DNA from: Streptomyces sp. HB132
GTDB lineage: Bacteria > Actinomycetota > Actinomycetes > Streptomycetales > Streptomycetaceae
Assembly (NCBI RefSeq): GCF_016909575.1
Contig: NZ_JAFBGA010000010.1
Span: 62,001 to 126,000, forward strand
Length of the DNA: 64,000 nt
Direction of reading: 5' to 3'
In this document: positions 1 through 64,000 of the stretch, one piece after another
Layout of the letters: every line of letters starts with the position of its first letter
Position numbering within the stretch: the stretch's first letter is position 1
Notes under the pieces: model-generated
What the model was told of the DNA's origin: nothing
Databases searched by the model: none
The model's input: only the letters and a program-made list of their open reading frames with translations
Translations under genes and position numbers: made by a program

Positions 1-279
1 GATGATCCCGGTGACCGCCGCGCGCAGGACCGGGGCGGCGGGGCCGGGTGGCAGGGGGTCGGCCGAGCCCATGCCGGGGAGGTCCGCGGTCACCACATCG
101 GCGACCTGGCCCAGATGGTCGTCCATCTGCGGCCAGCCGAACATGCCCTGCAGCGCACCTCCGATCACCAGCACCGGTTCGGTCACCGGCGTTCCGCCGG
201 CGGCCGGGTCGCGGGGCAGGACGCGATAGCCGTAACGCACCCCGTCCACCGTCAGTGAACGGATGATCTCCTCGGGCAT
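1..279 (-). CDS. alpha/beta-fold hydrolase, partial (C-terminus beyond left edge)
   Basis: Only the first 93 codons are in the window, starting at the ATG read from 279. The visible N-terminus has the beta-strand pattern of an alpha/beta hydrolase: the strand VLVIGGALQ carries an oxyanion-hole-like GG, and VVTADLPGMGSAD matches the D-x-PG-x-G-x-S/A-D segment before the nucleophile elbow. The nucleophile serine and histidine would lie outside the window. It begins 18 nt after the ketosynthase stop on the same strand and is probably the third gene of the ACP-ketosynthase operon, where it could act as a thioesterase-like or editing hydrolase. That role is inference from position only. Confidence 0.7.
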   Translation of the reverse strand, partial: MPEEIIRSLTVDGVRYGYRVLPRDPAAGGTPVTEPVLVIGGALQGMFGWPQMDDHLGQVADVVTADLPGMGSADPLPPGPAAPVLRAAVTGII

Positions 280-297
280 GCTGCTCCTCGCTTCCCG

Positions 298-1572
298 TCA
301 GGCTCTGGTGAGCACGAGCGCCGCGTTGTGGCCACCGAAGCCGAGCGAGGTCTTGACGGCACAGTCGAACACCGCGTGCCGGGCCTCCTTGCTCACCACC
401 TCGACGGGGATCTCGGGGTCGGGTGCGTCGAGGTTGGCGGTCGGCGGGACAAGTTGGTGCTGGAGCGCGAGGACGGTCAGGGCGGCCTCGATACCTCCGG
501 CGGCACCCAGGGCGTGGCCGGTCATGGCCTTCGTCGAGGTGACGAGGGGGTGCTCGCCCAGGACGCGGCGCAGCATGACCGCCTCGATGAGGTCGTTGGC
601 GACGGTCGACGTACCGTGGGCGTTGACGTGGCCGACGTCGGAGGCGTCGAGGCCCGCGTCGGCCAGGGCGGTGCGCAGCGCCCTCTCGATGCCGAGGCCG
701 TCGGGGTCGGGGGCCACGGCGGAGTGGGCGTCGCTGGAGGCCCCGTAGCCGGCGATCCGGGCACGGACCGTGGCGCCGCGGGCCCGTGCGTGCTCGGGGC
801 GTTCCATCACGAGGAGGCCGGCGCCCTCGCCGACGACGAAGCCGTCGCGGTGCGAGTCGAAGGGGCGGCAGGCGGCCGTCGGGTCGTCGCGGCGCGTGGA
901 GACGGCCCGCATCTGACAGGCGCTGGCGATCAGGAGCCGGGAGCGGACCGATTCCGCGCCGCCCGCGACGACGATGTCGCAGGCCCCGGCGCGGAGCATC
1001 TGGTGGGCCGTGCCGATGGCCACGGTGCCCGACGAGCACGCGGTGGAGACGGCCTGGCTCGGACCGTGGACGCCCAGGTCCATGGCGACGCTGCTGGCGG
1101 CGCCGTTGACGACACTCAGCGGGGCGAGCTTCGGGGAGACGCGCCGTGCTCCGCGCTCGCTGAGGGTGGTGTGCTGTTCGTCGTAGAACGGCAGGCCGCC
1201 GTGGGCGGAGCCGATGACCACGGCGACCCGTCCGCTGTCCCAGACCGCGGGGTCGAGTCCGGCGTCGGCGACCGCCTCGCGGGCGGCGATCACGGCGAGC
1301 TGGGAGAATCGGTCCATCAGCCGATGCACGGCGACGCCCAGGACGGCCCTCGTGTCGAGGCCTTCGACGGTGTACATGAAGTCGCAGGGCAGCCCGTCGA
1401 GTTCCGGCAGGTGCGGGACGGAGGGGGCGACCGCCGTGTCGCACACACCGCGCCACGCCTCGTCGACCCCCACCCCGGCGGCGGTGACCAGACCGATGCC
1501 GGTGACCGCCGCGCTGAACGGCTCGATGCCCGGACGTACGGGCACGCGTGCGAACGGCCCCCGGCCCGTCAC
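298..1572 (-). CDS. FabF-like beta-ketoacyl-ACP synthase
   Basis: Condenses acyl and malonyl units on an acyl carrier protein. The 424-residue protein has the full thiolase-fold KS triad: nucleophile Cys179 in STACSSG, His319 in NAHGTST and His353 in TGHALGAAGG, with Lys348 just before. The GTG start at 1572 overlaps the ACP stop codon (GTGA), so the two are translationally coupled. A longer in-frame reading upstream through the ACP gene is out of character and was rejected. Because all three catalytic residues are present it should be a working KS rather than a chain-length-factor partner. A discrete KS next to a discrete ACP suggests a small specialised acyl pathway rather than the main fatty acid synthase cluster, but the rest of the locus is off the left edge. 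Confidence 0.9.
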   Translation of the reverse strand: MTGRGPFARVPVRPGIEPFSAAVTGIGLVTAAGVGVDEAWRGVCDTAVAPSVPHLPELDGLPCDFMYTVEGLDTRAVLGVAVHRLMDRFSQLAVIAAREAVADAGLDPAVWDSGRVAVVIGSAHGGLPFYDEQHTTLSERGARRVSPKLAPLSVVNGAASSVAMDLGVHGPSQAVSTACSSGTVAIGTAHQMLRAGACDIVVAGGAESVRSRLLIASACQMRAVSTRRDDPTAACRPFDSHRDGFVVGEGAGLLVMERPEHARARGATVRARIAGYGASSDAHSAVAPDPDGLGIERALRTALADAGLDASDVGHVNAHGTSTVANDLIEAVMLRRVLGEHPLVTSTKAMTGHALGAAGGIEAALTVLALQHQLVPPTANLDAPDPEIPVEVVSKEARHAVFDCAVKTSLGFGGHNAALVLTRA

Positions 1573-1802
1573 GCGCCGGCCTTGCTGCACACGGCCTCGA
1601 CCAGGCGGCCGACGGTGTCGCGCGACGACAGGACGACGTCCTCCAGATCGATGTCCATCCGGTCCTCGATGAGGAGCCGGAGCTCTTCCAGCGCGAGCGA
1701 GTCCAGTCGCAGGTGCCGGAGCGGCACCTCGGGCCGGATGGCGTCCGGGTCGGTTCCGAACCTGGTGACGAGCAAGGCGCTGATCTCTTCCGAGGTGCTC
1801 AT
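1569..1802 (-). CDS. acyl carrier protein
   Basis: A 77-residue protein with the ACP four-helix pattern. The phosphopantetheine attachment serine lies in LRLDSLALEEL (Ser35), the usual DSL motif. A GGAGGAG ribosome site sits 7 nt before the ATG. It is the first gene of a minus-strand cluster and overlaps the ketosynthase start by four bases. Its acyl substrate cannot be deduced from the sequence. Confidence 0.9.
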   Translation of the reverse strand: MSTSEEISALLVTRFGTDPDAIRPEVPLRHLRLDSLALEELRLLIEDRMDIDLEDVVLSSRDTVGRLVEAVCSKAGA

Positions 1803-2259
1803 GGGGACGCTCCTCCGCTCTCGGTACGCGGTGACGCCGGCCGCGTGGGGGGTGAGATGGCCATCGGGGACGCCGGCTGCTCGGGAGGGACCCTTTATAC
1901 GCCTTCACGGCCGCCGTTCCCGACCCCGTTCCCCCGTGAGGAGTGGGGACGGCCAGGTGTGCGATTCCGCCGCGCCGCGACGGCGGGTGACACGATGGGC
2001 ACGGACGTACGGACATGAGGCCCCGTCCGAGGACGGGCCCTCAGCGGCGACGGAGCGGATCGACGCGGCGGCACGGACCGAGTCTGCCGAACGGACCGCC
2101 CAGGGAGGCCGGTTTGTGCGAACCGACGGGGCGGAGCGTGGGCCGGCGGAGGGCTCCCGGCGGCGGCTCCGACGGCGCTGACCTGCACCGTGCCGGGAAC
2201 GGTCCGAGGAGGCCGACGGGACTCCCCGCAGCAGGTTCTGAGCCGTACACTCCGCGATC
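1803..2259. other. 457-nt intergenic region between divergent genes
   Basis: No credible gene is seen here: the long open frames lack start signals and protein character. On the minus strand, an AT-rich TATAAA (plus 1895-1900) about 95 nt before the ACP ATG could be a -10 element, but no convincing -35 was found. On the plus side, TACACT at 2246-2251 ends 8 nt before the nitroreductase ATG and there is no ribosome site, so that gene may be transcribed leaderless. Confidence 0.4.
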
Positions 2260-2991
2260 ATGACCTTCGAAACGGTGTACGCCGACGCCCCCGCCCCCGA
2301 CGGACCCGCCCTCTTCCCGACCATGTCCACCATGCGCGCCATGCGCCGCCTCAAGCCGGACGCCGTCCCGGACGAGACGATCGACCAGCTGATACAGGCC
2401 GCCGTCTGGGGGCCGAGCGGCGGCAACATGCAGTGCTACGAGTACGTGGTCGTCACGGACCGCGCGGTCATGGCCGAACTCGCTCCGCTCTGGAAGCGGT
2501 GCGTGGACGCCTACCTCGCGACCACCGGCAAGCACGCCCCCAAGGGCATGGACGACGCGGCGTACGGGCGCATGGTGGCGGCGATCGAGCACCAGCGCGA
2601 CCACTTCGCGGACACACCCGCTCTGATCATCCCCTGCTACAAGTTCCCGGAGCCGCAGTTCGACGAGGAGGGCCTGGGGGTCTACGCCGCGTCGCTCGGC
2701 CCTGCCGGACTCGAGCACATGACGGGTACTCAGGAACGTTTCCAGGCACTCGCGGAGGGCTCCTGCGTCTATCCGGGCGTCCAGAACATCCTGCTCGCGG
2801 CGCGGGCTCTGGGGCTCGCCGCGAACCTCACCATCTGGCACCTGATGCTGGAACAGGAGTGGAAGAAGGCCCTCGGGATCCCCTCGGACACGCACACCTT
2901 CGCCGCCATCCCGGTGGGGTGGCCGCAGGGCAACTTCGGGCCTGTCCGCCGCCGCCCGGTGGCCGACGTGGTCCACCGGGACCGCTGGTAG
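2260..2991 (+). CDS. nitroreductase family flavoprotein
   Basis: A 243-residue FMN-binding nitroreductase-fold oxidoreductase, about the family's usual length. The N-terminal STMRAMRRLKPDAVPDETI matches the FMN-contacting R-x-x-R-x-F/L-x-x-x-x-v region. WGPSGGNMQCYEYVVV matches the (A)PS-xxN-xQpw segment, and the C-terminal half has the G-VQNILLAARALGL helix. The end, PVRRRPVADVVHRDRW, matches the terminal 'RRP--EVV--D+W' signature. The substrate is unknown. No Shine-Dalgarno is visible before the ATG and a TACACT lies 8 nt upstream. It has no operon partners. Confidence 0.85.
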   Translation: MTFETVYADAPAPDGPALFPTMSTMRAMRRLKPDAVPDETIDQLIQAAVWGPSGGNMQCYEYVVVTDRAVMAELAPLWKRCVDAYLATTGKHAPKGMDDAAYGRMVAAIEHQRDHFADTPALIIPCYKFPEPQFDEEGLGVYAASLGPAGLEHMTGTQERFQALAEGSCVYPGVQNILLAARALGLAANLTIWHLMLEQEWKKALGIPSDTHTFAAIPVGWPQGNFGPVRRRPVADVVHRDRW

Positions 2992-3069
2992 CGCCATCCG
3001 GGCGCCGTCACCCCCTGCCCGGGGTGGCGGCCCATCCGGCAGCCCGTCGGGCGCATGTCTGAAAGAGCA

Positions 3070-3082
3070 ACTCCATTGGAGT
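3070..3082. promoter_or_regulatory. perfect 6-1-6 palindrome upstream of the amidase gene
   Basis: ACTCCATTGGAGT is a perfect inverted repeat (ACTCCA, T, TGGAGT). It lies 30 nt upstream of the likely -35 box of the amidase gene, so it could be an operator. No known regulator consensus was recognised. Confidence 0.35.
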
Positions 3083-3111
3083 GAAAGGGATTTGGACACA
3101 CGGCGGCGTCG

Positions 3112-3140
3112 TTGTCATGCTCCGTGCAGATAGATAGCCT
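3112..3140 (+). promoter_or_regulatory. likely promoter of the amidase gene
   Basis: TTGTCA (3112-3117), a 17-nt spacer and TAGCCT (3135-3140) resemble the vegetative Streptomyces pattern TTGAC-N16-18-TAGRRT. Transcription would begin about 70 nt before the amidase start codon. Confidence 0.45.
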
Positions 3141-3214
3141 GTGCGGGCTCAGCGGCCCTCGGCCCACCCCACCGGTCCGGCGGCCTTCCTCTCCCCCACA
3201 GACCTGGAGCAGGT

Positions 3215-4756
3215 ATGCCCCGACGCCCCGCCGGCCACACCCGAGGCCGCGCAGCCGTTCTTGCCTCTCTCACCGTCACCGCCCTCGTCGGCGCCGGCCA
3301 GCCGGCCGGCGCCGACTCCACCGGCACGGACTCCATGAACCGGGCCTTCGAGCAGGCCGCCGAGGAGTACGGCGTACCACGAGACCTGCTCGCCGCCGTC
3401 GGCTACGGCGAGACGCACCTGAACGGACACGCCGGACGGCCCAGCCAGGACAACGGCTACGGCGTGATGCACCTCGTCAGCAACCCCGTCAACCACTCCC
3501 TGGAGAAGGCCGCCGCGCTGACGGGTGAGTCCACGGCCGATCTGCGCGAGGACACCGGGGCCAACATCCTGGGCGGCGCGGCCGTCCTGCGCAGCCACGC
3601 GGACGCCCTGGGTCTGGACACGGCGGAGCGCTCGGACATCAACGCCTGGTACCCGGCCGTGGCCCGTTACAGCGGAGCCGAGGGTGCCGTCTCCGCCCTC
3701 TACGCCGACACCGTCTACACCTTCCTCGCCCAGGGCCTGCGGGCCACCGTGGCCGGCGGTGAACGGGTATCCGTCACCTCCCGCCCGGTCTCCCCGGACA
3801 AGGGCCCCCTCGCGAAGGCGGACGTCACCGCCCAGAGCCCCGACTACCCACCAGCGCTCTGGGTGGCCGCCAACTCCGCCAACTTCGCGACGGGTCGCAC
3901 GGCCACGGTGGACAAGGTGGTCATCCACGTCACCCAGGGCTCGTACGCCGGGACCATCAGCTGGTTCCAGAACGCGACGTCGAAGGTCAGCTCCCACTAC
4001 GTGGTCCGTTCGTCGGACGGCCAGATCACCCAGATGGTGCGCGACAAGGACACCGCGTACCACGCCAAGAGCGCCAACGCCTCGTCGCTCGGCATCGAGC
4101 ACGAAGGCTTCGTCGACGACCCGTCGTGGTTCACCGACACGATGTACCGCTCCTCCGCGGCACTGACGACCTACCTGTGCGACCGGTACGGCATCCCCAA
4201 GGACCGGGCGCACGTCATCGGGCACAGCGAGGCCCCCGGGAACGACCACACCGACCCGGGCGCCAACTGGAACTGGACCTACTACATGCAGCTCGTCGGC
4301 GGCTCCAGCGGCGCCGACGGCCTGAGCTTCGGGGCGTACACGACCCAGAAGTCGGGCTCGACGGGCCCGCAGGTGAAGGCCGTGCAGACGCTGCTGAACC
4401 AGCAGGGTTACGAAGCGGGCACAGCGGACGGCGTGTTCGGCTCCGCCACCAGGAGCGCGGTGCAGGCGTTCCAGACCGCGCGTGGGCTCTCCGCCGACGG
4501 CACCGTCGGCCCGAAGACCTGGACCGCTCTGCTCTCCGCCGGCACCACGCCGACGCTCGTGACGGGCGCCTCGGGCGACGCGGTGAAGCGGCTGCAGCGG
4601 TCGCTGACCGCGGCGCTCGGCAGGACCGTGTCCGCCGACGGGGCCTTCGGCGCGAACACGGACAAGGCCGTCCGCGACTACCAGAGCACACGGGGCCTGT
4701 CGGCAGACGGCAGCGTCGGCCCCGACACCTGGGCCGCACTGCAGTCCGGACGCTGA
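3215..4756 (+). CDS. secreted N-acetylmuramoyl-L-alanine amidase with two peptidoglycan-binding domains
   Basis: Cleaves the bond between muramic acid and the stem peptide of peptidoglycan. The 513-residue protein has a signal peptide (about residues 1-33, ending AGA-D). An N-terminal helical lytic-enzyme-like region follows, then an Amidase_2 domain (about 225-350). Its zinc-ligand contexts are VVIHVTQG and GHSEAPGNDHTDPG, with the substrate-side AYHAKSANASSLGIEHEG. Two tandem C-terminal PG_binding_1 repeats (about 380-440 and 450-512) each carry the G-x-x-VK-x-xQ and DG-x-FG/G-VGP-TW signatures. It is probably an autolysin or cell-wall remodelling enzyme. It is a single gene with its own promoter. 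The start was chosen by the GGAGCAGGT site and the signal peptide. Confidence 0.93.
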   Translation: MPRRPAGHTRGRAAVLASLTVTALVGAGQPAGADSTGTDSMNRAFEQAAEEYGVPRDLLAAVGYGETHLNGHAGRPSQDNGYGVMHLVSNPVNHSLEKAAALTGESTADLREDTGANILGGAAVLRSHADALGLDTAERSDINAWYPAVARYSGAEGAVSALYADTVYTFLAQGLRATVAGGERVSVTSRPVSPDKGPLAKADVTAQSPDYPPALWVAANSANFATGRTATVDKVVIHVTQGSYAGTISWFQNATSKVSSHYVVRSSDGQITQMVRDKDTAYHAKSANASSLGIEHEGFVDDPSWFTDTMYRSSAALTTYLCDRYGIPKDRAHVIGHSEAPGNDHTDPGANWNWTYYMQLVGGSSGADGLSFGAYTTQKSGSTGPQVKAVQTLLNQQGYEAGTADGVFGSATRSAVQAFQTARGLSADGTVGPKTWTALLSAGTTPTLVTGASGDAVKRLQRSLTAALGRTVSADGAFGANTDKAVRDYQSTRGLSADGSVGPDTWAALQSGR

Positions 4757-4971
4757 TCGCCGCCGCACCGTGGTCCGGTGCCCCCGCGCCTACCCCACCT
4801 CATGCCCCGCGCACGCCACGCCGGGACCTGAGGGCGAGCAGGCGCGGGGCACCGCCCGCACGCGCCGGAGCACACCCGGCGAGCGCTGGTGCGCCTTCCC
4901 CCGCACCAGGTCCACGGGCCAACCTGGGCCTCGTCGGCACCCGGCCGACGGGACTCGGAGGGCGGACGTAC

Positions 4972-5136
4972 ATGGCTCGCACGCAGTCGGCATGTGGAGC
5001 ACTCACCCAGAAGGGCACGCGCTGCCGGCGTCTGGCGATGAAGGACGCCTCGCGGTGCGACCGGCACCGGGGTGACTGGTCGACGTACACCGTCGCGCGG
5101 CGCAAGGCCCTGGAGAAGGCGGCCCGCCGCAGGTGA
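4972..5136 (+). CDS. small Cys/His protein, DUF5763-like
   Basis: A 54-residue basic protein. The spaced pattern C-GALTQKGT-RC-RRLAMKD-x-SRC-x-RH (Cys8, Cys18, Cys29, His32) looks like a small zinc-binding knuckle, as in short actinobacterial proteins annotated DUF5763. The C-terminal third is highly basic (VARRKALEKAARRR). Function unknown; nucleic-acid binding is possible but not shown. It lies 215 nt after the amidase and may be transcribed from its read-through. The ATG at 4972 is the only one that keeps the motif intact. Confidence 0.6.
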   Translation: MARTQSACGALTQKGTRCRRLAMKDASRCDRHRGDWSTYTVARRKALEKAARRR

Positions 5137-5164
5137 GAACGGCGCGGCCGTACCGTACGACGGA

Positions 5165-5199
5165 GTGGTCCCGCACCCCCGTGCGGGATGCGGGACCAC
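5165..5199. terminator. bidirectional hairpin between convergent genes
   Basis: An 11-bp perfect stem (GTGGTCCCGCA at 5165-5175 pairing with 5189-5199) encloses a C-rich loop. It lies between the small Cys/His gene and the end of the convergent subtilase gene, where a shared terminator is expected. Confidence 0.7.
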
Positions 5200-5221
5200 C
5201 TCGGCCGGACGGCTCAGCAGG

Positions 5222-8200
5222 TCACTTCAGACCGAAGGCCTTGATGATCTCCTGGTCGACGGCCAGGCCGCCGGGACCCTCGGCGTGTGCCCTGAGCGAG
5301 ACCGAGGAAGCGCCCTCGGCAGGTGTCCGCAGCCCCGCGGTCCACTCACCCGGCGCGCCCTTGCGCAGCGCCACCGCGCTCCACGTCGCGCCCTCGTCGT
5401 AGCTGACGGACAGCGAGGCCTTGTCCGCCCTCACCGCCCCGTCCAGCCACGCCTGGGTGCCGGACCCGATGCCGACCTCCACCGGCTCGCCGGCCCTGAC
5501 GTCACCGGCCAGATCGGTGTCCACGTCGTAGTCGAGCTGGAGCAGCGGGATGTCGGCCCGCTCGGTGCCGTCCGGCAGGGCTCCCGAGACGTAGCTCCAC
5601 TCGGTGTGCGTGCGTGTGGAGGTCTTCCAGGCGGCCTCGTCCCGCACCGAGTCGATCACCAGGCGGTACGGCACCTTCGCGGCGGGCAGGTCCCCGATGT
5701 GACCGGCCCGTCCCGCACCCTTCTTGATCAGGGTGTCGCCCTGGTAGAAGGCGTAGGACGTGGTGTCGTACTCGTCCGCGGGCATCGAGCCGGTGTGGCC
5801 CTCACCCGAGTCCGTCCACGGCGTGATGTTGAACTGCATGTCGTCGTACGACGTACGGAACGGTCCCCAGTAGCCGGTGCCCAGGCGGGGGCCCGTGACC
5901 GGGGCGAACCAGTCGGCGCGGTAGGTGCGGCCCGCCGTGTAGTCGAGCTCGGGGCTGCGCATCTCGTGCGCCGTGTCGGTGGCGTCGGCGTTGAGCACGG
6001 AGTGGTTCTCGTACCAGAAGGAGGCGCCCGGGAGCGGGTTGACCCACTCGGTGCGGGTGCCCGGGAACTTCTCGTACTCCTCGAAGCCGAGGCCCGGCCC
6101 GTAGTCCGGGATGTCGTAGCGGTAGCCGCCGCCCAGGGTCGCCTTGTGGCCGTAGAAGGTGTTCTCCACCTTCGCGAGCTGACGGGACGACGGGGCGAAG
6201 GCCAGTGAGCGGTCCGGGATGGTGCCGTCGTGGCGGTCCACCAGGTCGTAGACGTAACCGGCGAACTTCCGCTGGTCGACGGAGAGCTTCTTGCCGCGCT
6301 GCGCCGCCTTGATCAGTGTTTCGCCGGCGACCCTCCGCACCGACGCGACCGGGATGGTGGTCTGCTCGCCGTACGGCGCGTAGCTCTCCATCGCGACCCC
6401 TCGGCCGTCGTTGACGACGAAGAGCGCCTTCGCGCCCGCGGCGAGTGCATGGGCCAGCCGTTCGGCGGGCGGGACGGCGTCGCTGCGGGTGACGACGACG
6501 GCCTTGCCCTTGACGCCGCGTCCCCTGTAGTCGGCTGCGGCACCGTTGCCGGCGTAGACCCCGGTGAGCTTCTGCTCGCTGTCCTCGGCGACGACCGAGC
6601 CGTTCTGCACCGTGACCGGGACGTCGTGACCGTCGGCCGTGAGGTCGATCAGTTCCTCGCCCTGGCGCCAGCGGGTGAGGAAGCTGAAGCCGCCCTGGGT
6701 GACCTTCTTCGTCGGGCTCGCCCACAGCTGGTCGTAGGTCGGCGGGATCTGGTAGGCGTCACGCTGGACGACGCCCTCGGGGGACGTACGGGCCATGTCG
6801 TAGCGCAGCTGCCGGGTCTCGGTCTCCTTCGGGGTGCGCACGCTCACCTTGCGGGCCTTCGAGGCGTCGAGGGTGACGGTGGTGGCCTTGTCGAGGATCG
6901 TCTCGGGGGCCGAGAGGAAGGCTACGGCCTTGGAGTCGGAGCGGTCGCCGTCGACGTCCGCCGAGGTCCAGGCGGTGTAATTGCCCGGGGGCAGCCGCAG
7001 GGTGGTCTCACCGGAGACCTGTACGAGGCCGAGCTCGGTGTCACCGAGCGCGGCGAGGACCACGGTGCCGTCCATCGGCTCGCCCGAGCGGTCGCGCAGC
7101 CGGAGCGTCAGGTCATGGAGCTCTCGCTCCTTGTTCACGGCGAAACCGGTGTGGGCCACCGTGGCACCGGACGCGTCGGTGGCGACGACCTGGCCGGAGA
7201 ACCGGGTGTCTGCGGCGACCTTCGACGGGTCGATCGAGAGGACCGCCTCTGCGGTGGAGCCCGCCGGTACGGTCAGCTCCGACGCGGACAGCCTGTAGGC
7301 GGCCGCGTCCGTGTCGGTCGCCAGGTCGAGTGTGACGTCCTCGTCACCCGTGTTGCGGTAGGTGACGGTCCGTTCGGCGACCGCGTCGTCGGCGCTGTGC
7401 GGCCAGTCGTACGAAGCGGCCTCGACGGAGCCGGTGGCCTCGATCGTCGTGTCGACGGCGGCCTTCACGTCGAGGCGTCCGGTTCCCTGCTCGTACGGCG
7501 TGTAGCCGGGCAGCCGCTTCGAGGAGCTCATCAGCGCGTCCTTGACGCGCTGACCGGACCACTCGGGGTGCCGCTGCTTCAGGATGGCCGCGGCACCCGC
7601 GACGTGCGGGGTCGCCATCGACGTACCGGACATCTGCTGGTACATGCCCTCGACGCCCGGGACGGACTGGGAGGCCGCGGCGTTGATGTCGACGCCGGGG
7701 GCCGACAGGTCGGGCTTCAGACCGTAGGAGCGCACGAGCGGGCCCATGGAGGAGAAGTCCGCCCGGCCGTCCTGCTTGTCGACGGCTGCGACGGTCAGCG
7801 CGCTCGCGGCGGAGCCGGGCGAGCCGATGGTGCCGGCGCCGTAGGCGTTGCCCGCGGCGATCACGAACAGCGGGCCGCCGTCGGCGGACAGCGCGTCGAC
7901 GGCCTGCGCCATCGGATCGGTCCCGTCGTCCGGGATGCTCGACCCGAGGCTCAAGGAGACGACGTCCGCGCCCTCGGCCTTCGCCCACTCCATGGCCTCG
8001 ATGATGCCGGAGTCGGCACCGGATCCCCCGTCGCCGAGGACCTTGCCGACGAGCAGGTCGGCAGCGGGAGCGACACCCTTGGCGGCGCCGTCCGACGCCG
8101 CGCCCGAGCCCGCGACGGTGGACGCGACGTGCGTGCCGTGGCCGTTCCTGTCGTCGACCTCCTCGCCGGGGACGAAGCTCCTGGACTGCGTGACGCGGTC

Positions 8201-8974
8201 CTTGAGGTCCGGGTGCGTGGCGTCGACGCCGGTGTCGAGGACGGCGACCGTCGTGCCCTCGCCGTCGAAGCCTTCCGCCCATGCCTGCGGGGCGTTGACC
8301 TGTGGCACGGAGTCCTTGAGTGCGGCCTCGACCTTTCCGTCGAGCCACAGCTTGGAGATGCCCTTGTCCAACGAACGGCTCTTCCGCGTACCGGAGATGT
8401 CGCTCCAGAAGGCGCGGGCGTCGTCCTTGCCGGCCTTCAGGGCCACGCCGTCGACCGACTCCAGCCGGCGGACGGTCTTGCTGCCGCGCGGGGCGGCGGG
8501 CAGCGAACGCGCCGTGCTCGCAGGGTAGGTGGCGATCAGCGGGATGCCGCCGGAGCGTCGGTCGTCGTATCCCATGTCGACCAGCGTGGAGATGTTGAAC
8601 AGCCGGCGGTCCAGCTTCTCCGCCGCGATGAGGGCGCTCGCCTCGTCGGGGATGACGTAGATGTCCTCCCCCGCCTGCTGCACGTGCACACCGCCTTTCG
8701 CGCCGTCGGGGCGGTCGACGGTGACGGTGTCCTGGTTGCCCGCGCCGTCCGAGTAGTGGACGACGTCGCCGGTGACCAGGGTGATGTCGTAGTCGCGAAC
8801 GTCGGGTCCTCGGCGGTCCTCGGCGTTCGGCGGCTTCGGGACGGCGGTGGCGGACCCCGCCGCGGGAAGCAGGACGCCGCTCAGGAGCGCGACGGAGGTC
8901 GCTATGAGCAGAGCCCTGCGTCCCGCGCGAGCGGGTCTCGCCCGGCCGGGGACGGAGGAGAGGGAAAATGTCAT
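5222..8974 (-). CDS. large secreted subtilisin-like (S8) serine protease
   Basis: A 1250-residue exported protease. Residues 1-44 form a signal peptide (basic start, ALLIATSVALLSGVLLPAAG core, AxA site). A propeptide of about 180 residues follows. The S8 catalytic triad is intact: Asp247 in VAVLDTGVD, His279 in NGHGTHVAS and Ser452 in SGTSMATPHVAG, with oxyanion Asn375 in IAAGNA. After the catalytic domain come beta-rich regions and a protease-associated (PA) like segment (about 770-850, ending in TIPVASVRR), typical of large Streptomyces S8 enzymes. No recognisable ribosome site precedes the ATG, but the start gives an ideal signal peptide. It probably degrades extracellular protein and is transcribed alone. 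Confidence 0.93.
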   Translation of the reverse strand: MTFSLSSVPGRARPARAGRRALLIATSVALLSGVLLPAAGSATAVPKPPNAEDRRGPDVRDYDITLVTGDVVHYSDGAGNQDTVTVDRPDGAKGGVHVQQAGEDIYVIPDEASALIAAEKLDRRLFNISTLVDMGYDDRRSGGIPLIATYPASTARSLPAAPRGSKTVRRLESVDGVALKAGKDDARAFWSDISGTRKSRSLDKGISKLWLDGKVEAALKDSVPQVNAPQAWAEGFDGEGTTVAVLDTGVDATHPDLKDRVTQSRSFVPGEEVDDRNGHGTHVASTVAGSGAASDGAAKGVAPAADLLVGKVLGDGGSGADSGIIEAMEWAKAEGADVVSLSLGSSIPDDGTDPMAQAVDALSADGGPLFVIAAGNAYGAGTIGSPGSAASALTVAAVDKQDGRADFSSMGPLVRSYGLKPDLSAPGVDINAAASQSVPGVEGMYQQMSGTSMATPHVAGAAAILKQRHPEWSGQRVKDALMSSSKRLPGYTPYEQGTGRLDVKAAVDTTIEATGSVEAASYDWPHSADDAVAERTVTYRNTGDEDVTLDLATDTDAAAYRLSASELTVPAGSTAEAVLSIDPSKVAADTRFSGQVVATDASGATVAHTGFAVNKERELHDLTLRLRDRSGEPMDGTVVLAALGDTELGLVQVSGETTLRLPPGNYTAWTSADVDGDRSDSKAVAFLSAPETILDKATTVTLDASKARKVSVRTPKETETRQLRYDMARTSPEGVVQRDAYQIPPTYDQLWASPTKKVTQGGFSFLTRWRQGEELIDLTADGHDVPVTVQNGSVVAEDSEQKLTGVYAGNGAAADYRGRGVKGKAVVVTRSDAVPPAERLAHALAAGAKALFVVNDGRGVAMESYAPYGEQTTIPVASVRRVAGETLIKAAQRGKKLSVDQRKFAGYVYDLVDRHDGTIPDRSLAFAPSSRQLAKVENTFYGHKATLGGGYRYDIPDYGPGLGFEEYEKFPGTRTEWVNPLPGASFWYENHSVLNADATDTAHEMRSPELDYTAGRTYRADWFAPVTGPRLGTGYWGPFRTSYDDMQFNITPWTDSGEGHTGSMPADEYDTTSYAFYQGDTLIKKGAGRAGHIGDLPAAKVPYRLVIDSVRDEAAWKTSTRTHTEWSYVSGALPDGTERADIPLLQLDYDVDTDLAGDVRAGEPVEVGIGSGTQAWLDGAVRADKASLSVSYDEGATWSAVALRKGAPGEWTAGLRTPAEGASSVSLRAHAEGPGGLAVDQEIIKAFGLK

Positions 8975-9078
8975 GCAGCTGATCTACCGGTAAATCCGGT
9001 GCGGCGGACGGCCTCACCCCTGGCGTGAAACCGCCGTGGCGGCAACCCGCCCGGGATGGACGCCGACGGTGGGGCGGA

Positions 9079-10218
9079 TCAGGCCACCGATGCCAGCGGT
9101 GTGCCGGTGTCGTGGTGGATCGGCGTGTGGGCCCCCTTCAGCGGCAGGCCGGTGCCGCCGCGCCGGTCCGCGACGATCTCCGCGGCGATGGAGAGCGCGG
9201 TCTCCTCCGGGGTCCGGGCTCCCAGGTCGAGGCCGATCGGCGAGTGCAGGGCGGCCAGTTGGTGTTCGGTGACACCGGCCTCGCGCAGCCTCTCGTTGCG
9301 CTCCAGGTGGGTGCGGCGCGATCCCATCGCCCCGACGTAGGCGACCGGCAGCCGAAGGGCCAGTTCCAGCAGCGGGATGTCGAACTTGGCGTCGTGCGTG
9401 AGGACGCAGAGCACCGTGCGCGCGTCGACGTCGGTGGTGGCGAGATAGCGGTGCGGCCAGTCCACGACGATCTCGTCGGCGTCCGGGAAGCGCGCAGCCG
9501 TGGCGAAGACCGGCCGGGCGTCGCAGACGGTGACCCGGTAGCCGAGGAAGCGGCCGGCCCGCGTCAGAGCCGCGGCGAAGTCGATGGCGCCGAAGACGAT
9601 CATCCGGGGCGGCGGGACGCTCGATTCGACGAGGAGGGTGAGGGGACTGCCGCACCGGGATCCCCCGGCACCGATGACGACCTCTCCGGTGCGGCCCGCG
9701 TCGAGCATCGCGCGTGCCTCGGCCGCGGCCGTACGGTCCAGCTCGGGATGTCCGCCGAGCCCGCCCTCGTACGCGCCGTCGGAGTGCACCAGCAGGGGCT
9801 TGCCGAGCAGTTCGTCCGGGCCTTCGGTGACGCGGGCGACCGCCGCCGCGCTCCCCTCGGCGGCGGCCGCGAACGCGGCGGCGAACACCCGGCGCGCGGG
9901 GTCGTCCGCGCGCACCGGGGTCACCAGGACGTCGATGACGCCGCCGCAGGTCAGACCGACAGCGAAGGCGTCGTCGTCGCTGTACCCGAAGCGTGTCCGC
10001 ACGGTCGTGCCGTCCTCGATCGCCTGGCGGCACAGCTCGTACACCGCGCCCTCCACACATCCGCCGGAGACCGAGCCGATGGCCGTGCCGTCGCTGTCCA
10101 CGGCGAGGGCGGCGCCCGGCTGCCGGGGCGCGCTGCCGCCGACGGCCACCACGGTGGCCACGGCGAACGCGCGTCCCTGCCCGACCCACCGGTGAAGCTC
10201 TTCGGCGATGTCCAGCAT
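9079..10218 (-). CDS. xdhC: XdhC/CoxI-family molybdenum-enzyme maturation factor
   Basis: A 379-residue XdhC protein, which binds molybdenum cofactor and inserts it, after sulfuration, into xanthine dehydrogenase. The N-terminal domain has the family GSAPR-x-PG-A-LAV and SGGC-VEGAV segments (Cys in a GGC motif) and a second Cys in LTCGG. The C-terminal half is a Rossmann-type domain (MIVFGAIDFAAAL, YVGAMGSRRTHLERNERL, SPIGLDLGARTPEETALSIAAEI). It is the last gene of the five-gene minus-strand purine oxidation operon, 39 nt after the permease. Confidence 0.92.
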   Translation of the reverse strand: MLDIAEELHRWVGQGRAFAVATVVAVGGSAPRQPGAALAVDSDGTAIGSVSGGCVEGAVYELCRQAIEDGTTVRTRFGYSDDDAFAVGLTCGGVIDVLVTPVRADDPARRVFAAAFAAAAEGSAAAVARVTEGPDELLGKPLLVHSDGAYEGGLGGHPELDRTAAAEARAMLDAGRTGEVVIGAGGSRCGSPLTLLVESSVPPPRMIVFGAIDFAAALTRAGRFLGYRVTVCDARPVFATAARFPDADEIVVDWPHRYLATTDVDARTVLCVLTHDAKFDIPLLELALRLPVAYVGAMGSRRTHLERNERLREAGVTEHQLAALHSPIGLDLGARTPEETALSIAAEIVADRRGGTGLPLKGAHTPIHHDTGTPLASVA

Positions 10219-10257
10219 GGCGTGTCTCCTTCTGAAGGTGCGGAGGGCGAGGGTGCG

Positions 10258-11715
10258 TCAGCTGACGCCCAGCCAGCTCTCGATGGGGTGGAGGGCGAAG
10301 TACACGACGAAGACCAGCGTCAGGACCCACATGAAGACGCCGACCTCGCGCGCCCTGCCCTGGGCGAGCCTGATGGCCGAGTACGAGATGACGCCCGCGG
10401 CGACACCGGTGGTGATGGTGTACGTGAACGGCATCAGGACGACCGTGAGGAAGACCGGTACGGCGACGGAGCGGTCGCCCCAGTCCACGTGCCGGGCGTT
10501 CTGCATCATCATGGCGCCGATGACGACCAGGGCGGCGGAGGCCACCTCGGCGGGCACGATCGCAGTGAGCGGGGTGAAGAAGAGGCAGGCCGCGAAGAAG
10601 AGCCCGGTGACGACGGAGGCGAGCCCGGTGCGGGCCCCCTCCCCGACGCCGGTCGCCGACTCGACGAACACGGTCTGGCCGGAGCCCCCGGCCACGCCGC
10701 CGATGGCACCGCCGGCGCCGTCGATGAACAGGGCCTTGGACAGGCCCGGCATCCGGCCCTTGTCGTCCGCGAGCTTCGCCTCCGTGCCGACCCCGATGAT
10801 GGTGGCCATGGCATCGAAGAAGCCGGCCAGCACGAGGGTGAAGACGATCATGCCGACGGTCATGGCACCGACGTCGCCCCAGCCGCCGAACTCGACGTTC
10901 CCGAAGAGCGAGAAGTCCGGTGAGGAGACCGCGCCGCCGCTCAGTTCGGGAGGGCCGCTGCTCCATGCCTTCGGGTCGATGTCGCCGACGGCGTTGACGA
11001 CGATCGCCGCCAGGGTGCCGACGACGATGCCGATCAGGATCGCGCCGGGGACGTTGCGCGCCTGCAGCATGAAGATCAGCAGAAGCGTCACGGCGAAGAT
11101 GAGCACCGGCCAGCCGGCGAGTTCACCGGTCGGGCCGAGGGAAAGCGGGGTCGCGGTGCCCTGGTGGACGAAGCCGGCCTTGAAGAGGCCGATGAGCGCG
11201 ATGAAGAGGCCGATCCCGATGGTGATGCCGTGCTTCAGCGCGAGCGGGATGGCGTTCATGATCAGCTCGCGGAGGCCGGTGACGACCAGCAGGCAGATCA
11301 CCACGCCGTAGATCACACACATGCCCATGGCCTGCGGCCAGGTCATGGCCGGCGCGACCTGCGAGGCGAGCACACCGGAGACGCTGAGGCCCGCCGCGAG
11401 CGCGAGCGGGACCTTGCCGACGAAACCCATCAGCAGGGTGGTGGCGGCCGCCGCGAGCGCGGTGGCCGTGATCAGGCCGGGCTGGCTCAGCAGCCGGCCG
11501 TCGACGTCCTTGCCGCCGAGGATGAGCGGGTTGAGCAGGAGGATGTACGCCATGGCCATGAAGGTCGTGACGCCGCCGCGGACTTCGCGTGCGACGGTCG
11601 ATCCGCGTTCGGATATGTGGAAGTACCGGTCGAGCCAGGACCGTCCGGCGGGAACGTGCGAGCCGGGGCCCGCGTCCTCCGCGCTGGTCCTGGGTTCCAC
11701 GGACTGCTGGGTCAT
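10258..11715 (-). CDS. NCS2-family purine permease (AzgA/GhxP type)
   Basis: A 485-residue membrane protein with about 12-14 hydrophobic segments. The AzgA-subfamily signatures are the segment beginning REVRGGVTTFMAMAYIL, the FFDAMATIIGVG helix-break motif, and GQTVFVESATGVGEGARTGL before a long hydrophobic tail. Such permeases take up hypoxanthine, guanine or adenine by proton symport. Its place between the xanthine dehydrogenase subunits and xdhC supports uptake of an oxidisable purine. The much longer open frame upstream runs through the dehydrogenase genes in the wrong frame. The ATG at 11715 was chosen because it begins the conserved N-terminus. Confidence 0.9.
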   Translation of the reverse strand: MTQQSVEPRTSAEDAGPGSHVPAGRSWLDRYFHISERGSTVAREVRGGVTTFMAMAYILLLNPLILGGKDVDGRLLSQPGLITATALAAAATTLLMGFVGKVPLALAAGLSVSGVLASQVAPAMTWPQAMGMCVIYGVVICLLVVTGLRELIMNAIPLALKHGITIGIGLFIALIGLFKAGFVHQGTATPLSLGPTGELAGWPVLIFAVTLLLIFMLQARNVPGAILIGIVVGTLAAIVVNAVGDIDPKAWSSGPPELSGGAVSSPDFSLFGNVEFGGWGDVGAMTVGMIVFTLVLAGFFDAMATIIGVGTEAKLADDKGRMPGLSKALFIDGAGGAIGGVAGGSGQTVFVESATGVGEGARTGLASVVTGLFFAACLFFTPLTAIVPAEVASAALVVIGAMMMQNARHVDWGDRSVAVPVFLTVVLMPFTYTITTGVAAGVISYSAIRLAQGRAREVGVFMWVLTLVFVVYFALHPIESWLGVS

Positions 11716-11930
11716 GTTGCCTGACTCCCAAGGTTCACAGGGGCACCCGCGTGGAGCTGTCGTGATTGCGGGATTTGGGATGACTGCGAGGCGCACGACC
11801 CGGGGGACGGCCCGAGGCGAACTCTGCGTGCAGATGGAGAGGTTGCGCGGTGGCTCCGGACGGCGCGCGGTGCGGGGAGGTGTGACGTTCACCGCAGGCG
11901 CACACCGCCCGGAGGGTCTTGAGGGTCCCG
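11716..11930. other. 215-nt gap within the purine operon
   Basis: Separates the molybdopterin subunit from the permease gene. No open frame with a ribosome site, hairpin with U-tract, or recognisable riboswitch fold was seen. It may hold an internal promoter for permease and xdhC, but no convincing -35/-10 pair was found. Confidence 0.3.
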
Positions 11931-14348
11931 TCAGGTGCCGGTGATGTGCTCGGGGCGCACCGGCGTCCGATCGAGCTCCAGGCCCGTCGCGTTGCGGATC
12001 GCCGCGAGGACGGCCGGGGTGGACGACAGGGTGGGGGCCTCGCCGATACCGCGCAGCCCGTACGGGGCGTGGTCGTCGGCGAGTTCGAGCACGTCGACCG
12101 GGATGGTCGGTGTGTCGAGGATGGTGGGAATCAGGTAGTCCGTGAAGGACGGGTTGCGTACCTTCGCGGTCTTCGGGTCGACGATGATCTCCTCCATGAC
12201 GGCGACACCCAGCCCCTGGGTCGTGCCGCCCTGGATCTGGCCCACGACCGACAGCGGGTTGAGCGCCTTGCCGACGTCCTGGGCGCACGCGAGCTCGATG
12301 ACCTTGACCAGGCCCAGCTCGGTGTCGACCTCGACGACCGCGCGGTGCGCGGCGAAGGAGTACTGGACGTGGCCGTTGCCCTGTCCGGTGCGCAGGTCGA
12401 ACGCCTCGGTGGGCCGGTGGCGCCACTCCAGCTCGACATCGACGCTCTCGTCCTCCAGCACGTCGGCGAGCGAGGCGAGCACCTCGCCGCCGTCGGTGAC
12501 GACCTTGCCGCCCTCCAGGAGGAGTTCGGCGGTGGCCCAGGCGGGGTGGTACGTGCCGAACTTGCGGCGGCCGATCTCCAGGACCTGTTCCCGGACGGCC
12601 TCGCAGGAGTTCTTCACGGCACCCCCGGTGACGTACGTCTGCCGGGAGGCCGAAGTGGAGCCGGCCGATCCGACCTGGGTGTCCGCCGGGTGGATGGTGA
12701 CCTGGTTGACCCCGAGCTCGGTGCGGGCGATCTGGGCGTGCACGGTGACGCCGCCCTGCCCGACCTCCGCCATCGCGGTGTGCACGGTGGCCACGGGTTC
12801 GCCGTTGATGACCTCCATCCGCACACGGGCGGTGGAGTAGTCGTCGAAGCCCTCGGAGAAGCCGACGTTCTTCAGGCCGACGGCGTACCCGACACCGCGC
12901 ACGACGCCTTCGCCGTGGGTCGTGTTGGACAGGCCTCCGGGCAGCGCGCGTACGTCGACGGAGCTGCCCTCCGCGTCGGCCGACAGCCACTGCTGCTCGG
13001 GCGGCATGGGGCGCGCCTTGACGCGGCGCAGCAGTTCGGCGACGGGGGCCGGCGAGTCGACGGGCTGCCCGGTGGGGAGCAGGGTGCCCTGCTCCATGGC
13101 GTTCAGCTGCCGGAGTTCGACCGGGTCCATGTCCAGGGCCGCGGCGAGCTTGTCCATCTGAGCCTCGTAGGCGAAGCACGCCTGGACCGCGCCGAATCCG
13201 CGCATGGCGCCGCAGGGCGGGTTGTTGGAGTAGAGGGCGATCGCCTCGATGTCCACGTCCTCGACGACGTACGGCCCGACGGCGAGCGAGGAGGCGTTGC
13301 CGACGACGGCCGGGGAGGCGGAGGCGTAGGCGCCGCCGTCCAGCACGATCCGGCACTTCATGTGGGTGAGCTTGCCGTCCTTGGTCGCCCCGTGCTCGTA
13401 GTGGAGCTTCGCGGGGTGACGGTGGACGTGTCCGAAGAAGGACTCGAAGCGGTTGTAGACCATCTTGACGGGCTTGCCGGTGCGCAGCGCCAGCAGGCAG
13501 GCGTGGATCTGCATCGACAGGTCCTCGCGCCCGCCGAAGGCACCGCCGACGCCTGAGAGCGTCATGCGGACCTTGTCCTCGGGGAGGCCGAGTACCGGGG
13601 CGATCTGGCGGAGGTCGGAGTGCAGCCACTGGGTGGCGACGTACAGCTCGACACCACCGTCCTCGGACGGCACCGCGAGGCCGGACTCCGGGCCGAGGAA
13701 GGCCTGGTCCTGCATCCCGAAGACGTAGTCGCCGGTGACGATCACGTCGGCGCGCCCGGCGGCCGCCTCGGCGTCGCCCCGGACGATGGGCTGGCGGTGG
13801 ACGATGTTGGGGTGGGGCACGTGCCCGATGTGGTGGTCGGCGCGGCCCTCGTGGACGAGCACCGCGCCGGGGGCGGTCGCGGACGCCTCGTCCGTGACGA
13901 CGGGCAGTTCGGCGTAGTCGATACGGATCTTGGCGGCTGCTCGGCGTGCGGTCTCGGGGTGGTCGGCGGCGACGAGCGCCACGGGTTCGCCGTGGTGGCG
14001 GACCTTGCCGTGGGCGAGGACGGGGGTGTCCTGGATCTCGAGCCCGTAGTGCTTCATCTCGGCGGGCAGGTCGTCGTAGGTCAGCACGGCGTACACACCG
14101 GGGGTGGCGACGGCCTCGCCGATGTCGATGGAGCGGATCTCGGCGTGCGCGACGGTGGAGCGGAGCGTGTGGCCCCACAGCATGTCCTCGTGCCACATGT
14201 CCGAGGAGTACGCGAACTCGCCGGTGACCTTGAGGGTGCCGTCGGGGCGCAGGGTGGACTCGCCGATGCCGCCCCGGGTATTGGAGCCCTGGGTGATCCC
14301 GGTGGGGGTGCCGGCCGGTACGGTCGCGGCTCGTGGGTGCAGCGCCAT
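11931..14348 (-). CDS. xanthine dehydrogenase, molybdopterin-binding subunit
   Basis: The 805-residue large subunit of a three-subunit xanthine dehydrogenase, which hydroxylates hypoxanthine to xanthine and uric acid. The N-terminal ald_xan_dh_C domain begins GIGESTLRPDGTLKVTGEFAYSSD. The substrate and cofactor domain carries FGGRED (about residue 390), GAMRGFGAVQACFAYE, and the C-terminal GLRGIGEAPTLSSTPAV segment with the active-site Glu in GIGEAP. Only 2 nt separate it from the 2Fe-2S gene upstream. Subunit letters differ between species (PucD of Bacillus, XdhB of Rhodobacter), so no symbol is given. Confidence 0.93.
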   Translation of the reverse strand: MALHPRAATVPAGTPTGITQGSNTRGGIGESTLRPDGTLKVTGEFAYSSDMWHEDMLWGHTLRSTVAHAEIRSIDIGEAVATPGVYAVLTYDDLPAEMKHYGLEIQDTPVLAHGKVRHHGEPVALVAADHPETARRAAAKIRIDYAELPVVTDEASATAPGAVLVHEGRADHHIGHVPHPNIVHRQPIVRGDAEAAAGRADVIVTGDYVFGMQDQAFLGPESGLAVPSEDGGVELYVATQWLHSDLRQIAPVLGLPEDKVRMTLSGVGGAFGGREDLSMQIHACLLALRTGKPVKMVYNRFESFFGHVHRHPAKLHYEHGATKDGKLTHMKCRIVLDGGAYASASPAVVGNASSLAVGPYVVEDVDIEAIALYSNNPPCGAMRGFGAVQACFAYEAQMDKLAAALDMDPVELRQLNAMEQGTLLPTGQPVDSPAPVAELLRRVKARPMPPEQQWLSADAEGSSVDVRALPGGLSNTTHGEGVVRGVGYAVGLKNVGFSEGFDDYSTARVRMEVINGEPVATVHTAMAEVGQGGVTVHAQIARTELGVNQVTIHPADTQVGSAGSTSASRQTYVTGGAVKNSCEAVREQVLEIGRRKFGTYHPAWATAELLLEGGKVVTDGGEVLASLADVLEDESVDVELEWRHRPTEAFDLRTGQGNGHVQYSFAAHRAVVEVDTELGLVKVIELACAQDVGKALNPLSVVGQIQGGTTQGLGVAVMEEIIVDPKTAKVRNPSFTDYLIPTILDTPTIPVDVLELADDHAPYGLRGIGEAPTLSSTPAVLAAIRNATGLELDRTPVRPEHITGT

Positions 14349-14350
14349 GG

Positions 14351-14947
14351 CTATCGGACCGCCTCTTCCTGACGGGCGGCCGCGAGGCGGACCGCGTCGA
14401 GGATCTTCTCGTAACCGGTGCAGCGGCAGAGGTTCCCGGAGAGCGCCTCGCGGATGTCCTGGTCAGACGGGGAGGGCTGTTTCTCCAGCAGTTCGTCGGC
14501 GGCGACCAGCAGACCGGGGGTGCAGAAGCCGCACTGCACGGCGCCCGCGTCGATGAACGCCTGCTGGACCGGGGAGAGTTCGTCCGCCTCGGCGCTCCGC
14601 CCGTCGGTGGGCCTGGCCTGCCAGCGCTGGGCGGCGTCGATCGAGGTGCCGCAGCTGCCCGCCGCGCAGCCGGTGCCGGGGTGGGCGTCGTCGCGGTGCC
14701 TGGCGTAATCCGCGAGTCCCTCGACGGTGACGATCTCGCGGCCTTCCGCCTGGCCGGCCGCGACGAGACAGGAACAGACGGGCACGCCGTCGAGACGGAC
14801 CGTACAGGAGCCGCATTCACCCTGCTCACAGGCGTTCTTGGAGCCGGGAAGCCCCATGCGCTCACGCAGGACGTACAGGAGGGACTCGCCCTCCCAGACG
14901 TCGTCCGCTTCCTGCTTCCGGCCGTTGACCGTGAAATTCACTCGCAT
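14351..14947 (-). CDS. xanthine dehydrogenase, 2Fe-2S subunit
   Basis: A 198-residue protein that carries the two [2Fe-2S] clusters passing electrons from molybdopterin to FAD. The plant-ferredoxin-type ligands are in KNACEQGECGSC plus the later VCSC cysteine. The helical-domain ligands are in QCGFCTPG and NLCRCTGY. It is longer than the usual ~160 residues because of a roughly 40-residue insert between the two cluster domains (residues ~86-127, containing GTGCAAGSCGTS with two more cysteines). The ATG at 14947 lies just after the FAD-subunit stop, so the genes are tightly coupled. Confidence 0.93.
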   Translation of the reverse strand: MRVNFTVNGRKQEADDVWEGESLLYVLRERMGLPGSKNACEQGECGSCTVRLDGVPVCSCLVAAGQAEGREIVTVEGLADYARHRDDAHPGTGCAAGSCGTSIDAAQRWQARPTDGRSAEADELSPVQQAFIDAGAVQCGFCTPGLLVAADELLEKQPSPSDQDIREALSGNLCRCTGYEKILDAVRLAAARQEEAVR

Positions 14948-14949
14948 GG

Positions 14950-15840
14950 TTAAGCAGCTCCTTCGAGGGTGCGTCCCGCTCCGCGGTACTGCTCCCAGGT
15001 CCAGCCCAGCGTGCGGCGGGCCATGATGCCGACGGCGTGCCTGCGGTAGGCGGCGGTGCCGCGTACGTCGTCGATGGGGTTGCAGGCGCCGGCGGCGAGC
15101 TGGGCGAACTGCTTGGCCACGGACGGCGTGATGATCTTCCCGCTCTCCCAGAACCCGCCCTCCTCCAGCGCGGCGTTCAGGAAGTCCTCGGCCTCCTTCG
15201 CCCGTACCGGGGTAGGGGCGGCGGAGCCGATGCCGGTGCGGACCGTGCGGGTGCCGGGGTGGAGCGCGAGGCCGAAGGCGCAGACGGCGATGACCATCGC
15301 GTTGCGCGTGCCGACCTTGGAGTACTGCTGCGGGCCGTCGGCCTTCTTGATGTGCACGGCCCGGATCAGCTCGTCCGGGGCGAGGGCGTTGCGCTTGACG
15401 CCCGTGTAGAAGTCGTCGATGGGGATCATCCGCGTCCCCCGTACGGACGCGGCTTCCACCTCGGCGCCTGCGGCGAGCAGCGCCGGGTGCGCGTCGCCGG
15501 CGGGAGAGGCTGTCCCCAGGTTGCCGCCGACGCCGCCGCGGTTGCGGATCTGGGGCGAGGCGACGGTGTGCGAGGCGAGGGCGAGGCCGGGCAGTTCGGC
15601 CCGCAGGTGCTCCATGACGGCGCTGTACGGCACGGAGGCTCCGAGGCGTACGGAGTCCGGGCCCACCTGCCACTCGGACAGCTCACCGATGCGGTTGAGG
15701 TCCATGAGGTGCTCGGGCCGCCGGTGGTCGAAGTTGATCTCGACCATCACGTCGGTGCCACCCGCGATGGGCACAGCCGTCGGGTGCTCGGCCTTGGCGG
15801 CGAGCGCCTCCTCCCAGCTGGCGGGGCGAAGGAAGTCCAT
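14950..15840 (-). CDS. xanthine dehydrogenase, FAD-binding subunit
   Basis: A 296-residue medium subunit with the PCMH-type FAD fold. The first FAD loop is AVPIAGGTDVMVEI and the second is RNRGGVGGNLGTASPAGDAHPALLA, followed by a CO_deh_flav_C-type tail (about 180-285). It passes electrons from the iron-sulfur subunit to NAD+. It is the first gene of the operon, with start ATG at 15840. An in-frame extension to 15978 would run into the divergent promoter region and was not used. Confidence 0.92.
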   Translation of the reverse strand: MDFLRPASWEEALAAKAEHPTAVPIAGGTDVMVEINFDHRRPEHLMDLNRIGELSEWQVGPDSVRLGASVPYSAVMEHLRAELPGLALASHTVASPQIRNRGGVGGNLGTASPAGDAHPALLAAGAEVEAASVRGTRMIPIDDFYTGVKRNALAPDELIRAVHIKKADGPQQYSKVGTRNAMVIAVCAFGLALHPGTRTVRTGIGSAAPTPVRAKEAEDFLNAALEEGGFWESGKIITPSVAKQFAQLAAGACNPIDDVRGTAAYRRHAVGIMARRTLGWTWEQYRGAGRTLEGAA

Positions 15841-15947
15841 TGAGCGGCTCTCTTCTTCTCGATCGGGTCGTTCGGCTGGGGCTGGGGACGGCCGGCCCGC
15901 CGGCCTGCCCGCCTTGGACGGGGGCCGTTCCTGTGTTCTTGACGCAG

Positions 15948-15965
15948 TGTGTGACCCAGTACACA
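15948..15965. promoter_or_regulatory. inverted repeat TGTGT-N8-ACACA in the purine divergent promoter
   Basis: TGTGT (15948-15952) and ACACA (15961-15965) form a 5-bp inverted repeat, 108 nt upstream of the FAD-subunit start and 167 nt before the pucR-like start. It is a candidate site for the adjacent PucR-family activator. This rests on position only. Confidence 0.35.
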
Positions 15966-16035
15966 AGGCTTGCTCCACTCGGTGCAGTCACCGAAACCAT
16001 GAAGGAACTGGCTGGTCCTCATCCGTGTCTTGTAG

Positions 16036-16047
16036 ATTCGAACGAAT
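16036..16047. promoter_or_regulatory. perfect palindrome ATTCGAACGAAT upstream of the PucR-type gene
   Basis: ATTCG-AA-CGAAT is a 5-2-5 palindrome in the 291-nt intergenic region between the xanthine dehydrogenase operon and its divergent regulator. It is a second candidate operator for autoregulation. Confidence 0.35.
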
Positions 16048-16131
16048 GGCGGGTACCGGTGACCTCACCGCAACTCACAGGTGACCTCCGCCGCCCCCAC
16101 GCACCCACGAAGAGATCGGCGGCAATCGACC

Positions 16132-17847
16132 ATGCGGCTGCGCGCACTGCTGGACACCGAGGCCATGGGGCTGCGGCTGCTCGGCGGCGAGGACGAACTG
16201 GACCGGCCGGTCCGGGGAGTCATGACGACCGACCTGCGCGACCCGAGCCGCTATCTCTCCGGCGGGGAGCTGGTCCTCACCGGGCTGGCCTGGCGCCGGG
16301 ACGACTCGGACTCGGAACCGTTCGTCCGGATCCTGGCGAACGCCGGGGTCGCCGGTCTGGCGGCGGGCGAGGCGGAGCTCGGGGCCGTGCCCGACGATCT
16401 GGTCGAGGCGTGCCTGCGGCACCGGCTCCCCCTCTTCGCCGTCGACGAGACGGTGGCGTTCGCGACGATCACCGAGCACGTCGTGCGCCAGGTCTCCGGC
16501 GAGCGGGCCGGAGACCTGGCGGCGGTCGTCGACCGCCACCGCAGGCTGATGACGTCCGGCCCGGCCGGCGGCGGTCCCGACGTGGTCCTCGACCTGCTCA
16601 CCTCCGACCTGGACCTGCACGCCTGGGTCCTGTCCCCCACGGGCCGGCAGATCGCCGGGGCCGGCGAGCCGCTGCCCCCGCAGGTCGGGGCGGAGCTGGC
16701 GGGGCGGCATCTCGCGGCGACCCGCACCGGCCGTCCGGGGCCGCACCGGGCGGAGGTGGACGGCACGGCCTACTCCCTGTTCCCGGTCCGTGACACCGCG
16801 CGGAGCACCCTGCCGGCCCCGTCCCGCGATGTGCGGGAGACGGTGCTCTCGGACTGGCTGCTGGCCGTGGCGGCCGACGCCGGCGAATGGCCGGCGGCCC
16901 GTCTGGACCTGCTCCAGGGTGTCACCCAGCTCATCGCGGTCGAACGGGACCGCCGCGACGCCGCCCGCTCGGTACGCCGCAGGCTCGCCCAGGAGGTCCT
17001 GGAGCTGGTCCAGGCGGGCGCCGCGCCCGCCGAGATCGCGGCCAGGCTGCGGGTCGCCGCCCCGGTCCTGCTGCCGGGCCTCGGCACGGCACCGCACTGG
17101 CAGGTCGTGGTCGCCCGGGTCGAGTGGGCGGCGGACGGTACGCACCTGTCGGGCGGCCGGGCCGCGCAGGCCCTGCTGGAGGAGATCCTGGTCGATCCGG
17201 CGGTGACCGGCCCGGACTCGGTGGACCGGATCGCCGTGGCACACACGGATGACGAGGCCATCGCCCTCGTACCGCTGACCGCGCTCGCCCCTCGGGGCTC
17301 CGACGGGCCGCACGCCCGGGAGGAGTCCGACGCTCCGGAGCCGCGGGAGGCCGCGCTGCATGCCGATGCCCTGCTCTCCGCCGTGCGCGCGCCGCTCTCC
17401 GCCGGCCTCGCGGACGACGGCCGCCTGACACTGGGTGTCAGCGCCGCCGTTCATTCGGCCGAAGGGCTGCGCGGCGCGCTGGAGGAGGCCAGACACGCCC
17501 GCCGGGTCGCGGCGGCCCGGCCGGGCCCGGTCTGTGCGGCGGGCCACCACGAACTCGCCTCTCACGTCCTGCTGCTGCCCTTCGTCCCCGACGACGTCCG
17601 CCGCGCCTTCACCGCCCGGCTCCTGGACCCGCTGCGCGACTACGACCGGCGGCACCGCGCGGAGCTGATCGAGACGCTGGAGGCGTTCCTGGACTGTGAC
17701 GGATCCTGGACCCGCTGCGCGGCCCGGCTGCACCTTCACGTCAACACACTGCGCTATCGCGTCGGACGTATCGAGCAGTTGACGGGACGTGACCTTTCGC
17801 GCCTCGAGGACAAGCTCGACTTCTTCCTCGCCCTGCGTATGAGCTGA
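16132..17847 (+). CDS. PucR-family transcriptional regulator
   Basis: A 571-residue regulator. The N-terminal PucR domain (about 1-120; RLLGGEDELDRPVRGVMTTDL-type start, YLSGGELVLTG) probably senses a purine metabolite. The middle is GGDEF-like CdaR. The C-terminal HTH_30 domain (about 510-571) has the FLDCDGSWTRCAARLHLHVNTLRYRVGRIE signature. It is divergent from the xanthine dehydrogenase operon, which it probably controls. The ATG at 16132 begins the conserved MRLRALLD; a GTG at 16081 would add 17 poorly conserved residues. Confidence 0.92.
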   Translation: MRLRALLDTEAMGLRLLGGEDELDRPVRGVMTTDLRDPSRYLSGGELVLTGLAWRRDDSDSEPFVRILANAGVAGLAAGEAELGAVPDDLVEACLRHRLPLFAVDETVAFATITEHVVRQVSGERAGDLAAVVDRHRRLMTSGPAGGGPDVVLDLLTSDLDLHAWVLSPTGRQIAGAGEPLPPQVGAELAGRHLAATRTGRPGPHRAEVDGTAYSLFPVRDTARSTLPAPSRDVRETVLSDWLLAVAADAGEWPAARLDLLQGVTQLIAVERDRRDAARSVRRRLAQEVLELVQAGAAPAEIAARLRVAAPVLLPGLGTAPHWQVVVARVEWAADGTHLSGGRAAQALLEEILVDPAVTGPDSVDRIAVAHTDDEAIALVPLTALAPRGSDGPHAREESDAPEPREAALHADALLSAVRAPLSAGLADDGRLTLGVSAAVHSAEGLRGALEEARHARRVAAARPGPVCAAGHHELASHVLLLPFVPDDVRRAFTARLLDPLRDYDRRHRAELIETLEAFLDCDGSWTRCAARLHLHVNTLRYRVGRIEQLTGRDLSRLEDKLDFFLALRMS

Positions 17848-18024
17848 CTCCCCGGGGCTACCGGAGCCCTCCCGGGCTCCCGGCGATTGTGAAATCTTTC
17901 ACCTGACATCGATCCGACCCCTTGGCCCGGCGTGCCATTCCGTGCTGAGATGCGCGCAGACCCTGGCCGACCGGCGGCAGCCGGCCGGCCTCCACAGCTC
18001 GAAGGCGCGCTCGGGGAGGGCAAT

Positions 18025-18825
18025 GTGGCGCATACCGCCATGTCTGGTTCCGGAACGACAGCAGATGACGATCCGCCGCTCCAGACAGCGGTATGGCGGC
18101 TGCGCTCACGCGCCTGCTGGACGGACGCCGCCGCACTGCTCGCACCCCGGGCCGCCACCGACCCCGCCGCCGCCCTCCAGCGGACCTCGCTGCTCATCGA
18201 GCGGTGCCTCTACGCGGGCATCGGCTGGACCGACGCGGAGGACGCGCTGCGGACAGCCGAGGCGCTCGCCCAGGACGACACCGAGCGCGGGGCGGCCGCC
18301 TGCGAGCGCGGCTATCTCGCGTACGCCTCGACCCTGCTCGGCGCGCGCGACCGGGCCGACGAGGCCAGCGTGGCGCTCAGCAGGGCCGCGGCCCTGCTCT
18401 CCCCCGCGGCTCCCGGCCGCCCCCTGCTGGACTTCCGCCGGGGCCTGATCGCCCAGAACATCGCCGACTCCCCCCAGGCGGCGCGCGCCGCCTACCGCAG
18501 GGCGCACGCCGGCGCCACGGCCCGGGGTGACGAGCTCCTGCTCTCCTTCACCTGGCGGCATCTCGCGTCGATCTCCCTGCGTGAGGGTGAGCTCGCCGAG
18601 GCGCGGCACGGCTTCGCGGAGTCTCTGCGCATAAGGGAGGAGCTGGGCTATCTCGTGGGGACTGCCCCGGCGCTCATCTCGCTCGCGGACGCCGAGCCGG
18701 CACCCGAGGCGGCTGCCCGGCTGCGCGCCGAGGCGGGCCGGCTGTTCCGGCTGCTGGGCGGCGTGCCGACCTGGCTCGCCCCCCGGCTGGATCCGCCGGC
18801 CCCGGAGACCGCCGAGGCGAACTGA
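18025..18825 (+). CDS. TPR-like helical repeat protein
   Basis: A 266-residue soluble protein made of alanine- and leucine-rich helical pairs that look like degenerate tetratricopeptide repeats (about residues 25-225), for example around ALLSPAAPGRPLLDFRRGLI and AARAAYRRAHAGATARGDELL. No catalytic motif or membrane segment was seen. The GTG at 18025 was chosen because a GGGGAGGG site (18013-18020) sits just before it; the ATG at 18040 is the alternative. It is probably a protein-interaction scaffold, and its role is unknown. Confidence 0.65.
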   Translation: MAHTAMSGSGTTADDDPPLQTAVWRLRSRACWTDAAALLAPRAATDPAAALQRTSLLIERCLYAGIGWTDAEDALRTAEALAQDDTERGAAACERGYLAYASTLLGARDRADEASVALSRAAALLSPAAPGRPLLDFRRGLIAQNIADSPQAARAAYRRAHAGATARGDELLLSFTWRHLASISLREGELAEARHGFAESLRIREELGYLVGTAPALISLADAEPAPEAAARLRAEAGRLFRLLGGVPTWLAPRLDPPAPETAEAN

Positions 18826-18863
18826 CACGGCCGGACCCGCCGGGCGGGCACACGTCAGGCGGG

Positions 18864-18895
18864 CCGCCGGGCGCGTGCCGGCACGCGCCCGGCGG
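18864..18895. terminator. 32-nt perfect palindrome between convergent genes
   Basis: Sixteen bases from 18864 are followed by their exact reverse complement, giving a very stable GC hairpin between the TPR-like gene and the GntR gene that faces it. It is most likely a bidirectional terminator without a U-tract, as is common in Streptomyces. Confidence 0.7.
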
Positions 18896-18933
18896 GTTCG
18901 GCGGGCCTTTCCCGGCTCCTGGGCCCGGCGGCC

Positions 18934-19680
18934 TCAGGCTTGCGATCCGCTGAAGTGGTCGCCGACGAGGGACCGCACCACCGCGAGGTCCCGTGCGATG
19001 AGGGCGTCCAGCAGCGCGATGTGCTCAGCGGCGTCGGCGAGCAGGTCGGCCCGTCGGTCGACGGGGCCGTTCACCAGTGGCCACTGGGACCGGCGGTGGA
19101 GGTCGTCGGCGACCGACACGAGCTGCTGGTTGCCGGACAGCGCCAGCACGGCCCGGTGGAAGGCCCGGTCGCTCTCCGCGTAGGCCGCCCGGTGCCCGAC
19201 GGTTGCCGCCGCGACCGTGGCGTCGGCCAGCGGGCGCAGCGCGCACCAGCCGGCCTCCGGAACGGTACGGGCGAGACGCAGCATGACCGGGACCTCGATC
19301 AGGGCGCGCAGCTCCGCCAGCTCCGCCAGCTCGCGGGGACCCCTCTCGCTGACCCGGAAGCCGCGGTTCGGCACGACCTCGACGGATCCCTCGGCGGCCA
19401 GCTGCTGCATCGCCTCGCGCACCGGGGTCGCGGACACACCGAAGCGGGCGCCGAGCGTGGGAGCACTGTAGACCTGCCCGGGGGCCAGCTCGCCGCCGAC
19501 GAGCGCGGCACGCAGGGCGTCCAGGACCTGCCCCCGTACGGAGTGCCGCTGGACGACCCGGGGCGCGGGCGGCTCGCTGTGGGTGTGCTCACCGCGAGCC
19601 TGCTCGGGCACGCGCACGTCGGGCGGGGTGCCCGGGGACGTGTACGGCCGCGCGTCCTCACGCGCTCTGCCCTGCTCCAC
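18934..19680 (-). CDS. GntR-family regulator with FCD domain
   Basis: A 248-residue regulator. Residues ~45-112 are a winged helix (QVLDALRAALVGGELAPGQVYS, then LGARFGVSATPVREAMQQLAAEGSVEV). An FCD ligand-binding domain follows (about 120-240), with the metal/ligand-type Asp and His residues in SDRAFHRAVLA and AAEHIALLDAL. Nothing beside it hints at its ligand. The first ~40 residues are variable, and an internal start is possible. Confidence 0.88.
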   Translation of the reverse strand: MEQGRAREDARPYTSPGTPPDVRVPEQARGEHTHSEPPAPRVVQRHSVRGQVLDALRAALVGGELAPGQVYSAPTLGARFGVSATPVREAMQQLAAEGSVEVVPNRGFRVSERGPRELAELAELRALIEVPVMLRLARTVPEAGWCALRPLADATVAAATVGHRAAYAESDRAFHRAVLALSGNQQLVSVADDLHRRSQWPLVNGPVDRRADLLADAAEHIALLDALIARDLAVVRSLVGDHFSGSQA

Positions 19681-19778
19681 CGGGACCTCCTCCGACCGGC
19701 GGGCCGACTCGCCTGCGCCGGCCCCCCGTGCACGATAGGCGGAGCGGGCCCCAGTTCAAACACCGATCACTTCGGGTA

Positions 19779-19793
19779 AGGTAAGGCTTACCT
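19779..19793. promoter_or_regulatory. iron box (DmdR/IdeR-type operator)
   Basis: AGGTAAGGCTTACCT is a perfect 7-1-7 palindrome. It matches the actinobacterial iron-regulator consensus TTAGGTTAGGCTAACCTAA at most core positions, including the central G-G-C. It lies 31 nt upstream of the start of the FhuF-like gene, where bound iron-loaded repressor would block transcription. Confidence 0.8.
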
Positions 19794-19823
19794 GCAAGAA
19801 GCTCGTGATTCGGTGGTCCTTGA

Positions 19824-20672
19824 ATGACCGTGCCCGCTCTGCTCGCCGCCACAGCCCCGTCCCCACTGACGACGTCGTACGCCCGGCTGGCCGAAGTCTT
19901 CCCCGGACTGCGCGCCGAGATGCTGCCCGATGACGCCGCGGCACCTTCGGGCAGCGGATGGGTCGGCGCCGCGGAGCTCGCGGCGGGCGGTGCCGCACTG
20001 GACGAGTTCATGGCCTGGGACGAGGCACAGGTCCTGCGGGACTACGGCATGCGGGCGCGCCCCGACGTGGTGGCGAGCTTCGCCCTGCACCGCTACGCGT
20101 GGCCGGCCTGCCTCCTGGTGACCCTGCCGTGGTTCACGCACCGCCGGGTGCCGCGGATCCCCGTCGAGGACGTCTCCTTCCACCGGGGCCTGGGCCATCT
20201 GATCCTCCGTGTACGCGAGTTCGCCTGCCTGCCCGACGACCCGGCGGCCGGTACGCCCGGCGCCCGGGTCGTCCCGGACGAGTCGGCGCTGCGGGCCGAG
20301 GTCCTGGACTCCGTGGCTCAGCACATCGGCCCGGTGCTGGACGGCTTCCGGCCGCGCATGCGGCGCGGGAAGCGGGCCCTTTGGGGCATGGCGACCGACG
20401 AGATCGTCGAGGGCCTCTGGTACATCGCCCACCTGCTCGGCGAGGAGGCGCGCGCGATGCGGGAGCTGGAACTGCTGCTCCCGGGCACCACCAAGCCGTA
20501 CGTGGGCACGGCGGGCTTCCGGGAGCTGACCGGACCCGACGGCGGATCGCTCCCGACGCGCACCCGCGCGAGCTGCTGCCTCTTCTACACCCTGCGGCCC
20601 GAGGACACGTGCGTCACGTGTCCGCGCACCTGCGACGCCGACCGCGTCCGGAAGCTGGCGGCCGCCGCCTGA
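19824..20672 (+). CDS. FhuF-like (2Fe-2S) ferric siderophore reductase-type protein
   Basis: A 282-residue protein whose C-terminus has the FhuF cysteine pattern: RASCCLFYTL followed by CVTCPRTCD, giving four to five closely spaced cysteines for a [2Fe-2S] cluster. The body carries family segments such as FALHRYAWPACLLVTLPWF and DEIVEGLWYIAHLLGEE. FhuF proteins reduce ferric iron from imported hydroxamate siderophores. A perfect iron box just upstream agrees with an iron-limitation role. No siderophore biosynthesis or uptake genes are adjacent. Confidence 0.88.
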   Translation: MTVPALLAATAPSPLTTSYARLAEVFPGLRAEMLPDDAAAPSGSGWVGAAELAAGGAALDEFMAWDEAQVLRDYGMRARPDVVASFALHRYAWPACLLVTLPWFTHRRVPRIPVEDVSFHRGLGHLILRVREFACLPDDPAAGTPGARVVPDESALRAEVLDSVAQHIGPVLDGFRPRMRRGKRALWGMATDEIVEGLWYIAHLLGEEARAMRELELLLPGTTKPYVGTAGFRELTGPDGGSLPTRTRASCCLFYTLRPEDTCVTCPRTCDADRVRKLAAAA

Positions 20673-20876
20673 TGCGTACGGCGGCTCACACCACCCGGGC
20701 GGGCGACCAGAATTCGAACACAACTCAGCCTGTCCGAGACGGAGTTCGGACTCATTGCACCCAACGGGTTATCCAATCCGCCCGATAGGGTCTGCGTACC
20801 CCGAAAGCGCGTGAGCGAGGCAGCATTTCGGCCAGAATGGCGCCCGGAATGCCCTACGTGACGCAAGGGACCGCGC

Positions 20877-21965
20877 ATGAGACTGACCGACATCTCGCTC
20901 GACTGGTTGCTTCCGGGCGCCGTACTGCTCGTGGGGGTCCTGGCGGCGGTGACGGTGGTCGCACGCGGCAAACGCGCCGCTGAGAAGGCCTCGGCCGACG
21001 ACAACTGGGAACGCAGCGAGGAGCGCCGCAGGCGCAAGGAGGCTCTCTACGCCACCGCCTCGTACGTCCTGCTGTTCTGCTGCGCGGCGGTCGCCGCCGC
21101 CCTCTCCTTCCACGGGCTCGTCGGCTTCGGCCGGCAGAACCTCAACCTCTCCGGAGGCTGGGAGTACCTCGTCCCGTTCGGCCTCGACGGAGCCGCGATG
21201 TTCTGTTCGGTGCTCGCGGTGCGCGAGGCCAGCCACGGTGACGCCGCGCTGGGATCCCGGCTGCTGGTGTGGACGTTCGCCTGCGCCGCCGCCTGGTTCA
21301 ACTGGGTGCACGCACCGCGTGGCATCGAGCATGCGGGCGCACCCCACTTCTTCGCGGGGATGTCGCTCTCTGCCGCTGTGCTGTTCGATCGCGCCTTGAA
21401 GCAGACCCGCCGCGCGGCACTGCGCGAGCAGGGCCTGGTGCCCCGCCCGCTGCCGCAGATCCGGATCGTACGGTGGCTGCGCGCCCCCAGGGAGACCTTC
21501 GGCGCCTGGTCGCTGATGCTCCTCGAGGGCGTACGCACCCTGGACGAGGCCGTGGACGACGTGCGCGAGGACCGGCAGGAGAAGGAGCAGGACAGGCATC
21601 GCCGAAGGGACCAGGCGAAGTTGGACAGGGCCCAGATCAAGGCCCTGAACCGGCAGAACCGGGTATGGGGGCGTGGCGTCCGGATCGGCCACCAGATGGA
21701 CGCCCAGGCCATCGCTGCACGCACACCCGGCGTCGGCGGCCCGGCGGCCGTGGAACCCGCCACGACAGAACCAGGACAGTTGCCTCTTCGACCCCGGCCG
21801 TCGCTGCAAGCAGCGAACGGCTCGGCTCCCAGGAGCACTCCGGCTCAGACCATGAGCGGTGATCCCGGCATCGTCGACCTCACCGCCGAGGACGACGCCC
21901 AGGCCCTGCCGCGGCTCGACTCGCTGGAACAGAAATTGAAGGACCTGGAGCAACAGTTCGGCTGA
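20877..21965 (+). CDS. DUF2637 membrane protein
   Basis: A 362-residue Streptomyces-type membrane protein. It has an N-terminal helix (about 8-30), then a basic stretch, then three more hydrophobic segments (about 62-83, 98-120, 130-150) with the DUF2637 features VPFGLDGAAMFCSVLAVREA and WFNWVHAPRG. A long charged cytosolic region (about 225-260, RQEKEQDRHRRRDQAKLDRA) and a C-terminal coiled-coil-like tail (LDSLEQKLKDLEQQ) suggest partner binding. Related proteins occur near plasmid spread genes and in chromosomes; their biochemical function is unknown. It is a single gene. Confidence 0.8.
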   Translation: MRLTDISLDWLLPGAVLLVGVLAAVTVVARGKRAAEKASADDNWERSEERRRRKEALYATASYVLLFCCAAVAAALSFHGLVGFGRQNLNLSGGWEYLVPFGLDGAAMFCSVLAVREASHGDAALGSRLLVWTFACAAAWFNWVHAPRGIEHAGAPHFFAGMSLSAAVLFDRALKQTRRAALREQGLVPRPLPQIRIVRWLRAPRETFGAWSLMLLEGVRTLDEAVDDVREDRQEKEQDRHRRRDQAKLDRAQIKALNRQNRVWGRGVRIGHQMDAQAIAARTPGVGGPAAVEPATTEPGQLPLRPRPSLQAANGSAPRSTPAQTMSGDPGIVDLTAEDDAQALPRLDSLEQKLKDLEQQFG

Positions 21966-21968
21966 GCG

Positions 21969-22394
21969 TCAGGACCTCCCGGCGTTCAGCTCGAACCAGA
22001 CCACCTTGCCCAGCGCCTGCATCGTGACTCCCCAGGAGTCCGCCAGGCTCTGGACGAGCAGCAGCCCCCTGCCATGCGTACCGTCATCGGCGTTCGGTAC
22101 GTACGGCGCGGGCTCCTGTCCGGTCACGAAGTCGCGCACCTCCACCCGCAGTCGCGCGGGTGCGGAGGTGACCGTGACCACAGCACCGTTCCTGGTGTGG
22201 ATGAGGGCGTTCGTCACCAACTCGCTGAGCAGGAGCTCCGCCACATCCGTCTCCTCCGGCCGTCTGCGATAGCGCAGGAACTCCCGCAGAGCCGCGCGCA
22301 CCTCCCCCACGCCCGACAGATCGGTGTGCCCGAGTCTGCGGCGCAGCCGCACCGGCGGGCTCTCCTGTCTTTTCGTCATGTCCCCCGCACGCAC
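21969..22394 (-). CDS. HATPase_c anti-sigma-factor-like ATP-binding protein
   Basis: A 141-residue single-domain GHKL ATPase of the RsbW/SpoIIAB-like class abundant in Streptomyces. The N box is ELLLSELVTNALIHT (Glu/Asn for Mg-ATP). The G1-type segment is VRDFVTGQEP and the G2-type is GTHGRGLLLVQSLADSWGV. No partner sigma or anti-anti-sigma gene is adjacent. The GTG at 22394 was preferred because GGGAGG lies 10 nt upstream; MTKRQ at 22379 is the alternative. Its stop lies 3 nt from the stop of the convergent DUF2637 gene. Confidence 0.85.
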   Translation of the reverse strand: MRAGDMTKRQESPPVRLRRRLGHTDLSGVGEVRAALREFLRYRRRPEETDVAELLLSELVTNALIHTRNGAVVTVTSAPARLRVEVRDFVTGQEPAPYVPNADDGTHGRGLLLVQSLADSWGVTMQALGKVVWFELNAGRS

Positions 22395-22422
22395 GCTGAA
22401 TCGGCCTCCCTGGATTCCGTTT

Positions 22423-22434
22423 CATGACGTCATG
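22423..22434. promoter_or_regulatory. 12-bp perfect palindrome CATGACGTCATG
   Basis: It lies 29 nt upstream of the anti-sigma-like gene start (minus strand) and is a good candidate operator. No matching regulator family was identified from the sequence. Confidence 0.35.
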
Positions 22435-22623
22435 TCTCGAACACCTTCGCGGGATGCATGCCCCCACAGCGGAGCTGTCACGCGTCCGCGGGCGTCAACA
22501 TATGAACGAGCGGGCGCACGACCCCGGGCGGACGACCGGCGCGTCACTTTTCCGTACCCACGGTTAACTTCCAAAAAATTCACTCGTGTTGGCGTTGACG
22601 AATGGCCATCTACGCGCGTCATC

Positions 22624-23031
22624 ATGGTGGGCATGCGAATCCCCCCACGGATCACCACGCTCGGCGGCATCGCCGCCCTCCTGTCCGTCCTCTTCGTCGG
22701 CGGGCCCGTCACCGCGTCCGCCGCGACGGCTCCCTCGACCGCCGCGGTCGGCAGTGTCTGCTACTCGGCGCTGCCCTCGCAGGCCCACGACACGCTCGAG
22801 CTCATCGATGCCGGCGGCCCGTTCCCGTACGAGCAGGACGGCACCGTCTTCCAGAACCGGGAAGCGCTGCTGCCGAGCCGGAGCACGGGCTACTACCACG
22901 AGTACACGGTCATCACGCCCGGCTCCTCGGACCGCGGGGCCCGTCGGATCGTGACGGGTGAGGAGACCGAGGAGGACTACTACACCGCGGACCACTACGA
23001 GTCCTTCGACCTCGTCGACCACGACTGCTGA
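22624..23031 (+). CDS. secreted guanyl-specific ribonuclease, RNase Sa type
   Basis: A 135-residue preprotein with a signal peptide (about 1-33). The mature part aligns residue for residue with Streptomyces aureofaciens RNase Sa as I recall it, with a constant offset of 39: catalytic Glu54, Arg65, Arg69 and His85 appear as Glu93, Arg104, Arg108 and His124, and the disulfide cysteines 7 and 96 appear as Cys46 and Cys135 (the last residue). The segments GPFPYEQDGTVFQNRE and GYYHEYTVITPG are diagnostic. It cleaves RNA after G through a 2',3'-cyclic phosphate. The ATG at 22633 is an equally possible start. Confidence 0.95.
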   Translation: MVGMRIPPRITTLGGIAALLSVLFVGGPVTASAATAPSTAAVGSVCYSALPSQAHDTLELIDAGGPFPYEQDGTVFQNREALLPSRSTGYYHEYTVITPGSSDRGARRIVTGEETEEDYYTADHYESFDLVDHDC

Positions 23032-23047
23032 TCCGCACCCCCGGTCC

Positions 23048-23083
23048 GGTCCGCGCCGTAGTCCCCCACCTGCGGCGCGGACC
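23048..23083. terminator. hairpin after the RNase gene
   Basis: An 11-bp perfect stem (GGTCCGCGCCG at 23048-23058 with 23073-23083) and a 14-nt loop lie 17 nt after the RNase stop. It would separate RNase transcription from the inhibitor gene. Confidence 0.65.
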
Positions 23084-23084
23084 A

Positions 23085-23124
23085 TCGGACCGGCCTTCGG
23101 GCAAGCCGTCGGACCGGCGTTCGG
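23085..23124. repeat. direct repeat upstream of the barstar gene
   Basis: A 16-nt unit TCGGACCGGCsTTCGG occurs at 23085-23100 and 23109-23124 with one mismatch and a 24-nt period. It lies in the short region between the RNase terminator and the inhibitor start, so it may be a regulatory repeat or simple duplication. Confidence 0.4.
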
Positions 23125-23149
23125 AGAGACGCGCTTGTACGCTCCACGC

Positions 23150-23539
23150 ATGACCGTGACCTATGTGATCGACGGCTCCGGGATCACCGGCCTGGACAGC
23201 TTCTGGGATGTGGTCGGCGAGGCGGTGAACGGCCCCGGTGGCTTCTTCGGCCGCAACCTCGACTCCTTCGCCGACTGCCTCAGCGGTGGTTTCGGCACCC
23301 CGGAGGACGGCGACTTCGTCGTCGAGTGGCGCGACCACACACGCTCCGCCCTCGCTCTGGGCCACGAGGAGACAGCCCGCCGGCTGGAGCGACTGCTCCC
23401 GCGGGTGCACCCCACCAACAGGGCGCGCGTCGAGCGGGAACTGGCCGAAGCCCGGGCGGGCCGCGGTCCGACGCTCTTCGACCAGCTGGTCGAGATCATC
23501 CGGGAGCGGACCCGGCCGGGAACGCTACGGCTGACGTGA
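23150..23539 (+). CDS. barstar-family ribonuclease inhibitor
   Basis: A 129-residue cytosolic protein. Residues 1-60 match the barstar fold: a beta-strand TYVIDGSGI, a helix from FWDVVGEAV, and the signature GFFGRNLDSFADCLSGGF containing the Asn-Leu-Asp and the conserved aromatic/acidic contact residues. A ~40-residue helical extension follows. Barstars block barnase-type RNases inside the producing cell. S. aureofaciens has related inhibitors of RNase Sa, so the adjacent RNase Sa homologue is the likely target. The two genes are co-oriented but separated by a hairpin. Confidence 0.88.
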   Translation: MTVTYVIDGSGITGLDSFWDVVGEAVNGPGGFFGRNLDSFADCLSGGFGTPEDGDFVVEWRDHTRSALALGHEETARRLERLLPRVHPTNRARVERELAEARAGRGPTLFDQLVEIIRERTRPGTLRLT

Positions 23540-23572
23540 GCCCGTACGACCGCCCGGCACCGCCGGCCCCGC

Positions 23573-25315
23573 TCAGGGCCGCGGCACGTTACGGAGGTTG
23601 GAGCGGGCCATCTGGAGCATCCGCCCCACTCCGCCGTCCAGCACGATCTTGCTGGCGGAGAGCGCGAAGCCGGTGACCATGTCGGCGCTGATCTTCGGCG
23701 GGATGGAGAGGGCGTTCGGATCGGTGACCACATCGACGAGTGCCGGCCCCCTGTGCTTGAAGGCCTCCTTGAGCGCGCCCTCCAGCTGCTTGGGCTTCTC
23801 CACCCGGACCCCGTAGGCCCCCGCGGCCCGCGCGATCGCCGCGAAGTCGGGATTCTTGTTGGTCGTGCCGAACGAGGGCAGTCCCGCCACCAGCATCTCC
23901 AGTTCGACCATGCCGAGGGAGGAGTTGTTGAACAGCACGACCTTCACCGGCAGGTTGTACTGGACGAGCGTGAGGAAGTCGCCCATCAGCATGGTGAATC
24001 CGCCGTCGCCGGACATCGACACGACCTGCCGGTTCCGGTCGGTGAACTGCGCCCCGATCGCCTGGGGCAGCGCGTTCGCCATCGAGCCGTGGCTGAAGGA
24101 ACCGATCACCCGTCGCCTGCCGTTGGGCGTGAGATAGCGGGCGGCCCACACATTGCACATGCCGGTGTCGACGGTGAACACCGCGTCCTTGTCGGCGATC
24201 TCGTCGAGCACCGAGGCGACGTACTCCGGGTGGATCGGGACGTGCTTCTCGACCTTGCGGGTGTAGGCCTTGACCACGCCCTCCAGCGCGTCGGCGTGCT
24301 TCTTCAGCATCCGGTCGAGGAACTTGCGGTCGGTCTTGACCTTCACCCGCGGGGTCAGACAGCGCAGCGTCTCACGCACGTCGCCCCAGACGGCGAGATC
24401 GAGCTTGGAACGCCGGCCCAGGCGCTCGGGGCGCACGTCGACCTGGACGATCTTCACGTCGGTCGGGAGGAACGCGTTGTACGGGAAGTCGGTGCCCAGC
24501 AGGATCAGCAGGTCGCACTCGTTGGTGGCCTCGTAGGCGGCGCCGTAGCCGAGCAGCCCGCTCATTCCCACGTCGTACGGGTTGTCGTACTGGATCCACT
24601 CCTTGCCGCGCAGCGCGTGGCCGACCGGGGCCTTCACACGCTCGGCGAACTCCATGACCTCGGCGTGCGCGCCCGCTGTTCCACTGCCGCAGAACAGCGT
24701 CACCCGTTTGGCCTGGTCGATCATGGCGCAGAGCTTGTCGATCTCCTCGTCGCCGGGCCTCACCGTGGGCCGCGAGGTGACCAGGGCGTGCTCGATCGAC
24801 TTCTCGGGAGCCGGCTGCGAGGCGATGTCACCGGGCATCGACACGACGCTGACCCCACCGCGGCCGATCGCGTGCTGGATCGCCGTCTGGAGCAGCCGCG
24901 GCATCTGCTGGGGGTTGGAGATCATCTCGTTGTAGTGGCTGCACTCCTGGAAGAGCAGCTCGGGATGGGTCTCCTGGAAGTAGCCGAGGCCGATCTCGCT
25001 CGACGGGATGTGCGAGGCGAGGGCCAGCACCGGTGCCATGGAGCGGTGGGCGTCGTACAGGCCGTTGATGAGGTGCAGGTTGCCGGGACCGCAGGATCCG
25101 GCACAGGCGGCGAGGGTGCCGGTGATCTGGGCCTCGGCACCGGCCGCGAACGCGGCGGTCTCCTCGTGCCTGACCTGGACCCACTCGACGGCGGCATGAC
25201 GCCGGATGGCGTCGACGACGGGGTTGAGGCTGTCACCGACGACGCCGTACAGCCGTTTGACCCCCGCCCGCACGAGGATGTCGACGAACTGTTCCGACAC
25301 GTTCTGCTTGGCCAT
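23573..25315 (-). CDS. poxB: pyruvate oxidase/dehydrogenase, thiamine-diphosphate dependent
   Basis: A 580-residue ThDP enzyme of the PoxB type, which decarboxylates pyruvate to acetate and CO2 with FAD/quinone. The N-terminal Pyr domain has the activating Glu in VRHEETAAFAAG. The middle domain (about 190-330) is FAD-type. The C-terminal PP domain carries the ThDP/Mg motif GDGGFTMLMGDFLTLVQYNLPVKVVLFNNSSLG (Asp and Asn-Asn). The protein is close to the family's ~575 residues. It appears to be transcribed alone. Confidence 0.9.
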   Translation of the reverse strand: MAKQNVSEQFVDILVRAGVKRLYGVVGDSLNPVVDAIRRHAAVEWVQVRHEETAAFAAGAEAQITGTLAACAGSCGPGNLHLINGLYDAHRSMAPVLALASHIPSSEIGLGYFQETHPELLFQECSHYNEMISNPQQMPRLLQTAIQHAIGRGGVSVVSMPGDIASQPAPEKSIEHALVTSRPTVRPGDEEIDKLCAMIDQAKRVTLFCGSGTAGAHAEVMEFAERVKAPVGHALRGKEWIQYDNPYDVGMSGLLGYGAAYEATNECDLLILLGTDFPYNAFLPTDVKIVQVDVRPERLGRRSKLDLAVWGDVRETLRCLTPRVKVKTDRKFLDRMLKKHADALEGVVKAYTRKVEKHVPIHPEYVASVLDEIADKDAVFTVDTGMCNVWAARYLTPNGRRRVIGSFSHGSMANALPQAIGAQFTDRNRQVVSMSGDGGFTMLMGDFLTLVQYNLPVKVVLFNNSSLGMVELEMLVAGLPSFGTTNKNPDFAAIARAAGAYGVRVEKPKQLEGALKEAFKHRGPALVDVVTDPNALSIPPKISADMVTGFALSASKIVLDGGVGRMLQMARSNLRNVPRP

Positions 25316-25375
25316 GGGTGAGCACCCTCTCTGCCTCCGGCTGTCCGTGTCTCCATCAACCCACGGCGTGCCGGG

Positions 25376-26701
25376 TTACGCCTCCCAGACCGCGGCGCCC
25401 GTACGGTCGTCGGCGTACCCCCTGGTCCTGAGCTGGGTGTCCGCCAGGTAGGCGGGCAGCCCCGGCGGGCCGCCGGCCCAGCGCCGGGCGAGCTCTGCGG
25501 CGAGCTCCGGCTCACCGCGCATCGGTTCGGCCAGGCCACTTCCGCAGAGCAGCAGCGTGTCCCCCGGCCGGGCGACGGAGGCACGGAAGCGGAAGGGCTC
25601 CGCGGGCGGGGGCGGAGCGCTCCCGGCGTACGGGGCGTGCGCAGTGGTGATCTGCAGGTCCATCGTCAGGCGGTCCCCGTCCGGGCTCTGCTCGCCCGCG
25701 ACGCCGCCGGCCGGGGGGAGCACGGGGTCGAGGTCCTGCCAGACCCCGTCACGGAGGCGGAAGAGTCCGCCCGGCCCGACGCCGAAGAAGACGCGGGTGC
25801 GGCACTCCGGGTCGGCTGACAGCAGCAGACAGCGCAGCCCGGTGCTGTACGCGGACGCTTCGAGGCCGAGCTCCGCTGCGCGGGCACGCAGCCTGCCGCA
25901 GGTGCGGTCGGTGAGACGGTGCAGCCCGGACCTGAGGTCACCTCTGCGGCCCTCCCGTATGTCGTCGGAGAGCCGGGCGTGGCTGCGGGCGACGGCTCCG
26001 CCGATCCAGCGACAGGCGTCGACGGCGGCGAGGCGTGCCTGTCCCGCGTCCCGGGCTCCGCCGGCCACCGCGACCAGGACCAGGGCGCTGTCCCCGGTGC
26101 CGAAGCGTGCGGTGAGCAGGGCGTCCCGCCGCGGCTCACCGCGGAAGCGCGCGGAGTCCCCGCGCACGGACGCGGCCCGCAGGGTGTACGTCCCGTACCG
26201 GGCGCCGTCGAGGACGGTGTCGGGGACGAGGCCGTCGATGTCGTCGGGGCCGGATTCCGGCAGGGCGGCGGGATCGGCGTCGTAGGTGGGGGGCCGGTCC
26301 CCGATGTGACCGACGACCGGGCGCGCGGGCGGCTCGGGTGTGACCGCCGTGGCCGGTGGCTCCGGGGGTGGAGGCGTGGCGGGCGGCGCCGCGAAGGTCT
26401 GCGGACGGGAGGGCCCGGCAGGGGGCTCCCAGGGGGCGCGGCCGGCCGGCACGGTACGCGGGAGCGGCGGTTTCATGGCCCGGTCCGCTTCCGGGGAGCG
26501 CGGATCGGGCAGCGGCACCACGGCGACCGGAGGGTCCGACCGGCCGGCGTCCGGACCGGTCACGGCGTCCGACACCGAGTCGAAGCGGTCGTCGAGACTG
26601 TCGGCCGCACTGCCCGGCCCGGTGTCCGGCGCGGTCTCGTCGTACAGCCTGCGCCACCAGTGGTCCTCTTGGGCGGCGGGCTTCTCCCCCTGCTGGCTCA
26701 T
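25376..26701 (-). CDS. PP2C-like protein with proline-rich N-terminus
   Basis: A 441-residue protein. Residues ~1-150 are acidic and proline-rich, hence probably unstructured. Residues ~190-435 look like a divergent PP2C phosphatase domain: GTYTLRAASVRGDSARFRGEPRRDALLTARFG, LVLVAVAGGARDAG and PGDTLLLCGSGLAEPM correspond to the usual SVRG-S-H, vAvaDG and D-ll-cSDGl strands. Several of the usual metal-binding Asp residues are replaced, so phosphatase activity is doubtful. The ATG at 26701 begins MSQQGEKP and was chosen by protein character; no ribosome site is visible. Confidence 0.65.
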   Translation of the reverse strand: MSQQGEKPAAQEDHWWRRLYDETAPDTGPGSAADSLDDRFDSVSDAVTGPDAGRSDPPVAVVPLPDPRSPEADRAMKPPLPRTVPAGRAPWEPPAGPSRPQTFAAPPATPPPPEPPATAVTPEPPARPVVGHIGDRPPTYDADPAALPESGPDDIDGLVPDTVLDGARYGTYTLRAASVRGDSARFRGEPRRDALLTARFGTGDSALVLVAVAGGARDAGQARLAAVDACRWIGGAVARSHARLSDDIREGRRGDLRSGLHRLTDRTCGRLRARAAELGLEASAYSTGLRCLLLSADPECRTRVFFGVGPGGLFRLRDGVWQDLDPVLPPAGGVAGEQSPDGDRLTMDLQITTAHAPYAGSAPPPPAEPFRFRASVARPGDTLLLCGSGLAEPMRGEPELAAELARRWAGGPPGLPAYLADTQLRTRGYADDRTGAAVWEA

Positions 26702-27008
26702 GAACATAGTGTCGACCGCTCGGGGCGTACGAAACGGGTCATCCGCAAAGTGGCCCGGATTCGGCACCGCGGGGTGACCCGCCGGACGTCCCCACCCCCC
26801 ACGGGAAGGTCGTCCGGCGGGCCGGTCCGTGTGATCGGCCCGCCGCCCGAAGGGCGGTCGTTACCGCGGTGGCGACAGATTGTCAGAGAGACGGGTGCTA
26901 CGGGGCATGATGAGCCCGGCGGGTTTGCGCCGTGGCCGTTTTCCGCCACTGCGCATTTCCGTCCGACGGGCGCGGGAACGCGCGAGCACGATCCGGGGAG
27001 GGCCGAGC
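26702..27008. other. 307-nt intergenic region between divergent genes
   Basis: Two hairpins were found: an 11-bp inverted repeat (26778-26788 with 26811-26821) and a tight CCGCCC-GAA-GGGCGG hairpin (26843-26857). No gene is supported. An open frame from 26907 continues into the regulator below, but the GGGGAGGG just before 27009 argues for translation starting there. Confidence 0.4.
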
Positions 27009-27995
27009 ATGCTGTCAGCGATAGGTCTCGACGAGAGACAGGAAGCGGCCTACCGGGCACTGCTCGCGGTGGGTGCCGCGGAGCTGACCGGACTCGCGCG
27101 TCGGCTGGCCCTGCCGGAGGCGGACACCGAACGGGCTCTGCGCCTGCTGGAACAGCAGGGGCTCGTGGCCCAGTCGTCGTCGCGGGCGGACCGCTGGGTC
27201 GCCGCGCCTCCCGGGGTCGCGCTGGGCGCCCTGCTGACCCAGCAGCGCCATGAGCTGGAACAGGCGGAGCTGGCCTCGGCCCTGCTCGCCGAGGAGTACC
27301 GGGCCCAGGCGGCCGAACCCGCGGTGCACGACCTGGTGGAGGTGGTGACGGGCGCGAGCGCGGTCGCCCACCGGTTCCATCAGCTCCAGTTGGGGGCCTC
27401 GTCCGAGGTCTGCGCGCTGGTGACGGGCAAGCCGATCGCGGTCACGGGGATGGAGAACGAGTCCGAGGAAAGAGCGGCGATGCGGGGGGTGTCCTATCGC
27501 GTGGTGGTCGAGCGCGACGTGCTCTCGCTGCCGTCCGGGATCGTGGAGCTGTCGGCGGCGCTGAGCCGCGACGAACAGTGCCGGGTGGTCGACCGGGTAC
27601 CGACGAAGCTGGTGGTGGCCGACGGCACGCTGGCCATGGTGCCGCTGACCGGCCGGGGAGCCGAGCCTGCCGCCCTGGTGATCCACGCCAGCGGGCTGCT
27701 GGAGTCCCTGATGGGCCTTTTCGAGGCGGTGTGGCGGGACGCGATGCCGCTGCGGCTCGGCGGGAGCGGCATCTGCGAGGAGAGCGGTCCGGGTGCGGAT
27801 CCGACCGATCTGGAGATCCTCTCGCTGTTGCTCGCCGGTCTGACCGACGCGAGCGTGGCGAAGCAGCTGGACCTGGGGCTGCGGACCGTGCAGCGGCGGG
27901 TGAAGGGGCTCATGGAGCTCACCGGGGTCACCACCCGTCTACAGCTCGGCTGGCACGCGTACGAACGTGGCTGGGTGGCCCGCGCGCCACGCTGA
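27009..27995 (+). CDS. TrmB/LuxR-type helix-turn-helix regulator
   Basis: A 328-residue regulator. The N-terminal winged helix resembles TrmB (LDERQEAAYRALLAVGAAELTGLARRLALPEADTERALRLLEQQGLV region, residues ~7-55). A ligand- or partner-binding middle domain follows. The C-terminal LuxR-like helix-turn-helix (about 265-325) contains LEILSLLLAGLTDASVAKQL and TVQRRVKGLMELTGV. Similar two-HTH proteins are common in Streptomyces and often sit near secondary-metabolism genes, but none is adjacent here. GGGGAGGG 8 nt upstream supports the start. Confidence 0.83.
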   Translation: MLSAIGLDERQEAAYRALLAVGAAELTGLARRLALPEADTERALRLLEQQGLVAQSSSRADRWVAAPPGVALGALLTQQRHELEQAELASALLAEEYRAQAAEPAVHDLVEVVTGASAVAHRFHQLQLGASSEVCALVTGKPIAVTGMENESEERAAMRGVSYRVVVERDVLSLPSGIVELSAALSRDEQCRVVDRVPTKLVVADGTLAMVPLTGRGAEPAALVIHASGLLESLMGLFEAVWRDAMPLRLGGSGICEESGPGADPTDLEILSLLLAGLTDASVAKQLDLGLRTVQRRVKGLMELTGVTTRLQLGWHAYERGWVARAPR

Positions 27996-28088
27996 CCTTC
28001 CGCTCCCTGTCCTCCGGCCTGCGGCTCCGCCCGCTCGGGGGGCCCGTGCTGACGGGCGGGACCCGGCGTACTCCTGCACGCTGGTCGA

Positions 28089-28571
28089 ATGAGTGTGTGG
28101 CAGCTCGTTGCCGTGGGGGCGGTGATGCTGCTCGGCCTGGTCGGCGTGCTGGTGCCGGGTGTGCCGGGGCAGGCGATCGTCTGGGCCGCGGTGCTGTGGT
28201 GGGCGCTGACGGACCCGACCCCGGTCGCCTGGGGTGTACTGATCGGCGCGACGTGCCTGCTGCTGCTGAACCAGGCGCTGAAGGCTGTGCTGCCCTCGCG
28301 GCGCCCCCGGGAGTCGGGAGCGCCGCGCAAGACGCTCATGGCCGGCGGGATCGCGGCCATCGTCGGCTTCTTCGTGGTGCCGGTGGTGGGCGGGGTCCTG
28401 GGATACGTGGGCGCGGTGTACGGCGCGGAACGCCTGCGTCTCGGCAGCCGCGCGGCGGGCTGGACCTCTCTCAGGTCGGTGATGCGGGCGACGGGGTACT
28501 CGGTGCTCGTGGAGCTCTTCTGCTGCCTTCTGGCGGTCGGGGCGTGGCTGGGCGCGGTCATCTGGGGCTGA
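28089..28571 (+). CDS. DUF456 small membrane protein
   Basis: A 160-residue protein with four hydrophobic segments (about 5-25, 27-47, 50-68 and a glycine-rich pair at 85-112) plus a C-terminal helix. The first segment has the DUF456 motif GLVGVLVPGVPGQ, and the middle has AGGIAAIVGFFVVPVVGGVLG. Function unknown. Transcription runs toward rsgA and ends at a shared hairpin. Confidence 0.82.
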   Translation: MSVWQLVAVGAVMLLGLVGVLVPGVPGQAIVWAAVLWWALTDPTPVAWGVLIGATCLLLLNQALKAVLPSRRPRESGAPRKTLMAGGIAAIVGFFVVPVVGGVLGYVGAVYGAERLRLGSRAAGWTSLRSVMRATGYSVLVELFCCLLAVGAWLGAVIWG

Positions 28572-28578
28572 GGACCAG

Positions 28579-28608
28579 GGTCCCGGGCGGCTGCCGCCGT
28601 CCGGGACC
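28579..28608. terminator. bidirectional hairpin between DUF456 and rsgA
   Basis: An 8-bp outer stem GGTCCCGG/CCGGGACC (28579-28586 with 28601-28608) and an inner GCGG/CCGC stem with a 3-nt loop lie between two convergent genes. Confidence 0.65.
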
Positions 28609-28623
28609 TCCCGGCCGTACCCG

Positions 28624-29778
28624 TCAGCGCGTCCTGCCCCGCTTCATCTCCATGGCGGCCCGGCCCTCCGCTCCCCTCCGCTTCCACTCGCGCCGGGTCT
28701 CGGTGCGCAGCCGGGCGTCCGTCTTCGCCGCGATGCGGTGGTTCTCGCGGAGCAGCTTGCGGTAGCTGTCGAGACGCCGCTCGGACAGCGCCCCGTCCTC
28801 GATCGCGCCGAGCACGGCACAGCCGGGCTCGGACTCGTGGGCGCAGTCGTGGAAGCGGCACTGTCGCGCCAGGGCTTCGATCTCCGAGAAGACCTGGCCG
28901 ACTCCGGCCTCCGCGTCCCAGAGACCCACCCCCCGCAGCCCGGGGGTGTCGATGAGGACACCGCCCCCCGGCATCACGAGGAGGTTGCGCGTCGTGGTGG
29001 TGTGCCGCCCCTTGCCGTCCACCTCGCGCGCTTCCTGGACGTGCATCACGTCCTCGCCGAGCAGAGCGTTGGCGAGGGTCGACTTGCCGGCGCCGGAGGT
29101 CCCGAGCAGCACGCTCGTACCACCGCCGACGATCGCGCCGAACACGTCGACGCCCTCGCCCGTGGCGGAGCTGACCGGGAGCACCTGCACCCCGGGCGCG
29201 CTGCGCTCGATGTCCTCGACGAGGTGGGACAGGACGGCCACGTCCGGGACCAGGTCGGACTTGGTCAGCAGCACGACCGGGTGCGCCTCGTGACCCGCGG
29301 ACCGGGCGCCGTCGCCGAGCAGGGCGGCGCCGGCGGTGCTGGACATGGCCAGCGCCAGGAACCGTTCCAGCCGCCCCAGGTCCAGCTCGACCGCGAGAGA
29401 GACGCAGATGACGATGTGATCGATGTTGGTGGCGAGCACCTGCCCCTCGGAGCGCTGCGACGACGTCGAGCGTACGAAGGCGGTGCGACGGGGCAGGAGC
29501 GTACGGACGAACTGCGGGTCGCCGCCGGGGTCGACGGCCACCCAGTCGCCCGTACAGACGATCCGCATCGGGTCACGGGGCACCACGAACGCCGTGTCCG
29601 CCCTGACGACGCCGTCCGCGGTGACGACGTCGCACCGACCGCGGTCCACCCGCACCACGCGCCCCGGCAGGAGTCCCTGCTCGGCGTACGGGGCGAAGGT
29701 GGCGGCCCACGCGTCGTCCCAGCCGTACAGGGCCAGCGGGTGCGACGGAGCCGAAGCCTGGGAAATGGAGAAAGACAA
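28624..29778 (-). CDS. rsgA: ribosome small-subunit-dependent GTPase A
   Basis: A 384-residue circularly permuted GTPase that assists 30S subunit maturation. An OB-fold (about residues 20-105) is followed by GTPase motifs in the permuted order: G4 LLTKSD, then G1 LGTSGAGKST, then G3 IDTPG. A C-terminal zinc motif CRFHDCAHESEPGC ends the enzyme. The best start is TTG at 29778, with GAAGGG six bases upstream. The frame stays open to 29904 but would overlap the leader ORF. Its transcript appears to begin 165 nt upstream and to include a 23-residue ORF first. Confidence 0.93.
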   Translation of the reverse strand: MSFSISQASAPSHPLALYGWDDAWAATFAPYAEQGLLPGRVVRVDRGRCDVVTADGVVRADTAFVVPRDPMRIVCTGDWVAVDPGGDPQFVRTLLPRRTAFVRSTSSQRSEGQVLATNIDHIVICVSLAVELDLGRLERFLALAMSSTAGAALLGDGARSAGHEAHPVVLLTKSDLVPDVAVLSHLVEDIERSAPGVQVLPVSSATGEGVDVFGAIVGGGTSVLLGTSGAGKSTLANALLGEDVMHVQEAREVDGKGRHTTTTRNLLVMPGGGVLIDTPGLRGVGLWDAEAGVGQVFSEIEALARQCRFHDCAHESEPGCAVLGAIEDGALSERRLDSYRKLLRENHRIAAKTDARLRTETRREWKRRGAEGRAAMEMKRGRTR

Positions 29779-29842
29779 GGGAAACCCTTCACAAGGGCGG
29801 CCCCGGCACCGCGCGTTCAGGCGCGGAGGGAAAGGATGAAGG

Positions 29843-29914
29843 TCAGCCGGCAGCCGCAGGGGTGGGAACGATGCGCTTCGGGTCGTGGGCAGTGCCCACC
29901 GCAACGACAGTCAT
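29843..29914 (-). CDS. 23-residue leader ORF upstream of rsgA
   Basis: A short ORF running from ATG (29914) to TGA (29843). It has a very strong ribosome site (AGGAGGTGAGG ending 6 nt before the ATG) and sits about 30 nt after a good promoter. The peptide begins MTVVAVGTAH, has a DPKR centre and ends PTPAAAG. Its stop lies 64 nt before the rsgA TTG start, and no terminator intervenes. It could be a regulatory leader peptide coupling rsgA expression to translation, or a small stand-alone peptide. No homologue was recognised by eye. Confidence 0.5.
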   Translation of the reverse strand: MTVVAVGTAHDPKRIVPTPAAAG

Positions 29915-29950
29915 CAATGTCCTCACCTCCTGGTTCCTCGAACTGCGCAC

Positions 29951-29981
29951 ACCCTAGTCCGGCGGCTCCCCGGACCGTCAA
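29951..29981 (-). promoter_or_regulatory. promoter of the leader ORF-rsgA transcript
   Basis: On the minus strand, TTGACG (plus 29976-29981), a 19-nt spacer and TAGGGT (plus 29951-29956) match the vegetative Streptomyces consensus well. Transcription would start near 29944, about 30 nt before the leader ORF. Confidence 0.6.
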
Positions 29982-30096
29982 CAGGTTTTCCGGGAAACGG
30001 CGCCCGCACGGCGGATTGGGGCGACTTGGAAGAGATATACCCGAACAGGTGATACGCGTACACAAGGACCGGTCTCGGGCCGTTAGTGTGCCGGAC

Positions 30097-30597
30097 ATGA
30101 CCTCACCCAAAGCCGCCACCGCCCCTTATTCACCGGCCCAGTTGGGCACACAGATCCTGATCGGCTGGAGCGGGTCGAACCCCGGAACAGGACGTGAGAC
30201 CGCCTTCCTGCTCACCTATTCGCTCGGCGACGGCCCGGACGGGCCGGAGGTCGGCGCGAGCGCCATGCACACGGCGCTGCAGCGCAGCGGACTGCGGGTG
30301 GGAGGCGAGACGCTGGACGCCTCGGACCTGCCGAACCTTCCCGTCAAGCTGCTCGTCCAGGCCGGACAGGCCGTCCTGACGATGCCTCACTTCAAGGCGC
30401 AGTACACCGTGCCGCGCGAGTGGCTGGACGTGGCGCTGTCGGAGGGCAAGGTGCACGGGATGTTCGCCACCCGCCCGTGGCCGGTGGCCGTCCCCGGACA
30501 GCCGGTCTCCGAGGAGCTGCTGAGGTCCTTCGTTGGCGACCCCGAGATCATCAGGACCTCCGCCCACTGCCTCATGCCGGTGCGCAGCCTGGGCTGA
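30097..30597 (+). CDS. DUF5949-like protein
   Basis: A 166-residue soluble protein of a type common in Streptomyces. Recognisable segments are FLLTYSLGDGPDGPE, LPVKLLVQAGQAVLTMPH and the C-terminal AHCLMPVRSLG. No catalytic motif or signal peptide was seen. TAGTGT at 30084-30089 ends 7 nt before the ATG and no Shine-Dalgarno is visible, so the mRNA is probably leaderless. It is divergent from the rsgA transcript. Confidence 0.65.
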   Translation: MTSPKAATAPYSPAQLGTQILIGWSGSNPGTGRETAFLLTYSLGDGPDGPEVGASAMHTALQRSGLRVGGETLDASDLPNLPVKLLVQAGQAVLTMPHFKAQYTVPREWLDVALSEGKVHGMFATRPWPVAVPGQPVSEELLRSFVGDPEIIRTSAHCLMPVRSLG

Positions 30598-30619
30598 TCC
30601 GGCCCGCGCTCCCCTTCCG

Positions 30620-30664
30620 CACGGCGATGCCCACCACCCCCGTGGAGTGGTGGGCATCGCCGTG
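30620..30664. terminator. strong hairpin after the DUF5949-like gene
   Basis: An 18-bp perfect stem (30620-30637 with 30647-30664) and a 9-nt loop lie 22 nt after the stop codon. Confidence 0.75.
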
Positions 30665-30696
30665 CGAGGGGACGAGGGACCTCGGACCTCACAGCG

Positions 30697-30741
30697 GAGT
30701 GCGGGCGGTCCAGGGCGATACGCCCCGGGCCGCCCGCACTC
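30697..30741 (-). terminator. hairpin after the first rodlin gene
   Basis: A 12-bp perfect stem GAGTGCGGGCGG/CCGCCCGCACTC (30697-30708 with 30730-30741) lies 7 nt past the rodlin stop codon on the minus strand. Confidence 0.65.
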
Positions 30742-30748
30742 AGTGGTG

Positions 30749-31156
30749 TCAGTTGTTGCCGACGCCGTTGCCCGAAAGCACCGGGATGTCACTCAGGATG
30801 TGCGAGAGCGGCTCGTCACCCTTGGCCTGGGTGGAGTTGTCCGCACACTGCTGGTTCTGCGGGTTGGACAGGACATTGACGTCCTGGACCGCGATCGGAA
30901 CGAGACCGATCAGCGAACCGACGTTGGCCTTCACCGGCAGAGCGATGCAGGGCTTGTTCAGCGAGCCCTGCACGAGGCTGAGCTGCGGGCTCTGGTCGCC
31001 CTTGGTGGAGCTGTTGCCGTACTCGGACTCGGCACCGTTGCCGTTGACGGTCGTGGTGCCGTGGTCGTCACCGATCGCCATCGCCGAGGGAGCCGCGGCG
31101 GCGGACAGACCGAGGAGGGACACAGCCACAGCGGCGCCGGCCATAATCTTCTTCAT
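30749..31156 (-). CDS. rodlin 1 (aerial-hypha rodlet protein)
   Basis: A 135-residue RdlA/RdlB-type protein that organises chaplin fibrils into paired rodlets on aerial hyphae and spores. It has a signal peptide (about 1-27, ending SAMA). The mature part has the rodlin blocks [43 protein letters not shown] and [15 protein letters not shown], with two cysteines. It is nearly identical to rodlin 3 and more distant from rodlin 2 in the same cluster. All three are on the minus strand, each with its own upstream region. Confidence 0.93.
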
Positions 31157-31197
31157 TGCGCTTCACCTTTCGGAGCGTCCCGTTGTGGAACGTACTG

Positions 31198-31225
31198 AGT
31201 AACCTCAAGCGGAGGTTTTAGTTCC
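31198..31225 (-). promoter_or_regulatory. candidate BldN-type promoter of rodlin 1
   Basis: GGAACT (-35), a 16-nt spacer and GTTACT (-10) on the minus strand align in position with similar blocks before rodlins 2 and 3. The remembered BldN consensus is CGTAAC-N16-CGTTGA, and BldN is known to control rodlin and chaplin genes. The match here is weak. Confidence 0.3.
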
Positions 31226-31273
31226 GCTACACCACTCGAACGAGTCTGATCCGGTTCCGGGACCACGGGGCCG

Positions 31274-31498
31274 TTACCCGCCGCTCGCCTCCGCGCGGGC
31301 GGCGGGGACGAAGACGACTTCCCGGCCTCGCCCTGAACCGGGGGCAGCCGGCGGGCCGGACGACGCGCCCGTCCGGCCCGGCCCGGCGTCGCGCCGTTCC
31401 GCGTCCCGCCATTCGGCGAGCAGCCGGTCGTAGATGGGCGTGGAACTCTCCGGCAACCGGTCGCGGCCGGACGCGTGATGACTGTCGTACGGGTCCAT
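31274..31498 (-). CDS. small hydrophilic protein in the rodlin cluster
   Basis: A 74-residue protein whose N-terminal half (MDPYDSHHASGRDRLPESS, then TPIYDRLLAEWRDAERR) looks structured. The rest is proline/glycine-rich and ends in REVVFVPAARAEAS. The TPIYDRLLAEW block looks conserved in streptomycetes from memory, but no function is known. Start at ATG 31498; GTG at 31507 is an alternative. It lies between rodlin 1 and rodlin 2 on the same strand. Confidence 0.55.
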   Translation of the reverse strand: MDPYDSHHASGRDRLPESSTPIYDRLLAEWRDAERRDAGPGRTGASSGPPAAPGSGRGREVVFVPAARAEASGG

Positions 31499-31616
31499 GA
31501 GGCGCACCTACCCGGACGCCCGCGGGGCGTCGGCCGCGACTGGGGCAACCGGCCCAATTCCCGCACTATCGGGCTACCCGACGGGCAGACCGGCGGAAGG
31601 TCCGGACGCGTCGGAC

Positions 31617-31692
31617 AGACGCGTGGGGCCGCCCCGTCCGGGCGGCCGACCAACGGTCGGTGGCGTCTCGGACGGAGCGGCCCCACGCGTCT
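31617..31692. terminator. 76-nt three-tier hairpin downstream of rodlin 2
   Basis: Outer stem of 16 perfect bp (31617-31632 with 31677-31692), middle stem of 7 bp (31634-31640 with 31669-31675) and inner stem of 6 bp (31646-31651 with 31655-31660) around a 3-nt loop. It lies between the rodlin 2 stop and the next minus-strand gene. A strong terminator is the simplest reading; a structured RNA is possible. Confidence 0.6.
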
Positions 31693-31767
31693 TCACGAAC
31701 TACGACTAGGCGTGCAACGGTGCACCCTGGCCGGGAGGGGCACAGGGGGTGCCGGAGTCGCGTGGTG

Positions 31768-32178
31768 TCAGTTGTTGCCCGCGCCGTTGCCGGAGAGCAG
31801 CGGGATGTCGTTGAGGATGTGCGACAGCGCCTCGTCACCCTTGGCCTGGGTGGAGTTCTCGGTGCACTGCTGGTTCTGCGGGGAGGACAGAACGTTGATG
31901 TCCTGGATGGAGACCGGGACGAGCCCGAGGAGCGAGCCCACGTTGGCCTTCGCCGGCAGGGCGATGCAGGGCTTGTTGAAGGAGCCCTGGATCAGGCCGA
32001 TCTGCGGGCTCATGTCGCCGTGGGTGCTGCTGTTGCCGTAGTACTGGTCGGAGCCGTTGCCGTTGACCGACGTCGTGCCGGTGTCGTTGCCGATCGCCAT
32101 GGCCGAGGGGGCCGCGGCGGCGGAAACACCTGCGACGGAGGCGGCGACTGCCGCGGACGCCAGAATCTTCTTCATCAT
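31768..32178 (-). CDS. rodlin 2
   Basis: A 136-residue rodlin with a signal peptide ending SAMA. The mature part has the same blocks as rodlin 1 but with many replacements (STHGDMSPQIGLIQGSFNKP; VSIQDINVLSSPQNQQC; LSHILNDIPLLSGNG). It is the most divergent of the three copies here. GAAGGG lies 7 nt before the first of two tandem ATG codons. Secreted; acts at the aerial surface with chaplins. Confidence 0.93.
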   Translation of the reverse strand: MMKKILASAAVAASVAGVSAAAAPSAMAIGNDTGTTSVNGNGSDQYYGNSSTHGDMSPQIGLIQGSFNKPCIALPAKANVGSLLGLVPVSIQDINVLSSPQNQQCTENSTQAKGDEALSHILNDIPLLSGNGAGNN

Positions 32179-32230
32179 GAACGTGCCCTTCTGGAATTTC
32201 TCTGTTGCCCGCCTGTCCGGAGCGAACTGA

Positions 32231-32259
32231 ACAACTCCGTCCGGGCGGTTTGGGTTGCG
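32231..32259 (-). promoter_or_regulatory. candidate BldN-type promoter of rodlin 2
   Basis: On the minus strand, CGCAAC (plus 32254-32259), 17 nt, then AGTTGT (plus 32231-32236). It aligns block for block with the rodlin 3 upstream region and resembles the remembered BldN consensus CGTAAC-N16-CGTTGA. Confidence 0.4.
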
Positions 32260-32356
32260 CCACTTCACTCGAACGATTCCCCGGGCCGGTGATCAGCGCC
32301 CCGCACCCGGACTCCGCACGGCGAATCGACGCGACACGAGAGGGTGGCGCCGCGGT

Positions 32357-32659
32357 TCAGCCGCCGAGCGGCAGCCCACCGATCAGCGGGCCGGCCCCCT
32401 CGGCGACGCCGGTGACCGTCTTCGCCGACCTGCTGACCGTGCCGTCCTCCCGGACCTGGCCCGCGGTTTCCCCGACCGCGTCCACCAACGGGTTCACCAC
32501 CTGGTCAGGGACCGTCGGCACCGTGGAGGTCAGTTCGTTCACGCCCCCGGTGAGACTGATCCGGGGGGCTGTCGGGGTGGTCGCGGCCACAGCGGGAGCG
32601 GCCGCCCCGAGAGCGGCCACGGAACCTGCGACGAGGGCTACGGTCTTCGCGTACTTCAC
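32357..32659 (-). CDS. small secreted protein, unknown
   Basis: A 100-residue preprotein with a signal peptide like that of the neighbouring chaplin (VKYAKTVALVAGSVAALGAAAPAVA). The mature part is short, hydrophilic and threonine/valine-rich, without cysteines (GVNELTSTVPTVPDQVVNPLVDAVGETAGQV region) and ends PLIGGLPLGG. The GTG start at 32659 is preceded by AAGGG 16 nt and GGGAAA directly upstream. Its place among rodlins and chaplins suggests an aerial-surface or envelope role, which is inference. Confidence 0.65.
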   Translation of the reverse strand: MKYAKTVALVAGSVAALGAAAPAVAATTPTAPRISLTGGVNELTSTVPTVPDQVVNPLVDAVGETAGQVREDGTVSRSAKTVTGVAEGAGPLIGGLPLGG

Positions 32660-32833
32660 TTTCCCAAATCCCTTCTCCGGCGGCATCCGCCGCCTTTGCC
32701 ATGGACAACGGTCAAGCGGCGCACGGGGAAACTGGGAGCGACAGGATTTCCCGTGCACGGCAAAGAAGGCCCTGGAGCGCCACTTGGGCTCCAGGGCCTT
32801 CTCATGACGAGCTGTCGGCTCGATCGGCAGGGG

Positions 32834-33067
32834 TCAGCGGTTGACGCAGAAGTTGCCGAACGCCGGGTTGAGCGCACCGATGATGCTCACGGTGTTACCG
32901 CAGATGTTGATCGGGATGTGGATCGGGGCCTGCACGACGTTGCCGGACAGGAACCCCGGGGAGTGGGCGGAAACGGCACCGGCGCCGGAGTCGGCCATGG
33001 CCGGGGAAGCGGCACCCAGCGCCAGCAGGGTTCCGGCGGCGACGGCGGCAACCTTGGTGTACTTCAC
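32834..33067 (-). CDS. short chaplin (two-cysteine type)
   Basis: A 77-residue hydrophobic surface protein with a signal peptide of about 25 residues. One complete chaplin domain follows: SPGFLSGNVVQAPIHIPINICGNTVS, then IIGALNPAFGNFCVN. The two cysteines sit at the standard positions for the intramolecular disulfide of ChpD-H types. Short chaplins assemble into amyloid fibrils that lower surface tension and coat aerial hyphae. It is most like ChpH/ChpF in composition, but a specific letter cannot be assigned by eye. Confidence 0.93.
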   Translation of the reverse strand: MKYTKVAAVAAGTLLALGAASPAMADSGAGAVSAHSPGFLSGNVVQAPIHIPINICGNTVSIIGALNPAFGNFCVNR

Positions 33068-33288
33068 GTTCGTCCCTTTCTGCAGCGGAGTCCTGGACGG
33101 ACACGTCTTTCGTGCCGCACGGGCGGTTGTCTGAATGCGCCCGTGACTCCGGAGTTGTCATCCGTAGCGATTCATGGGCGGCATCGGAACACCTTGACAG
33201 CCGTTTTCCGGAAAACCGCCCGAATGCTGCAGGTCCGGGCCGCACGATGGAGGAGTATCGGCGGCCCGGACCGGACGGTGGGGCTCGG

Positions 33289-33690
33289 TCAGCGGTTGCC
33301 CGCACCGTTGCCGGAGAGAACCGGAATGTCCGAAAGGATGTGCGAGAGCGGCTCGTCACCCTTGGCCTGGGTGGAGTTGTCCGCGCACTGCTGGTTCTGC
33401 GGGTTGGACAGGACGTTGACGTCCTGGACCGCGATCTTGGCCAGATGCGCGAGGGAAGCCAGGTTGGCCTTGACCGGCAGGGCGATGCAGGGCTTGTTCA
33501 GTGAGCCCTGCACGAGGCTGAGCTGCGGGCTCTGGTCGCCCTTGGTGGAGCTGTTGCCGTACGCGGCCTCGGCACCGTTGCCGTTGATCGACGTCGTACC
33601 CGTGTCGTCGCCGATCGCCATGGCGCTGGACGCCGAGAGGCCGAGGATGGAGGCGGCGACGGCGCCCGTAGCCAGAACCTTCTTGATCAC
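33289..33690 (-). CDS. rodlin 3
   Basis: A 133-residue rodlin. Apart from NLASLAHLAKI in place of the [11 protein letters not shown] stretch and a few N-terminal changes, the mature protein nearly matches rodlin 1, including the identical block ending [11 protein letters not shown] and the terminal [13 protein letters not shown]. The signal peptide is two residues shorter. The close identity with rodlin 1 suggests duplication or gene conversion. Confidence 0.93.
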   Translation of the reverse strand: MIKKVLATGAVAASILGLSASSAMAIGDDTGTTSINGNGAEAAYGNSSTKGDQSPQLSLVQGSLNKPCIALPVKANLASLAHLAKIAVQDVNVLSNPQNQQCADNSTQAKGDEPLSHILSDIPVLSGNGAGNR

Positions 33691-33747
33691 GATGAATCCT
33701 TCTCATACCGAGTGTCGTACCGAGTGCCCCGCAGCGGAGCGCCCTGA

Positions 33748-33775
33748 TCAACTCGGCACCGGCCGTTTGGTTTCC
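33748..33775 (-). promoter_or_regulatory. candidate BldN-type promoter of rodlin 3
   Basis: GGAAAC (plus 33770-33775), 16 nt, then AGTTGA (plus 33748-33753) on the minus strand. This is the closest of the three rodlin upstream regions to the remembered BldN consensus CGTAAC-N16-CGTTGA. Confidence 0.45.
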
Positions 33776-33966
33776 CCCGTTCACCCGAATGCTCGCAACC
33801 GACTCGCGGCGAACACCCGTACGTGACCCTTTCGGGTGGTTACACAATTTCCACCGATCTCCAAGTTTCCCCCGCAACCCTCGCGTCGTTAGGAAGTCGT
33901 CCGCGTCGATGGAATGACCGCCATCAGGGTCACCGCCCACGCGAATTTCCCGGAGAAGGGCATGTA

Positions 33967-34725
33967 ATGCGACAGGTTCTGAACAAAAGCATGATCGTCA
34001 TGGCGGCGGCGTCGGGCATCCTGACCGCCGCCGGCGGTTACGCGCACGCCGACTCCTCGGCCGACGGGGTCGCCGCCAATTCGCCCGGTGTCGGCTCGGG
34101 CAACGCAGTGCAGGTCCCGGTGCACGTCCCGGTCAACCTCTGCGGCAACACCGTGAACGTGATCGCCCTGCTGAACCCGGCCTTCGGCAACGCCTGCGCC
34201 AACGTCAGCTCGAACGACAGGCACGGCGACGACGACGCGTACGGCGACGAGCGCGGCGAAGGCCGGGGCCACAAGGGCTCCGGCGCGAGCGCCGACGGCA
34301 AGGCGGTCGGTTCCCCGGGCGTTCTCTCCGGCAACCTGGTGCAGGCTCCGGTGCACGTCCCGGTGAACGCCTGCGGCAACAGCGTCGATGTCGTCGGCGC
34401 ACTGAACCCCGCGTTCGGCAACTCCTGCGCCAACGAGGACGGTTACGACCACGGCAACCCGCCGGTGAAGCCTCCCACCGAGGAGCCGCCGACGGTCACC
34501 CCGCCGACCGAGGAGCCCCCCACCGAGGAGCCGCCGACCGTCACCCCGCCGACCTCCAAGCCGCCCGTCGAGGAGCCGCCGGCCGGTAACCCCGGCCCGA
34601 ACACGCCTGACACGCAGCTGGCCCAGACCGGTGCCGCCGACATCGGCCTGGCCGCCGGTGCGAGCGCGGGGCTGCTGCTGGGGGGCGCGGTGCTGATGCG
34701 CCGCACCCGCGGTTCGCGCAACTAG
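33967..34725 (+). CDS. long chaplin with two chaplin domains and LAxTG sorting signal
   Basis: A 252-residue ChpA-C-type protein. It has a signal peptide (about 1-28), chaplin domain 1 (about 33-78) and a charged linker rich in Asp/Gly/His (about 80-110). Chaplin domain 2 (about 112-157) follows; each domain has paired cysteines and the NPAFGN motif. A Pro/Glu/Thr wall-spanning region (about 163-215) leads to the class-E sortase signal LAQTG, a hydrophobic helix and an RRTRGSRN tail. Sortase would anchor it to peptidoglycan. GGAGAAGGG 7 nt upstream fixes the start. It is the only plus-strand gene of the surface cluster. Confidence 0.94.
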   Translation: MRQVLNKSMIVMAAASGILTAAGGYAHADSSADGVAANSPGVGSGNAVQVPVHVPVNLCGNTVNVIALLNPAFGNACANVSSNDRHGDDDAYGDERGEGRGHKGSGASADGKAVGSPGVLSGNLVQAPVHVPVNACGNSVDVVGALNPAFGNSCANEDGYDHGNPPVKPPTEEPPTVTPPTEEPPTEEPPTVTPPTSKPPVEEPPAGNPGPNTPDTQLAQTGAADIGLAAGASAGLLLGGAVLMRRTRGSRN

Positions 34726-34740
34726 TTCCGCACAGTACGC

Positions 34741-34780
34741 AAGGGCCGCCGCGCAGCGCAGATGCTGCGGGGCGGCCCTT
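34741..34780. terminator. bidirectional hairpin between the long chaplin and the nan operon
   Basis: AAGGGCCGCC (34741-34750) pairs perfectly with 34771-34780, with an inner CGCAGC/GCTGCG stem. It separates the chaplin from the convergent lyase gene. Confidence 0.75.
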
Positions 34781-34812
34781 CCGCGTGGGCGGGGCAGGTG
34801 CGGGAAAGCGTG

Positions 34813-35745
34813 TCAGGCGCGGGACAGGCCCGCCCGGTCCAGGTGCGCGGCGATCGCGCTCGTCTCCGCCGCGTCCAGCCTGCGCATCGGCGGGCTCATC
34901 ACGTTGGTCGCGATGACTCCGCGCAGCATCAGGGCAGTCTTGAAGGCGCCCAGCCCCGCCGCCGTCGCCGATGCGGTACCCGGTGCGGCGGCTCCGACGA
35001 TGTCGAACAGCCCGACGAGACGGTCCTGTTCGGCCGTCGCGGCGGCCCAGTCCCCCCGTAGGGCGGCCTCGTGGAGCCGCACGTAGCCGTGCGGGTCCAC
35101 GTTGCCGAGGCCGGGCACCGACCCGTCCGCCCCGCTCAGCATCATCGCGTCGACCACCAGTTCGTGACCGGTCAGGACCGAGAAGCCCGGGAGCGCCCGC
35201 GCGCCGATGGCCAGTCGGCGGAAGGCTCCGTCGTCCCCGCTGGAGTCCTTCACACCGGCGAGCACCCCGTCGGCGGCCAGTGCGAGCAGCATCTCCGGGT
35301 CGAGCTTGCTGTGGACGCACACCGGCACGTCGTACGCGAGGAGCGGAACGTCCACGGCTGCCGCGATGTCCCGGAAGTGGCGGTCGATCTCCGTGGGATG
35401 GGTGCGGGTGTAGAAGGGGGCGGTGGCGACGACCGCGTCGGCGCCGAGACCGGCCGCGGCGCGAGCCCGCTCGATCGCCCGGTTGGTGGTGGTCTCGATG
35501 GCGCCGACGAGGACCGGCACCCGGCCCGCCGCGGCCGAGGTGATCACCTTGATGACCTCGTCCTGCTCGGCCGGCGTCAGGTAGGCGGTCTCGCCGGAGC
35601 TGCCGAGGGCGAAGAGTCCGCTGACGCCCCCGTCGAGGAGGTGGCCGACGACCCGTTCCAGGGAGGCCGTGTCCAGTTCGCCGTCCGCGGTGAGGGGGGT
35701 GACTACGGGCGGGATGACTCCGGAGTAGGTGGTGGAGGTGGTCAT
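34813..35745 (-). CDS. N-acetylneuraminate lyase-type aldolase, copy 1
   Basis: A 310-residue class I aldolase of the DHDPS/NAL family. The Schiff-base lysine is Lys166 (GVKDSSGD) and the tyrosine is Tyr138 (LLAYDVPV), at almost the same positions as Tyr137/Lys165 of E. coli NanA. The phosphate/carboxylate loop is LGSSGE (48-52). Because it is the last gene of a transporter operon with a likely sialic-acid operator, the probable reaction is N-acetylneuraminate to N-acetylmannosamine plus pyruvate. Dihydrodipicolinate synthesis is less likely in this context. AAGGAG precedes the ATG, which overlaps the ATPase stop (ATGA). Confidence 0.8.
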   Translation of the reverse strand: MTTSTTYSGVIPPVVTPLTADGELDTASLERVVGHLLDGGVSGLFALGSSGETAYLTPAEQDEVIKVITSAAAGRVPVLVGAIETTTNRAIERARAAAGLGADAVVATAPFYTRTHPTEIDRHFRDIAAAVDVPLLAYDVPVCVHSKLDPEMLLALAADGVLAGVKDSSGDDGAFRRLAIGARALPGFSVLTGHELVVDAMMLSGADGSVPGLGNVDPHGYVRLHEAALRGDWAAATAEQDRLVGLFDIVGAAAPGTASATAAGLGAFKTALMLRGVIATNVMSPPMRRLDAAETSAIAAHLDRAGLSRA

Positions 35746-36752
35746 GCGGTGCTCCTTGCGGGCTGTACGGGGATCGGGCCCCCGGCCGGCGACGGTGTTG
35801 CGGGTTGGGGGTGGACGCAGTGCCAGCGGTGTCCGCCGGGTCCGGAGGTATCCGCCGGGAAGGCCGTGGCGCACGCCTCACCGGCCTTCCAGCAGCGGGT
35901 GGTGAAGGGGCAGCCGGGCGGCGGGTTGGTGGCGGAGGGTACCGGGCCGGTGAGCACGACCCGGTCCGTCGCCTCAAGCAGGCTGGGCGTGGCGGAGAGC
36001 AGCGCCTTGGTGTAGGGGTGCCTGGGGGCCTGTGCGACGTCGGCGGCCCGGCCCTCCTCGACGATGCGGCCGAGGTAGAGGACGGCGATGCGGTCGGCCA
36101 GGTAGCGCACGGTCTGGATGTCGTGCGAGATGAACACCATGCCGAGGCCCAGGCGTTCACGCAGGTCGACGAGGAGGTTGAGGACCTGGGCGCGTACGGA
36201 GACGTCGAGTGCTGAGGTGGGCTCGTCTGCGACGATCAGTTCCGGTTCGAGTGCCAGGGCTCGGGCGATCGCGACCCGCTGCCGCTGGCCGCCGGAGAGC
36301 TGTCCGGGCAGGGCTGCGAGGGTGTGGCCGGGCAGACCGACCAGGCCGAGCAGTTCCTCGACGCGGGCCTCGCGGGACTCCCGGGTGCCGCGCCGGTGCA
36401 CGTCCAGGGGGTCACGGAGGATCTGGCGGACCGTGAGGCGCGGGTTCAGGGCGGTGGAGGGGTCCTGGAAGACGACGCCCACAGCCGATCCGAAGTCGTT
36501 GCGCCGCTGGGCGCCCGGCATCGCCCAGAGGTCCCTGCCGTGGAAGAGGACCTCTCCCTCCGTGGGTTTCTGCAGACCGGTCAGCACGCGCGCGAGCGTG
36601 GACTTGCCGCAGCCGGACTCGCCGACCAGTCCCACGATCTCGCCGCGTCGGACCTCGAGTGTCGCGTCGGTGAGTGCGTGGACGGCGTCGCGGCTGAAGA
36701 GTCCTCCGCTGCGTGCCTTGTGGCGTACGTGGACACCGTCGAGCCTGATCAC
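35742..36752 (-). CDS. ABC transporter ATPase (DppF/OppF type)
   Basis: A 336-residue ATP-binding subunit. Walker A is GESGCGKST, the Q-loop is [17 protein letters not shown], the signature is [15 protein letters not shown] and Walker B is [13 protein letters not shown], with His in ISHDIQT. The C-terminal oligopeptide/dipeptide extension with cysteines ([14 protein letters not shown], possible Fe-S or zinc site) is typical of the Opp/Dpp class. The GTG start overlaps the preceding stop (GTGA). It powers the transporter together with the fused ATPase upstream. Confidence 0.9.
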
Positions 36753-38722
36753 AGGGCGCTCCCTTCCAGCTGTTGTGCCAAGGTTCCGGCCGGGTGGTGG
36801 CAGGCGAAGCCGTGGTCCTTCGTGGTGCCGCGGTCCGTGAGCGCCGGTGCCGTGCCTCGGCAGACTTCGCTCGCGAAGGCGCAGCGTCCCGCGAAGCGGC
36901 ATCCCTCGCCGAAGCCCTGGGGTGCGGGGACGACTCCGCGGATCTGGTGCAGCCGGTCGGCGCCCGCCTCCAGCGAGACGACGGAGCCGAGGAGGCCCCG
37001 GCTGTAGTGGTGGACCGGGTCGGTGAGGACCGAGCGGGTGTCGCCGACCTCCGCGAGGCGGCCCGCGTACATCACGGCGACCCGGTGCGAGAGGTCACCG
37101 ACGAGGGCGAGGTCATGGGAGACCAGCACCATGGCGAAGCCGAGTTCGTCGCGGAGCCTGATGAGGAGCTCGACGATCTGGGCCTGGACGGTGACGTCGA
37201 GGGCGGTGGTCGGTTCGTCCGCGATCAGGAGGCGGGGGCTGCGGGACAGGGCCATGGCGATGAGGACGCGCTGGCGCTGGCCGCCGGAGAGCTCGTGCGG
37301 GTAGCTCCTCAGGGTGCGTTCCGGTGCGAGGCCGACGAGTTCGAGTAGTTCGGCCGGCGTCTTCGTGCCGCCGCGCGAGGTGAGCTGCCGCAGCTGGGTG
37401 CCGACGAGTACGGACGGGTTGAGGGAGGAGAGCGCGTCCTGGTAGACCATCGCGATCTCTGGCCCCATCAGAGCGCGGCGTTCCTTCGGCGGGAGCTTCA
37501 GCAGGTCCTGGCCGCGGTAGAGGATCTCGCCGCTGACCTCGGCGTTGCGGGCGAGGAGCCCCATGACCGCGAGGCTGGTGATCGACTTGCCGCACCCGGA
37601 CTCGCCGACCAGACCGAGGGTCTCTCCCTCGTGGACGGTGAAGTTCAGACGGTCGACGACGGGGATGTCGCCGTAGCGGTCCGGGAACCGGATGGCCAGG
37701 TCGCGTACGACGAGGAGTTCGTCGGCGTCCTCGGGTACCGGGGTGACGACGGTGCCGGTGGCGTGGATGTGCCGGGCGAGCTCGGCGAGGGCGGCGTCGA
37801 TGTCGACGGTGGAGGCGGCCTCGACCGGGTCCGGTGCCGTGGTGGTGGCGGAACCCTTGACGGCGCTACGGCCCTTCGGCGCGGCGGAGGCGTCGGTGAG
37901 GCCCTCGGAGAGGATGTTGAGCGCGAGGACGGTGATCAGCAGGGCGAGGCCGGGGAAGAAGGTGGCCCACCAGCCGCCGGCGAGGAGGATCTGCCGCCCG
38001 TAGGCGAGGACGCTGCCCCAGCTGGGGTCGGGGTCCTGCACTCCGGCGCCGATGAAGGAGAGGCTGGCCTCGAAGATGATGGCCTCGGCGACCATGACGG
38101 TCGCGAACACCATGACCGGGGCCATGCAGTTGACGGCGACGTGGCGGAGCACGATGTAGCCGCGGCGGGCCCCGATGACCTTCTCGGCGGCGACGTAGTC
38201 CTCCCCGTACTGGGCGAGGACGTTGGCGCGTACGACGCGGGCGAGCGAGGGCGTGTAGACGAAGGCGATGGTGAAGATGATCACCGGGACGCTGGTGCCG
38301 AACACGGCGACGAGGACGGCGGCGAGCGCGATCGGCGGGAAGGACATGACGATGTCGAGGGTGCGCATGACGGATTCGTCGCCGAGCCTGCGCGTGGTGG
38401 CGGCGAGGGATCCGAGGACCGAGCCGGCGACCAGGGCGGCGGCGGTCGCGCCGAGACCGATGACCAGCGAGTAGCGCGAGCCGTGCACCACGCGGGCGAA
38501 GACGTCGCGTCCCGCGCGGTCGGTGCCGAACCAGTGGTCGCCGCTCGGGGCCTGGACGGGGGTGCCGGTGGTCAGCGGGTCCTGGGTGAGCAGGGGGGCG
38601 AGTACGGCGCCGAGTACGACGACGACGAGTACACCGAGGGCGATGCGGGAGGTGACCGGGAGGGCGCGGAAGGCGATGCCCGGTCGGGAGAGGGTGGTGG
38701 CCGAACGGCCCGTGGCGAACAT
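36749..38722 (-). CDS. ABC transporter permease-ATPase fusion (DppC-DppD)
   Basis: A 657-residue fusion. Residues 1-~285 are a DppC-type permease with an N-terminal OppC-like segment ([19 protein letters not shown]), about six membrane helices and the EAA loop ([12 protein letters not shown]). After a linker, residues ~345-655 are a DppD-type ATPase with Walker A GESGCGKS, signature [15 protein letters not shown], Walker [13 protein letters not shown] and the Cys-containing C-terminal extension. From memory, some sialic-acid (Sat-type) peptide-class transporters have a similar fused layout. Confidence 0.9.
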
Positions 38723-38723
38723 G

Positions 38724-39674
38724 TCACACCGTCCTGATGCGCGGGTTGACCAGCAGGTAGAGCAGGTCGACGATGACGTTGACCACCAGGAAGGTGATGG
38801 CGATGGTCAGTACGGTGCCCTGGACCAGGGCGACGTCGCCGCCGGTGACACCTTCGAGGATGAGTTTGCCCATGCCGGGCAGGTCGAAGATCGCTTCGAT
38901 GACGACGGCTCCGCTGAGCAGGTAGCCGACCTTGACCCCGAGCACGGTGAGCGGGGTGACGAGCGCGTTGCGCAGTACCGAGCGGACCACCAGGAGGACC
39001 GGGAGGCCGTTGCCCTGTGCGGTGCGGACGTAGTCGCGGTCGAGCTCGGCGACCATGGAGGTGCGGACGAGCCGGGCCAGCGAGGCCGCGACGGGCACCG
39101 CGAGCGAGACGGCCGGCAGGACCATGGTGGTGAGCCAGCCGCCGAGGGAGTCGGCGGGGTTGGTGTATCCGCCGGTCGGGAAGATCCGGGTGTTCAGGGC
39201 GAACTGCTGGATGAGCAGGACGCCGAGCCAGAACGACGGGACGGCGACCCCGGCCATGGACAGGATCCGGAACAGCTGGTCGGGCCAGCGGTCGCGGTAC
39301 ATCGCGCCGAGGACTCCGCCGACGACGGCGAGGGCGACGGCGAGGAGCAGGCCGAGGAAGGTGAGCTGGAGGGTGAGCGGGAAGGCCGCGGTGATCCGGT
39401 CGATCACGGGCTGGCTCGGCGGGACGGTCATCCCCAGGTCGAAGTGGAGCAACTGGCCGAGGAAGTCGAAGTAGCGTACGGGCAGCGGGTCGTCGAGCCC
39501 GTTGGCCTCGGCGAAGGCCGCGCGGGCCTCTGGGGTGGCGCTCTCCCCGAGCGCGTTGAAGGCCGGGTCGACCGGCGAGAACTGCAGCACCACGAAGACC
39601 AGCAGCGCGATGCCGAGGATCATCACCGGCATCATCGCGACGCGGCGCAGCGCGAGCCGGAGAAAAGCAACCAT
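38724..39674 (-). CDS. ABC transporter permease (DppB type)
   Basis: A 316-residue membrane subunit with six predicted helices. It has the DppB N-terminal segment (RVAMMPVMILGIALLVFVVLQF), a large extracytoplasmic loop after helix 1, and the EAA-like motif ELDRDYVRTAQGNGL near residue 205. Its start follows the substrate-binding protein gene after a 72-nt gap containing a strong hairpin. Its stop lies 1 nt before the fusion gene. Confidence 0.9.
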   Translation of the reverse strand: MVAFLRLALRRVAMMPVMILGIALLVFVVLQFSPVDPAFNALGESATPEARAAFAEANGLDDPLPVRYFDFLGQLLHFDLGMTVPPSQPVIDRITAAFPLTLQLTFLGLLLAVALAVVGGVLGAMYRDRWPDQLFRILSMAGVAVPSFWLGVLLIQQFALNTRIFPTGGYTNPADSLGGWLTTMVLPAVSLAVPVAASLARLVRTSMVAELDRDYVRTAQGNGLPVLLVVRSVLRNALVTPLTVLGVKVGYLLSGAVVIEAIFDLPGMGKLILEGVTGGDVALVQGTVLTIAITFLVVNVIVDLLYLLVNPRIRTV

Positions 39675-39705
39675 CGTCGGGTTCCTTGCGATTGGGCGGA
39701 CGGCT

Positions 39706-39735
39706 GGTCCGGGCCGCCGGAGGGCGGCCCGGACC
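39706..39735 (-). terminator. intra-operon hairpin after the substrate-binding protein gene
   Basis: A 13-bp perfect stem (39706-39718 with 39723-39735) with a 4-nt GGAG loop lies between the binding-protein stop and the first permease. It is likely a leaky terminator or 3'-end stabiliser that keeps the binding protein in excess over the membrane subunits. Confidence 0.7.
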
Positions 39736-39746
39736 GGGCGTGGTCG

Positions 39747-41342
39747 TCAGGCGCGGCTGACGTCCACGAAGGACAGGCCCGTGGTGGGCAGCGGCTCGAA
39801 GCCGGGCAGCGCCTTCTCGTTCCAGGCGGTGGGCAGCTTGCGGTGGAGGATCGGGTAGAGCGCCGCCTCCTCCGCCACGATGTCGGTGATCTGCCCCCAC
39901 AGCTGCTTGCGCGTGGCCTCGTCGGCGGCCTGGGCGGCCTTGTCGAGGAGCTGCTTGACCTGCTTGTACTCGGCGGTCCCTGACCAGCCGTAGCGCTTCT
40001 CCGGCCAGAAGCCGTAGTAGAACCAGCGCATCAGGAGGTCCACGTCGTTACCGAACACCGAGGGGTCGCCGGGGGCGACCATGACCTCGAAGTCCCCCGC
40101 GTCGACCTTGGCCCACTGGGCCGGGGACTGGGCGATGTTCAGGGTGGCCTCGATGCCGGCGGCCGCCCAGCTCTCCTTGAGCAGCGGGGCGATGTCCTTG
40201 ACCCATCCGGTGTCGGTGGTCAGGACGGTGAACTTGAGCTTGTCCACGCCGGCTTCGGTGAGCAGCTCCTTCGCCTTGGCCACGTCGTAGGTGTAGACGG
40301 TGGCGGCCTTGTGGTGGTCGGGGTGGGTCGAGGGGACGTACCCGGTCGCGGCCGCCGCGTTGCCGACCATCGCGGTGGAGATGATCTTCTCGGTGTCCAG
40401 CGCGTAGTGCAGTGCCTGGCGGACCCGCTTGTCGGCGAACCTCTTGTCGGTGGTGTCGAACATGAGGAAGAGGAGCCCGAAGGACTGCACGGACTCGGTC
40501 CTCGTCGTGGCGGAGAGCCTTTTGACGTCGATGTACGGGACGTCCTCGATGGCCTGGACGCGGCCCGACTCCATGGCGCTGACGCGGGCCGACTGGTCCG
40601 ACATCAGGCGCCAGATCATCTTCTTGGCCTTGGCCGGGTGGGGGCCGTTGTACTTGTCGTACTCCGCGAAGACGATCTTGTCCTCGCGCGTGGCCTCGAC
40701 GAACCTGTAGGGCCCCGAGCCGACGGGCTTCGCGTCGAATCCCTTGACGTCGGCCTCGACGATCTTCTTCGGCACGATGCGCGCGACGGCGATGCGGGAG
40801 GGGAAGAGCGCGAAGGCGTACTTGAGCTTGAACTCGACCGTCCTGGTGTCGACGGCGGTGATCGTGTCGATGAAGGGCACGAACTGCGCCATCAACGACG
40901 AGTTCTTCGGGTCCAGGATGCGTTCGAAGCTGAAGACGACGTCCTCGGCGGTGACCGGTGAGCCGTCGTGGAAGGTCGCGCCCTCCCGGAGGGTGGCCCG
41001 GTAGGTGGTGGCGTTGATCTTCTTCGGCATCTCGGTGGCGAGGGTGGGACGCGCCACGAGCGTCGCCGGGTCGAGATCGACCAGGCCTTCGAAGATGTGC
41101 ATGTTGGCCGCGTACGGCGTGGCACCGGAGGTGATCATCGGGTCGAAGCCGGTCGACAACGGGTACGACAGACCGGCCTCGATGGTGCCGTTGCCGTCAC
41201 CCTTGCCTGCCGCGCCGTCCGCGGTCGAGGAGGGCCCGCCGCACGCGGAAAGACCTGCCGTGATGGCTGCGGCCGCGCCGATGGCACTGGTGTAACGCAG
41301 GAAGGTGCGGCGCTCGACGCCGGCTGGCCTCAGCTCGGGCAC
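39747..41342 (-). CDS. ABC transporter substrate-binding lipoprotein (family 5)
   Basis: A 531-residue extracellular solute-binding protein of the oligopeptide/dipeptide class (SBP_bac_5). The N-terminus has a twin-arginine-like RRTFLRY, a hydrophobic core and the lipobox GLSAC (Cys ~34). The mature part has the family segments NMHIFEGLVDLDPAT and LREGATFHDGSPVTAEDVVFSFERI. It is the first gene of the five-gene operon ending with a NAL-type lyase, and its promoter region carries the shared 15-bp element. The likely ligand is sialic acid or a sialylated fragment (inference); peptide binding cannot be excluded. GTG start with GGAGG upstream. Confidence 0.9.
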   Translation of the reverse strand: MPELRPAGVERRTFLRYTSAIGAAAAITAGLSACGGPSSTADGAAGKGDGNGTIEAGLSYPLSTGFDPMITSGATPYAANMHIFEGLVDLDPATLVARPTLATEMPKKINATTYRATLREGATFHDGSPVTAEDVVFSFERILDPKNSSLMAQFVPFIDTITAVDTRTVEFKLKYAFALFPSRIAVARIVPKKIVEADVKGFDAKPVGSGPYRFVEATREDKIVFAEYDKYNGPHPAKAKKMIWRLMSDQSARVSAMESGRVQAIEDVPYIDVKRLSATTRTESVQSFGLLFLMFDTTDKRFADKRVRQALHYALDTEKIISTAMVGNAAAATGYVPSTHPDHHKAATVYTYDVAKAKELLTEAGVDKLKFTVLTTDTGWVKDIAPLLKESWAAAGIEATLNIAQSPAQWAKVDAGDFEVMVAPGDPSVFGNDVDLLMRWFYYGFWPEKRYGWSGTAEYKQVKQLLDKAAQAADEATRKQLWGQITDIVAEEAALYPILHRKLPTAWNEKALPGFEPLPTTGLSFVDVSRA

Positions 41343-41426
41343 GGGTCCTCCAAGGGACGTTGGGGTCTCGGAACAGGTGGAAAGCGACCGTTTTCGACGG
41401 CTGTCGGGATGCCGGGAACCGATCGA

Positions 41427-41451
41427 GCATCAGACGTCAGATGTCTGATGC
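41427..41451. promoter_or_regulatory. sialate-regulon operator, site 1 (9-7-9 inverted repeat)
   Basis: GCATCAGAC (41427-41435) and GTCTGATGC (41443-41451) form a perfect 9-bp inverted repeat with a 7-nt spacer, between the ABC operon and its divergent GntR gene. Read on the minus strand it contains GACATCTGACGTCTG (plus 41431-41445), identical to site 2. It lies just downstream of a likely minus-strand promoter and is probably bound by one or both FCD-type GntR regulators of the island. Confidence 0.75.
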
Positions 41452-41452
41452 C

Positions 41453-41480
41453 TTGATAGCGTGGGAACGTAGCTTGACAA
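41453..41480 (-). promoter_or_regulatory. candidate promoter of the ABC transporter-lyase operon
   Basis: On the minus strand, TTGTCA (plus 41475-41480), 16 nt, then TATCAA (plus 41453-41458). The operator lies immediately downstream, overlapping the expected transcription start. Confidence 0.4.
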
Positions 41481-41512
41481 TCGAGAGGGGTCAAGAGGTG
41501 GGGAGTTCACAT

Positions 41513-42244
41513 ATGTCCGGCACGCGACCCGGTCGCACCCTGTTGCGGCAGGAAGTGGTCGAGGGCATCAAGCGCTACATCCTCGACGAGCGGCTGCGCC
41601 CCGGGGACCCGCTCCCGACGGAGCCGGCGCTGTGCGAGGCGCTCGGAGCCAGCCGTTCCAGTGTTCGGGAGGCCGTCAAGATCCTCGCCGCCCTCGACAT
41701 CGTCGAGGTGCGGCACGGCCACGGGACGTACGTCGGCCGGCTGAGCCTGTCCGCCCTGGTGGAGAGCCTCACCTTCCGCGGCCTGCTCTCCCCCGACGAC
41801 GACTTCCAGGTGATGGCCGACCTCGTCGACGTGCGTGAGCTGTTCGAACGCGGCATGGCCGACAGGATCATCTACTCGCTCAGCACCGAGCAGCTCGACG
41901 GCCTGGAGGACCTGGTGGCGACCATGCGCGCCACCGGTTCGGGCGAGGGGCACGGCTTCGTCGCCGCGGACCGCGCGTTCCACGCGCTGCTCGTGGCCCC
42001 CTTGGGCAACGACCTGATCGGCCAGCTCTCGATGGCCTTCTGGGACGTCTACACGATCGTCGCACCCCACCTGGACGGGTTCACGCACGCCGACGAGACG
42101 GCGACGATCGCCGCCCACCAGAACATCGTGGACGCCGCCCGGGCGGGCGACGTCACCGCGTTCCTGAAGGCGCTCGACGAGCACTACGCGCCCGTCAGGC
42201 GGCGGATCGCCGAGGCCAGGTCGCGCGGGGAGGGCCAGACCTGA
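41513..42244 (+). CDS. GntR-family FCD regulator 1 of the sialate island
   Basis: A 243-residue regulator with an N-terminal winged helix (about 10-75; IKRYILDERLRPGDPLPTE, LCEALGASRSSVREAVKIL, HGTYV). An FCD effector domain (about 95-225) has the usual acidic/His residues in ADRAFHALLVA and AAHQNIVDA. It is divergent from the ABC operon across the palindromic site 1, so it probably represses that operon and itself. GTGGGGAG lies 7 nt before the ATG; a GTG at 41498 is a second possible start. The effector could be sialic acid or a breakdown product. Confidence 0.88.
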   Translation: MSGTRPGRTLLRQEVVEGIKRYILDERLRPGDPLPTEPALCEALGASRSSVREAVKILAALDIVEVRHGHGTYVGRLSLSALVESLTFRGLLSPDDDFQVMADLVDVRELFERGMADRIIYSLSTEQLDGLEDLVATMRATGSGEGHGFVAADRAFHALLVAPLGNDLIGQLSMAFWDVYTIVAPHLDGFTHADETATIAAHQNIVDAARAGDVTAFLKALDEHYAPVRRRIAEARSRGEGQT

Positions 42245-42259
42245 CCGCGCGCGTCCCGC

Positions 42260-42294
42260 CTCCCGCCCCGCCGCCGGGGCGTCCGGGGCGGGAG
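42260..42294 (+). terminator. hairpin after GntR regulator 1
   Basis: An 11-bp perfect stem CTCCCGCCCCG/CGGGGCGGGAG (42260-42270 with 42284-42294) begins 16 nt after the stop codon. Confidence 0.65.
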
Positions 42295-42314
42295 ATGCCA
42301 CCCCCGGCACACCC

Positions 42315-42344
42315 TTGACGTCCGGCCACAGCGCTCCCTAGGGT
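42315..42344 (+). promoter_or_regulatory. promoter of the CE7 esterase gene
   Basis: TTGACG (42315-42320), an 18-nt spacer and TAGGGT (42339-42344) fit the vegetative consensus closely. The shared 15-bp operator starts 15 nt after the -10 box, a typical repressor position. Confidence 0.7.
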
Positions 42345-42359
42345 CCAGTTTGCCAGCAG

Positions 42360-42374
42360 GACATCTGACGTCTG
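42360..42374. promoter_or_regulatory. sialate-regulon operator, site 2
   Basis: GACATCTGACGTCTG, identical over 15 bases to site 1 (other strand). It sits inside a wider symmetric context with CAGCAG on the left and CTGCTG on the right, between the esterase promoter and its start codon. Confidence 0.75.
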
Positions 42375-42412
42375 CTGTCCAGCCGCTTCCCTTACGCCAG
42401 GAGGGCACAGCC

Positions 42413-43417
42413 ATGCCGTCGGCCGATCTCCCGCTCGACGAATGCCGCGCCTACCGGCCCGTGCTCCCGCTGCCCGGCGGCTTCGACGCCTTCTGGTCCG
42501 GCACTCTGGGCGAGGCCCCTCTCGGCGACGCCGCGGGCAAGCCCCGGTACAGGGAGGTCGACTGCGGGCTGCCTCGCATCCGTACGTACGACGTGAGCGT
42601 TCCGGGGTACGGCGGTCGCCCGGTGCGCGGCTGGCTGCACATGCCCGTCGGCGCCACCGAACCGCTGGGCTGTGTCGTCGAGTTCCTCGGGTACGGGCGC
42701 GGCAGGGGTCTCGCGCACGAGGAGCTGATGTGGGTCTGCGCCGGATACGCGCACCTGGTGATGGACACCCGGGGACAGGGGTGGTCGGCGGCGGGCGGCG
42801 TCACCGCGGACACCGATCCGGGAGCGGCCGGGGCGGTGCCGGGGTTCCTCACCCGGGGTGTCGAGAGCCCCGAGACGTACTACTACCGGCGGGTGTTCAC
42901 CGACGCGGTCCGGTGCGTGGAGGCGATGCGTGAGCATCCCGAGGTCGATCCGGCCCGCGTGGTGGTGACCGGGGTGAGCCAGGGCGGCGGCATCGCGCTG
43001 GCCGTGTCCGGGCTGGTGGAGGGGCTGGCCGGGGTGATGCCGGACGTGCCGTTCCTGTGCAACATCGCCCGGGGCGCACGGATCTCCGGAGCGCCGCCGT
43101 ACACCGAGATCGCCGCCTACCTCCGGCTCTACCGCGACCGCGCCGAGACGGTTTTCCGCACCCTGTCGTACTTCGACGCGGCACACCACGCCACCCGGGC
43201 GACCGCGCCCGCCCTGTTCTCCATCGCGATGATGGACGAGATCTGCCCGCCCTCCACCTGTTTCACCGCCTACAACCACTACGCGGGCCCAAAAGATCTG
43301 CGTGTCTACGAGTTCAACGGGCACGAGGGCGGCACCGCGTACCACCGGGCGGAGCAACTGGCCTGGGTGCACGCCCTGTTCGCCGACCTCCCGGCCGGGC
43401 GTACCGCCCCCTCCTGA
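42413..43417 (+). CDS. CE7-family (acetyl xylan esterase / cephalosporin-C deacetylase) esterase
   Basis: A 334-residue alpha/beta hydrolase close to the CE7 family's ~320 residues. Family motifs are RGQG (DTRGQGWS), the nucleophile elbow GVSQGG (Ser ~187), the acid Asp in MMDEICPPST and the His in NGHEGG. CE7 enzymes remove acetyl groups from sugars. With a sialate operator in its promoter and a sialidase next, it may de-O-acetylate sialic acids or host glycans; this is inference, and xylan-type substrates remain possible. AGGAGG 8 nt upstream gives the start. Confidence 0.88.
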   Translation: MPSADLPLDECRAYRPVLPLPGGFDAFWSGTLGEAPLGDAAGKPRYREVDCGLPRIRTYDVSVPGYGGRPVRGWLHMPVGATEPLGCVVEFLGYGRGRGLAHEELMWVCAGYAHLVMDTRGQGWSAAGGVTADTDPGAAGAVPGFLTRGVESPETYYYRRVFTDAVRCVEAMREHPEVDPARVVVTGVSQGGGIALAVSGLVEGLAGVMPDVPFLCNIARGARISGAPPYTEIAAYLRLYRDRAETVFRTLSYFDAAHHATRATAPALFSIAMMDEICPPSTCFTAYNHYAGPKDLRVYEFNGHEGGTAYHRAEQLAWVHALFADLPAGRTAPS

Positions 43418-43571
43418 CCCCGGAAGCTCTGTTCGCGGACGTCTCCGCGCCTGGGCACCCGCAGCCGGGTGCGCGCCCCGCCCGCCCCCCCCCCCTGACG
43501 CGCCGGCCGATCGCGCCGAGCGCTCCGCTCCATCTCCGTACCTCTCCCCCTCACGAGAAGAGAGACCGTTC
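43418..43571. other. gap between esterase and sialidase with a C11 tract
   Basis: Contains a 7-bp hairpin (GCACCCG/CGGGTGC, 43455-43472) followed by an uninterrupted run of 11 C (43485-43495), the longest homopolymer noticed in the window. No promoter was recognised, so the sialidase is probably co-transcribed with the esterase. Confidence 0.5.
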
Positions 43572-45020
43572 ATGCAGCGCAGAGTCACCTTCGCCATGCT
43601 GTCGGCCGCCGTCCTGGTGGCCACCGCGGCCGGTACCGTCCACGGCGCCCCCACCGTCGCGGCCGGGGCCGGGGAACTCACCTCCCAGGACATCGCGACC
43701 CAGGGGGCCGGATCCCCCTACTACCGCATCCCCGCGCTGACCACCTCCGTCAAGGGCACCCTCCTGGCCGCCTACGACTCCCGCCCCACGCTCGGCGACC
43801 TGCCCGGCAACCTGGGGGTCGTGCTGCGGCGCAGCACCGACGGCGGGGCGACCTGGCAGGCGCAGCAGGTGGTCCGCAAGGAGGCCGCGCCGAAGGGCTT
43901 CGGTGACCCGAGCCTGCTGGTGGACCGCACCACGGGCCGGATCTTCGTCTTCTACGCCGCCTCCGTGAACCAGGGCTTCCTCGGTTCGGCCACGGGCAAC
44001 GACGAGACCGACCCGAACGTCCTCCAGGCCGACTACAGCTACTCGGACGACGACGGGGTGACTTGGACGCACCGCCGCATCACCCGGCAGATCAAGAACC
44101 CGGCCTGGGGCGGCATGTTCGCGGCCTCCGGCGAGGGCATCCAGGTGCGCAACGGCACGTACAAGGGGAGACTGATCCAGCAGTACGCGATCCGGAACAG
44201 CGGCGCCAACTACGCGGTCAGCGCGTACAGCGACGACCACGGCGACACGTGGCGCATGGGCAACCCGGTGGGCCCGGGCGGCGACGAGAACAAGACGGTC
44301 GAGCTGAGCGACGGACGGATCATGCTCAACAACCGCTCCGCGCCCTACCGGACGATCGCCTACTCCACCGACGGCGGGGTCAACTACACGCCGTTCACCC
44401 AGGACACCGACCTGCCGGACCCGGCGAACAACGGCTCGGTCATCCGCTACGCCCCGGACGTCGCCGCCCCCGACCCCAAGTCCTCGTGGCTGCTGTTCAG
44501 CAACACGGAGAGCACCTCCTCCCGGAGCAACCTCACGGTGAAGATGTCCTGCGACAACGGGAGGACCTGGCCGATCCGGAAGGTCGTCGATCCCGGGAGC
44601 GCCGCGTACTCGACGCTGACGCGGCTGCCGGACGGCCGGCTGGGTCTGCTCCACGAGCGGGACGACTACAGGAACATCACCTACTCCTCCTTCGACCTCC
44701 AGTGGCTCGGCGGCACCTGCGCGGACATCACCCTCACCCCGCCGGCCACGATGAAGGCGGGTGCCGGCGCGGAGGTCACGGTCCGGGTCGTCAACCGGAT
44801 GGACGTGAAGCGCTCGGCGGGCACGCTCGGTCTGACCGTGCCCTCGGGCTGGACGACCTCGCAGGTGGCGTTCCCGGCGCTCCGGCCGGGTGAGGGCGCG
44901 AACGTCAAGGTCCCGGTCACGATCCCGGCCGGAGCCTCCGGCGACCACAAGCTCACCGCGACCTACCGGGCCGACGGCAAGCAGGCAGCCGGCAGCCGGA
45001 CGGTGACCGTGACCCCGTAA
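43572..45020 (+). CDS. secreted exo-alpha-sialidase (GH33) with C-terminal NEW3-like domain
   Basis: Releases terminal sialic acid from glycoconjugates outside the cell. The 482-residue preprotein has a signal peptide of about 25 residues. A six-bladed propeller follows (about 40-390) with the Arg triad-type YYRIP motif (Arg52) and Asp boxes STDGGATW, SDDDGVTW, SDDHGDTW, STDGGVNY and SCDNGRTW. GEGIQ may carry the catalytic glutamate. The last ~95 residues form a beta-sandwich of the NEW3/alpha-galactosidase-associated type (AGAEVTVRVVNRM, TSQVAFPALRPGEGANVKVPVTIPA), perhaps for carbohydrate contact. Confidence 0.93.
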   Translation: MQRRVTFAMLSAAVLVATAAGTVHGAPTVAAGAGELTSQDIATQGAGSPYYRIPALTTSVKGTLLAAYDSRPTLGDLPGNLGVVLRRSTDGGATWQAQQVVRKEAAPKGFGDPSLLVDRTTGRIFVFYAASVNQGFLGSATGNDETDPNVLQADYSYSDDDGVTWTHRRITRQIKNPAWGGMFAASGEGIQVRNGTYKGRLIQQYAIRNSGANYAVSAYSDDHGDTWRMGNPVGPGGDENKTVELSDGRIMLNNRSAPYRTIAYSTDGGVNYTPFTQDTDLPDPANNGSVIRYAPDVAAPDPKSSWLLFSNTESTSSRSNLTVKMSCDNGRTWPIRKVVDPGSAAYSTLTRLPDGRLGLLHERDDYRNITYSSFDLQWLGGTCADITLTPPATMKAGAGAEVTVRVVNRMDVKRSAGTLGLTVPSGWTTSQVAFPALRPGEGANVKVPVTIPAGASGDHKLTATYRADGKQAAGSRTVTVTP

Positions 45021-45119
45021 CGCCCCGCCACGAGGGAGGTGTTGCTCCCCTCGTCGCACGCATTCGGCTGCGACGATGGGGGCCGGCACCTCCCGGGACG
45101 ACGGACAGGCGGCAGCGGC

Positions 45120-46298
45120 ATGGCGGCGACGGGTTCACGGATGGGCGTGGTCGGCGGCAGCATCGCCGGGTGCGCGATGGCGGTCGCGGGCATCAGGGCG
45201 GGTGCGGAGGTCACCGTCTACGAGCGCAGCGACGGCGAACTCCGGGACCGGGGGTTCGGGATCGTCATCCCTCCCCCGCTGCACCGTCAAATGGTCGACA
45301 CGGGCTACCTGGACGCCGCCATGCCGACCGCCCCCGTGGCGACCAGGGTCTGGCTGACCCGGGTGCCCGGGGAGCGGTCGGCACGCGAGTTCGCCCGCCA
45401 GCCCAGTCCGGTCACCCCGTGCAACTGGGGTCTGTTGTGGGGGTCGCTGCGTGCCGCCACCGCCGGGGCGCGCCACCACCGCGGGCGTCCCGTCACCTCG
45501 GTAGGGCGGAACTCCGCCGGAGGGGCCGTCGTCCGGACGGCCGAGGGCGAGGACGCGTACGACATCGTCGTGGGCGCGGACGGCCACCGTTCGCTCACCC
45601 GCGGCGTCCTGGCCCCGGACCTGCGGCCGTCCCCGGCCGGGTACACGGTGTGGCGCGGCACGCTTGCGACGGGCGTGTTCGCGGAGCACCGCCGGCCTCG
45701 GGAGCTGTTGCGCAGCGCCTGGGTGACGATCGGTTTCCCCGGTGGGCACGGCATCTTCTACCTGATCCCCAAGGGCGGGCATGCCGGGCCCGACGAACGT
45801 CTGCTCGCGTACGCGATCTACGCGACCCCGCCCGGCGGGTCGCCCGCCGGGACCGGGTACGTACGGCAGCTGGCGGACGAGCACTTCCCCCGGGAGTGGG
45901 CGGACATCGTGGCTCGCGGCGAGCACACGGCCATGACCTGCCATCCCGTCGCCGACCTGCACGCGCCCCTCGCCGCGGATCCGCCGTTCCTGCTCGCGGG
46001 CGACGCCGCGGGGGTCACCCGCCCGCACACGGCGAGCGGGGCGGTCAAGGCGCTGCAGGACGCCCTCTGTCTGGAGCAGGCGCTGCGGACGTCCGCGTCA
46101 CCCGCCGACGCGCTGCGGCGCTACGCCCGCGAGCGGACCCCGGAGGGGGCCAGGCTGGTGGAGCTGGGCCGCAGGCTCGGTCGCGCGCAGGTGGAGTTGG
46201 CACCGGACTGGACCGCGATGGACCAGGGTTCGGTGGACGCGTGGTGCCGCGCCACCCTCGCGGGCACGAGCAGCTACCTCTACGCGGACACCGACTGA
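45120..46298 (+). CDS. FAD-dependent monooxygenase (PHBH-like fold)
   Basis: A 392-residue flavoprotein. The dinucleotide motif is GVVGGSIAGCAMAVAGIRAGAEVTVYER. The middle DG-type motif is IVVGADGHRS and the FAD pyrophosphate segment is FLLAGDAAGVTRPHTASGAVKALQDA. The substrate is unknown. It lies between the sialidase and the second GntR gene but has no evident sialic-acid role. Its 3' end overlaps the convergent GntR gene by 19 bp. It may be an unrelated insertion in the island. Confidence 0.85.
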   Translation: MAATGSRMGVVGGSIAGCAMAVAGIRAGAEVTVYERSDGELRDRGFGIVIPPPLHRQMVDTGYLDAAMPTAPVATRVWLTRVPGERSAREFARQPSPVTPCNWGLLWGSLRAATAGARHHRGRPVTSVGRNSAGGAVVRTAEGEDAYDIVVGADGHRSLTRGVLAPDLRPSPAGYTVWRGTLATGVFAEHRRPRELLRSAWVTIGFPGGHGIFYLIPKGGHAGPDERLLAYAIYATPPGGSPAGTGYVRQLADEHFPREWADIVARGEHTAMTCHPVADLHAPLAADPPFLLAGDAAGVTRPHTASGAVKALQDALCLEQALRTSASPADALRRYARERTPEGARLVELGRRLGRAQVELAPDWTAMDQGSVDAWCRATLAGTSSYLYADTD

Positions 46299-46981
46299 GG
46301 TTCGAGCCGGCACCGGATGCCGTCGAAGTGGGTGCGCATCGCGCGCACCGCTCGCGCGCCGTCGGCGGCCGCGACCGCCTCGACGATCTCGTGGTGCTGG
46401 GAGCAGGTGACGGCCGGGTCCTGGTGGCCGTCGTCGACGTCCTCGCGCACCCGGTCCATGGCTGCCCAGAACGCGTCCAGCACCTCGCTGAGGAGGTGGT
46501 TGTCGAGCGAGGCGTAGAGCGCGAGGTGGAAGGCGCGGTCGGTGGCCCGGGCGACCCGGCCGCCTTGCGCGGCCTCGGCCTCCATCGTCGCCACGAGGGC
46601 CCTCAACACGGCCAGGTCCTCCGCCGGGACGCCTGCGGTGACGGCGCCGACCAGTCCGGTCTCCAGCGCCTCACGCACCTTCATCAGTTCCAGCAGCCCG
46701 GGTTCGCCCTGCCGGTGCCGCACGGCGGCCCGGAAGGCCAGCCCCTCCGCGAAGGGTGACAGGGAGAGCGAGCCGACGAAGGTCCCGTAGCCGCGCCGGA
46801 TCTCGACGACGTTCATGGCCTGGAGCGCCTTGAGCGCCTCGCGCACCGAGACGCGTCCGGCGTCGAAGTGCTCCATCAGCTCGGTCTCGGTGGGCAGCGG
46901 GTCGCCCGGTCCGAGCCTGCGTTCGAGGATCAGTTCCTTGATTCTTCGCTCGATGTCCTGAGCCATGGTGGGGCGGGCCAC
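46280..46981 (-). CDS. GntR-family FCD regulator 2 of the sialate island
   Basis: A 233-residue regulator similar in layout to regulator 1. The winged helix (about 5-72) has IKELILERRLGPGDPLPTE, FDAGRVSVREALKALQ and YGTFVGSLSLS. The FCD domain (about 90-225) has ATDRAFHLALYA and QHHEIVEAV. It is divergent from the lyase-kinase-epimerase operon across operator site 3. The GTG at 46981 was chosen because AGGAGG lies 6 nt upstream; the ATG at 46967 is too far from any ribosome site. Confidence 0.88.
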   Translation of the reverse strand: MARPTMAQDIERRIKELILERRLGPGDPLPTETELMEHFDAGRVSVREALKALQAMNVVEIRRGYGTFVGSLSLSPFAEGLAFRAAVRHRQGEPGLLELMKVREALETGLVGAVTAGVPAEDLAVLRALVATMEAEAAQGGRVARATDRAFHLALYASLDNHLLSEVLDAFWAAMDRVREDVDDGHQDPAVTCSQHHEIVEAVAAADGARAVRAMRTHFDGIRCRLEPQSVSA

Positions 46982-47019
46982 AGCGGTCCTCCTGAGGTGT
47001 CGCCGGCCACCGGCACCTC

Positions 47020-47050
47020 TTGACCGGCCGCCGGGGCATCTGTTTATGGT
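47020..47050 (+). promoter_or_regulatory. candidate promoter of the nanA2-nanK-nanE operon
   Basis: TTGACC (47020-47025), a 19-nt spacer and TATGGT (47045-47050). The third copy of the shared operator starts 14 nt after the -10 box, the same geometry as at the esterase promoter. Confidence 0.5.
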
Positions 47051-47064
47051 GAGTCCAGACATAG

Positions 47065-47079
47065 GACATCTTACGTCTC
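47065..47079. promoter_or_regulatory. sialate-regulon operator, site 3
   Basis: GACATCTTACGTCTC differs from the site 1/2 sequence GACATCTGACGTCTG at two of 15 positions, and is followed at once by ACGTCTC, a second half-site copy. It lies between GntR regulator 2 and the lyase operon. Confidence 0.7.
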
Positions 47080-47145
47080 ACGTCTCTGTCCTGTCTTCCC
47101 TTCCGACGACGGACCGGCGCACCGATCAAGCTGGAGCTCTTCACC

Positions 47146-48105
47146 ATGTCCCTGACCGCACCGCTGCACGGCGTCGTACCGCCGGTCTGCACCCCGCTCG
47201 ACGACCGCGGGGAGGTCGACACGGCCTCCCTCACCCGGCTCGTCGGCCACCTCGTCGACGGCGGTGTGCACGGGCTCTTCGCCCTCGGTTCGACCAGCGA
47301 GGTCGCCTATCTGACCGACGCCCAGCGCGCCACCGCCCTGGAGACCGTGGTCACCGCCGCCGCCGGGCGCGTCCCGGTCCTCGCGGGGGTCATCGACACG
47401 ACCACCGCCCGGGTCACCGAACACGCCCGGACCGCCGCGGAGCTCGGCGCGGACGCCCTCGTGGCGACCGCGCCGTTCTACACCCGTACGCACCCGAAGG
47501 AGACCGCCGGGCACTTCCGCCGGCTGCGCGCCGCGGTCGACCTGCCGCTGTTCGCCTACGACATCCCGGTGGCCGTGCATTCCAAGCTCTCCGCCGCCCT
47601 GGTGCGTGAGCTCGCCGAGGACGGCACCCTCGCCGGCCTCAAGGACAGCAGCGGTGACGAGGGCGGGCTGCGCAGGCTCGTCGTCGAGCTCGGCGGGCGC
47701 GAGGGCCGGGCCCGGGGTCCCGTGCCGCACTTCAGCGTGCTGACCGGCTCCGAGCTCACCGTCGACGCGGCGCTCCTGGCCGGGGCCGACGGTGTCGTGC
47801 CCGGCATCGGCAACGTGGACCCGGCCGGCTACGTCCGGCTCTACGACGCGGCGCGCGCCGGTGACTGGGTGCTCGCCGCCCGGGAGCAGGAGCGGCTCGT
47901 CGAGCTGTTCGCCATGGTCGACGTCGGTCCGGAGCAGGACATGGGCCGCAGCTCCTCGGCGCTCGGCTCCTTCAAGGAGGCGCTGCGGCTGCTCGGTGTC
48001 ATCGACAGCGGTGCCACCGCCTTCCCGCAGATCCCGCTCTCCGCCGAGTCCGTCGCCCTCGTCGCCGAGCGACTGCGCGGCGCCGGTCTGCCGCCGGTCC
48101 GATGA
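47146..48105 (+). CDS. N-acetylneuraminate lyase-type aldolase, copy 2
   Basis: A 319-residue paralogue of the copy-1 lyase. Schiff-base Lys166 (GLKDSSGD) and Tyr138 (LFAYDIPV) are in register. The N-terminal loop is LGSTSE (48-52): it keeps the Ser-Thr pair of E. coli NanA but replaces the usual Gly before Glu with Ser. It forms a tight operon with the ROK kinase and NanE, each overlapping the next by 4 nt (ATGA), which fits cleavage of sialic acid to ManNAc plus pyruvate as the first step. Confidence 0.85.
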   Translation: MSLTAPLHGVVPPVCTPLDDRGEVDTASLTRLVGHLVDGGVHGLFALGSTSEVAYLTDAQRATALETVVTAAAGRVPVLAGVIDTTTARVTEHARTAAELGADALVATAPFYTRTHPKETAGHFRRLRAAVDLPLFAYDIPVAVHSKLSAALVRELAEDGTLAGLKDSSGDEGGLRRLVVELGGREGRARGPVPHFSVLTGSELTVDAALLAGADGVVPGIGNVDPAGYVRLYDAARAGDWVLAAREQERLVELFAMVDVGPEQDMGRSSSALGSFKEALRLLGVIDSGATAFPQIPLSAESVALVAERLRGAGLPPVR

Positions 48106-49091
48106 ACAGCCGTCCGACAGGCACCGCTCCGACCGGCACCGGTCCGAAGAGCGCGGCGGCGACCGGGGCCGTGGTGATCGGCCTCGACCTCGGCGGCACG
48201 AAGATCGCCGCCGCGCTCTTCGCCGACGACGGCAGGGTGCTGGCCCGGCACACCCGGCCCACCCCGGCCAGGGACGGCGCGGCGGCGGTGCTCGACGCGC
48301 TCGCCGCGGCGGCCGCGGAGGTGGACCCCGACGGGCGGGCCACCGCCCTGGGCATCGCCGCCGCAGGGGTCGTCGACCCCCGCAGCGGCATGGTCACCAG
48401 TGCCACCGACTCGATCAGCGGCTGGGCGGGCACCGCGCTCGGCACCGGCCTCGCGGACCGCACGGGGCTGCCGGTGGCCTGCGACAACGACGTACGCGCC
48501 ACCGCCGGGCCGGAGCTCGCCGCGCTGGCGGGCCGCCACGGTTCGCTGCTCTTCGCCGCCGTGGGCACGGGAGTGGGCGGTGCCCTCGCCGTCGACGGGC
48601 GGATGCTGCACGGCGCGTCCGGCATCGCCGGCCACATGGGCCATCTGCCCAGTGCGGAGGCGGCGGGGCTGCCCTGCACCTGCGGTGCCACCGGACACCT
48701 GGAGGTCATCGCCTCCGGTCCGGGCATCACCGCGCACTACGAGCGGCTCACCGGCGCACCGGCAGGCCGGCTCGAAGCGGTCGCCGCCCGCGCCGCCCGG
48801 GGTGAGCGAGCCGCCGTACACGCCATCACCACGGGGGCGACCGCGGCCGGACGGGTGCTCGGCGGGCTCGCCAACGCTCTCGGCCCCGACCGGGTCGTCG
48901 TCGGCGGCGGGGTCCCCCGGATCGGCGCCCTCTACGGCGACGCGCTGACCGCCGCCTTCACCTCCGAGCTGATGCCGCCGCTGCGCGGTCTCGTCCCGGA
49001 GCCCCCTCTCTTCGGCCACGACGCCGCCGTACTGGGCGCCGCCGCCCTGACCACCATCCTTCCCCTCCACCACCCGGGAGCACTCCGATGA
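48102..49091 (+). CDS. nanK: ROK-family sugar kinase, probable N-acetylmannosamine kinase
   Basis: A 329-residue ROK kinase. The phosphate motif is VIGLDLGGTKIAAALFADDG, the catalytic Asp lies in VACDNDVRA, and GTGVGGALAVDGRMLHG and AGHMGH precede the zinc site. The ROK zinc signature C-x-C-G-x-x-G-C-x-E reads CTCGATGHLE, so the third cysteine is replaced by histidine, which could still bind zinc. It phosphorylates ManNAc to ManNAc-6-P in the nan pathway, inferred from its position between the lyase and the epimerase genes. It starts with ATGA overlap. Confidence 0.85.
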   Translation: MNSRPTGTAPTGTGPKSAAATGAVVIGLDLGGTKIAAALFADDGRVLARHTRPTPARDGAAAVLDALAAAAAEVDPDGRATALGIAAAGVVDPRSGMVTSATDSISGWAGTALGTGLADRTGLPVACDNDVRATAGPELAALAGRHGSLLFAAVGTGVGGALAVDGRMLHGASGIAGHMGHLPSAEAAGLPCTCGATGHLEVIASGPGITAHYERLTGAPAGRLEAVAARAARGERAAVHAITTGATAAGRVLGGLANALGPDRVVVGGGVPRIGALYGDALTAAFTSELMPPLRGLVPEPPLFGHDAAVLGAAALTTILPLHHPGALR

Positions 49092-49768
49092 CCGCACAGG
49101 ACCTGGCCGACGCCCTCCGGGGCCGGCTGATCGTCTCCTGCCAGGCGCCCCCCGGCGACCCGATGCGGGAGACCTCCACTCTCGTACGCCTCGCCCTCTG
49201 CGCCGTCGCCGGCGGCGGCTCCGCGATCCGGGCCAACGAGCCGGAGGTCGTCGCCGCGATCGCAGAGGCCGTGGACCTGCCGGTCATCGGTCTGTGGAAG
49301 GACGGCGACACCGGTGTCTACATCACCCCGACCGTCCGGCACGCCCTGGCGGTCGTCGCGGCCGGTGCGGCCGTCGTCGCCGCGGACGCCACCGACCGGC
49401 CGCGCCCCGACGGCTCCACGTTCGCCGAGCTCGTCACCGCGGTGCACGCGGCGGGCGCCCTGGTCATGGCCGACGTCTCCACGCTCGCCGAGGGGATCGC
49501 CGCCGCCGGGCAGGGGGCGGACCTCGTCTCGACGACCCTGTCCGGCTACGTGCCGGGGACACCGGTGCGGACCGGCCCCGACCTGGACCTTGTGACATCT
49601 CTCTCGGCCGCGGTCTCTGTACCGGTCGTCGCCGAAGGACGTATCAATACCCCGGAGGAGGCCGCCGAGGCCATGGCCCGCGGCGCCCACAGCGTCGTGG
49701 TCGGTACGGCCATCACCGCTCCCACCGCTTTGACCTCCCGCTTCGTCGCCGGCCTCGCCCGGCCCTGA
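49088..49768 (+). CDS. nanE: N-acetylmannosamine-6-phosphate 2-epimerase
   Basis: A 226-residue TIM-barrel enzyme that converts ManNAc-6-P to GlcNAc-6-P, which then enters amino-sugar metabolism. NanE motifs are continuous: LIVSCQA-PPGDP, GGGSAIRAN, PVIGLWK, VYITPT, AADATDRPRPDG, VVAEGRINTPEEA and VVVGTAITAP. The length equals the family norm. It overlaps the kinase stop by 4 nt. It is the strongest single marker that the island degrades sialic acid. Confidence 0.94.
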   Translation: MTAQDLADALRGRLIVSCQAPPGDPMRETSTLVRLALCAVAGGGSAIRANEPEVVAAIAEAVDLPVIGLWKDGDTGVYITPTVRHALAVVAAGAAVVAADATDRPRPDGSTFAELVTAVHAAGALVMADVSTLAEGIAAAGQGADLVSTTLSGYVPGTPVRTGPDLDLVTSLSAAVSVPVVAEGRINTPEEAAEAMARGAHSVVVGTAITAPTALTSRFVAGLARP

Positions 49769-49833
49769 GCAGCCCTCACCACTAGGGACGGCGACCCGGC
49801 GACGGGACGCCGTCCCCGCACCAGGAGCGCACC

Positions 49834-51294
49834 GTGCAGAAATCCCCCTCCACGCTCCCCTGGTACCGCGAGGTGAGCGGTACCCGGTGGAAGTCCTTCT
49901 TCGCCGCCTGGATCGGCTACGTCCTCGACGGCTTCGACTTCGTTCTCATCACCCTCGTCCTCACCGAGATCAGCGACGACTTCGGGCTGAGTACGGTGCA
50001 GGCCGCCAGCCTGATCTCCGGAGCCTTCATCACCCGATGGCTCGGCGGGGCCGTCCTGGGAGCCATCGGCGACCGGTACGGCCGCAAGATCTCGATGGTG
50101 CTGAGCATCCTGCTCTACTCCCTGGGCACCTTCGCGTGCGGGTTCGCCTGGGACTACAACAGTCTCTTCGTCGCCCGGCTGGCCATCGGCATGGGCATGG
50201 CCGGTGAGTACAGCGCCAGCGCCACGTACGTCATGGAGAGCTGGCCGGCCCGGGTCCGCAGCCGCGCGAGCGGCTTCCTGATCTCGGGGTTCTCGGTCGG
50301 CTCGGTCCTCGCCGCCCAGGTCTACAACTGGGTGGTCCCCTCGCTCGGCTGGCGGTGGATGTTCTACCTGGGCCTGATACCCATCGCGGTCGCGCTGTGG
50401 ATGCGCAGGGCTCTGCCGGAGGCCGAGGAGTGGACCGCGGACGTCGCGGAGCGGGACGCCAAGCCCAACCCGTTCCGGCCGCTGTTCCGGACCCCGCGGC
50501 TCGCCCTGGTCAACACCGTCCTGGTGGTGGCCGCGACGCTCTCGCTCTTCCTGGTCTTCACGCCGGGCGGCGAGGGTCTCGTGCCGGTGCTGTCGGTGGT
50601 GGCGGGCCTCTCCCTCGCCGCGTTCGCCGTGCAGCTGGGCGGACGCCGGGGCTGGCTGCTGTACGTGTCGATGATCGTGACGCTGTTCTTCGCGTTCCTC
50701 TACTCCTGGCCCATCCAGGCGCTGCTGCCCACCTATCTGAAGACCGAGCTGGGGTACACCACCGACCAGGTCACCGACGTCCTCTACTTCGCGGGCTTCG
50801 GAACCATGGCCGGCTGCTGGGCGGCGGGCTTCCTGGGCGACTGGATCGGGGCGAAGAAGGCGTACGCGCTGACGCTGCTGGCCTCGCTGGCCTTCGTGTA
50901 CCCGGTGTTCGCGGTCAAGGACAACCTGCTGGTCCTCGGCTGCCTGCTGTTCCTGCTGCAGGCCACGAGCTTCGGCATCTCCGGGCTGCTGCCCCGGTAC
51001 ATCGGCGGCCACTTCCCGACGGCCGGCCGGGGGGCCGCACTCGGCTTCACCTACAACGTGGGGGCGCTCGGCGGTGCCGTGGCCCCGGTGCTCGGAGCAC
51101 ACCTGGCGTCCGGCATGGACCTGGGACAGGCACTCGCGGTGCTGACGTTCGCGGGGACGGTGATCGTGGCGCTCCTGGTCGGCTTCGACGTGCCCGCGCG
51201 GCTGAACCGGCTGACGGACCCCGACGCGCAGAAGGACCATCTGGCCGCGCAGGAGCCGGCGGCCGAGCCGGCGAAGGCGGACCGCGTCGGATAG
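49834..51294 (+). CDS. nanT: sialic acid MFS transporter, NanT type
   Basis: A 486-residue membrane carrier. The N-terminal third follows E. coli NanT closely as remembered: LPWYRE, AAWIGYVLDGFDFVLITLVLTEI, FGLSTVQAASLISGAF, GAIGDRYGRKISMV, GMGMAGEYSASATYV and SGFLISGFSVGSVLAAQVY. It has about 14 membrane segments, as NanT does, rather than the common 12. It imports N-acetylneuraminate by proton symport. GTG start with GGAG 7 nt upstream; it is the last gene of the nanA2-nanK-nanE-nanT group. Confidence 0.93.
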   Translation: MQKSPSTLPWYREVSGTRWKSFFAAWIGYVLDGFDFVLITLVLTEISDDFGLSTVQAASLISGAFITRWLGGAVLGAIGDRYGRKISMVLSILLYSLGTFACGFAWDYNSLFVARLAIGMGMAGEYSASATYVMESWPARVRSRASGFLISGFSVGSVLAAQVYNWVVPSLGWRWMFYLGLIPIAVALWMRRALPEAEEWTADVAERDAKPNPFRPLFRTPRLALVNTVLVVAATLSLFLVFTPGGEGLVPVLSVVAGLSLAAFAVQLGGRRGWLLYVSMIVTLFFAFLYSWPIQALLPTYLKTELGYTTDQVTDVLYFAGFGTMAGCWAAGFLGDWIGAKKAYALTLLASLAFVYPVFAVKDNLLVLGCLLFLLQATSFGISGLLPRYIGGHFPTAGRGAALGFTYNVGALGGAVAPVLGAHLASGMDLGQALAVLTFAGTVIVALLVGFDVPARLNRLTDPDAQKDHLAAQEPAAEPAKADRVG

Positions 51295-51307
51295 CACTCC
51301 TCCACGC

Positions 51308-51345
51308 CGAAGGCGCCCGCCCGGAGTTCCGGGCGGGCGCCTTCG
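51308..51345. terminator. strong bidirectional hairpin ending the nan operon
   Basis: A 17-bp perfect stem (51308-51324 with 51329-51345) with a 4-nt AGTT loop lies 14 nt after the nanT stop and 22 nt from the convergent MaoC stop. Confidence 0.8.
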
Positions 51346-51366
51346 CGCGGGTGCTGCTGGACACCC

Positions 51367-51825
51367 CTAGGGATAGAAGTGCGTCAACGACTCGGCGACG
51401 CAGGCCGGCTTCTCGGAGCCCTCCAGCTCGAAGGTGAAGCCCCGCGTCATCTGTACGCCGCCCCGCGCGACCTCGCTCACCCCGGTGACGGTGGCGTGCA
51501 GGCGGACCCGGCTGCCGACGGGGACGGGTGCCGGGTGGCGGACGCGGTTGACCCCGTAGTTCAGCGCGCGTCCCACGCCGCTCACCTGGAGCAGTTCACC
51601 GAACATCGGGATGCCCCAGCTCAGCACCATGTAGCCGTGCGCGATGGTGCGCCCGTACGGGCCGGCGGCGGCGCGTTCGACGTCGGTGTGGATCCACTGG
51701 TGGTCCCCCGAGACGTACGCGTAGGCGTCGATCAGCTCCTGGGTGACCTCCTTCCACTCCGAGCGCCCGAGGTCGCGCCCGCCGAGGGCGAGGATCTCCG
51801 GGATGCCGTGCGCGGTCAGAGGCAT
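51367..51825 (-). CDS. MaoC-like (R)-specific enoyl-CoA hydratase
   Basis: A 152-residue hot-dog-fold hydratase. The catalytic loop is YVSGDHQWIHTDVERAAAGPYGRTIAHGYM, with the Asp and His of the hydratase-2 motif (D-x-N/Q-x-x-H). The C-terminal half has the strand pattern of the family. It adds water to trans-2-enoyl-CoA. It is the last gene of the minus-strand run thiolase, MHS transporter, MaoC, so it probably acts in the same acyl-CoA route. Confidence 0.88.
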   Translation of the reverse strand: MPLTAHGIPEILALGGRDLGRSEWKEVTQELIDAYAYVSGDHQWIHTDVERAAAGPYGRTIAHGYMVLSWGIPMFGELLQVSGVGRALNYGVNRVRHPAPVPVGSRVRLHATVTGVSEVARGGVQMTRGFTFELEGSEKPACVAESLTHFYP

Positions 51826-51856
51826 GGGCGGTACTCCGTTCTGCGTGTGCGGGTGG

Positions 51857-53200
51857 TCAGGCGGTGACGGGCGCGGTGCGCGCCGCGGTGGCCGGCTCCG
51901 CGGCGAGCTCGTCGTGGTTGGGACGCTTGAGCAGGAGGAGCATGCAGCCCAGGGTCAGCGCCACCTGGAAGACGGCGTAGGCGATGACGGCGGTGATGGA
52001 GCCGGTCCGGTTGAGCAGGAACTGGCCGATGATCGGGGTCGTGCCGCCGAGCAGGGTGCCGCAGAGCTGGTAGCAGAGCGAGATGCCGGTGTAGCGCAGA
52101 TGGGCCGGGAAGCGGCTGGCCAGCATGCCGGCGAGGGCCGCGTAGTAGAGGCAGTGCGGGATGGTGGCGACAGCGACGCCGAGCATCGCGAGGCCGTAGT
52201 TCTCGGTGCTGATGAGGACGAACATCAACGGCATCAGGATCAGTTCCGGCAGCAGCATCACGGTCACCGCACGGGACCAGCTCTTCATCCGGGTGGCCAG
52301 GAGGGCACCGAAGGGCTGGACGATGATCTGGGTGACGTTGGCGACGAGGATGATCGTCAGGAACGAGCTGCGGTCGAAGTCGAGCGACGTGGTGGCCCAG
52401 GACAGGGCGAACGTCGACTTGAAGTACGTCGCGGACAGGCCGATCGTGCAGGCGCCGATGCCGAGGACGATCAGCATCGGGTGACTGCGCAGGACCTCGG
52501 TCAGCGGAAGCTTGGCCACTTCCTTCTTCTCGATCAGCTTGGCCATGGCCGGGGACTCGGCGACCTTCAGGCGGACCAGCAGGCCGACCATCACGAGTGC
52601 GGCGGAGGCGAGGAACGGCACCCGCCAGCCCCAGGAGACGAACGCGTCGTCGGGCAGCTGGCTGATGGCGAGGAAGCTCAGGGTGGAGAGGGTGTTGCCG
52701 ACGGGCGATCCCTGCTGGGCGAACGCCCCGTACAGCACCGACTTGCCCTTGGGGGCGTGCTCGGAGGCGATCAGGACGGAGCCGCCCCACTCCCCGCCGA
52801 GGCCGATGCCCTGGATCATGCGGATGCAGACCAGCAGGATCGGGGCGGCGACGCCGATGGAGGCGTAGCCGGGGAGCAGGCCGATCGCGGTGGTCGAGAC
52901 GCCCATCAGCAGCAGGGTGATGACGAGCGTCTTCTTGCGGCCGAGCCGGTCGCCGTAGTGGCCGAAGATGACGCCGCCGATCGGGCGGGCGAGGAAGCCG
53001 ACCCAGAAGGTGGCGAAGGCGACCAGGGTGCCTATGGGGCCTTCGAGTTCGGGGAAGAACACCTTGTCGAAGACGAGCGCTGCCGCGGTTCCGTAGATGT
53101 AGAAGTCGAACCACTCGATGGTGGAGCCGATGAAGGCTCCGAACCCTGCGCGGTTGGCGGCTTTCGTTCGCTCGCGTGCGGTTGCGGTGGTCGCACTCAT
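51857..53200 (-). CDS. MHS-family major facilitator transporter
   Basis: A 447-residue 12-helix carrier of the metabolite:H+ symporter family. Signatures are GSTIEWFDFYIYGTAAAL in helix 1, RPIGGVIFGHYGDRLGRKKTL in loop 2-3 and GIGLGGEWGGSVLIASEHAPKGKSVLYGAF. These proteins take up organic acids such as shikimate, citrate, 2-oxoglutarate or aromatic acids. The adjacent thiolase and CoA-transferase suggest an aromatic or dicarboxylic acid. GGGAG lies 7 nt before the ATG. Confidence 0.9.
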   Translation of the reverse strand: MSATTATARERTKAANRAGFGAFIGSTIEWFDFYIYGTAAALVFDKVFFPELEGPIGTLVAFATFWVGFLARPIGGVIFGHYGDRLGRKKTLVITLLLMGVSTTAIGLLPGYASIGVAAPILLVCIRMIQGIGLGGEWGGSVLIASEHAPKGKSVLYGAFAQQGSPVGNTLSTLSFLAISQLPDDAFVSWGWRVPFLASAALVMVGLLVRLKVAESPAMAKLIEKKEVAKLPLTEVLRSHPMLIVLGIGACTIGLSATYFKSTFALSWATTSLDFDRSSFLTIILVANVTQIIVQPFGALLATRMKSWSRAVTVMLLPELILMPLMFVLISTENYGLAMLGVAVATIPHCLYYAALAGMLASRFPAHLRYTGISLCYQLCGTLLGGTTPIIGQFLLNRTGSITAVIAYAVFQVALTLGCMLLLLKRPNHDELAAEPATAARTAPVTA

Positions 53201-53322
53201 TGGTGGCTCCCGTGAACATCGTTGATCAAGCGGATGGGGGCACGACTGACCGGGGCGTCGCCCGAGACGCCCTGGATCGCGTGGTGGAGAGGGGACGGAA
53301 TGTGCGGGACGGGGAGGGGTGT

Positions 53323-54549
53323 TCAGGGGGCGATGCGTTCGAAGACCGCGGCGAGGCCCTGGCCCCCGCCGATGCACATGGTCTCCAGCCCGTAGCGCGC
53401 CCGGCTGCGGTGCATCTCCCGGCTGAGCGTGGCGAGGATGCGTGCGCCGGTGGCACCCACGGGGTGGCCCAGCGAGACACCGGACCCGTTGACGTTGATG
53501 CGCTGCTCGTGGTCCTTCTCGCCGAGTCCCAGCTCACGGGTGCAGGCCAGGACCTGGGCGGCGAACGCCTCGTTGATCTCGATCAGGTCGAGGTCGGCGA
53601 GGGTGAGTCCGGCGCGGCCGAGGGCCGCGTGGGTGGCCGGGACGGGACCGATGCCCATCGTCGCGGCGGGGACACCCGCGCGGGCGAAGGAGACCAGACG
53701 GACGAGCGGGGTGAGCCCGAGCCGTTCGGCGGTGGCGGCGCTGGTCACCAGGCAGGCCGCGGCCGCGTCGTTCTGGCCGCTGGCGTTGCCGGCGGTGACG
53801 GTGGCCTCCGGGTCGGACTTGGCCAGGATGGGGCGCAGCGCGGCGAGTTGTTCGGCGGTGGTGTCGGGGCGGGGGTGCTCGTCGGCGGTGACGACCGTTT
53901 CACCCTTGCGGTGCTTCACGGTGACGGGGACGGTCTCCGCGTCGTAACGCCCTTCCCGCACCGCGCGGGCGGCACGGGCCTGCGAGCGCAGGGCGAGGGC
54001 GTCCTGGTCGGCGCGGCTGACGGAGTAGGCGCGGCGCAGGTTCTCCGCGGTCTCGATCATGCCGCCGGGTACGGGATGGTGGACGCCGCCCGCGGTGACC
54101 CGGCCGCGGGCCAGCGAGTCGTGGAGCTGGAGGCCGGGGCCCTTGATGCCCCAGCGTCCGTCGTGCGTGTAGTAGGGGGCGGCGCTCATGACGTCGACGC
54201 CGCCCGCGATGACGACGTCGCTGAAGCCTGCCCGGACCTGCATGGCCGCGTCGAGGACGGCCTGCAGGCCGGATCCGCAGCGCCGGTCGGTCTGGACACC
54301 GGTGACGGTGTCGGGGAGTCCGGCGTCCAGGGCGGCGACCCGGCCGATGGCGGGGGCCTCGGACGAGGGGTAGGCGTGTCCGAGGATCACCTCGTCCACC
54401 CGGTCGGGGTCGACCCCCGTACGGGCGACGACCTGTGCGATGACGTGAGCGGCGAGTGCGGCCGGGGTCTGCTGGGCGAACGCGCCTCCGAAACGCCCGA
54501 TGGGTGTACGCAGCGGCTCGCAGATGACGACATCGGTCTGGTCGGGCAC
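53323..54549 (-). CDS. pcaF: thiolase, probable beta-ketoadipyl-CoA thiolase
   Basis: A 408-residue type II thiolase. The acyl-accepting Cys is in DRRCGSGLQAV, the His in NEAFAAQ... GHPVGATGAR, and the second Cys in CIGGGQGLAAVFERI. It splits 3-oxoacyl-CoA with CoA. The beta-ketoadipyl-CoA assignment rests on the nearby CoA-transferase A/B pair and transporter; a general acetyl-CoA acetyltransferase cannot be excluded. GTG start at 54549 with GAGAGG upstream. Confidence 0.78.
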   Translation of the reverse strand: MPDQTDVVICEPLRTPIGRFGGAFAQQTPAALAAHVIAQVVARTGVDPDRVDEVILGHAYPSSEAPAIGRVAALDAGLPDTVTGVQTDRRCGSGLQAVLDAAMQVRAGFSDVVIAGGVDVMSAAPYYTHDGRWGIKGPGLQLHDSLARGRVTAGGVHHPVPGGMIETAENLRRAYSVSRADQDALALRSQARAARAVREGRYDAETVPVTVKHRKGETVVTADEHPRPDTTAEQLAALRPILAKSDPEATVTAGNASGQNDAAAACLVTSAATAERLGLTPLVRLVSFARAGVPAATMGIGPVPATHAALGRAGLTLADLDLIEINEAFAAQVLACTRELGLGEKDHEQRINVNGSGVSLGHPVGATGARILATLSREMHRSRARYGLETMCIGGGQGLAAVFERIAP

Positions 54550-54597
54550 GGCGGAACACCTCTCGGCGGATTCGGATGTGTGGGGCGACCTTCGCAC

Positions 54598-54617
54598 TGG
54601 ACCACTGAGTCGGTCCA
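54598..54617. promoter_or_regulatory. inverted repeat TGGACC-N8-GGTCCA before the thiolase gene
   Basis: A perfect 6-bp inverted repeat (54598-54603 with 54612-54617), 49 nt upstream of the thiolase GTG and 50 nt from the LysR stop. It is a plausible site for the adjacent LysR regulator or another activator of the thiolase operon. Confidence 0.4.
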
Positions 54618-54666
54618 ATATCGAGTTACCTCACATTCAAGACGCCACGCGTCTCAATCGGACGGT

Positions 54667-55569
54667 CTAAGGCGTCGGCAGCGCCTCCTCGGCGACCGCG
54701 AGCACCGCGCGGAGCGCCGCCGAGGGGTTGTCCGTGCGCCAGGCCAGTGCCGCCTGCCGCCGGATGGGCGGGCCGGCGAGGGACCGGTAGACCAGGCCGT
54801 TCTGCTGGATGTGGCGGACGGAGGAGACCGTGAGCGTGACGCCGACACCTGCGGCGACGAGGGCCAGGATCGTGTACGAGTCGGGGGCCTCCTGCACCAC
54901 ACGCGGGTTGAAGCCGTTGGCCTCGCAGGCCTGGACCATCACGTCGCGCACCGTGGAGCCGGCGTTCGCGGGGAAGGAGACGAAGGGTTCGTCGGCGAGG
55001 ACCCCGATGGGAATGCTCTCCAGCCGGGCGAGCGGGTGGTCGGAGGGCAGAGCGCACAGCAACTCCTCCTCGTCGATCACCCGGTGGGCCACCCCGGGCT
55101 GGGTGACGGGAAGCCGGACGAACCCGAGGTCGAGGGAGCCGTCGGCGACCCGGGACAGCGCGACGTTGGCGTACGTCTGGCCCTTCATGACCAGCTCGAT
55201 CCCGGGGTGGGCGGCCCGCACGGCCCGGGTCAGCCGCGGCAGCGTCTCGTGGCTGGAGGCTCCCGCGAAGCCGATGGTGACCCGGCCGTACTCCCCGCGC
55301 CCCGCGGCCTTCGCGGCCCGTACCGCGATGTCGAGGTCGTCGAGCACGGTCCGCACGGGTTCGAGGAAGGACTCCCCCGCGCTGGTGAGCCGCACCGAGC
55401 GGGTGTTGCGCTCGAAGAGCTGGACGCCGAGCTCCTTCTCCAGCTGGCGGATCTGCTGGCTGAGCGGCGGCTGGGCCATCTGCAGCCGCTTCGCGGCGCG
55501 GCCGAAGTGCAGCTCCTCGGCGACGGCGGTGAACGCGGTCAGATGACGCAATTCCATCGGAGCTTCCAT
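54667..55569 (-). CDS. LysR-family transcriptional regulator
   Basis: A 300-residue LysR protein. The winged helix (about 5-65) has LRHLTAFTAVAEELHFGRAAKRLQMAQPPLSQQIRQLEKELG and LFERNTRSVRLTSAG. The effector-binding domain (about 93-295) is complete. The N-terminal AAKRLQMAQPPLSQ resembles BenM/CatR-type aromatic-acid regulators. It is divergent from the CoA-transferase genes and upstream of the thiolase operon on the same strand, so it probably activates both. Start ATG at 55569; ATG 55557 is an alternative. Confidence 0.9.
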   Translation of the reverse strand: MEAPMELRHLTAFTAVAEELHFGRAAKRLQMAQPPLSQQIRQLEKELGVQLFERNTRSVRLTSAGESFLEPVRTVLDDLDIAVRAAKAAGRGEYGRVTIGFAGASSHETLPRLTRAVRAAHPGIELVMKGQTYANVALSRVADGSLDLGFVRLPVTQPGVAHRVIDEEELLCALPSDHPLARLESIPIGVLADEPFVSFPANAGSTVRDVMVQACEANGFNPRVVQEAPDSYTILALVAAGVGVTLTVSSVRHIQQNGLVYRSLAGPPIRRQAALAWRTDNPSAALRAVLAVAEEALPTP

Positions 55570-55575
55570 TCATTA

Positions 55576-55606
55576 ACCAAGGGTCTTGATCCGACCTTAA
55601 TTTGGT
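55576..55606. promoter_or_regulatory. LysR-type divergent operator
   Basis: ACCAA (55576-55580) and TTGGT (55602-55606) form an outer inverted repeat, with an inner GGTC/GACC pair (55582-55585 and 55593-55596). They lie in the 52-nt gap between the LysR gene and the CoA-transferase operon, where LysR proteins usually bind. Confidence 0.5.
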
Positions 55607-55621
55607 ATTGGACAGCAATCA

Positions 55622-56629
55622 ATGGCCGCTGACACGGTGAGGGCGACCAGCACGCACTCGCCGAGGAGCACCGTGGAGCGGACGGATACGGCCGACGGGC
55701 CCAGCAAAGTCATGTCGATGAAGGAGGCCGTCGCCGCTTTCGTGCACGACGGAGCCACCGTCAGCATCGAAGGGTTCACCCATCTCGTCCCCACCGCCGC
55801 CGGACACGAGATCATCCGCCAGGGCCGCAAGGACCTCACCGTCGTACGGATGACGGCGGACATCGTCGTGGACCAGATGATCGCCGCGGGCTGTGTCTCC
55901 CGGCTGGTCTCCTCCTTCGTGGGGAACTCCTCCGCAGGCTCGCTCGGTGAGCTGCGGCGCAGGATCGAGCGCGCCGACCCGGCTCCGCTGGCCTTCGAGG
56001 AGTACAGCCACTACGGGATGGTCTGCCGCTACCTCGCGGGGTCCCAACGGCTGCCGTTCTACCCGCTGCGCAGCTACGGCGGCAGTGACCTGCCGGGCGT
56101 CAACAGCGATCTGCGCAAGGTGACGTCGCCCTACCCGGGTCCCGACGGGGAGCCGGAGCAGATCTACGTCGTGCCGCCCGTGAACCCGGACGTGACGATC
56201 ATCCACGCCCAGCGGGCCGACCGCCGGGGCAACATCCAGATCTGGGGGCTGACCGGCATCCAGGCCGAGGCGGTGTACGCGGCCGACAAGGCCGTCGTCG
56301 TCGTCGAGGAGATCGTCGAGGACGAGGTGGTCCGCTCGGACCCCAACCGCACGCTCGTCCCGTCGCACGCCGTGGACGCCGTCGTCGTCTGCCCGCGCGG
56401 GGCGCACCCGTCCTTCGCGCAGGGCTACTACGACCGCGACAACGACTTCTACCGGGCCTGGTCGCACATCAGCAAGGACCCGGAGCGACTGCGTGCGTGG
56501 CTGGCGGAGTGGGTGTACGGGACGGCCGACCACGCCGAGTACGTCGACAAGCTGGGCGAGGACTTCTGGGCGGGACTCGCCGTGGGCGAGGCGCTCAGCG
56601 AACCGGTGAACTACGGGCGGCGGCTGTGA
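55622..56629 (+). CDS. CoA-transferase, subunit A (PcaI/CatI/GctA type)
   Basis: A 335-residue class I CoA-transferase alpha subunit. Family segments are DGATVSIEGFTHLVPTAAGHEIIRQGRKDLTVV, the glycine-rich SFVGNSSAGSLGELRR and the AEAVYAADKAVVVVEEIV strand. The length matches the GctA/CatI group (about 280-320) rather than the shorter SCOT-type PcaI. With subunit B it would move CoA from succinyl-CoA to 3-oxoadipate or a similar acid. No good ribosome site precedes ATG 55622; ATG 55711 (MSMKEAV) is an alternative start. Confidence 0.83.
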   Translation: MAADTVRATSTHSPRSTVERTDTADGPSKVMSMKEAVAAFVHDGATVSIEGFTHLVPTAAGHEIIRQGRKDLTVVRMTADIVVDQMIAAGCVSRLVSSFVGNSSAGSLGELRRRIERADPAPLAFEEYSHYGMVCRYLAGSQRLPFYPLRSYGGSDLPGVNSDLRKVTSPYPGPDGEPEQIYVVPPVNPDVTIIHAQRADRRGNIQIWGLTGIQAEAVYAADKAVVVVEEIVEDEVVRSDPNRTLVPSHAVDAVVVCPRGAHPSFAQGYYDRDNDFYRAWSHISKDPERLRAWLAEWVYGTADHAEYVDKLGEDFWAGLAVGEALSEPVNYGRRL

Positions 56630-56655
56630 ACGCGCCGAGGACGAAGGAACAGGAC

Positions 56656-57432
56656 ATGACCATCACCGCACCGGGGACCGTCACCTCCTCCGAGTTGCTT
56701 TCCGTCGTCGCCTCCCGTGAACTGGCGTCCCGCCGCACGGTGTTCGCGGGGATCGGGCTGCCGACGCTCGCCACCGAGCTCGCCCGTCTGACGGTCGCGC
56801 CGCGGATCGAGGTCGTGTACGAGTCAGGGGTCTGCGGGGCGCATCCCTCGCATCTGCCGGAGACCATCGCCGACGCCGTGATCGTCTCCGGCGCGGAGGC
56901 CGTGCTGTCGATGCCGGCGCTGTTCGGCTGCGTGCTGCAGGGCGGCCACATCGACGTGGGTTTCCTCGGTGCCGCGCAGATCGACCGGTGGGGCAACCTC
57001 AACACCTCCGTCATCGGGGACTGGGAGAACCCCACGGTGCGGCTCCCCGGTTCCGGCGGTGCGATCGAGGTGATGGCCAACTCCCGTGAGGTCTTCGTGG
57101 TGATGCGCCGTCACAATCCGCGCTCCTTCACCGGGACCCTCGACTTCTGCACCACACCGGGCCCGGACCGCGCGCTCGCCGAGGGCATCCGGCCGCTGGG
57201 CGCGGGAGTCACCCGGGTCATCACCGAACTGGGCATCCTGGCACGCGTCGGCGTCGGGGAGGAGCTGCGGCTCGTCGCCGTACACCCGGGCGTGACGGCG
57301 CATCAGGTGCGGGAGGCCACCGGCTGGGACCTCCGGGTCGCCGACACCGTCGAGACCGTGCCGCCGCCGTCCGAGGCGGAGCTGCGGCTGCTGCGCGAGG
57401 ACGTCGACCCCGACCGCGTCTACCTGCGCTGA
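56656..57432 (+). CDS. CoA-transferase, subunit B (PcaJ/CatJ/GctB type)
   Basis: A 258-residue beta subunit, equal in length to CatJ. The catalytic glutamate is in the VVYESGVCGAHP motif (class I E-x-G, Glu ~56), which forms the glutamyl-CoA intermediate. GGHIDVGFLGAAQIDRWGNLNTS and the RHNPRSFTGTLDFCTTPG segment are typical. AAGGAAC lies upstream of ATG 56656, and a GTG at 56626 in frame overlaps the subunit A stop. The stop codon region is the first unit of a five-copy tandem repeat. Confidence 0.85.
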   Translation: MTITAPGTVTSSELLSVVASRELASRRTVFAGIGLPTLATELARLTVAPRIEVVYESGVCGAHPSHLPETIADAVIVSGAEAVLSMPALFGCVLQGGHIDVGFLGAAQIDRWGNLNTSVIGDWENPTVRLPGSGGAIEVMANSREVFVVMRRHNPRSFTGTLDFCTTPGPDRALAEGIRPLGAGVTRVITELGILARVGVGEELRLVAVHPGVTAHQVREATGWDLRVADTVETVPPPSEAELRLLREDVDPDRVYLR

Positions 57433-57537
57433 CGCGGCCGCGTCCGCCTCTCCCGCACGACCCCGTCCGACTTCGCCGGCGCGGCCCCGTCTACCTTCGC
57501 CGGCACGACCGCGTCTACCTTCACTGGCACGGACCGC
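57418..57537 (+). repeat. five-copy ~24-nt tandem repeat covering the CoA-transferase B stop
   Basis: Degenerate units start at 57418, 57442, 57465, 57489 and 57513 (24, 23, 24, 24 and 25 nt), each opening GTCTACCT or GTCCGMCT and ending in a CGNCCCC/CCGC block. The first unit encodes the end of the CoA-transferase (VYLR and stop). The rest fill the gap before the dehydrogenase gene. Confidence 0.7.
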
Positions 57538-57561
57538 ATCTGCCGAGAGGACATCACCGTC

Positions 57562-59109
57562 ATGCGCATCAGGATCGTCGGCGCCGGAGCCATGGGTCGC
57601 GGCATCGCCCAGTGGGCCGCGGTGGCCGGGCACACCGTCGAGCTCTGCGACGTCCGGCCCGAGGCGGTGACAGCGGCCGTGGACTTCGTGCGGTCGATGC
57701 TGGACCGCGCGGTCCACAAGGGCCGGATGTCCGCCGGGGACTCCGCCGCCGCTCTGGAACGGATCGTCCCGCTGGACGACCCCTGGGCGCCGGGACCGGA
57801 GGTCGAGCTGGTCGTCGAGGCCGTGCGGGAGGACCTGGACACCAAGGCCGAGGTCTTCGGGAAGCTGGAGCAGGCCCTGCCGGACTCGGCTGTCTTCGCG
57901 ACCAACACCTCGTCCCTCCCGGTGACCAGGATCGCCGCCTCGCTCCGGGACCCGGGGCGGCTCGCCGGGCTGCACTTCTTCAACCCCGTACCTCTGATGA
58001 AGATCGTCGAGATCGTGCCGGGCGCCGCCACCCGTCCCGGGATCCCGCGGACTCTCACCGCACTGGTCGAGAGCTGCGGCCACCGCGCGGTCACCGTCGC
58101 CGACACTCCCGGATTCCTCGTCAACCACGCCGGCCGGGGGCTGGTGACCGAGGCACTGGCGCTGCTCGAGGAGTCGGTCTCGGACCCGGCCGGGATCGAC
58201 CGGATCGCGCGGGACGTCCTGGGGCTGCGGATGGGTCCGTTCGAGCTGATGGACCTCACGGGGCTCGACGTCACGGCGGCGGTGATCGACTCGATCTGGC
58301 AGGGCTTCCGCCACGAGGACCGGCTCCGCCCCTCCTTCCTCACCCCGAACCGGGTGACCGCGGGCCTGCACGGCCGCAAGACCGGGCAGGGCTGGTTCGC
58401 GTACGGCCCGGACGCGCCGGCCCCGGCCCCGGAAGCACCGGTCACGGGTGATGCCGCCCGGCCGGTGTTCGTGGCCGGTGGCGCGTCCCCGGAGTACGCG
58501 GAAGACGCGGCAGCGCTGCGGGCCGCGCTGACCGCGGCCGGGGCGTCGGTCGAGAGCGGCGCCGGGCCGTCCGACACCGCCCTGGTCCTCGTCCCGGTGT
58601 GGGGCACGACGGTGGCGGCCTCCGTCGCCGCACTGGGGCTGCCCCCGGCGCGCACCTTCGGCGTCGACCCGCTGCCCCCGGCCGGCCGCCGCCGGGTGCT
58701 GGCGGTGACGCCGGCGGCCGACCCGGCCGCCGCACGGGACGCGCGCGCGGTGCTGGCCCGCGCGGCGGGCGGCGGGGAGCCGTGGGCCGTGTCGGTGGCG
58801 CGGGACACCGCGGGTTCGGTGGCCCAGCGGCTGCTCGCCTCGGTGGTGTCGGTCGCCACGTCGATCGCCGAGCGCGCGCTGGCCACCCCGGCGGACATCG
58901 ACCTCGCCGTGACGACGGGTCTCGGCTACCCGGTGGGGCCGCTGGCCTGGGGCGACCGGATCGGAGCGGCGCGGATGCTGGAGCTCCAGCGGTCCCTGCA
59001 CGCCACGACGGGCGACCCGCGCAACCGGCCGACCCGCTGGCTCACCGAACGCGCCCAGCTGGGGCTGCCGCTGACGGACCCGGGTACCTCGCCGGCCGAC
59101 TGCGCGTAA
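57562..59109 (+). CDS. 3-hydroxyacyl-CoA dehydrogenase (two-domain, PaaH-like)
   Basis: A 515-residue NAD-dependent enzyme that oxidises 3-hydroxyacyl-CoA to 3-oxoacyl-CoA. The Rossmann motif is VGAGAMGRGIAQWAAVAGHTVELCD. The catalytic region is NTSSLPVTRIA, GLHFFNPVPLMKIVEIV (His) and DTPGFLVNHAGRGLVTEA (Asn). A 3HCDH C-domain follows. A second, degenerate C-domain (about 415-510; VASVVSVATSIAERALATPADIDLAVTTGLGYPVGPLAW) makes it long like PaaH/PaaC. Together with thiolase and CoA-transferase it completes a short beta-oxidation-like route. Confidence 0.9.
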   Translation: MRIRIVGAGAMGRGIAQWAAVAGHTVELCDVRPEAVTAAVDFVRSMLDRAVHKGRMSAGDSAAALERIVPLDDPWAPGPEVELVVEAVREDLDTKAEVFGKLEQALPDSAVFATNTSSLPVTRIAASLRDPGRLAGLHFFNPVPLMKIVEIVPGAATRPGIPRTLTALVESCGHRAVTVADTPGFLVNHAGRGLVTEALALLEESVSDPAGIDRIARDVLGLRMGPFELMDLTGLDVTAAVIDSIWQGFRHEDRLRPSFLTPNRVTAGLHGRKTGQGWFAYGPDAPAPAPEAPVTGDAARPVFVAGGASPEYAEDAAALRAALTAAGASVESGAGPSDTALVLVPVWGTTVAASVAALGLPPARTFGVDPLPPAGRRRVLAVTPAADPAAARDARAVLARAAGGGEPWAVSVARDTAGSVAQRLLASVVSVATSIAERALATPADIDLAVTTGLGYPVGPLAWGDRIGAARMLELQRSLHATTGDPRNRPTRWLTERAQLGLPLTDPGTSPADCA

Positions 59110-59180
59110 CGGAGACCGCGCCGGGGGCCGTGACCGTTTCGTACAAGACCCGGTCGCGGCCCCCGGCATACGGTCGTTGC

Positions 59181-59576
59181 ATGACTCCACGAATCGACGC
59201 GATCTCCGTCACCACCGCCGACCTGGCCGCATCACTCGCCTTCTACCGCAGGCTCGGCCTCGACATCCCCGCCGGAGCCGAATCGGCACCCCATGTCGAG
59301 GCGGCTCTTCCGGGCGGGCTGCGCCTGCTGTGGGACACCGAGGACGTGGTCCGTTCCTTCGACCCCTCCTGGGCCGGTTCGAAGGGCGGCGAGCGCCTCG
59401 GGCTCGCCTTCCTCTGCGACAGCCCGGCGGAGGTCGACTCCGTGTACGCGGATCTGACCGGCGCGGGATACGAGGGACACCTCGAGCCCTGGGACGCGGT
59501 CTGGGGCCAGCGTTACGCGGTCGTCCTGGATCCCGACGGCTGCGCGGTCTCGCTGTTCGCCGCCGGCCCGGCGTGA
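59181..59576 (+). CDS. VOC-family (glyoxalase/dioxygenase fold) protein
   Basis: A 131-residue protein with two beta-alpha-beta-beta-beta modules. It starts IDAISVTTADLAASLAFYRRLGL and ends WGQRYAVVLDPDGCAVSLFA, the usual VOC N- and C-terminal signatures. Metal ligand positions are not fully clear, since the first-strand His is replaced. It may be a resistance-type or lyase-type enzyme, with unknown substrate. Its 3' end overlaps the convergent AraC gene by 64 nt. Confidence 0.83.
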   Translation: MTPRIDAISVTTADLAASLAFYRRLGLDIPAGAESAPHVEAALPGGLRLLWDTEDVVRSFDPSWAGSKGGERLGLAFLCDSPAEVDSVYADLTGAGYEGHLEPWDAVWGQRYAVVLDPDGCAVSLFAAGPA

Positions 59577-60274
59577 CCCGTCGCGGCCAGGTGGCCGCCG
59601 AGTGTCGTACCGGCCAGGTCCCTCATCTCACGGGCCAGGTGCGCCTGGTCCGTACAGCCCGCGGTGTGCGCGGCCTCGGCGTAGGGCGTGCCCGCGCGTA
59701 CGAGGGCCAGGGCGCGCTGCAGTCTCAGGACCCTGGCCAGTGTCTTCGGGCCGTAGCCGAACGCGGCCAGCGAACGGCGGTGCAGCTGCCGGGGTCCGAG
59801 ACCGACGGCGTGGGCGGTGGCGGCGACGGAACGGCCCCGCGCCAGTTGTGCGGCGACAGCCGCCGTGAGCGGGTCCGGGGGTTCGGTGCCGGCCGCCCTG
59901 CGCAGGGCGATGTCCTCCAGCGCGGCGGCCGGGTCGTCGGCCGTGCCCATCCGCCCGGTGAGTCCTCGGACCTCGGGCCCTGGCCAGAGGGCGTCGAGCG
60001 GGACCCGGCGGTCACGTAGTTCGTCCGCCGGTACGCCCAGGAGCGCGGGTGCCGTGCCGGGAGCGAAGCGGATGCCCGCGCAGCTGCCGGAGAACGCCTC
60101 GGTGGGGGCGAACGCGTGGCTGTCGGGGCCCGCCACCAGCAGCCGCCCGCCGATCCACAGCAGGTCCATGCAGCCGTCGGGCAGTACCGGCCGGGCGGGT
60201 TCCCGGGGCCCGCTCCAGGTCCATAGAACCGCGCCGCCGAAGCGCGACACCCGCTCCTCGTACCGTGCGCCCAT
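59513..60274 (-). CDS. AraC-family transcriptional regulator
   Basis: A 253-residue regulator. An N-terminal DUF6597/AraC-associated domain (about 10-110; VLPDGCMDLLWIGGRLLVAGPDSHAF) is followed by a C-terminal HTH_18 pair (about 150-235) with AATAHAVGLGPRQLHRRSLAAFGYGPKTLARVLRLQRAL and the second-helix AAHTAGCTDQAHLAREMRDLAG. The effector is unknown. The tail extends into the end of the convergent VOC gene. A GTG at 60280 is an alternative start. Confidence 0.87.
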   Translation of the reverse strand: MGARYEERVSRFGGAVLWTWSGPREPARPVLPDGCMDLLWIGGRLLVAGPDSHAFAPTEAFSGSCAGIRFAPGTAPALLGVPADELRDRRVPLDALWPGPEVRGLTGRMGTADDPAAALEDIALRRAAGTEPPDPLTAAVAAQLARGRSVAATAHAVGLGPRQLHRRSLAAFGYGPKTLARVLRLQRALALVRAGTPYAEAAHTAGCTDQAHLAREMRDLAGTTLGGHLAATGHAGPAANSETAQPSGSRTTA

Positions 60275-60296
60275 GGGCACCAGGCTAAGGGCTGCC

Positions 60297-61430
60297 TCAG
60301 GGTGCGTCCTTGTCCCGGTTGCCGTGCAGTCGGGACTTCACGTCGTCCGGGGGCAGGAAGCGCGACCAGCGTTCGGGGAACTCGGAGGGCATGGACACGT
60401 CGTCGTCCTCCTCGTCGTCGGCGTACGCGTCCCAGTTCGCGGCCTCGGCGCGTGCCACGAGTTCCGCGGCCTGGGCGGCCTTCAGCCGGTCGCTGGCGGC
60501 ACGGGCCGCGGCGGTGGCGAGGGAGGGCCAGACACGGTCGATCGCCGCGTTCACCGCGGCGCCGACGAGTACGGCGAAGGCGGAGATCCCTATCCACAGC
60601 AGGACGGCGATGGGTGCGGCCAACGAGCCGTAGATGGTGGGACCTTCGACCGTGCTCGTGAGGTAGATCCGCAGCAGGAAGCTCCCCAGCACCCACATCC
60701 CGAGCGCCACGAGGGCACCGGGGACGTCCTCTATCCAGGGCGAACGGACGGGGACGGACACGTGGTAGAGCGTCGTCAGGAACGCGATGGACAGCAGTAT
60801 CACCAGAGGCCAGTACATGACCGCGAGCACCTCGGTGCCCCACGGGACGAACTCCACCACCCGGTCGGGACCGACCACCAGGAGTGGCAGCACCACCGCG
60901 CCCAGCAGCAGCGCGACCACGTACAGCAGGAAGGCGAGCAGCCGGGTCTTGACGATGCCGCGGTGGCCGTCCAGCCCGTACATCACGGTGATGGTGTCGA
61001 TGAAGACGTTCACGGCCCGTGAGCCCGACCAGAGGGCGATCGCGAAACCGAGGGAGATGACGTCGGGGCGCGCACCCGTGGTGACGTCGGCTATGAGGGG
61101 TTTGGCGATGTCGTTGACACCCCGCTCGGACAGCACCGTCTGGACCGCCCCGAGGATGTTCCGCTCGATGGAGGCGACGGTGGTGGTGGCCGTCCAGTCG
61201 TCGACGTATCCGAGCAGCCCGATCAGACCGAGCAGCAGCGGCGGCAGGGACAGCAGGGTGAAGAACGCCGCCTCGGCCGCGAGCCCGAGGATGCGGTACT
61301 CGATGCACGAGTTGACCGTGTCCTTGAGCAACTGCCACGCCATCTGCCGCTTCGAGACGTTGCGGTAGAGGACTCGCGCCCGGTGGAGCCGGCCCGGTGG
61401 CCGTTCGGGTGTTTCATTTGCTGCCTGCAC
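60297..61430 (-). CDS. YihY/virulence factor BrkB family membrane protein
   Basis: A 377-residue inner-membrane protein with six hydrophobic segments. YihY signatures are AAEAAFFTLLSLPPLLLGLIGLLG near the N-terminus, FAIALWSGSRAVNVFIDTITVMYG and VALGMWVLGSFLLRIYL. It ends in an acidic, hydrophilic tail (ADDEEDDDVSM). Not an RNase, despite older RNase BN labels for the family. The start is uncertain: an AAGGAGG lies directly against the GTG at 61430, too close to serve it, and a TTG at 61457 would overlap the divergent aidB start. Confidence 0.85.
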   Translation of the reverse strand: MQAANETPERPPGRLHRARVLYRNVSKRQMAWQLLKDTVNSCIEYRILGLAAEAAFFTLLSLPPLLLGLIGLLGYVDDWTATTTVASIERNILGAVQTVLSERGVNDIAKPLIADVTTGARPDVISLGFAIALWSGSRAVNVFIDTITVMYGLDGHRGIVKTRLLAFLLYVVALLLGAVVLPLLVVGPDRVVEFVPWGTEVLAVMYWPLVILLSIAFLTTLYHVSVPVRSPWIEDVPGALVALGMWVLGSFLLRIYLTSTVEGPTIYGSLAAPIAVLLWIGISAFAVLVGAAVNAAIDRVWPSLATAAARAASDRLKAAQAAELVARAEAANWDAYADDEEDDDVSMPSEFPERWSRFLPPDDVKSRLHGNRDKDAP

Positions 61431-61447
61431 CTCCTTACCGTATCGGC

Positions 61448-63085
61448 ATGGCAGCAAGCACCCACACAGTGACCAACCAGGTTCCGCCGCTGGTCGGCTA
61501 TGACGTCTTCGCCGGCGACCGGGCGCTGACGGAGGCCGTCGAACGGCACCTGGCGCCCGCGATCATCGACGAGGCACGGGAGGAACTCGGCACGCTGGGC
61601 CGGTCCGCCGGCTCTCTCCAGGCCCAGGAGTGGGGTGCGCAGGCCAACGAGAACCCGCCGAAGCTGCGTACGCACGACCGCTACGGGCACCGCATCGACG
61701 AGGTGGAGTTCCACCCGGCCTGGCACCGGCTGCTGGGGCACGCGGTCACCGCCGGACTGACGGACGCCTGGGGCCGGCAGGGCGGCCACGTCCGGCGCGC
61801 GGCCGGTTTCCTCGTCTGGACGCAGGCGGAAGCGGGCCACGGATGCCCGCTGTCGATGACGCACGCGGCGGTCCCGGCGCTGCGGACCGACCCCGTGCTG
61901 GCCGCGGAGTGGGAGCCGCTGCTGACCTCCCACGTGTACGAGGAGGGGCTGCGGACCCCGTCGCGCAAGGCCGGTGTGCTCTTCGGGATGGGCATGACGG
62001 AGAAGCAGGGCGGCACCGATGTGCGGTCCAACACCACCCGGGCCGAGCCGTTGGCCGGCGACGGGGAGTACCTGCTCACCGGCCACAAGTGGTTCTGTTC
62101 GGCGCCCATGTCCGACGGCTTCCTGGTGCTGGCACAGGCACCCGGCGGGCTGAGCTGCTTCCTCGTCCCGCGGGTCCTCCCGGACGGAGCGCGCAACGCG
62201 TTCGCGATCCAGCGCCTCAAGGACAAACTGGGCAACAGGTCCAACGCCTCCGGCGAGGTCGAGTTCGACGGGACGTGGGCCCGCCGGGTCGGCGAGGAGG
62301 GGCGCGGGGTGCGCACCATCATCGAGATGGTGGCGGCGACCCGGCTGGACTGTGTGGTCGGTTCGGCGGCGCTGATGCGGCAGGCGGTCGCGCAGGCGAT
62401 CCATCACAGCGCGTACCGCAGCGCGTTCGGCGGACTGCTGATCGACAAGCCGCTGATGCGCAACGTCCTGGCCGACCTGGCCCTGGAGTCGGAGGCGGCG
62501 ACGACGCTCGCACTGCGGCTGGCCGCCGCGTACGACACGGACACGGAGGAGGAGCGGGCCTTCCTCCGCATCGCGGTGCCGACCGCCAAGTACTGGGTGA
62601 CGAAGCGGTGCTCCCCGGTGGTGGGCGAGGCCCTGGAGTGCCTTGGCGGCAACGGTTACGTCGAGGAGTCCGGAATGCCGCGGCTGCTGCGCGAGGCGCC
62701 GCTCAACTCGATCTGGGAGGGCTCGGGCAACGTGCAGGCGCTCGATGTGCTGCGGGCGCTGCAGCGTGAACCGCAGGCGCTCAACGCGTTCCTCCAGGAG
62801 GTCGGGAAGGCGCGCGGCGCGGACCACCGGCTCGACGCCGCGATCAAGGACCTGCTGACGGAGCTGGCGGATCTGGACTCCGTGGAGGCGCGTGCCAGGC
62901 GGCTGGTGGAGCGGATGGCGCTGGTGCTGCAGGGTTCACTGCTGCTGCGCTGGGCGCCGCCGGAGGTCGCGGACGCGTTCTGCGCCTCACGGCTGGGCGG
63001 GGACTGGGGCTCGGCCTTCGGCACGCTGCCGCACAGCCTGGATCTGGCCGCGGTCGTGGAGCGGGCCCGGGCGCAGGAAGGCTGA
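61448..63085 (+). CDS. aidB: AidB-like acyl-CoA dehydrogenase
   Basis: A 545-residue flavoprotein (E. coli AidB is 541). It matches AidB across its length as remembered: THTVTNQVPPL near the start, ANENPPKLRTHDRYGHRIDEVEFHPAWH, GLLFGMGMTEKQGGTDVRSNTTRAE-type active region, LKDKLGNRSNASGEVEF and NSIWEGSGNVQALDVLRAL. AidB binds DNA and FAD and is linked to protection from alkylation, although its dehydrogenase substrate is unknown. It is divergent from the YihY gene with overlapping start regions and ends before a strong hairpin. Confidence 0.92.
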   Translation: MAASTHTVTNQVPPLVGYDVFAGDRALTEAVERHLAPAIIDEAREELGTLGRSAGSLQAQEWGAQANENPPKLRTHDRYGHRIDEVEFHPAWHRLLGHAVTAGLTDAWGRQGGHVRRAAGFLVWTQAEAGHGCPLSMTHAAVPALRTDPVLAAEWEPLLTSHVYEEGLRTPSRKAGVLFGMGMTEKQGGTDVRSNTTRAEPLAGDGEYLLTGHKWFCSAPMSDGFLVLAQAPGGLSCFLVPRVLPDGARNAFAIQRLKDKLGNRSNASGEVEFDGTWARRVGEEGRGVRTIIEMVAATRLDCVVGSAALMRQAVAQAIHHSAYRSAFGGLLIDKPLMRNVLADLALESEAATTLALRLAAAYDTDTEEERAFLRIAVPTAKYWVTKRCSPVVGEALECLGGNGYVEESGMPRLLREAPLNSIWEGSGNVQALDVLRALQREPQALNAFLQEVGKARGADHRLDAAIKDLLTELADLDSVEARARRLVERMALVLQGSLLLRWAPPEVADAFCASRLGGDWGSAFGTLPHSLDLAAVVERARAQEG

Positions 63086-63113
63086 AGCCCTCGGCGACGG
63101 GGCGGCGAACGAC

Positions 63114-63149
63114 GGAGGGTGGTGCTGCGCCGACACGGCACCACCCTCC
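63114..63149 (+). terminator. hairpin after the AidB-like gene
   Basis: A 12-bp perfect stem (63114-63125 with 63138-63149) and a 12-nt loop lie 28 nt after the stop codon. Confidence 0.75.
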
Positions 63150-63234
63150 ACGCCCGTGCACCACCGCACGGCGGGTCGAGGACTCCCCGCACGGTGTTCC
63201 TCCACTGTTGTGCGGTCCGCACCCCCTCACCAGA

Positions 63235-63258
63235 GTTGCAAAGGGTTGCAACCGTTGC
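63235..63258. promoter_or_regulatory. three phased GTTGC direct repeats upstream of the GAF regulator
   Basis: GTTGCAA at 63235-63241, GTTGCAA at 63245-63251 and GTTGC at 63254-63258 are spaced by about 10 nt (one helical turn), about 100 nt before the regulator start. Phased repeats like these suggest cooperative binding, perhaps by the regulator itself. Confidence 0.4.
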
Positions 63259-63356
63259 GTGGAGTACGAGCCAACGGGCCCCCTGCACGGCAAAATGTGT
63301 CCTCCGGGCCTCGTTCCCCTCTCCGGACCGGGCCCACGCTTGATGGGGGGACCGTC

Positions 63357-64000
63357 ATGGAGTCACGCACTGCCGCGTCTGCGCGGCCGGGGAACGAGCC
63401 GCGTCCCGCGGTGACCGAACGCCAGGTCCACCGTGCGCGGGAGGCCCGGTTGGCGGGCGAGCCCAGCGCACTGGCCCCGCGCGCGGAGATCGACGCCTCG
63501 TGGGACCGCGCGGTGCGCAGCGGGATCGATCCCGAGCAGTCGACGGTAAGCAGGCTGCTGGAGACGGACGAGATCGAACACCGGCGCCGGAGCACGGCGC
63601 TCGGTGAGGTCATGCCCCTGCTGCGGGAGGGGCTGGCATCGATCGCGGACGCGGCACAGCAGATCATGGTCGTCACCGACACCGAGGGCCGGGTCCTGTG
63701 GCGCCAGGGTCATGCCGCCGTCATGCGCCGGGCCAAGGGCATCTGCCTGGAGGAGGGTGCCGCCTGGGCGGAGTCCACGACGGGTACGAACGCCATCGGC
63801 ACCGCGCTCGCCGCGCGCACCCCCGTGCAGGTGCACTCCGCCGAGCACTTCGTCCGCGCCCTGCACGGCTGGACCTGCGCGGCGGCGCCGGTGCGCGACC
63901 CGCGGGACGGCAAGCTGATGGGCATCGTCGACATCAGCGGGCCCGCCTCCACCTTCCACCCCGCGACACTGGCGCTGGTCGGTTCGGTGGCGGCGCTGGC
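63357..64000 (+). CDS. GAF-domain transcriptional regulator, partial (C-terminus beyond right edge)
   Basis: 214 codons are visible. The N-terminus is DASWDRAVRSGIDPE, then a helical region and a GAF domain (about 95-215) with IMVVTDTEGRVLWRQGHA, GAAWAESTTGTNAIGTALAA and WTCAAAPVRDPRDGKLMGIVDISGPA. This is the layout of AcoR-type activators; streptomycete members usually lack the sigma-54 AAA+ domain and end in a FIS-type helix-turn-helix, which cannot be seen here. GGGGGG about 8 nt before the ATG supports the start. Confidence 0.8.
   Translation, partial: MESRTAASARPGNEPRPAVTERQVHRAREARLAGEPSALAPRAEIDASWDRAVRSGIDPEQSTVSRLLETDEIEHRRRSTALGEVMPLLREGLASIADAAQQIMVVTDTEGRVLWRQGHAAVMRRAKGICLEEGAAWAESTTGTNAIGTALAARTPVQVHSAEHFVRALHGWTCAAAPVRDPRDGKLMGIVDISGPASTFHPATLALVGSVAAL

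Follow-up and report, generated by a model that had tools for sequence, protein, structure and literature searches.

In translational attenuation of the ermC type, a leader ORF is followed by mutually exclusive hairpins which hide the ribosome binding site of the downstream gene, and a drug-stalled ribosome at the arrest site of the leader peptide frees that gene. In actinomycetes, a uORF governs the transcription of the regulatory gene whiB7/wblC via a Rho-independent terminator, with full translation of the uORF meaning off (PMC11550727); leader uORFs of 3-9 residues precede the ABCF genes tiaA and are5sc of S. coelicolor, where they sense ribosome-targeting antibiotics by stalling at the start codon (PMC12421871); and the E. 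coli topAI-yjhQ uORF senses several classes of ribosome-targeting antibiotics (PMC12121999), all as described in the accessible parts of these papers. A literature search, with most subscription-journal papers outside its coverage, found no paper on the rsgA leader described here, and the word RsgA is absent from the accessible text of a paper on Streptomyces RNA motifs (PMC11109978). Here we describe an rsgA leader in a 64,000 nt stretch of DNA from Streptomyces sp. HB132 (the window), and propose, with a probability of roughly 60%, that this leader ORF, together with the RNA up to rsgA, places an inducible rsgA paralogue under ribosome-mediated attenuation.

The initial annotation of this region had reported a promoter firing into a 24-codon ORF with its own ribosome site, 64 nt ahead of the TTG startcodon of rsgA, and all of these were found where it had placed them, on the minus strand. 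The RNA switch proposed here (29857-29776) is the partner of the leader ORF and for the most part falls outside the interval which that annotation covered. The features are as follows:

29985-29990, minus strand: GAAAAC, a match to GAAAWY, the motif of WblC, separated from the -35 box by 3 bp (from sequence).
29951-29981, minus strand: predicted promoter TTGACG-N19-TAGGGT, with -35 at 29981-29976, -10 at 29956-29951 and a spacer of 19 nt (from sequence).
29921-29931, minus strand: Shine-Dalgarno sequence of the leader, AGGAGGTGAGG (29931-29921), a purine-rich site kept across loci.
29843-29917, minus strand: leader ORF starting with TTG at 29917 or ATG at 29914, 24 codons plus TGA at 29845-29843 (from sequence and comparison).
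29846-29857, minus strand: segment A, the last four leader codons, GCGGCTGCCGGC, pairing with B in 98.7% of cells (57 rows).
29809-29826, minus strand: variable GC-rich hairpin within the A:B loop, missing in some loci (locus comparison).
29797-29807, minus strand: segment B, GCCGGGGCCGC, able to pair either with A or with the CCC preceding the startcodon (pairing comparison).
29793-29797, minus strand: segment C, CCCTT, able to pair with D (96.0% of cells paired).
29785-29789, minus strand: segment D, AAGGG, the likely Shine-Dalgarno sequence of rsgA (AAGG 3-11 nt ahead of TTG in 80/80 loci).
29776-29781, minus strand: segment E, CCCTTG, of which CCCTT pairs with D and takes in the TT of the TTG start (99.6% of cells paired).
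28624-29778, minus strand: the rsgA paralogue, an RsgA GTPase of 384 aa with its TTG start at 29778 (Pfam and NCBIfam).

Counted from the ATG, the leader peptide is MTVVAVGTAHDPKRIVPTPAAAG, which gave no match with either Pfam or NCBIfam, and no curated Rfam model matched across 29400-30400 up to E = 1. A simple σ70 scan found no promoter site at the leader, because it permits spacers of 16-18 only and the spacer here is 19. That spacer (29957-29975) is an inverted repeat, GTCCGG..CCGGAC, and similar GC palindromes were noticed by eye in some close relatives. A hairpin GTGGGC-ACT-GCCCAC is possible inside the leader (29885-29899), and GGC-NNT-GCC-C is kept in most of 81 leaders. The surroundings include a divergent gene of the DUF5949 family (30097-30597, plus strand; PF19374) and two alike, small, secreted-looking proteins (30749-31156 and 31768-32268, both minus strand) without Pfam match at 0.001, which presumably resemble rodlins.

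The gene downstream of the leader belongs to the RsgA family (PF03193, E = 3.9e-40, 138 bits, cut-off 30; TIGR00157, 138 bits, cut-off 100), and the same genome encodes a second RsgA elsewhere, 32% identical to that of the window and adjoining aroA (PF00275, E = 2.1e-105). In our reading the aroA-side gene is the housekeeping copy, whereas that of the window is the extra paralogue, a point missed by the initial annotation. In the accessible part of PMC7157823, the RsgA paralogues SCO6149 and SCO5211 are given among the WblC-activated genes of S. coelicolor and their paralogues, and by the order of that listing SCO6149 would be the WblC-activated one of the pair; as the other paralogue of our genome lies beside aroA, we infer orthology between SCO6149 and the window gene. 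The WblC motif in the same source is GAAAWY plus -35 and -10 boxes with 16-19 bp spacing, and the window promoter, GAAAAC-CTG-TTGACG-N19-TAGGGT, fits this motif ahead of an HrdB-type promoter. Within a set of 100 loci, the strict GAAAWY motif was present in 22 (0.0 in shuffles), and an A/T run of at least four just before the -35/-10 pair was present in 86 (0.15% in shuffles). By its promoter motif, the gene is thus a predicted member of the WblC regulon.

We then surveyed the leader in relatives by scanning named genomes with the RsgA protein, retaining the best 80 of 181 relatives with RsgA similarity as the sole criterion; all of these loci are titled Streptomyces, save one [Kitasatospora] papulosa. 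An in-frame leader ending in Gly-TGA precedes rsgA in 79/80 loci; measured from the last good start it is 19-24 codons long, and 36-77 nt lie between its stop and the TTG of rsgA (79 loci measured). The single exception, L052, has a one-base shift near the leader end which lengthens the ORF, and the L031 leader has a one-base shift as well. The frame is therefore kept along with the surrounding DNA, as the initial annotation had proposed to check. The ATG is absent in four loci (L014, L017, L048 and L102) which retain an in-frame TTG or GTG one codon earlier, and for this reason the true leader start is probably that TTG/GTG.

The distribution was also followed with an 88-nt covariance model of the RNA, from the leader end through the rsgA start, which matched 257/295 Streptomyces genomes and 89/119 genomes of the order, every match being in one of five genera; its training loci belong to this genus and in part to the genomes searched, and those match by construction. 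It outperformed both peptide searches by far: a single-peptide search found 23/392 genomes, and a peptide profile 151/392 at E ≤ 0.1, many rows being weak. Together with the survey, the reach of the RNA model bears out the earlier view that the short ORF is not accidental. Of 15 listed Streptomyces genomes without a match, 11 were checked, and the paralogue was present in nine and absent in two; all nine have the leader ORF in diverged form. In three of these nine (L214-L216) the leader ORF runs into or overlaps the rsgA start, and A and B are missing. This clade has lost the leader stop and the B region, and in L214 the D:E pair reads AAGGA/TCCTT, a both-sided change seen by eye. In other genera the paralogue was found in 3/15 genomes, with leader and TTG start in L221 and L224; no leader was seen within 330 nt in L222, which does contain the paralogue. 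Five genomes (L172, L173, L174/L175, L176/L177 and L178) have two copies of the rsgA paralogue, and both copies are preceded by a leader and switch of their own.

The set of 100 loci used for the pN/pS, promoter motif, duplex and folding or covering counts was chosen by a pattern including the core, the TTG and an open leader, so that openness of frame 0 is there by construction; it leaves out 14 of 114 loci, namely nine repeats, the other paralogue (L025) and four pattern misfits (L031, L052, L069 and L090). The 80-locus leader survey, the TTG and AAGG counts at the rsgA start and the paralogue checks in genomes missed by the model are pattern-free. pN/pS and site variability were analysed in the 81 of the 100 loci with 23-residue leaders, and the pairing alignments (A2 and A3) contain 57 rows out of a thinned set of 81, 24 having been removed by hand against redundancy.

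The leader frame has a pN/pS of 2.0 (pN 0.257, pS 0.127; 81 leaders), compared with 0.28 for rsgA (45 codons, 80 loci), from which we favour a role in cis of translation and RNA over selection on the peptide. Conservation of the peptide upstream of rsgA, which had been suggested as a check, is thus not where the signal lies: it is the start, stop, frame and RNA segments which are conserved in these comparisons, and not the peptide sequence. That the 23-24-residue peptide is itself the active element, either in trans or by being a specific arrest sequence, we consider most improbable, even with G23 invariant and M1, V3 and A9 nearly so (57 rows), as positions 6, 10-12 and 14 accept unlike residues with most third bases unchanged. 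Conservation of third bases extends over the leader from end to end (permutation p = 0.02), and the A:B stem accounts for only part of it. Segment A has next to no synonymous variation (pS 0.018). Its one base with a free choice is the first of codon 22 (entropy 1.56 bits), which is bulged in the A:B stem; the next most variable, the second base of codon 21, is C or T only, both of which pair with G. Comparison of the loci shows the last leader codons to be constrained as RNA.

The leader ORF also looks translated, judging from its conserved start, stop and frame. This bears on a further explanation, in which the folded RNA is the target of a ligand or a protein, RsgA itself for instance, with the leader ORF a mere bystander; this would fit conservation at the nucleotide rather than the peptide level, but we regard it as very unlikely, since the Shine-Dalgarno sequence, start and TGA are conserved, with TGA the stop codon in 79/79 leaders although it lies outside the A:B stem. 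Separately, frame +2 was considered as the real frame, being Cys/His-rich (D-C-x-C..C-P..H..H) with pN/pS below 1, but frame +1 is below 1 as well; frame +2 was rejected because it has stops in 9/81 leaders and no startcodon in the 18 bases before the ATG in 54/81, and because the TGA of frame 0 is kept.

With regard to RNA structure, loops vary and stems are mostly kept between loci. Segment A pairs with B (GCCGGGGCCRC) over 11 base pairs, standard in 98.7% of cells (57 rows), with both-sided changes at two pairs. This covariation is modest: the count of both-sided changes was equalled by 157/500 shuffles, and the covariation score by 15/500. D has a CCCTT on either side (C and E), and the startcodon is within E. 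C:D, part of the alternative fold, is paired in 96.0% of cells, and this fold shows no both-sided change. The start of rsgA is TTG, a rare startcodon, in 80/80 loci, within a stem and with the AAGG upstream; its invariance may be explained by the D:E stem, which would require TTG, as ATG or GTG would break D:E. In L221, A:B is kept with other letters, the cognate duplex having -21.3 kcal/mol, the duplex with a typical B swapped in -11.1 and shuffled ones -14.9 (sd 2.1), with 1/100 shuffles as good; L213 and L220 also have both-sided changes in A:B. Compared with shuffled B, A:B had a median z of -1.79 over 112 loci (42% below -2), a moderate effect only, and a shuffled B was as good as the own B in 13/100 cases for the window, 26 for L083 and 27 for L217. 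No A:B duplex fitted in L218 and L219, and in L223 a typical B is a better partner for A than the B of that locus. Taken by itself, the RNA of the window folds only slightly better than its shuffles (z = -1.67, 14/200).

Covering A in the local segment raised the predicted cost of opening the rsgA site by a mean of 2.63 kcal/mol, and by more than 0.5 in 95/100 loci, compared with +0.13 kcal/mol when the upstream sequence was shuffled (33.5% of 800 above +0.5) and +0.13 when the stop and loop alone were covered (5% of 98 above +0.5). With 30 nt of rsgA added, the mean was +2.2 kcal/mol (87/100), and with the full-length RNA including the whole leader it was +1.6 kcal/mol (70/100 up, 5 down); for the window itself, the +3.4 obtained with the local segment went to 0 with 30 nt of rsgA. 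The predicted shift of 2-3 kcal/mol is small. In several loci the fold predicted with A covered has B, now free, paired to the CCC ahead of the TTG, enclosing the C:D hairpin.

Since covering A makes the rsgA site costlier to open, a completed leader would mean off, and a leader stalled early or untranslated would mean on. In the attenuator that we propose, a ribosome which never reaches the leader end would allow A:B to form, leaving just the weak D:E hairpin over the rsgA start; a completed leader would have A covered and B free, so that B could pair with the CCC before the TTG and C with D, hiding the ribosome site. Translational coupling would predict the opposite, with ribosomes finishing the leader reopening the structure and re-initiating at the rsgA TTG, so that leader translation means on. 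The mere 36-77 nt between leader stop and TTG would suit this, as would the L214-L216 leaders overlapping the rsgA start, but coupling would have no need of an A:B stem, and the harder opening with A covered (95/100 loci, local model) points the other way; we think it unlikely.

Transcription might also end at the B:E plus C:D structure. If this hairpin, followed by TTGTCTTTC, were a terminator as at whiB7/wblC, with A:B as antiterminator, then the same segments would serve transcription attenuation, the logic which the wblC uORF follows according to the accessible part of PMC11550727, and the hairpin has -13.1 to -14.9 kcal/mol in L056, L070, L114 and L018. We place this on the unlikely side, as the hairpin abuts the startcodon and overlaps the ribosome site, the U tract is poor, above all in loci with TTGACTTCC, and the sole hit of a terminator scan was a 5-bp stem (D:E), near chance (1 found, 0.6 expected).

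The RNA model gave one further match in the genome of the window (L171 2297-2380; G000:C19:23296-23379), ahead of a gene whose 417-aa product fuses a class I methyltransferase to a GNAT acetyltransferase. The leader MTVATTAAPRSNRSLIVLRVTG, A, B, C, D and the TTG start are all present, and the same module precedes the methyltransferase-GNAT fusion in four other genomes (L179-L182); the methyltransferase-gene copies use GGG/CCC in A:B. By eye, the L171 promoter is without a WblC-like A/T run, and so the part common to both copies seems to be the leader switch and not the promoter. Tentatively, and at somewhat less than even odds, we suggest a portable Streptomyces leader-ORF switch, used before at least two unrelated genes (the rsgA paralogue and the methyltransferase-acetyltransferase fusion), through which ribosome capacity would gate a 30S-assembly GTPase in a second layer on top of WblC control, with busy ribosomes meaning off and stalled or scarce ribosomes on.

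The attenuator would then act after activation of the promoter by WblC: translation inhibitors or a scarcity of working 30S subunits would leave the leader stalled or spared, and the paralogue would be switched on. Of the initial idea that the leader senses translation capacity, a translated leader reporting on translation is retained as the best model, and the sensing itself we infer. If true, the state of translation would act back, through an attenuator, on a factor for making 30S subunits, and this in most of the species sampled from a genus known for antibiotics directed against translation. It would possibly also be a concrete case of the tuning of WblC regulon genes at the translational level, which the accessible part of PMC12421871 raises as a further layer.

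Among the known systems, the whiB7/wblC uORF is alike in its short leader ORF, in full translation meaning off and in its regulatory network, a likeness at the level of description, but it acts through a terminator on the transcription of a regulator, whereas the rsgA hairpin is predicted over the start region of the target gene itself (compared with the accessible part of PMC11550727). The tiaA and are5sc leaders are likewise Streptomyces leader ORFs, and in the accessible part of PMC12421871 tiaA responds only in a translational reporter; unlike the rsgA leader, they are of 3-9 residues and stall at the start codon. The topAI-yjhQ uORF, as far as the accessible part of PMC12121999 describes it, concerns another gene in another species. 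With ermC-type attenuation the rsgA leader shares the leader ORF and, by prediction, the exclusive hairpins, whereas its predicted trigger is that no ribosome occupies the end of the leader.
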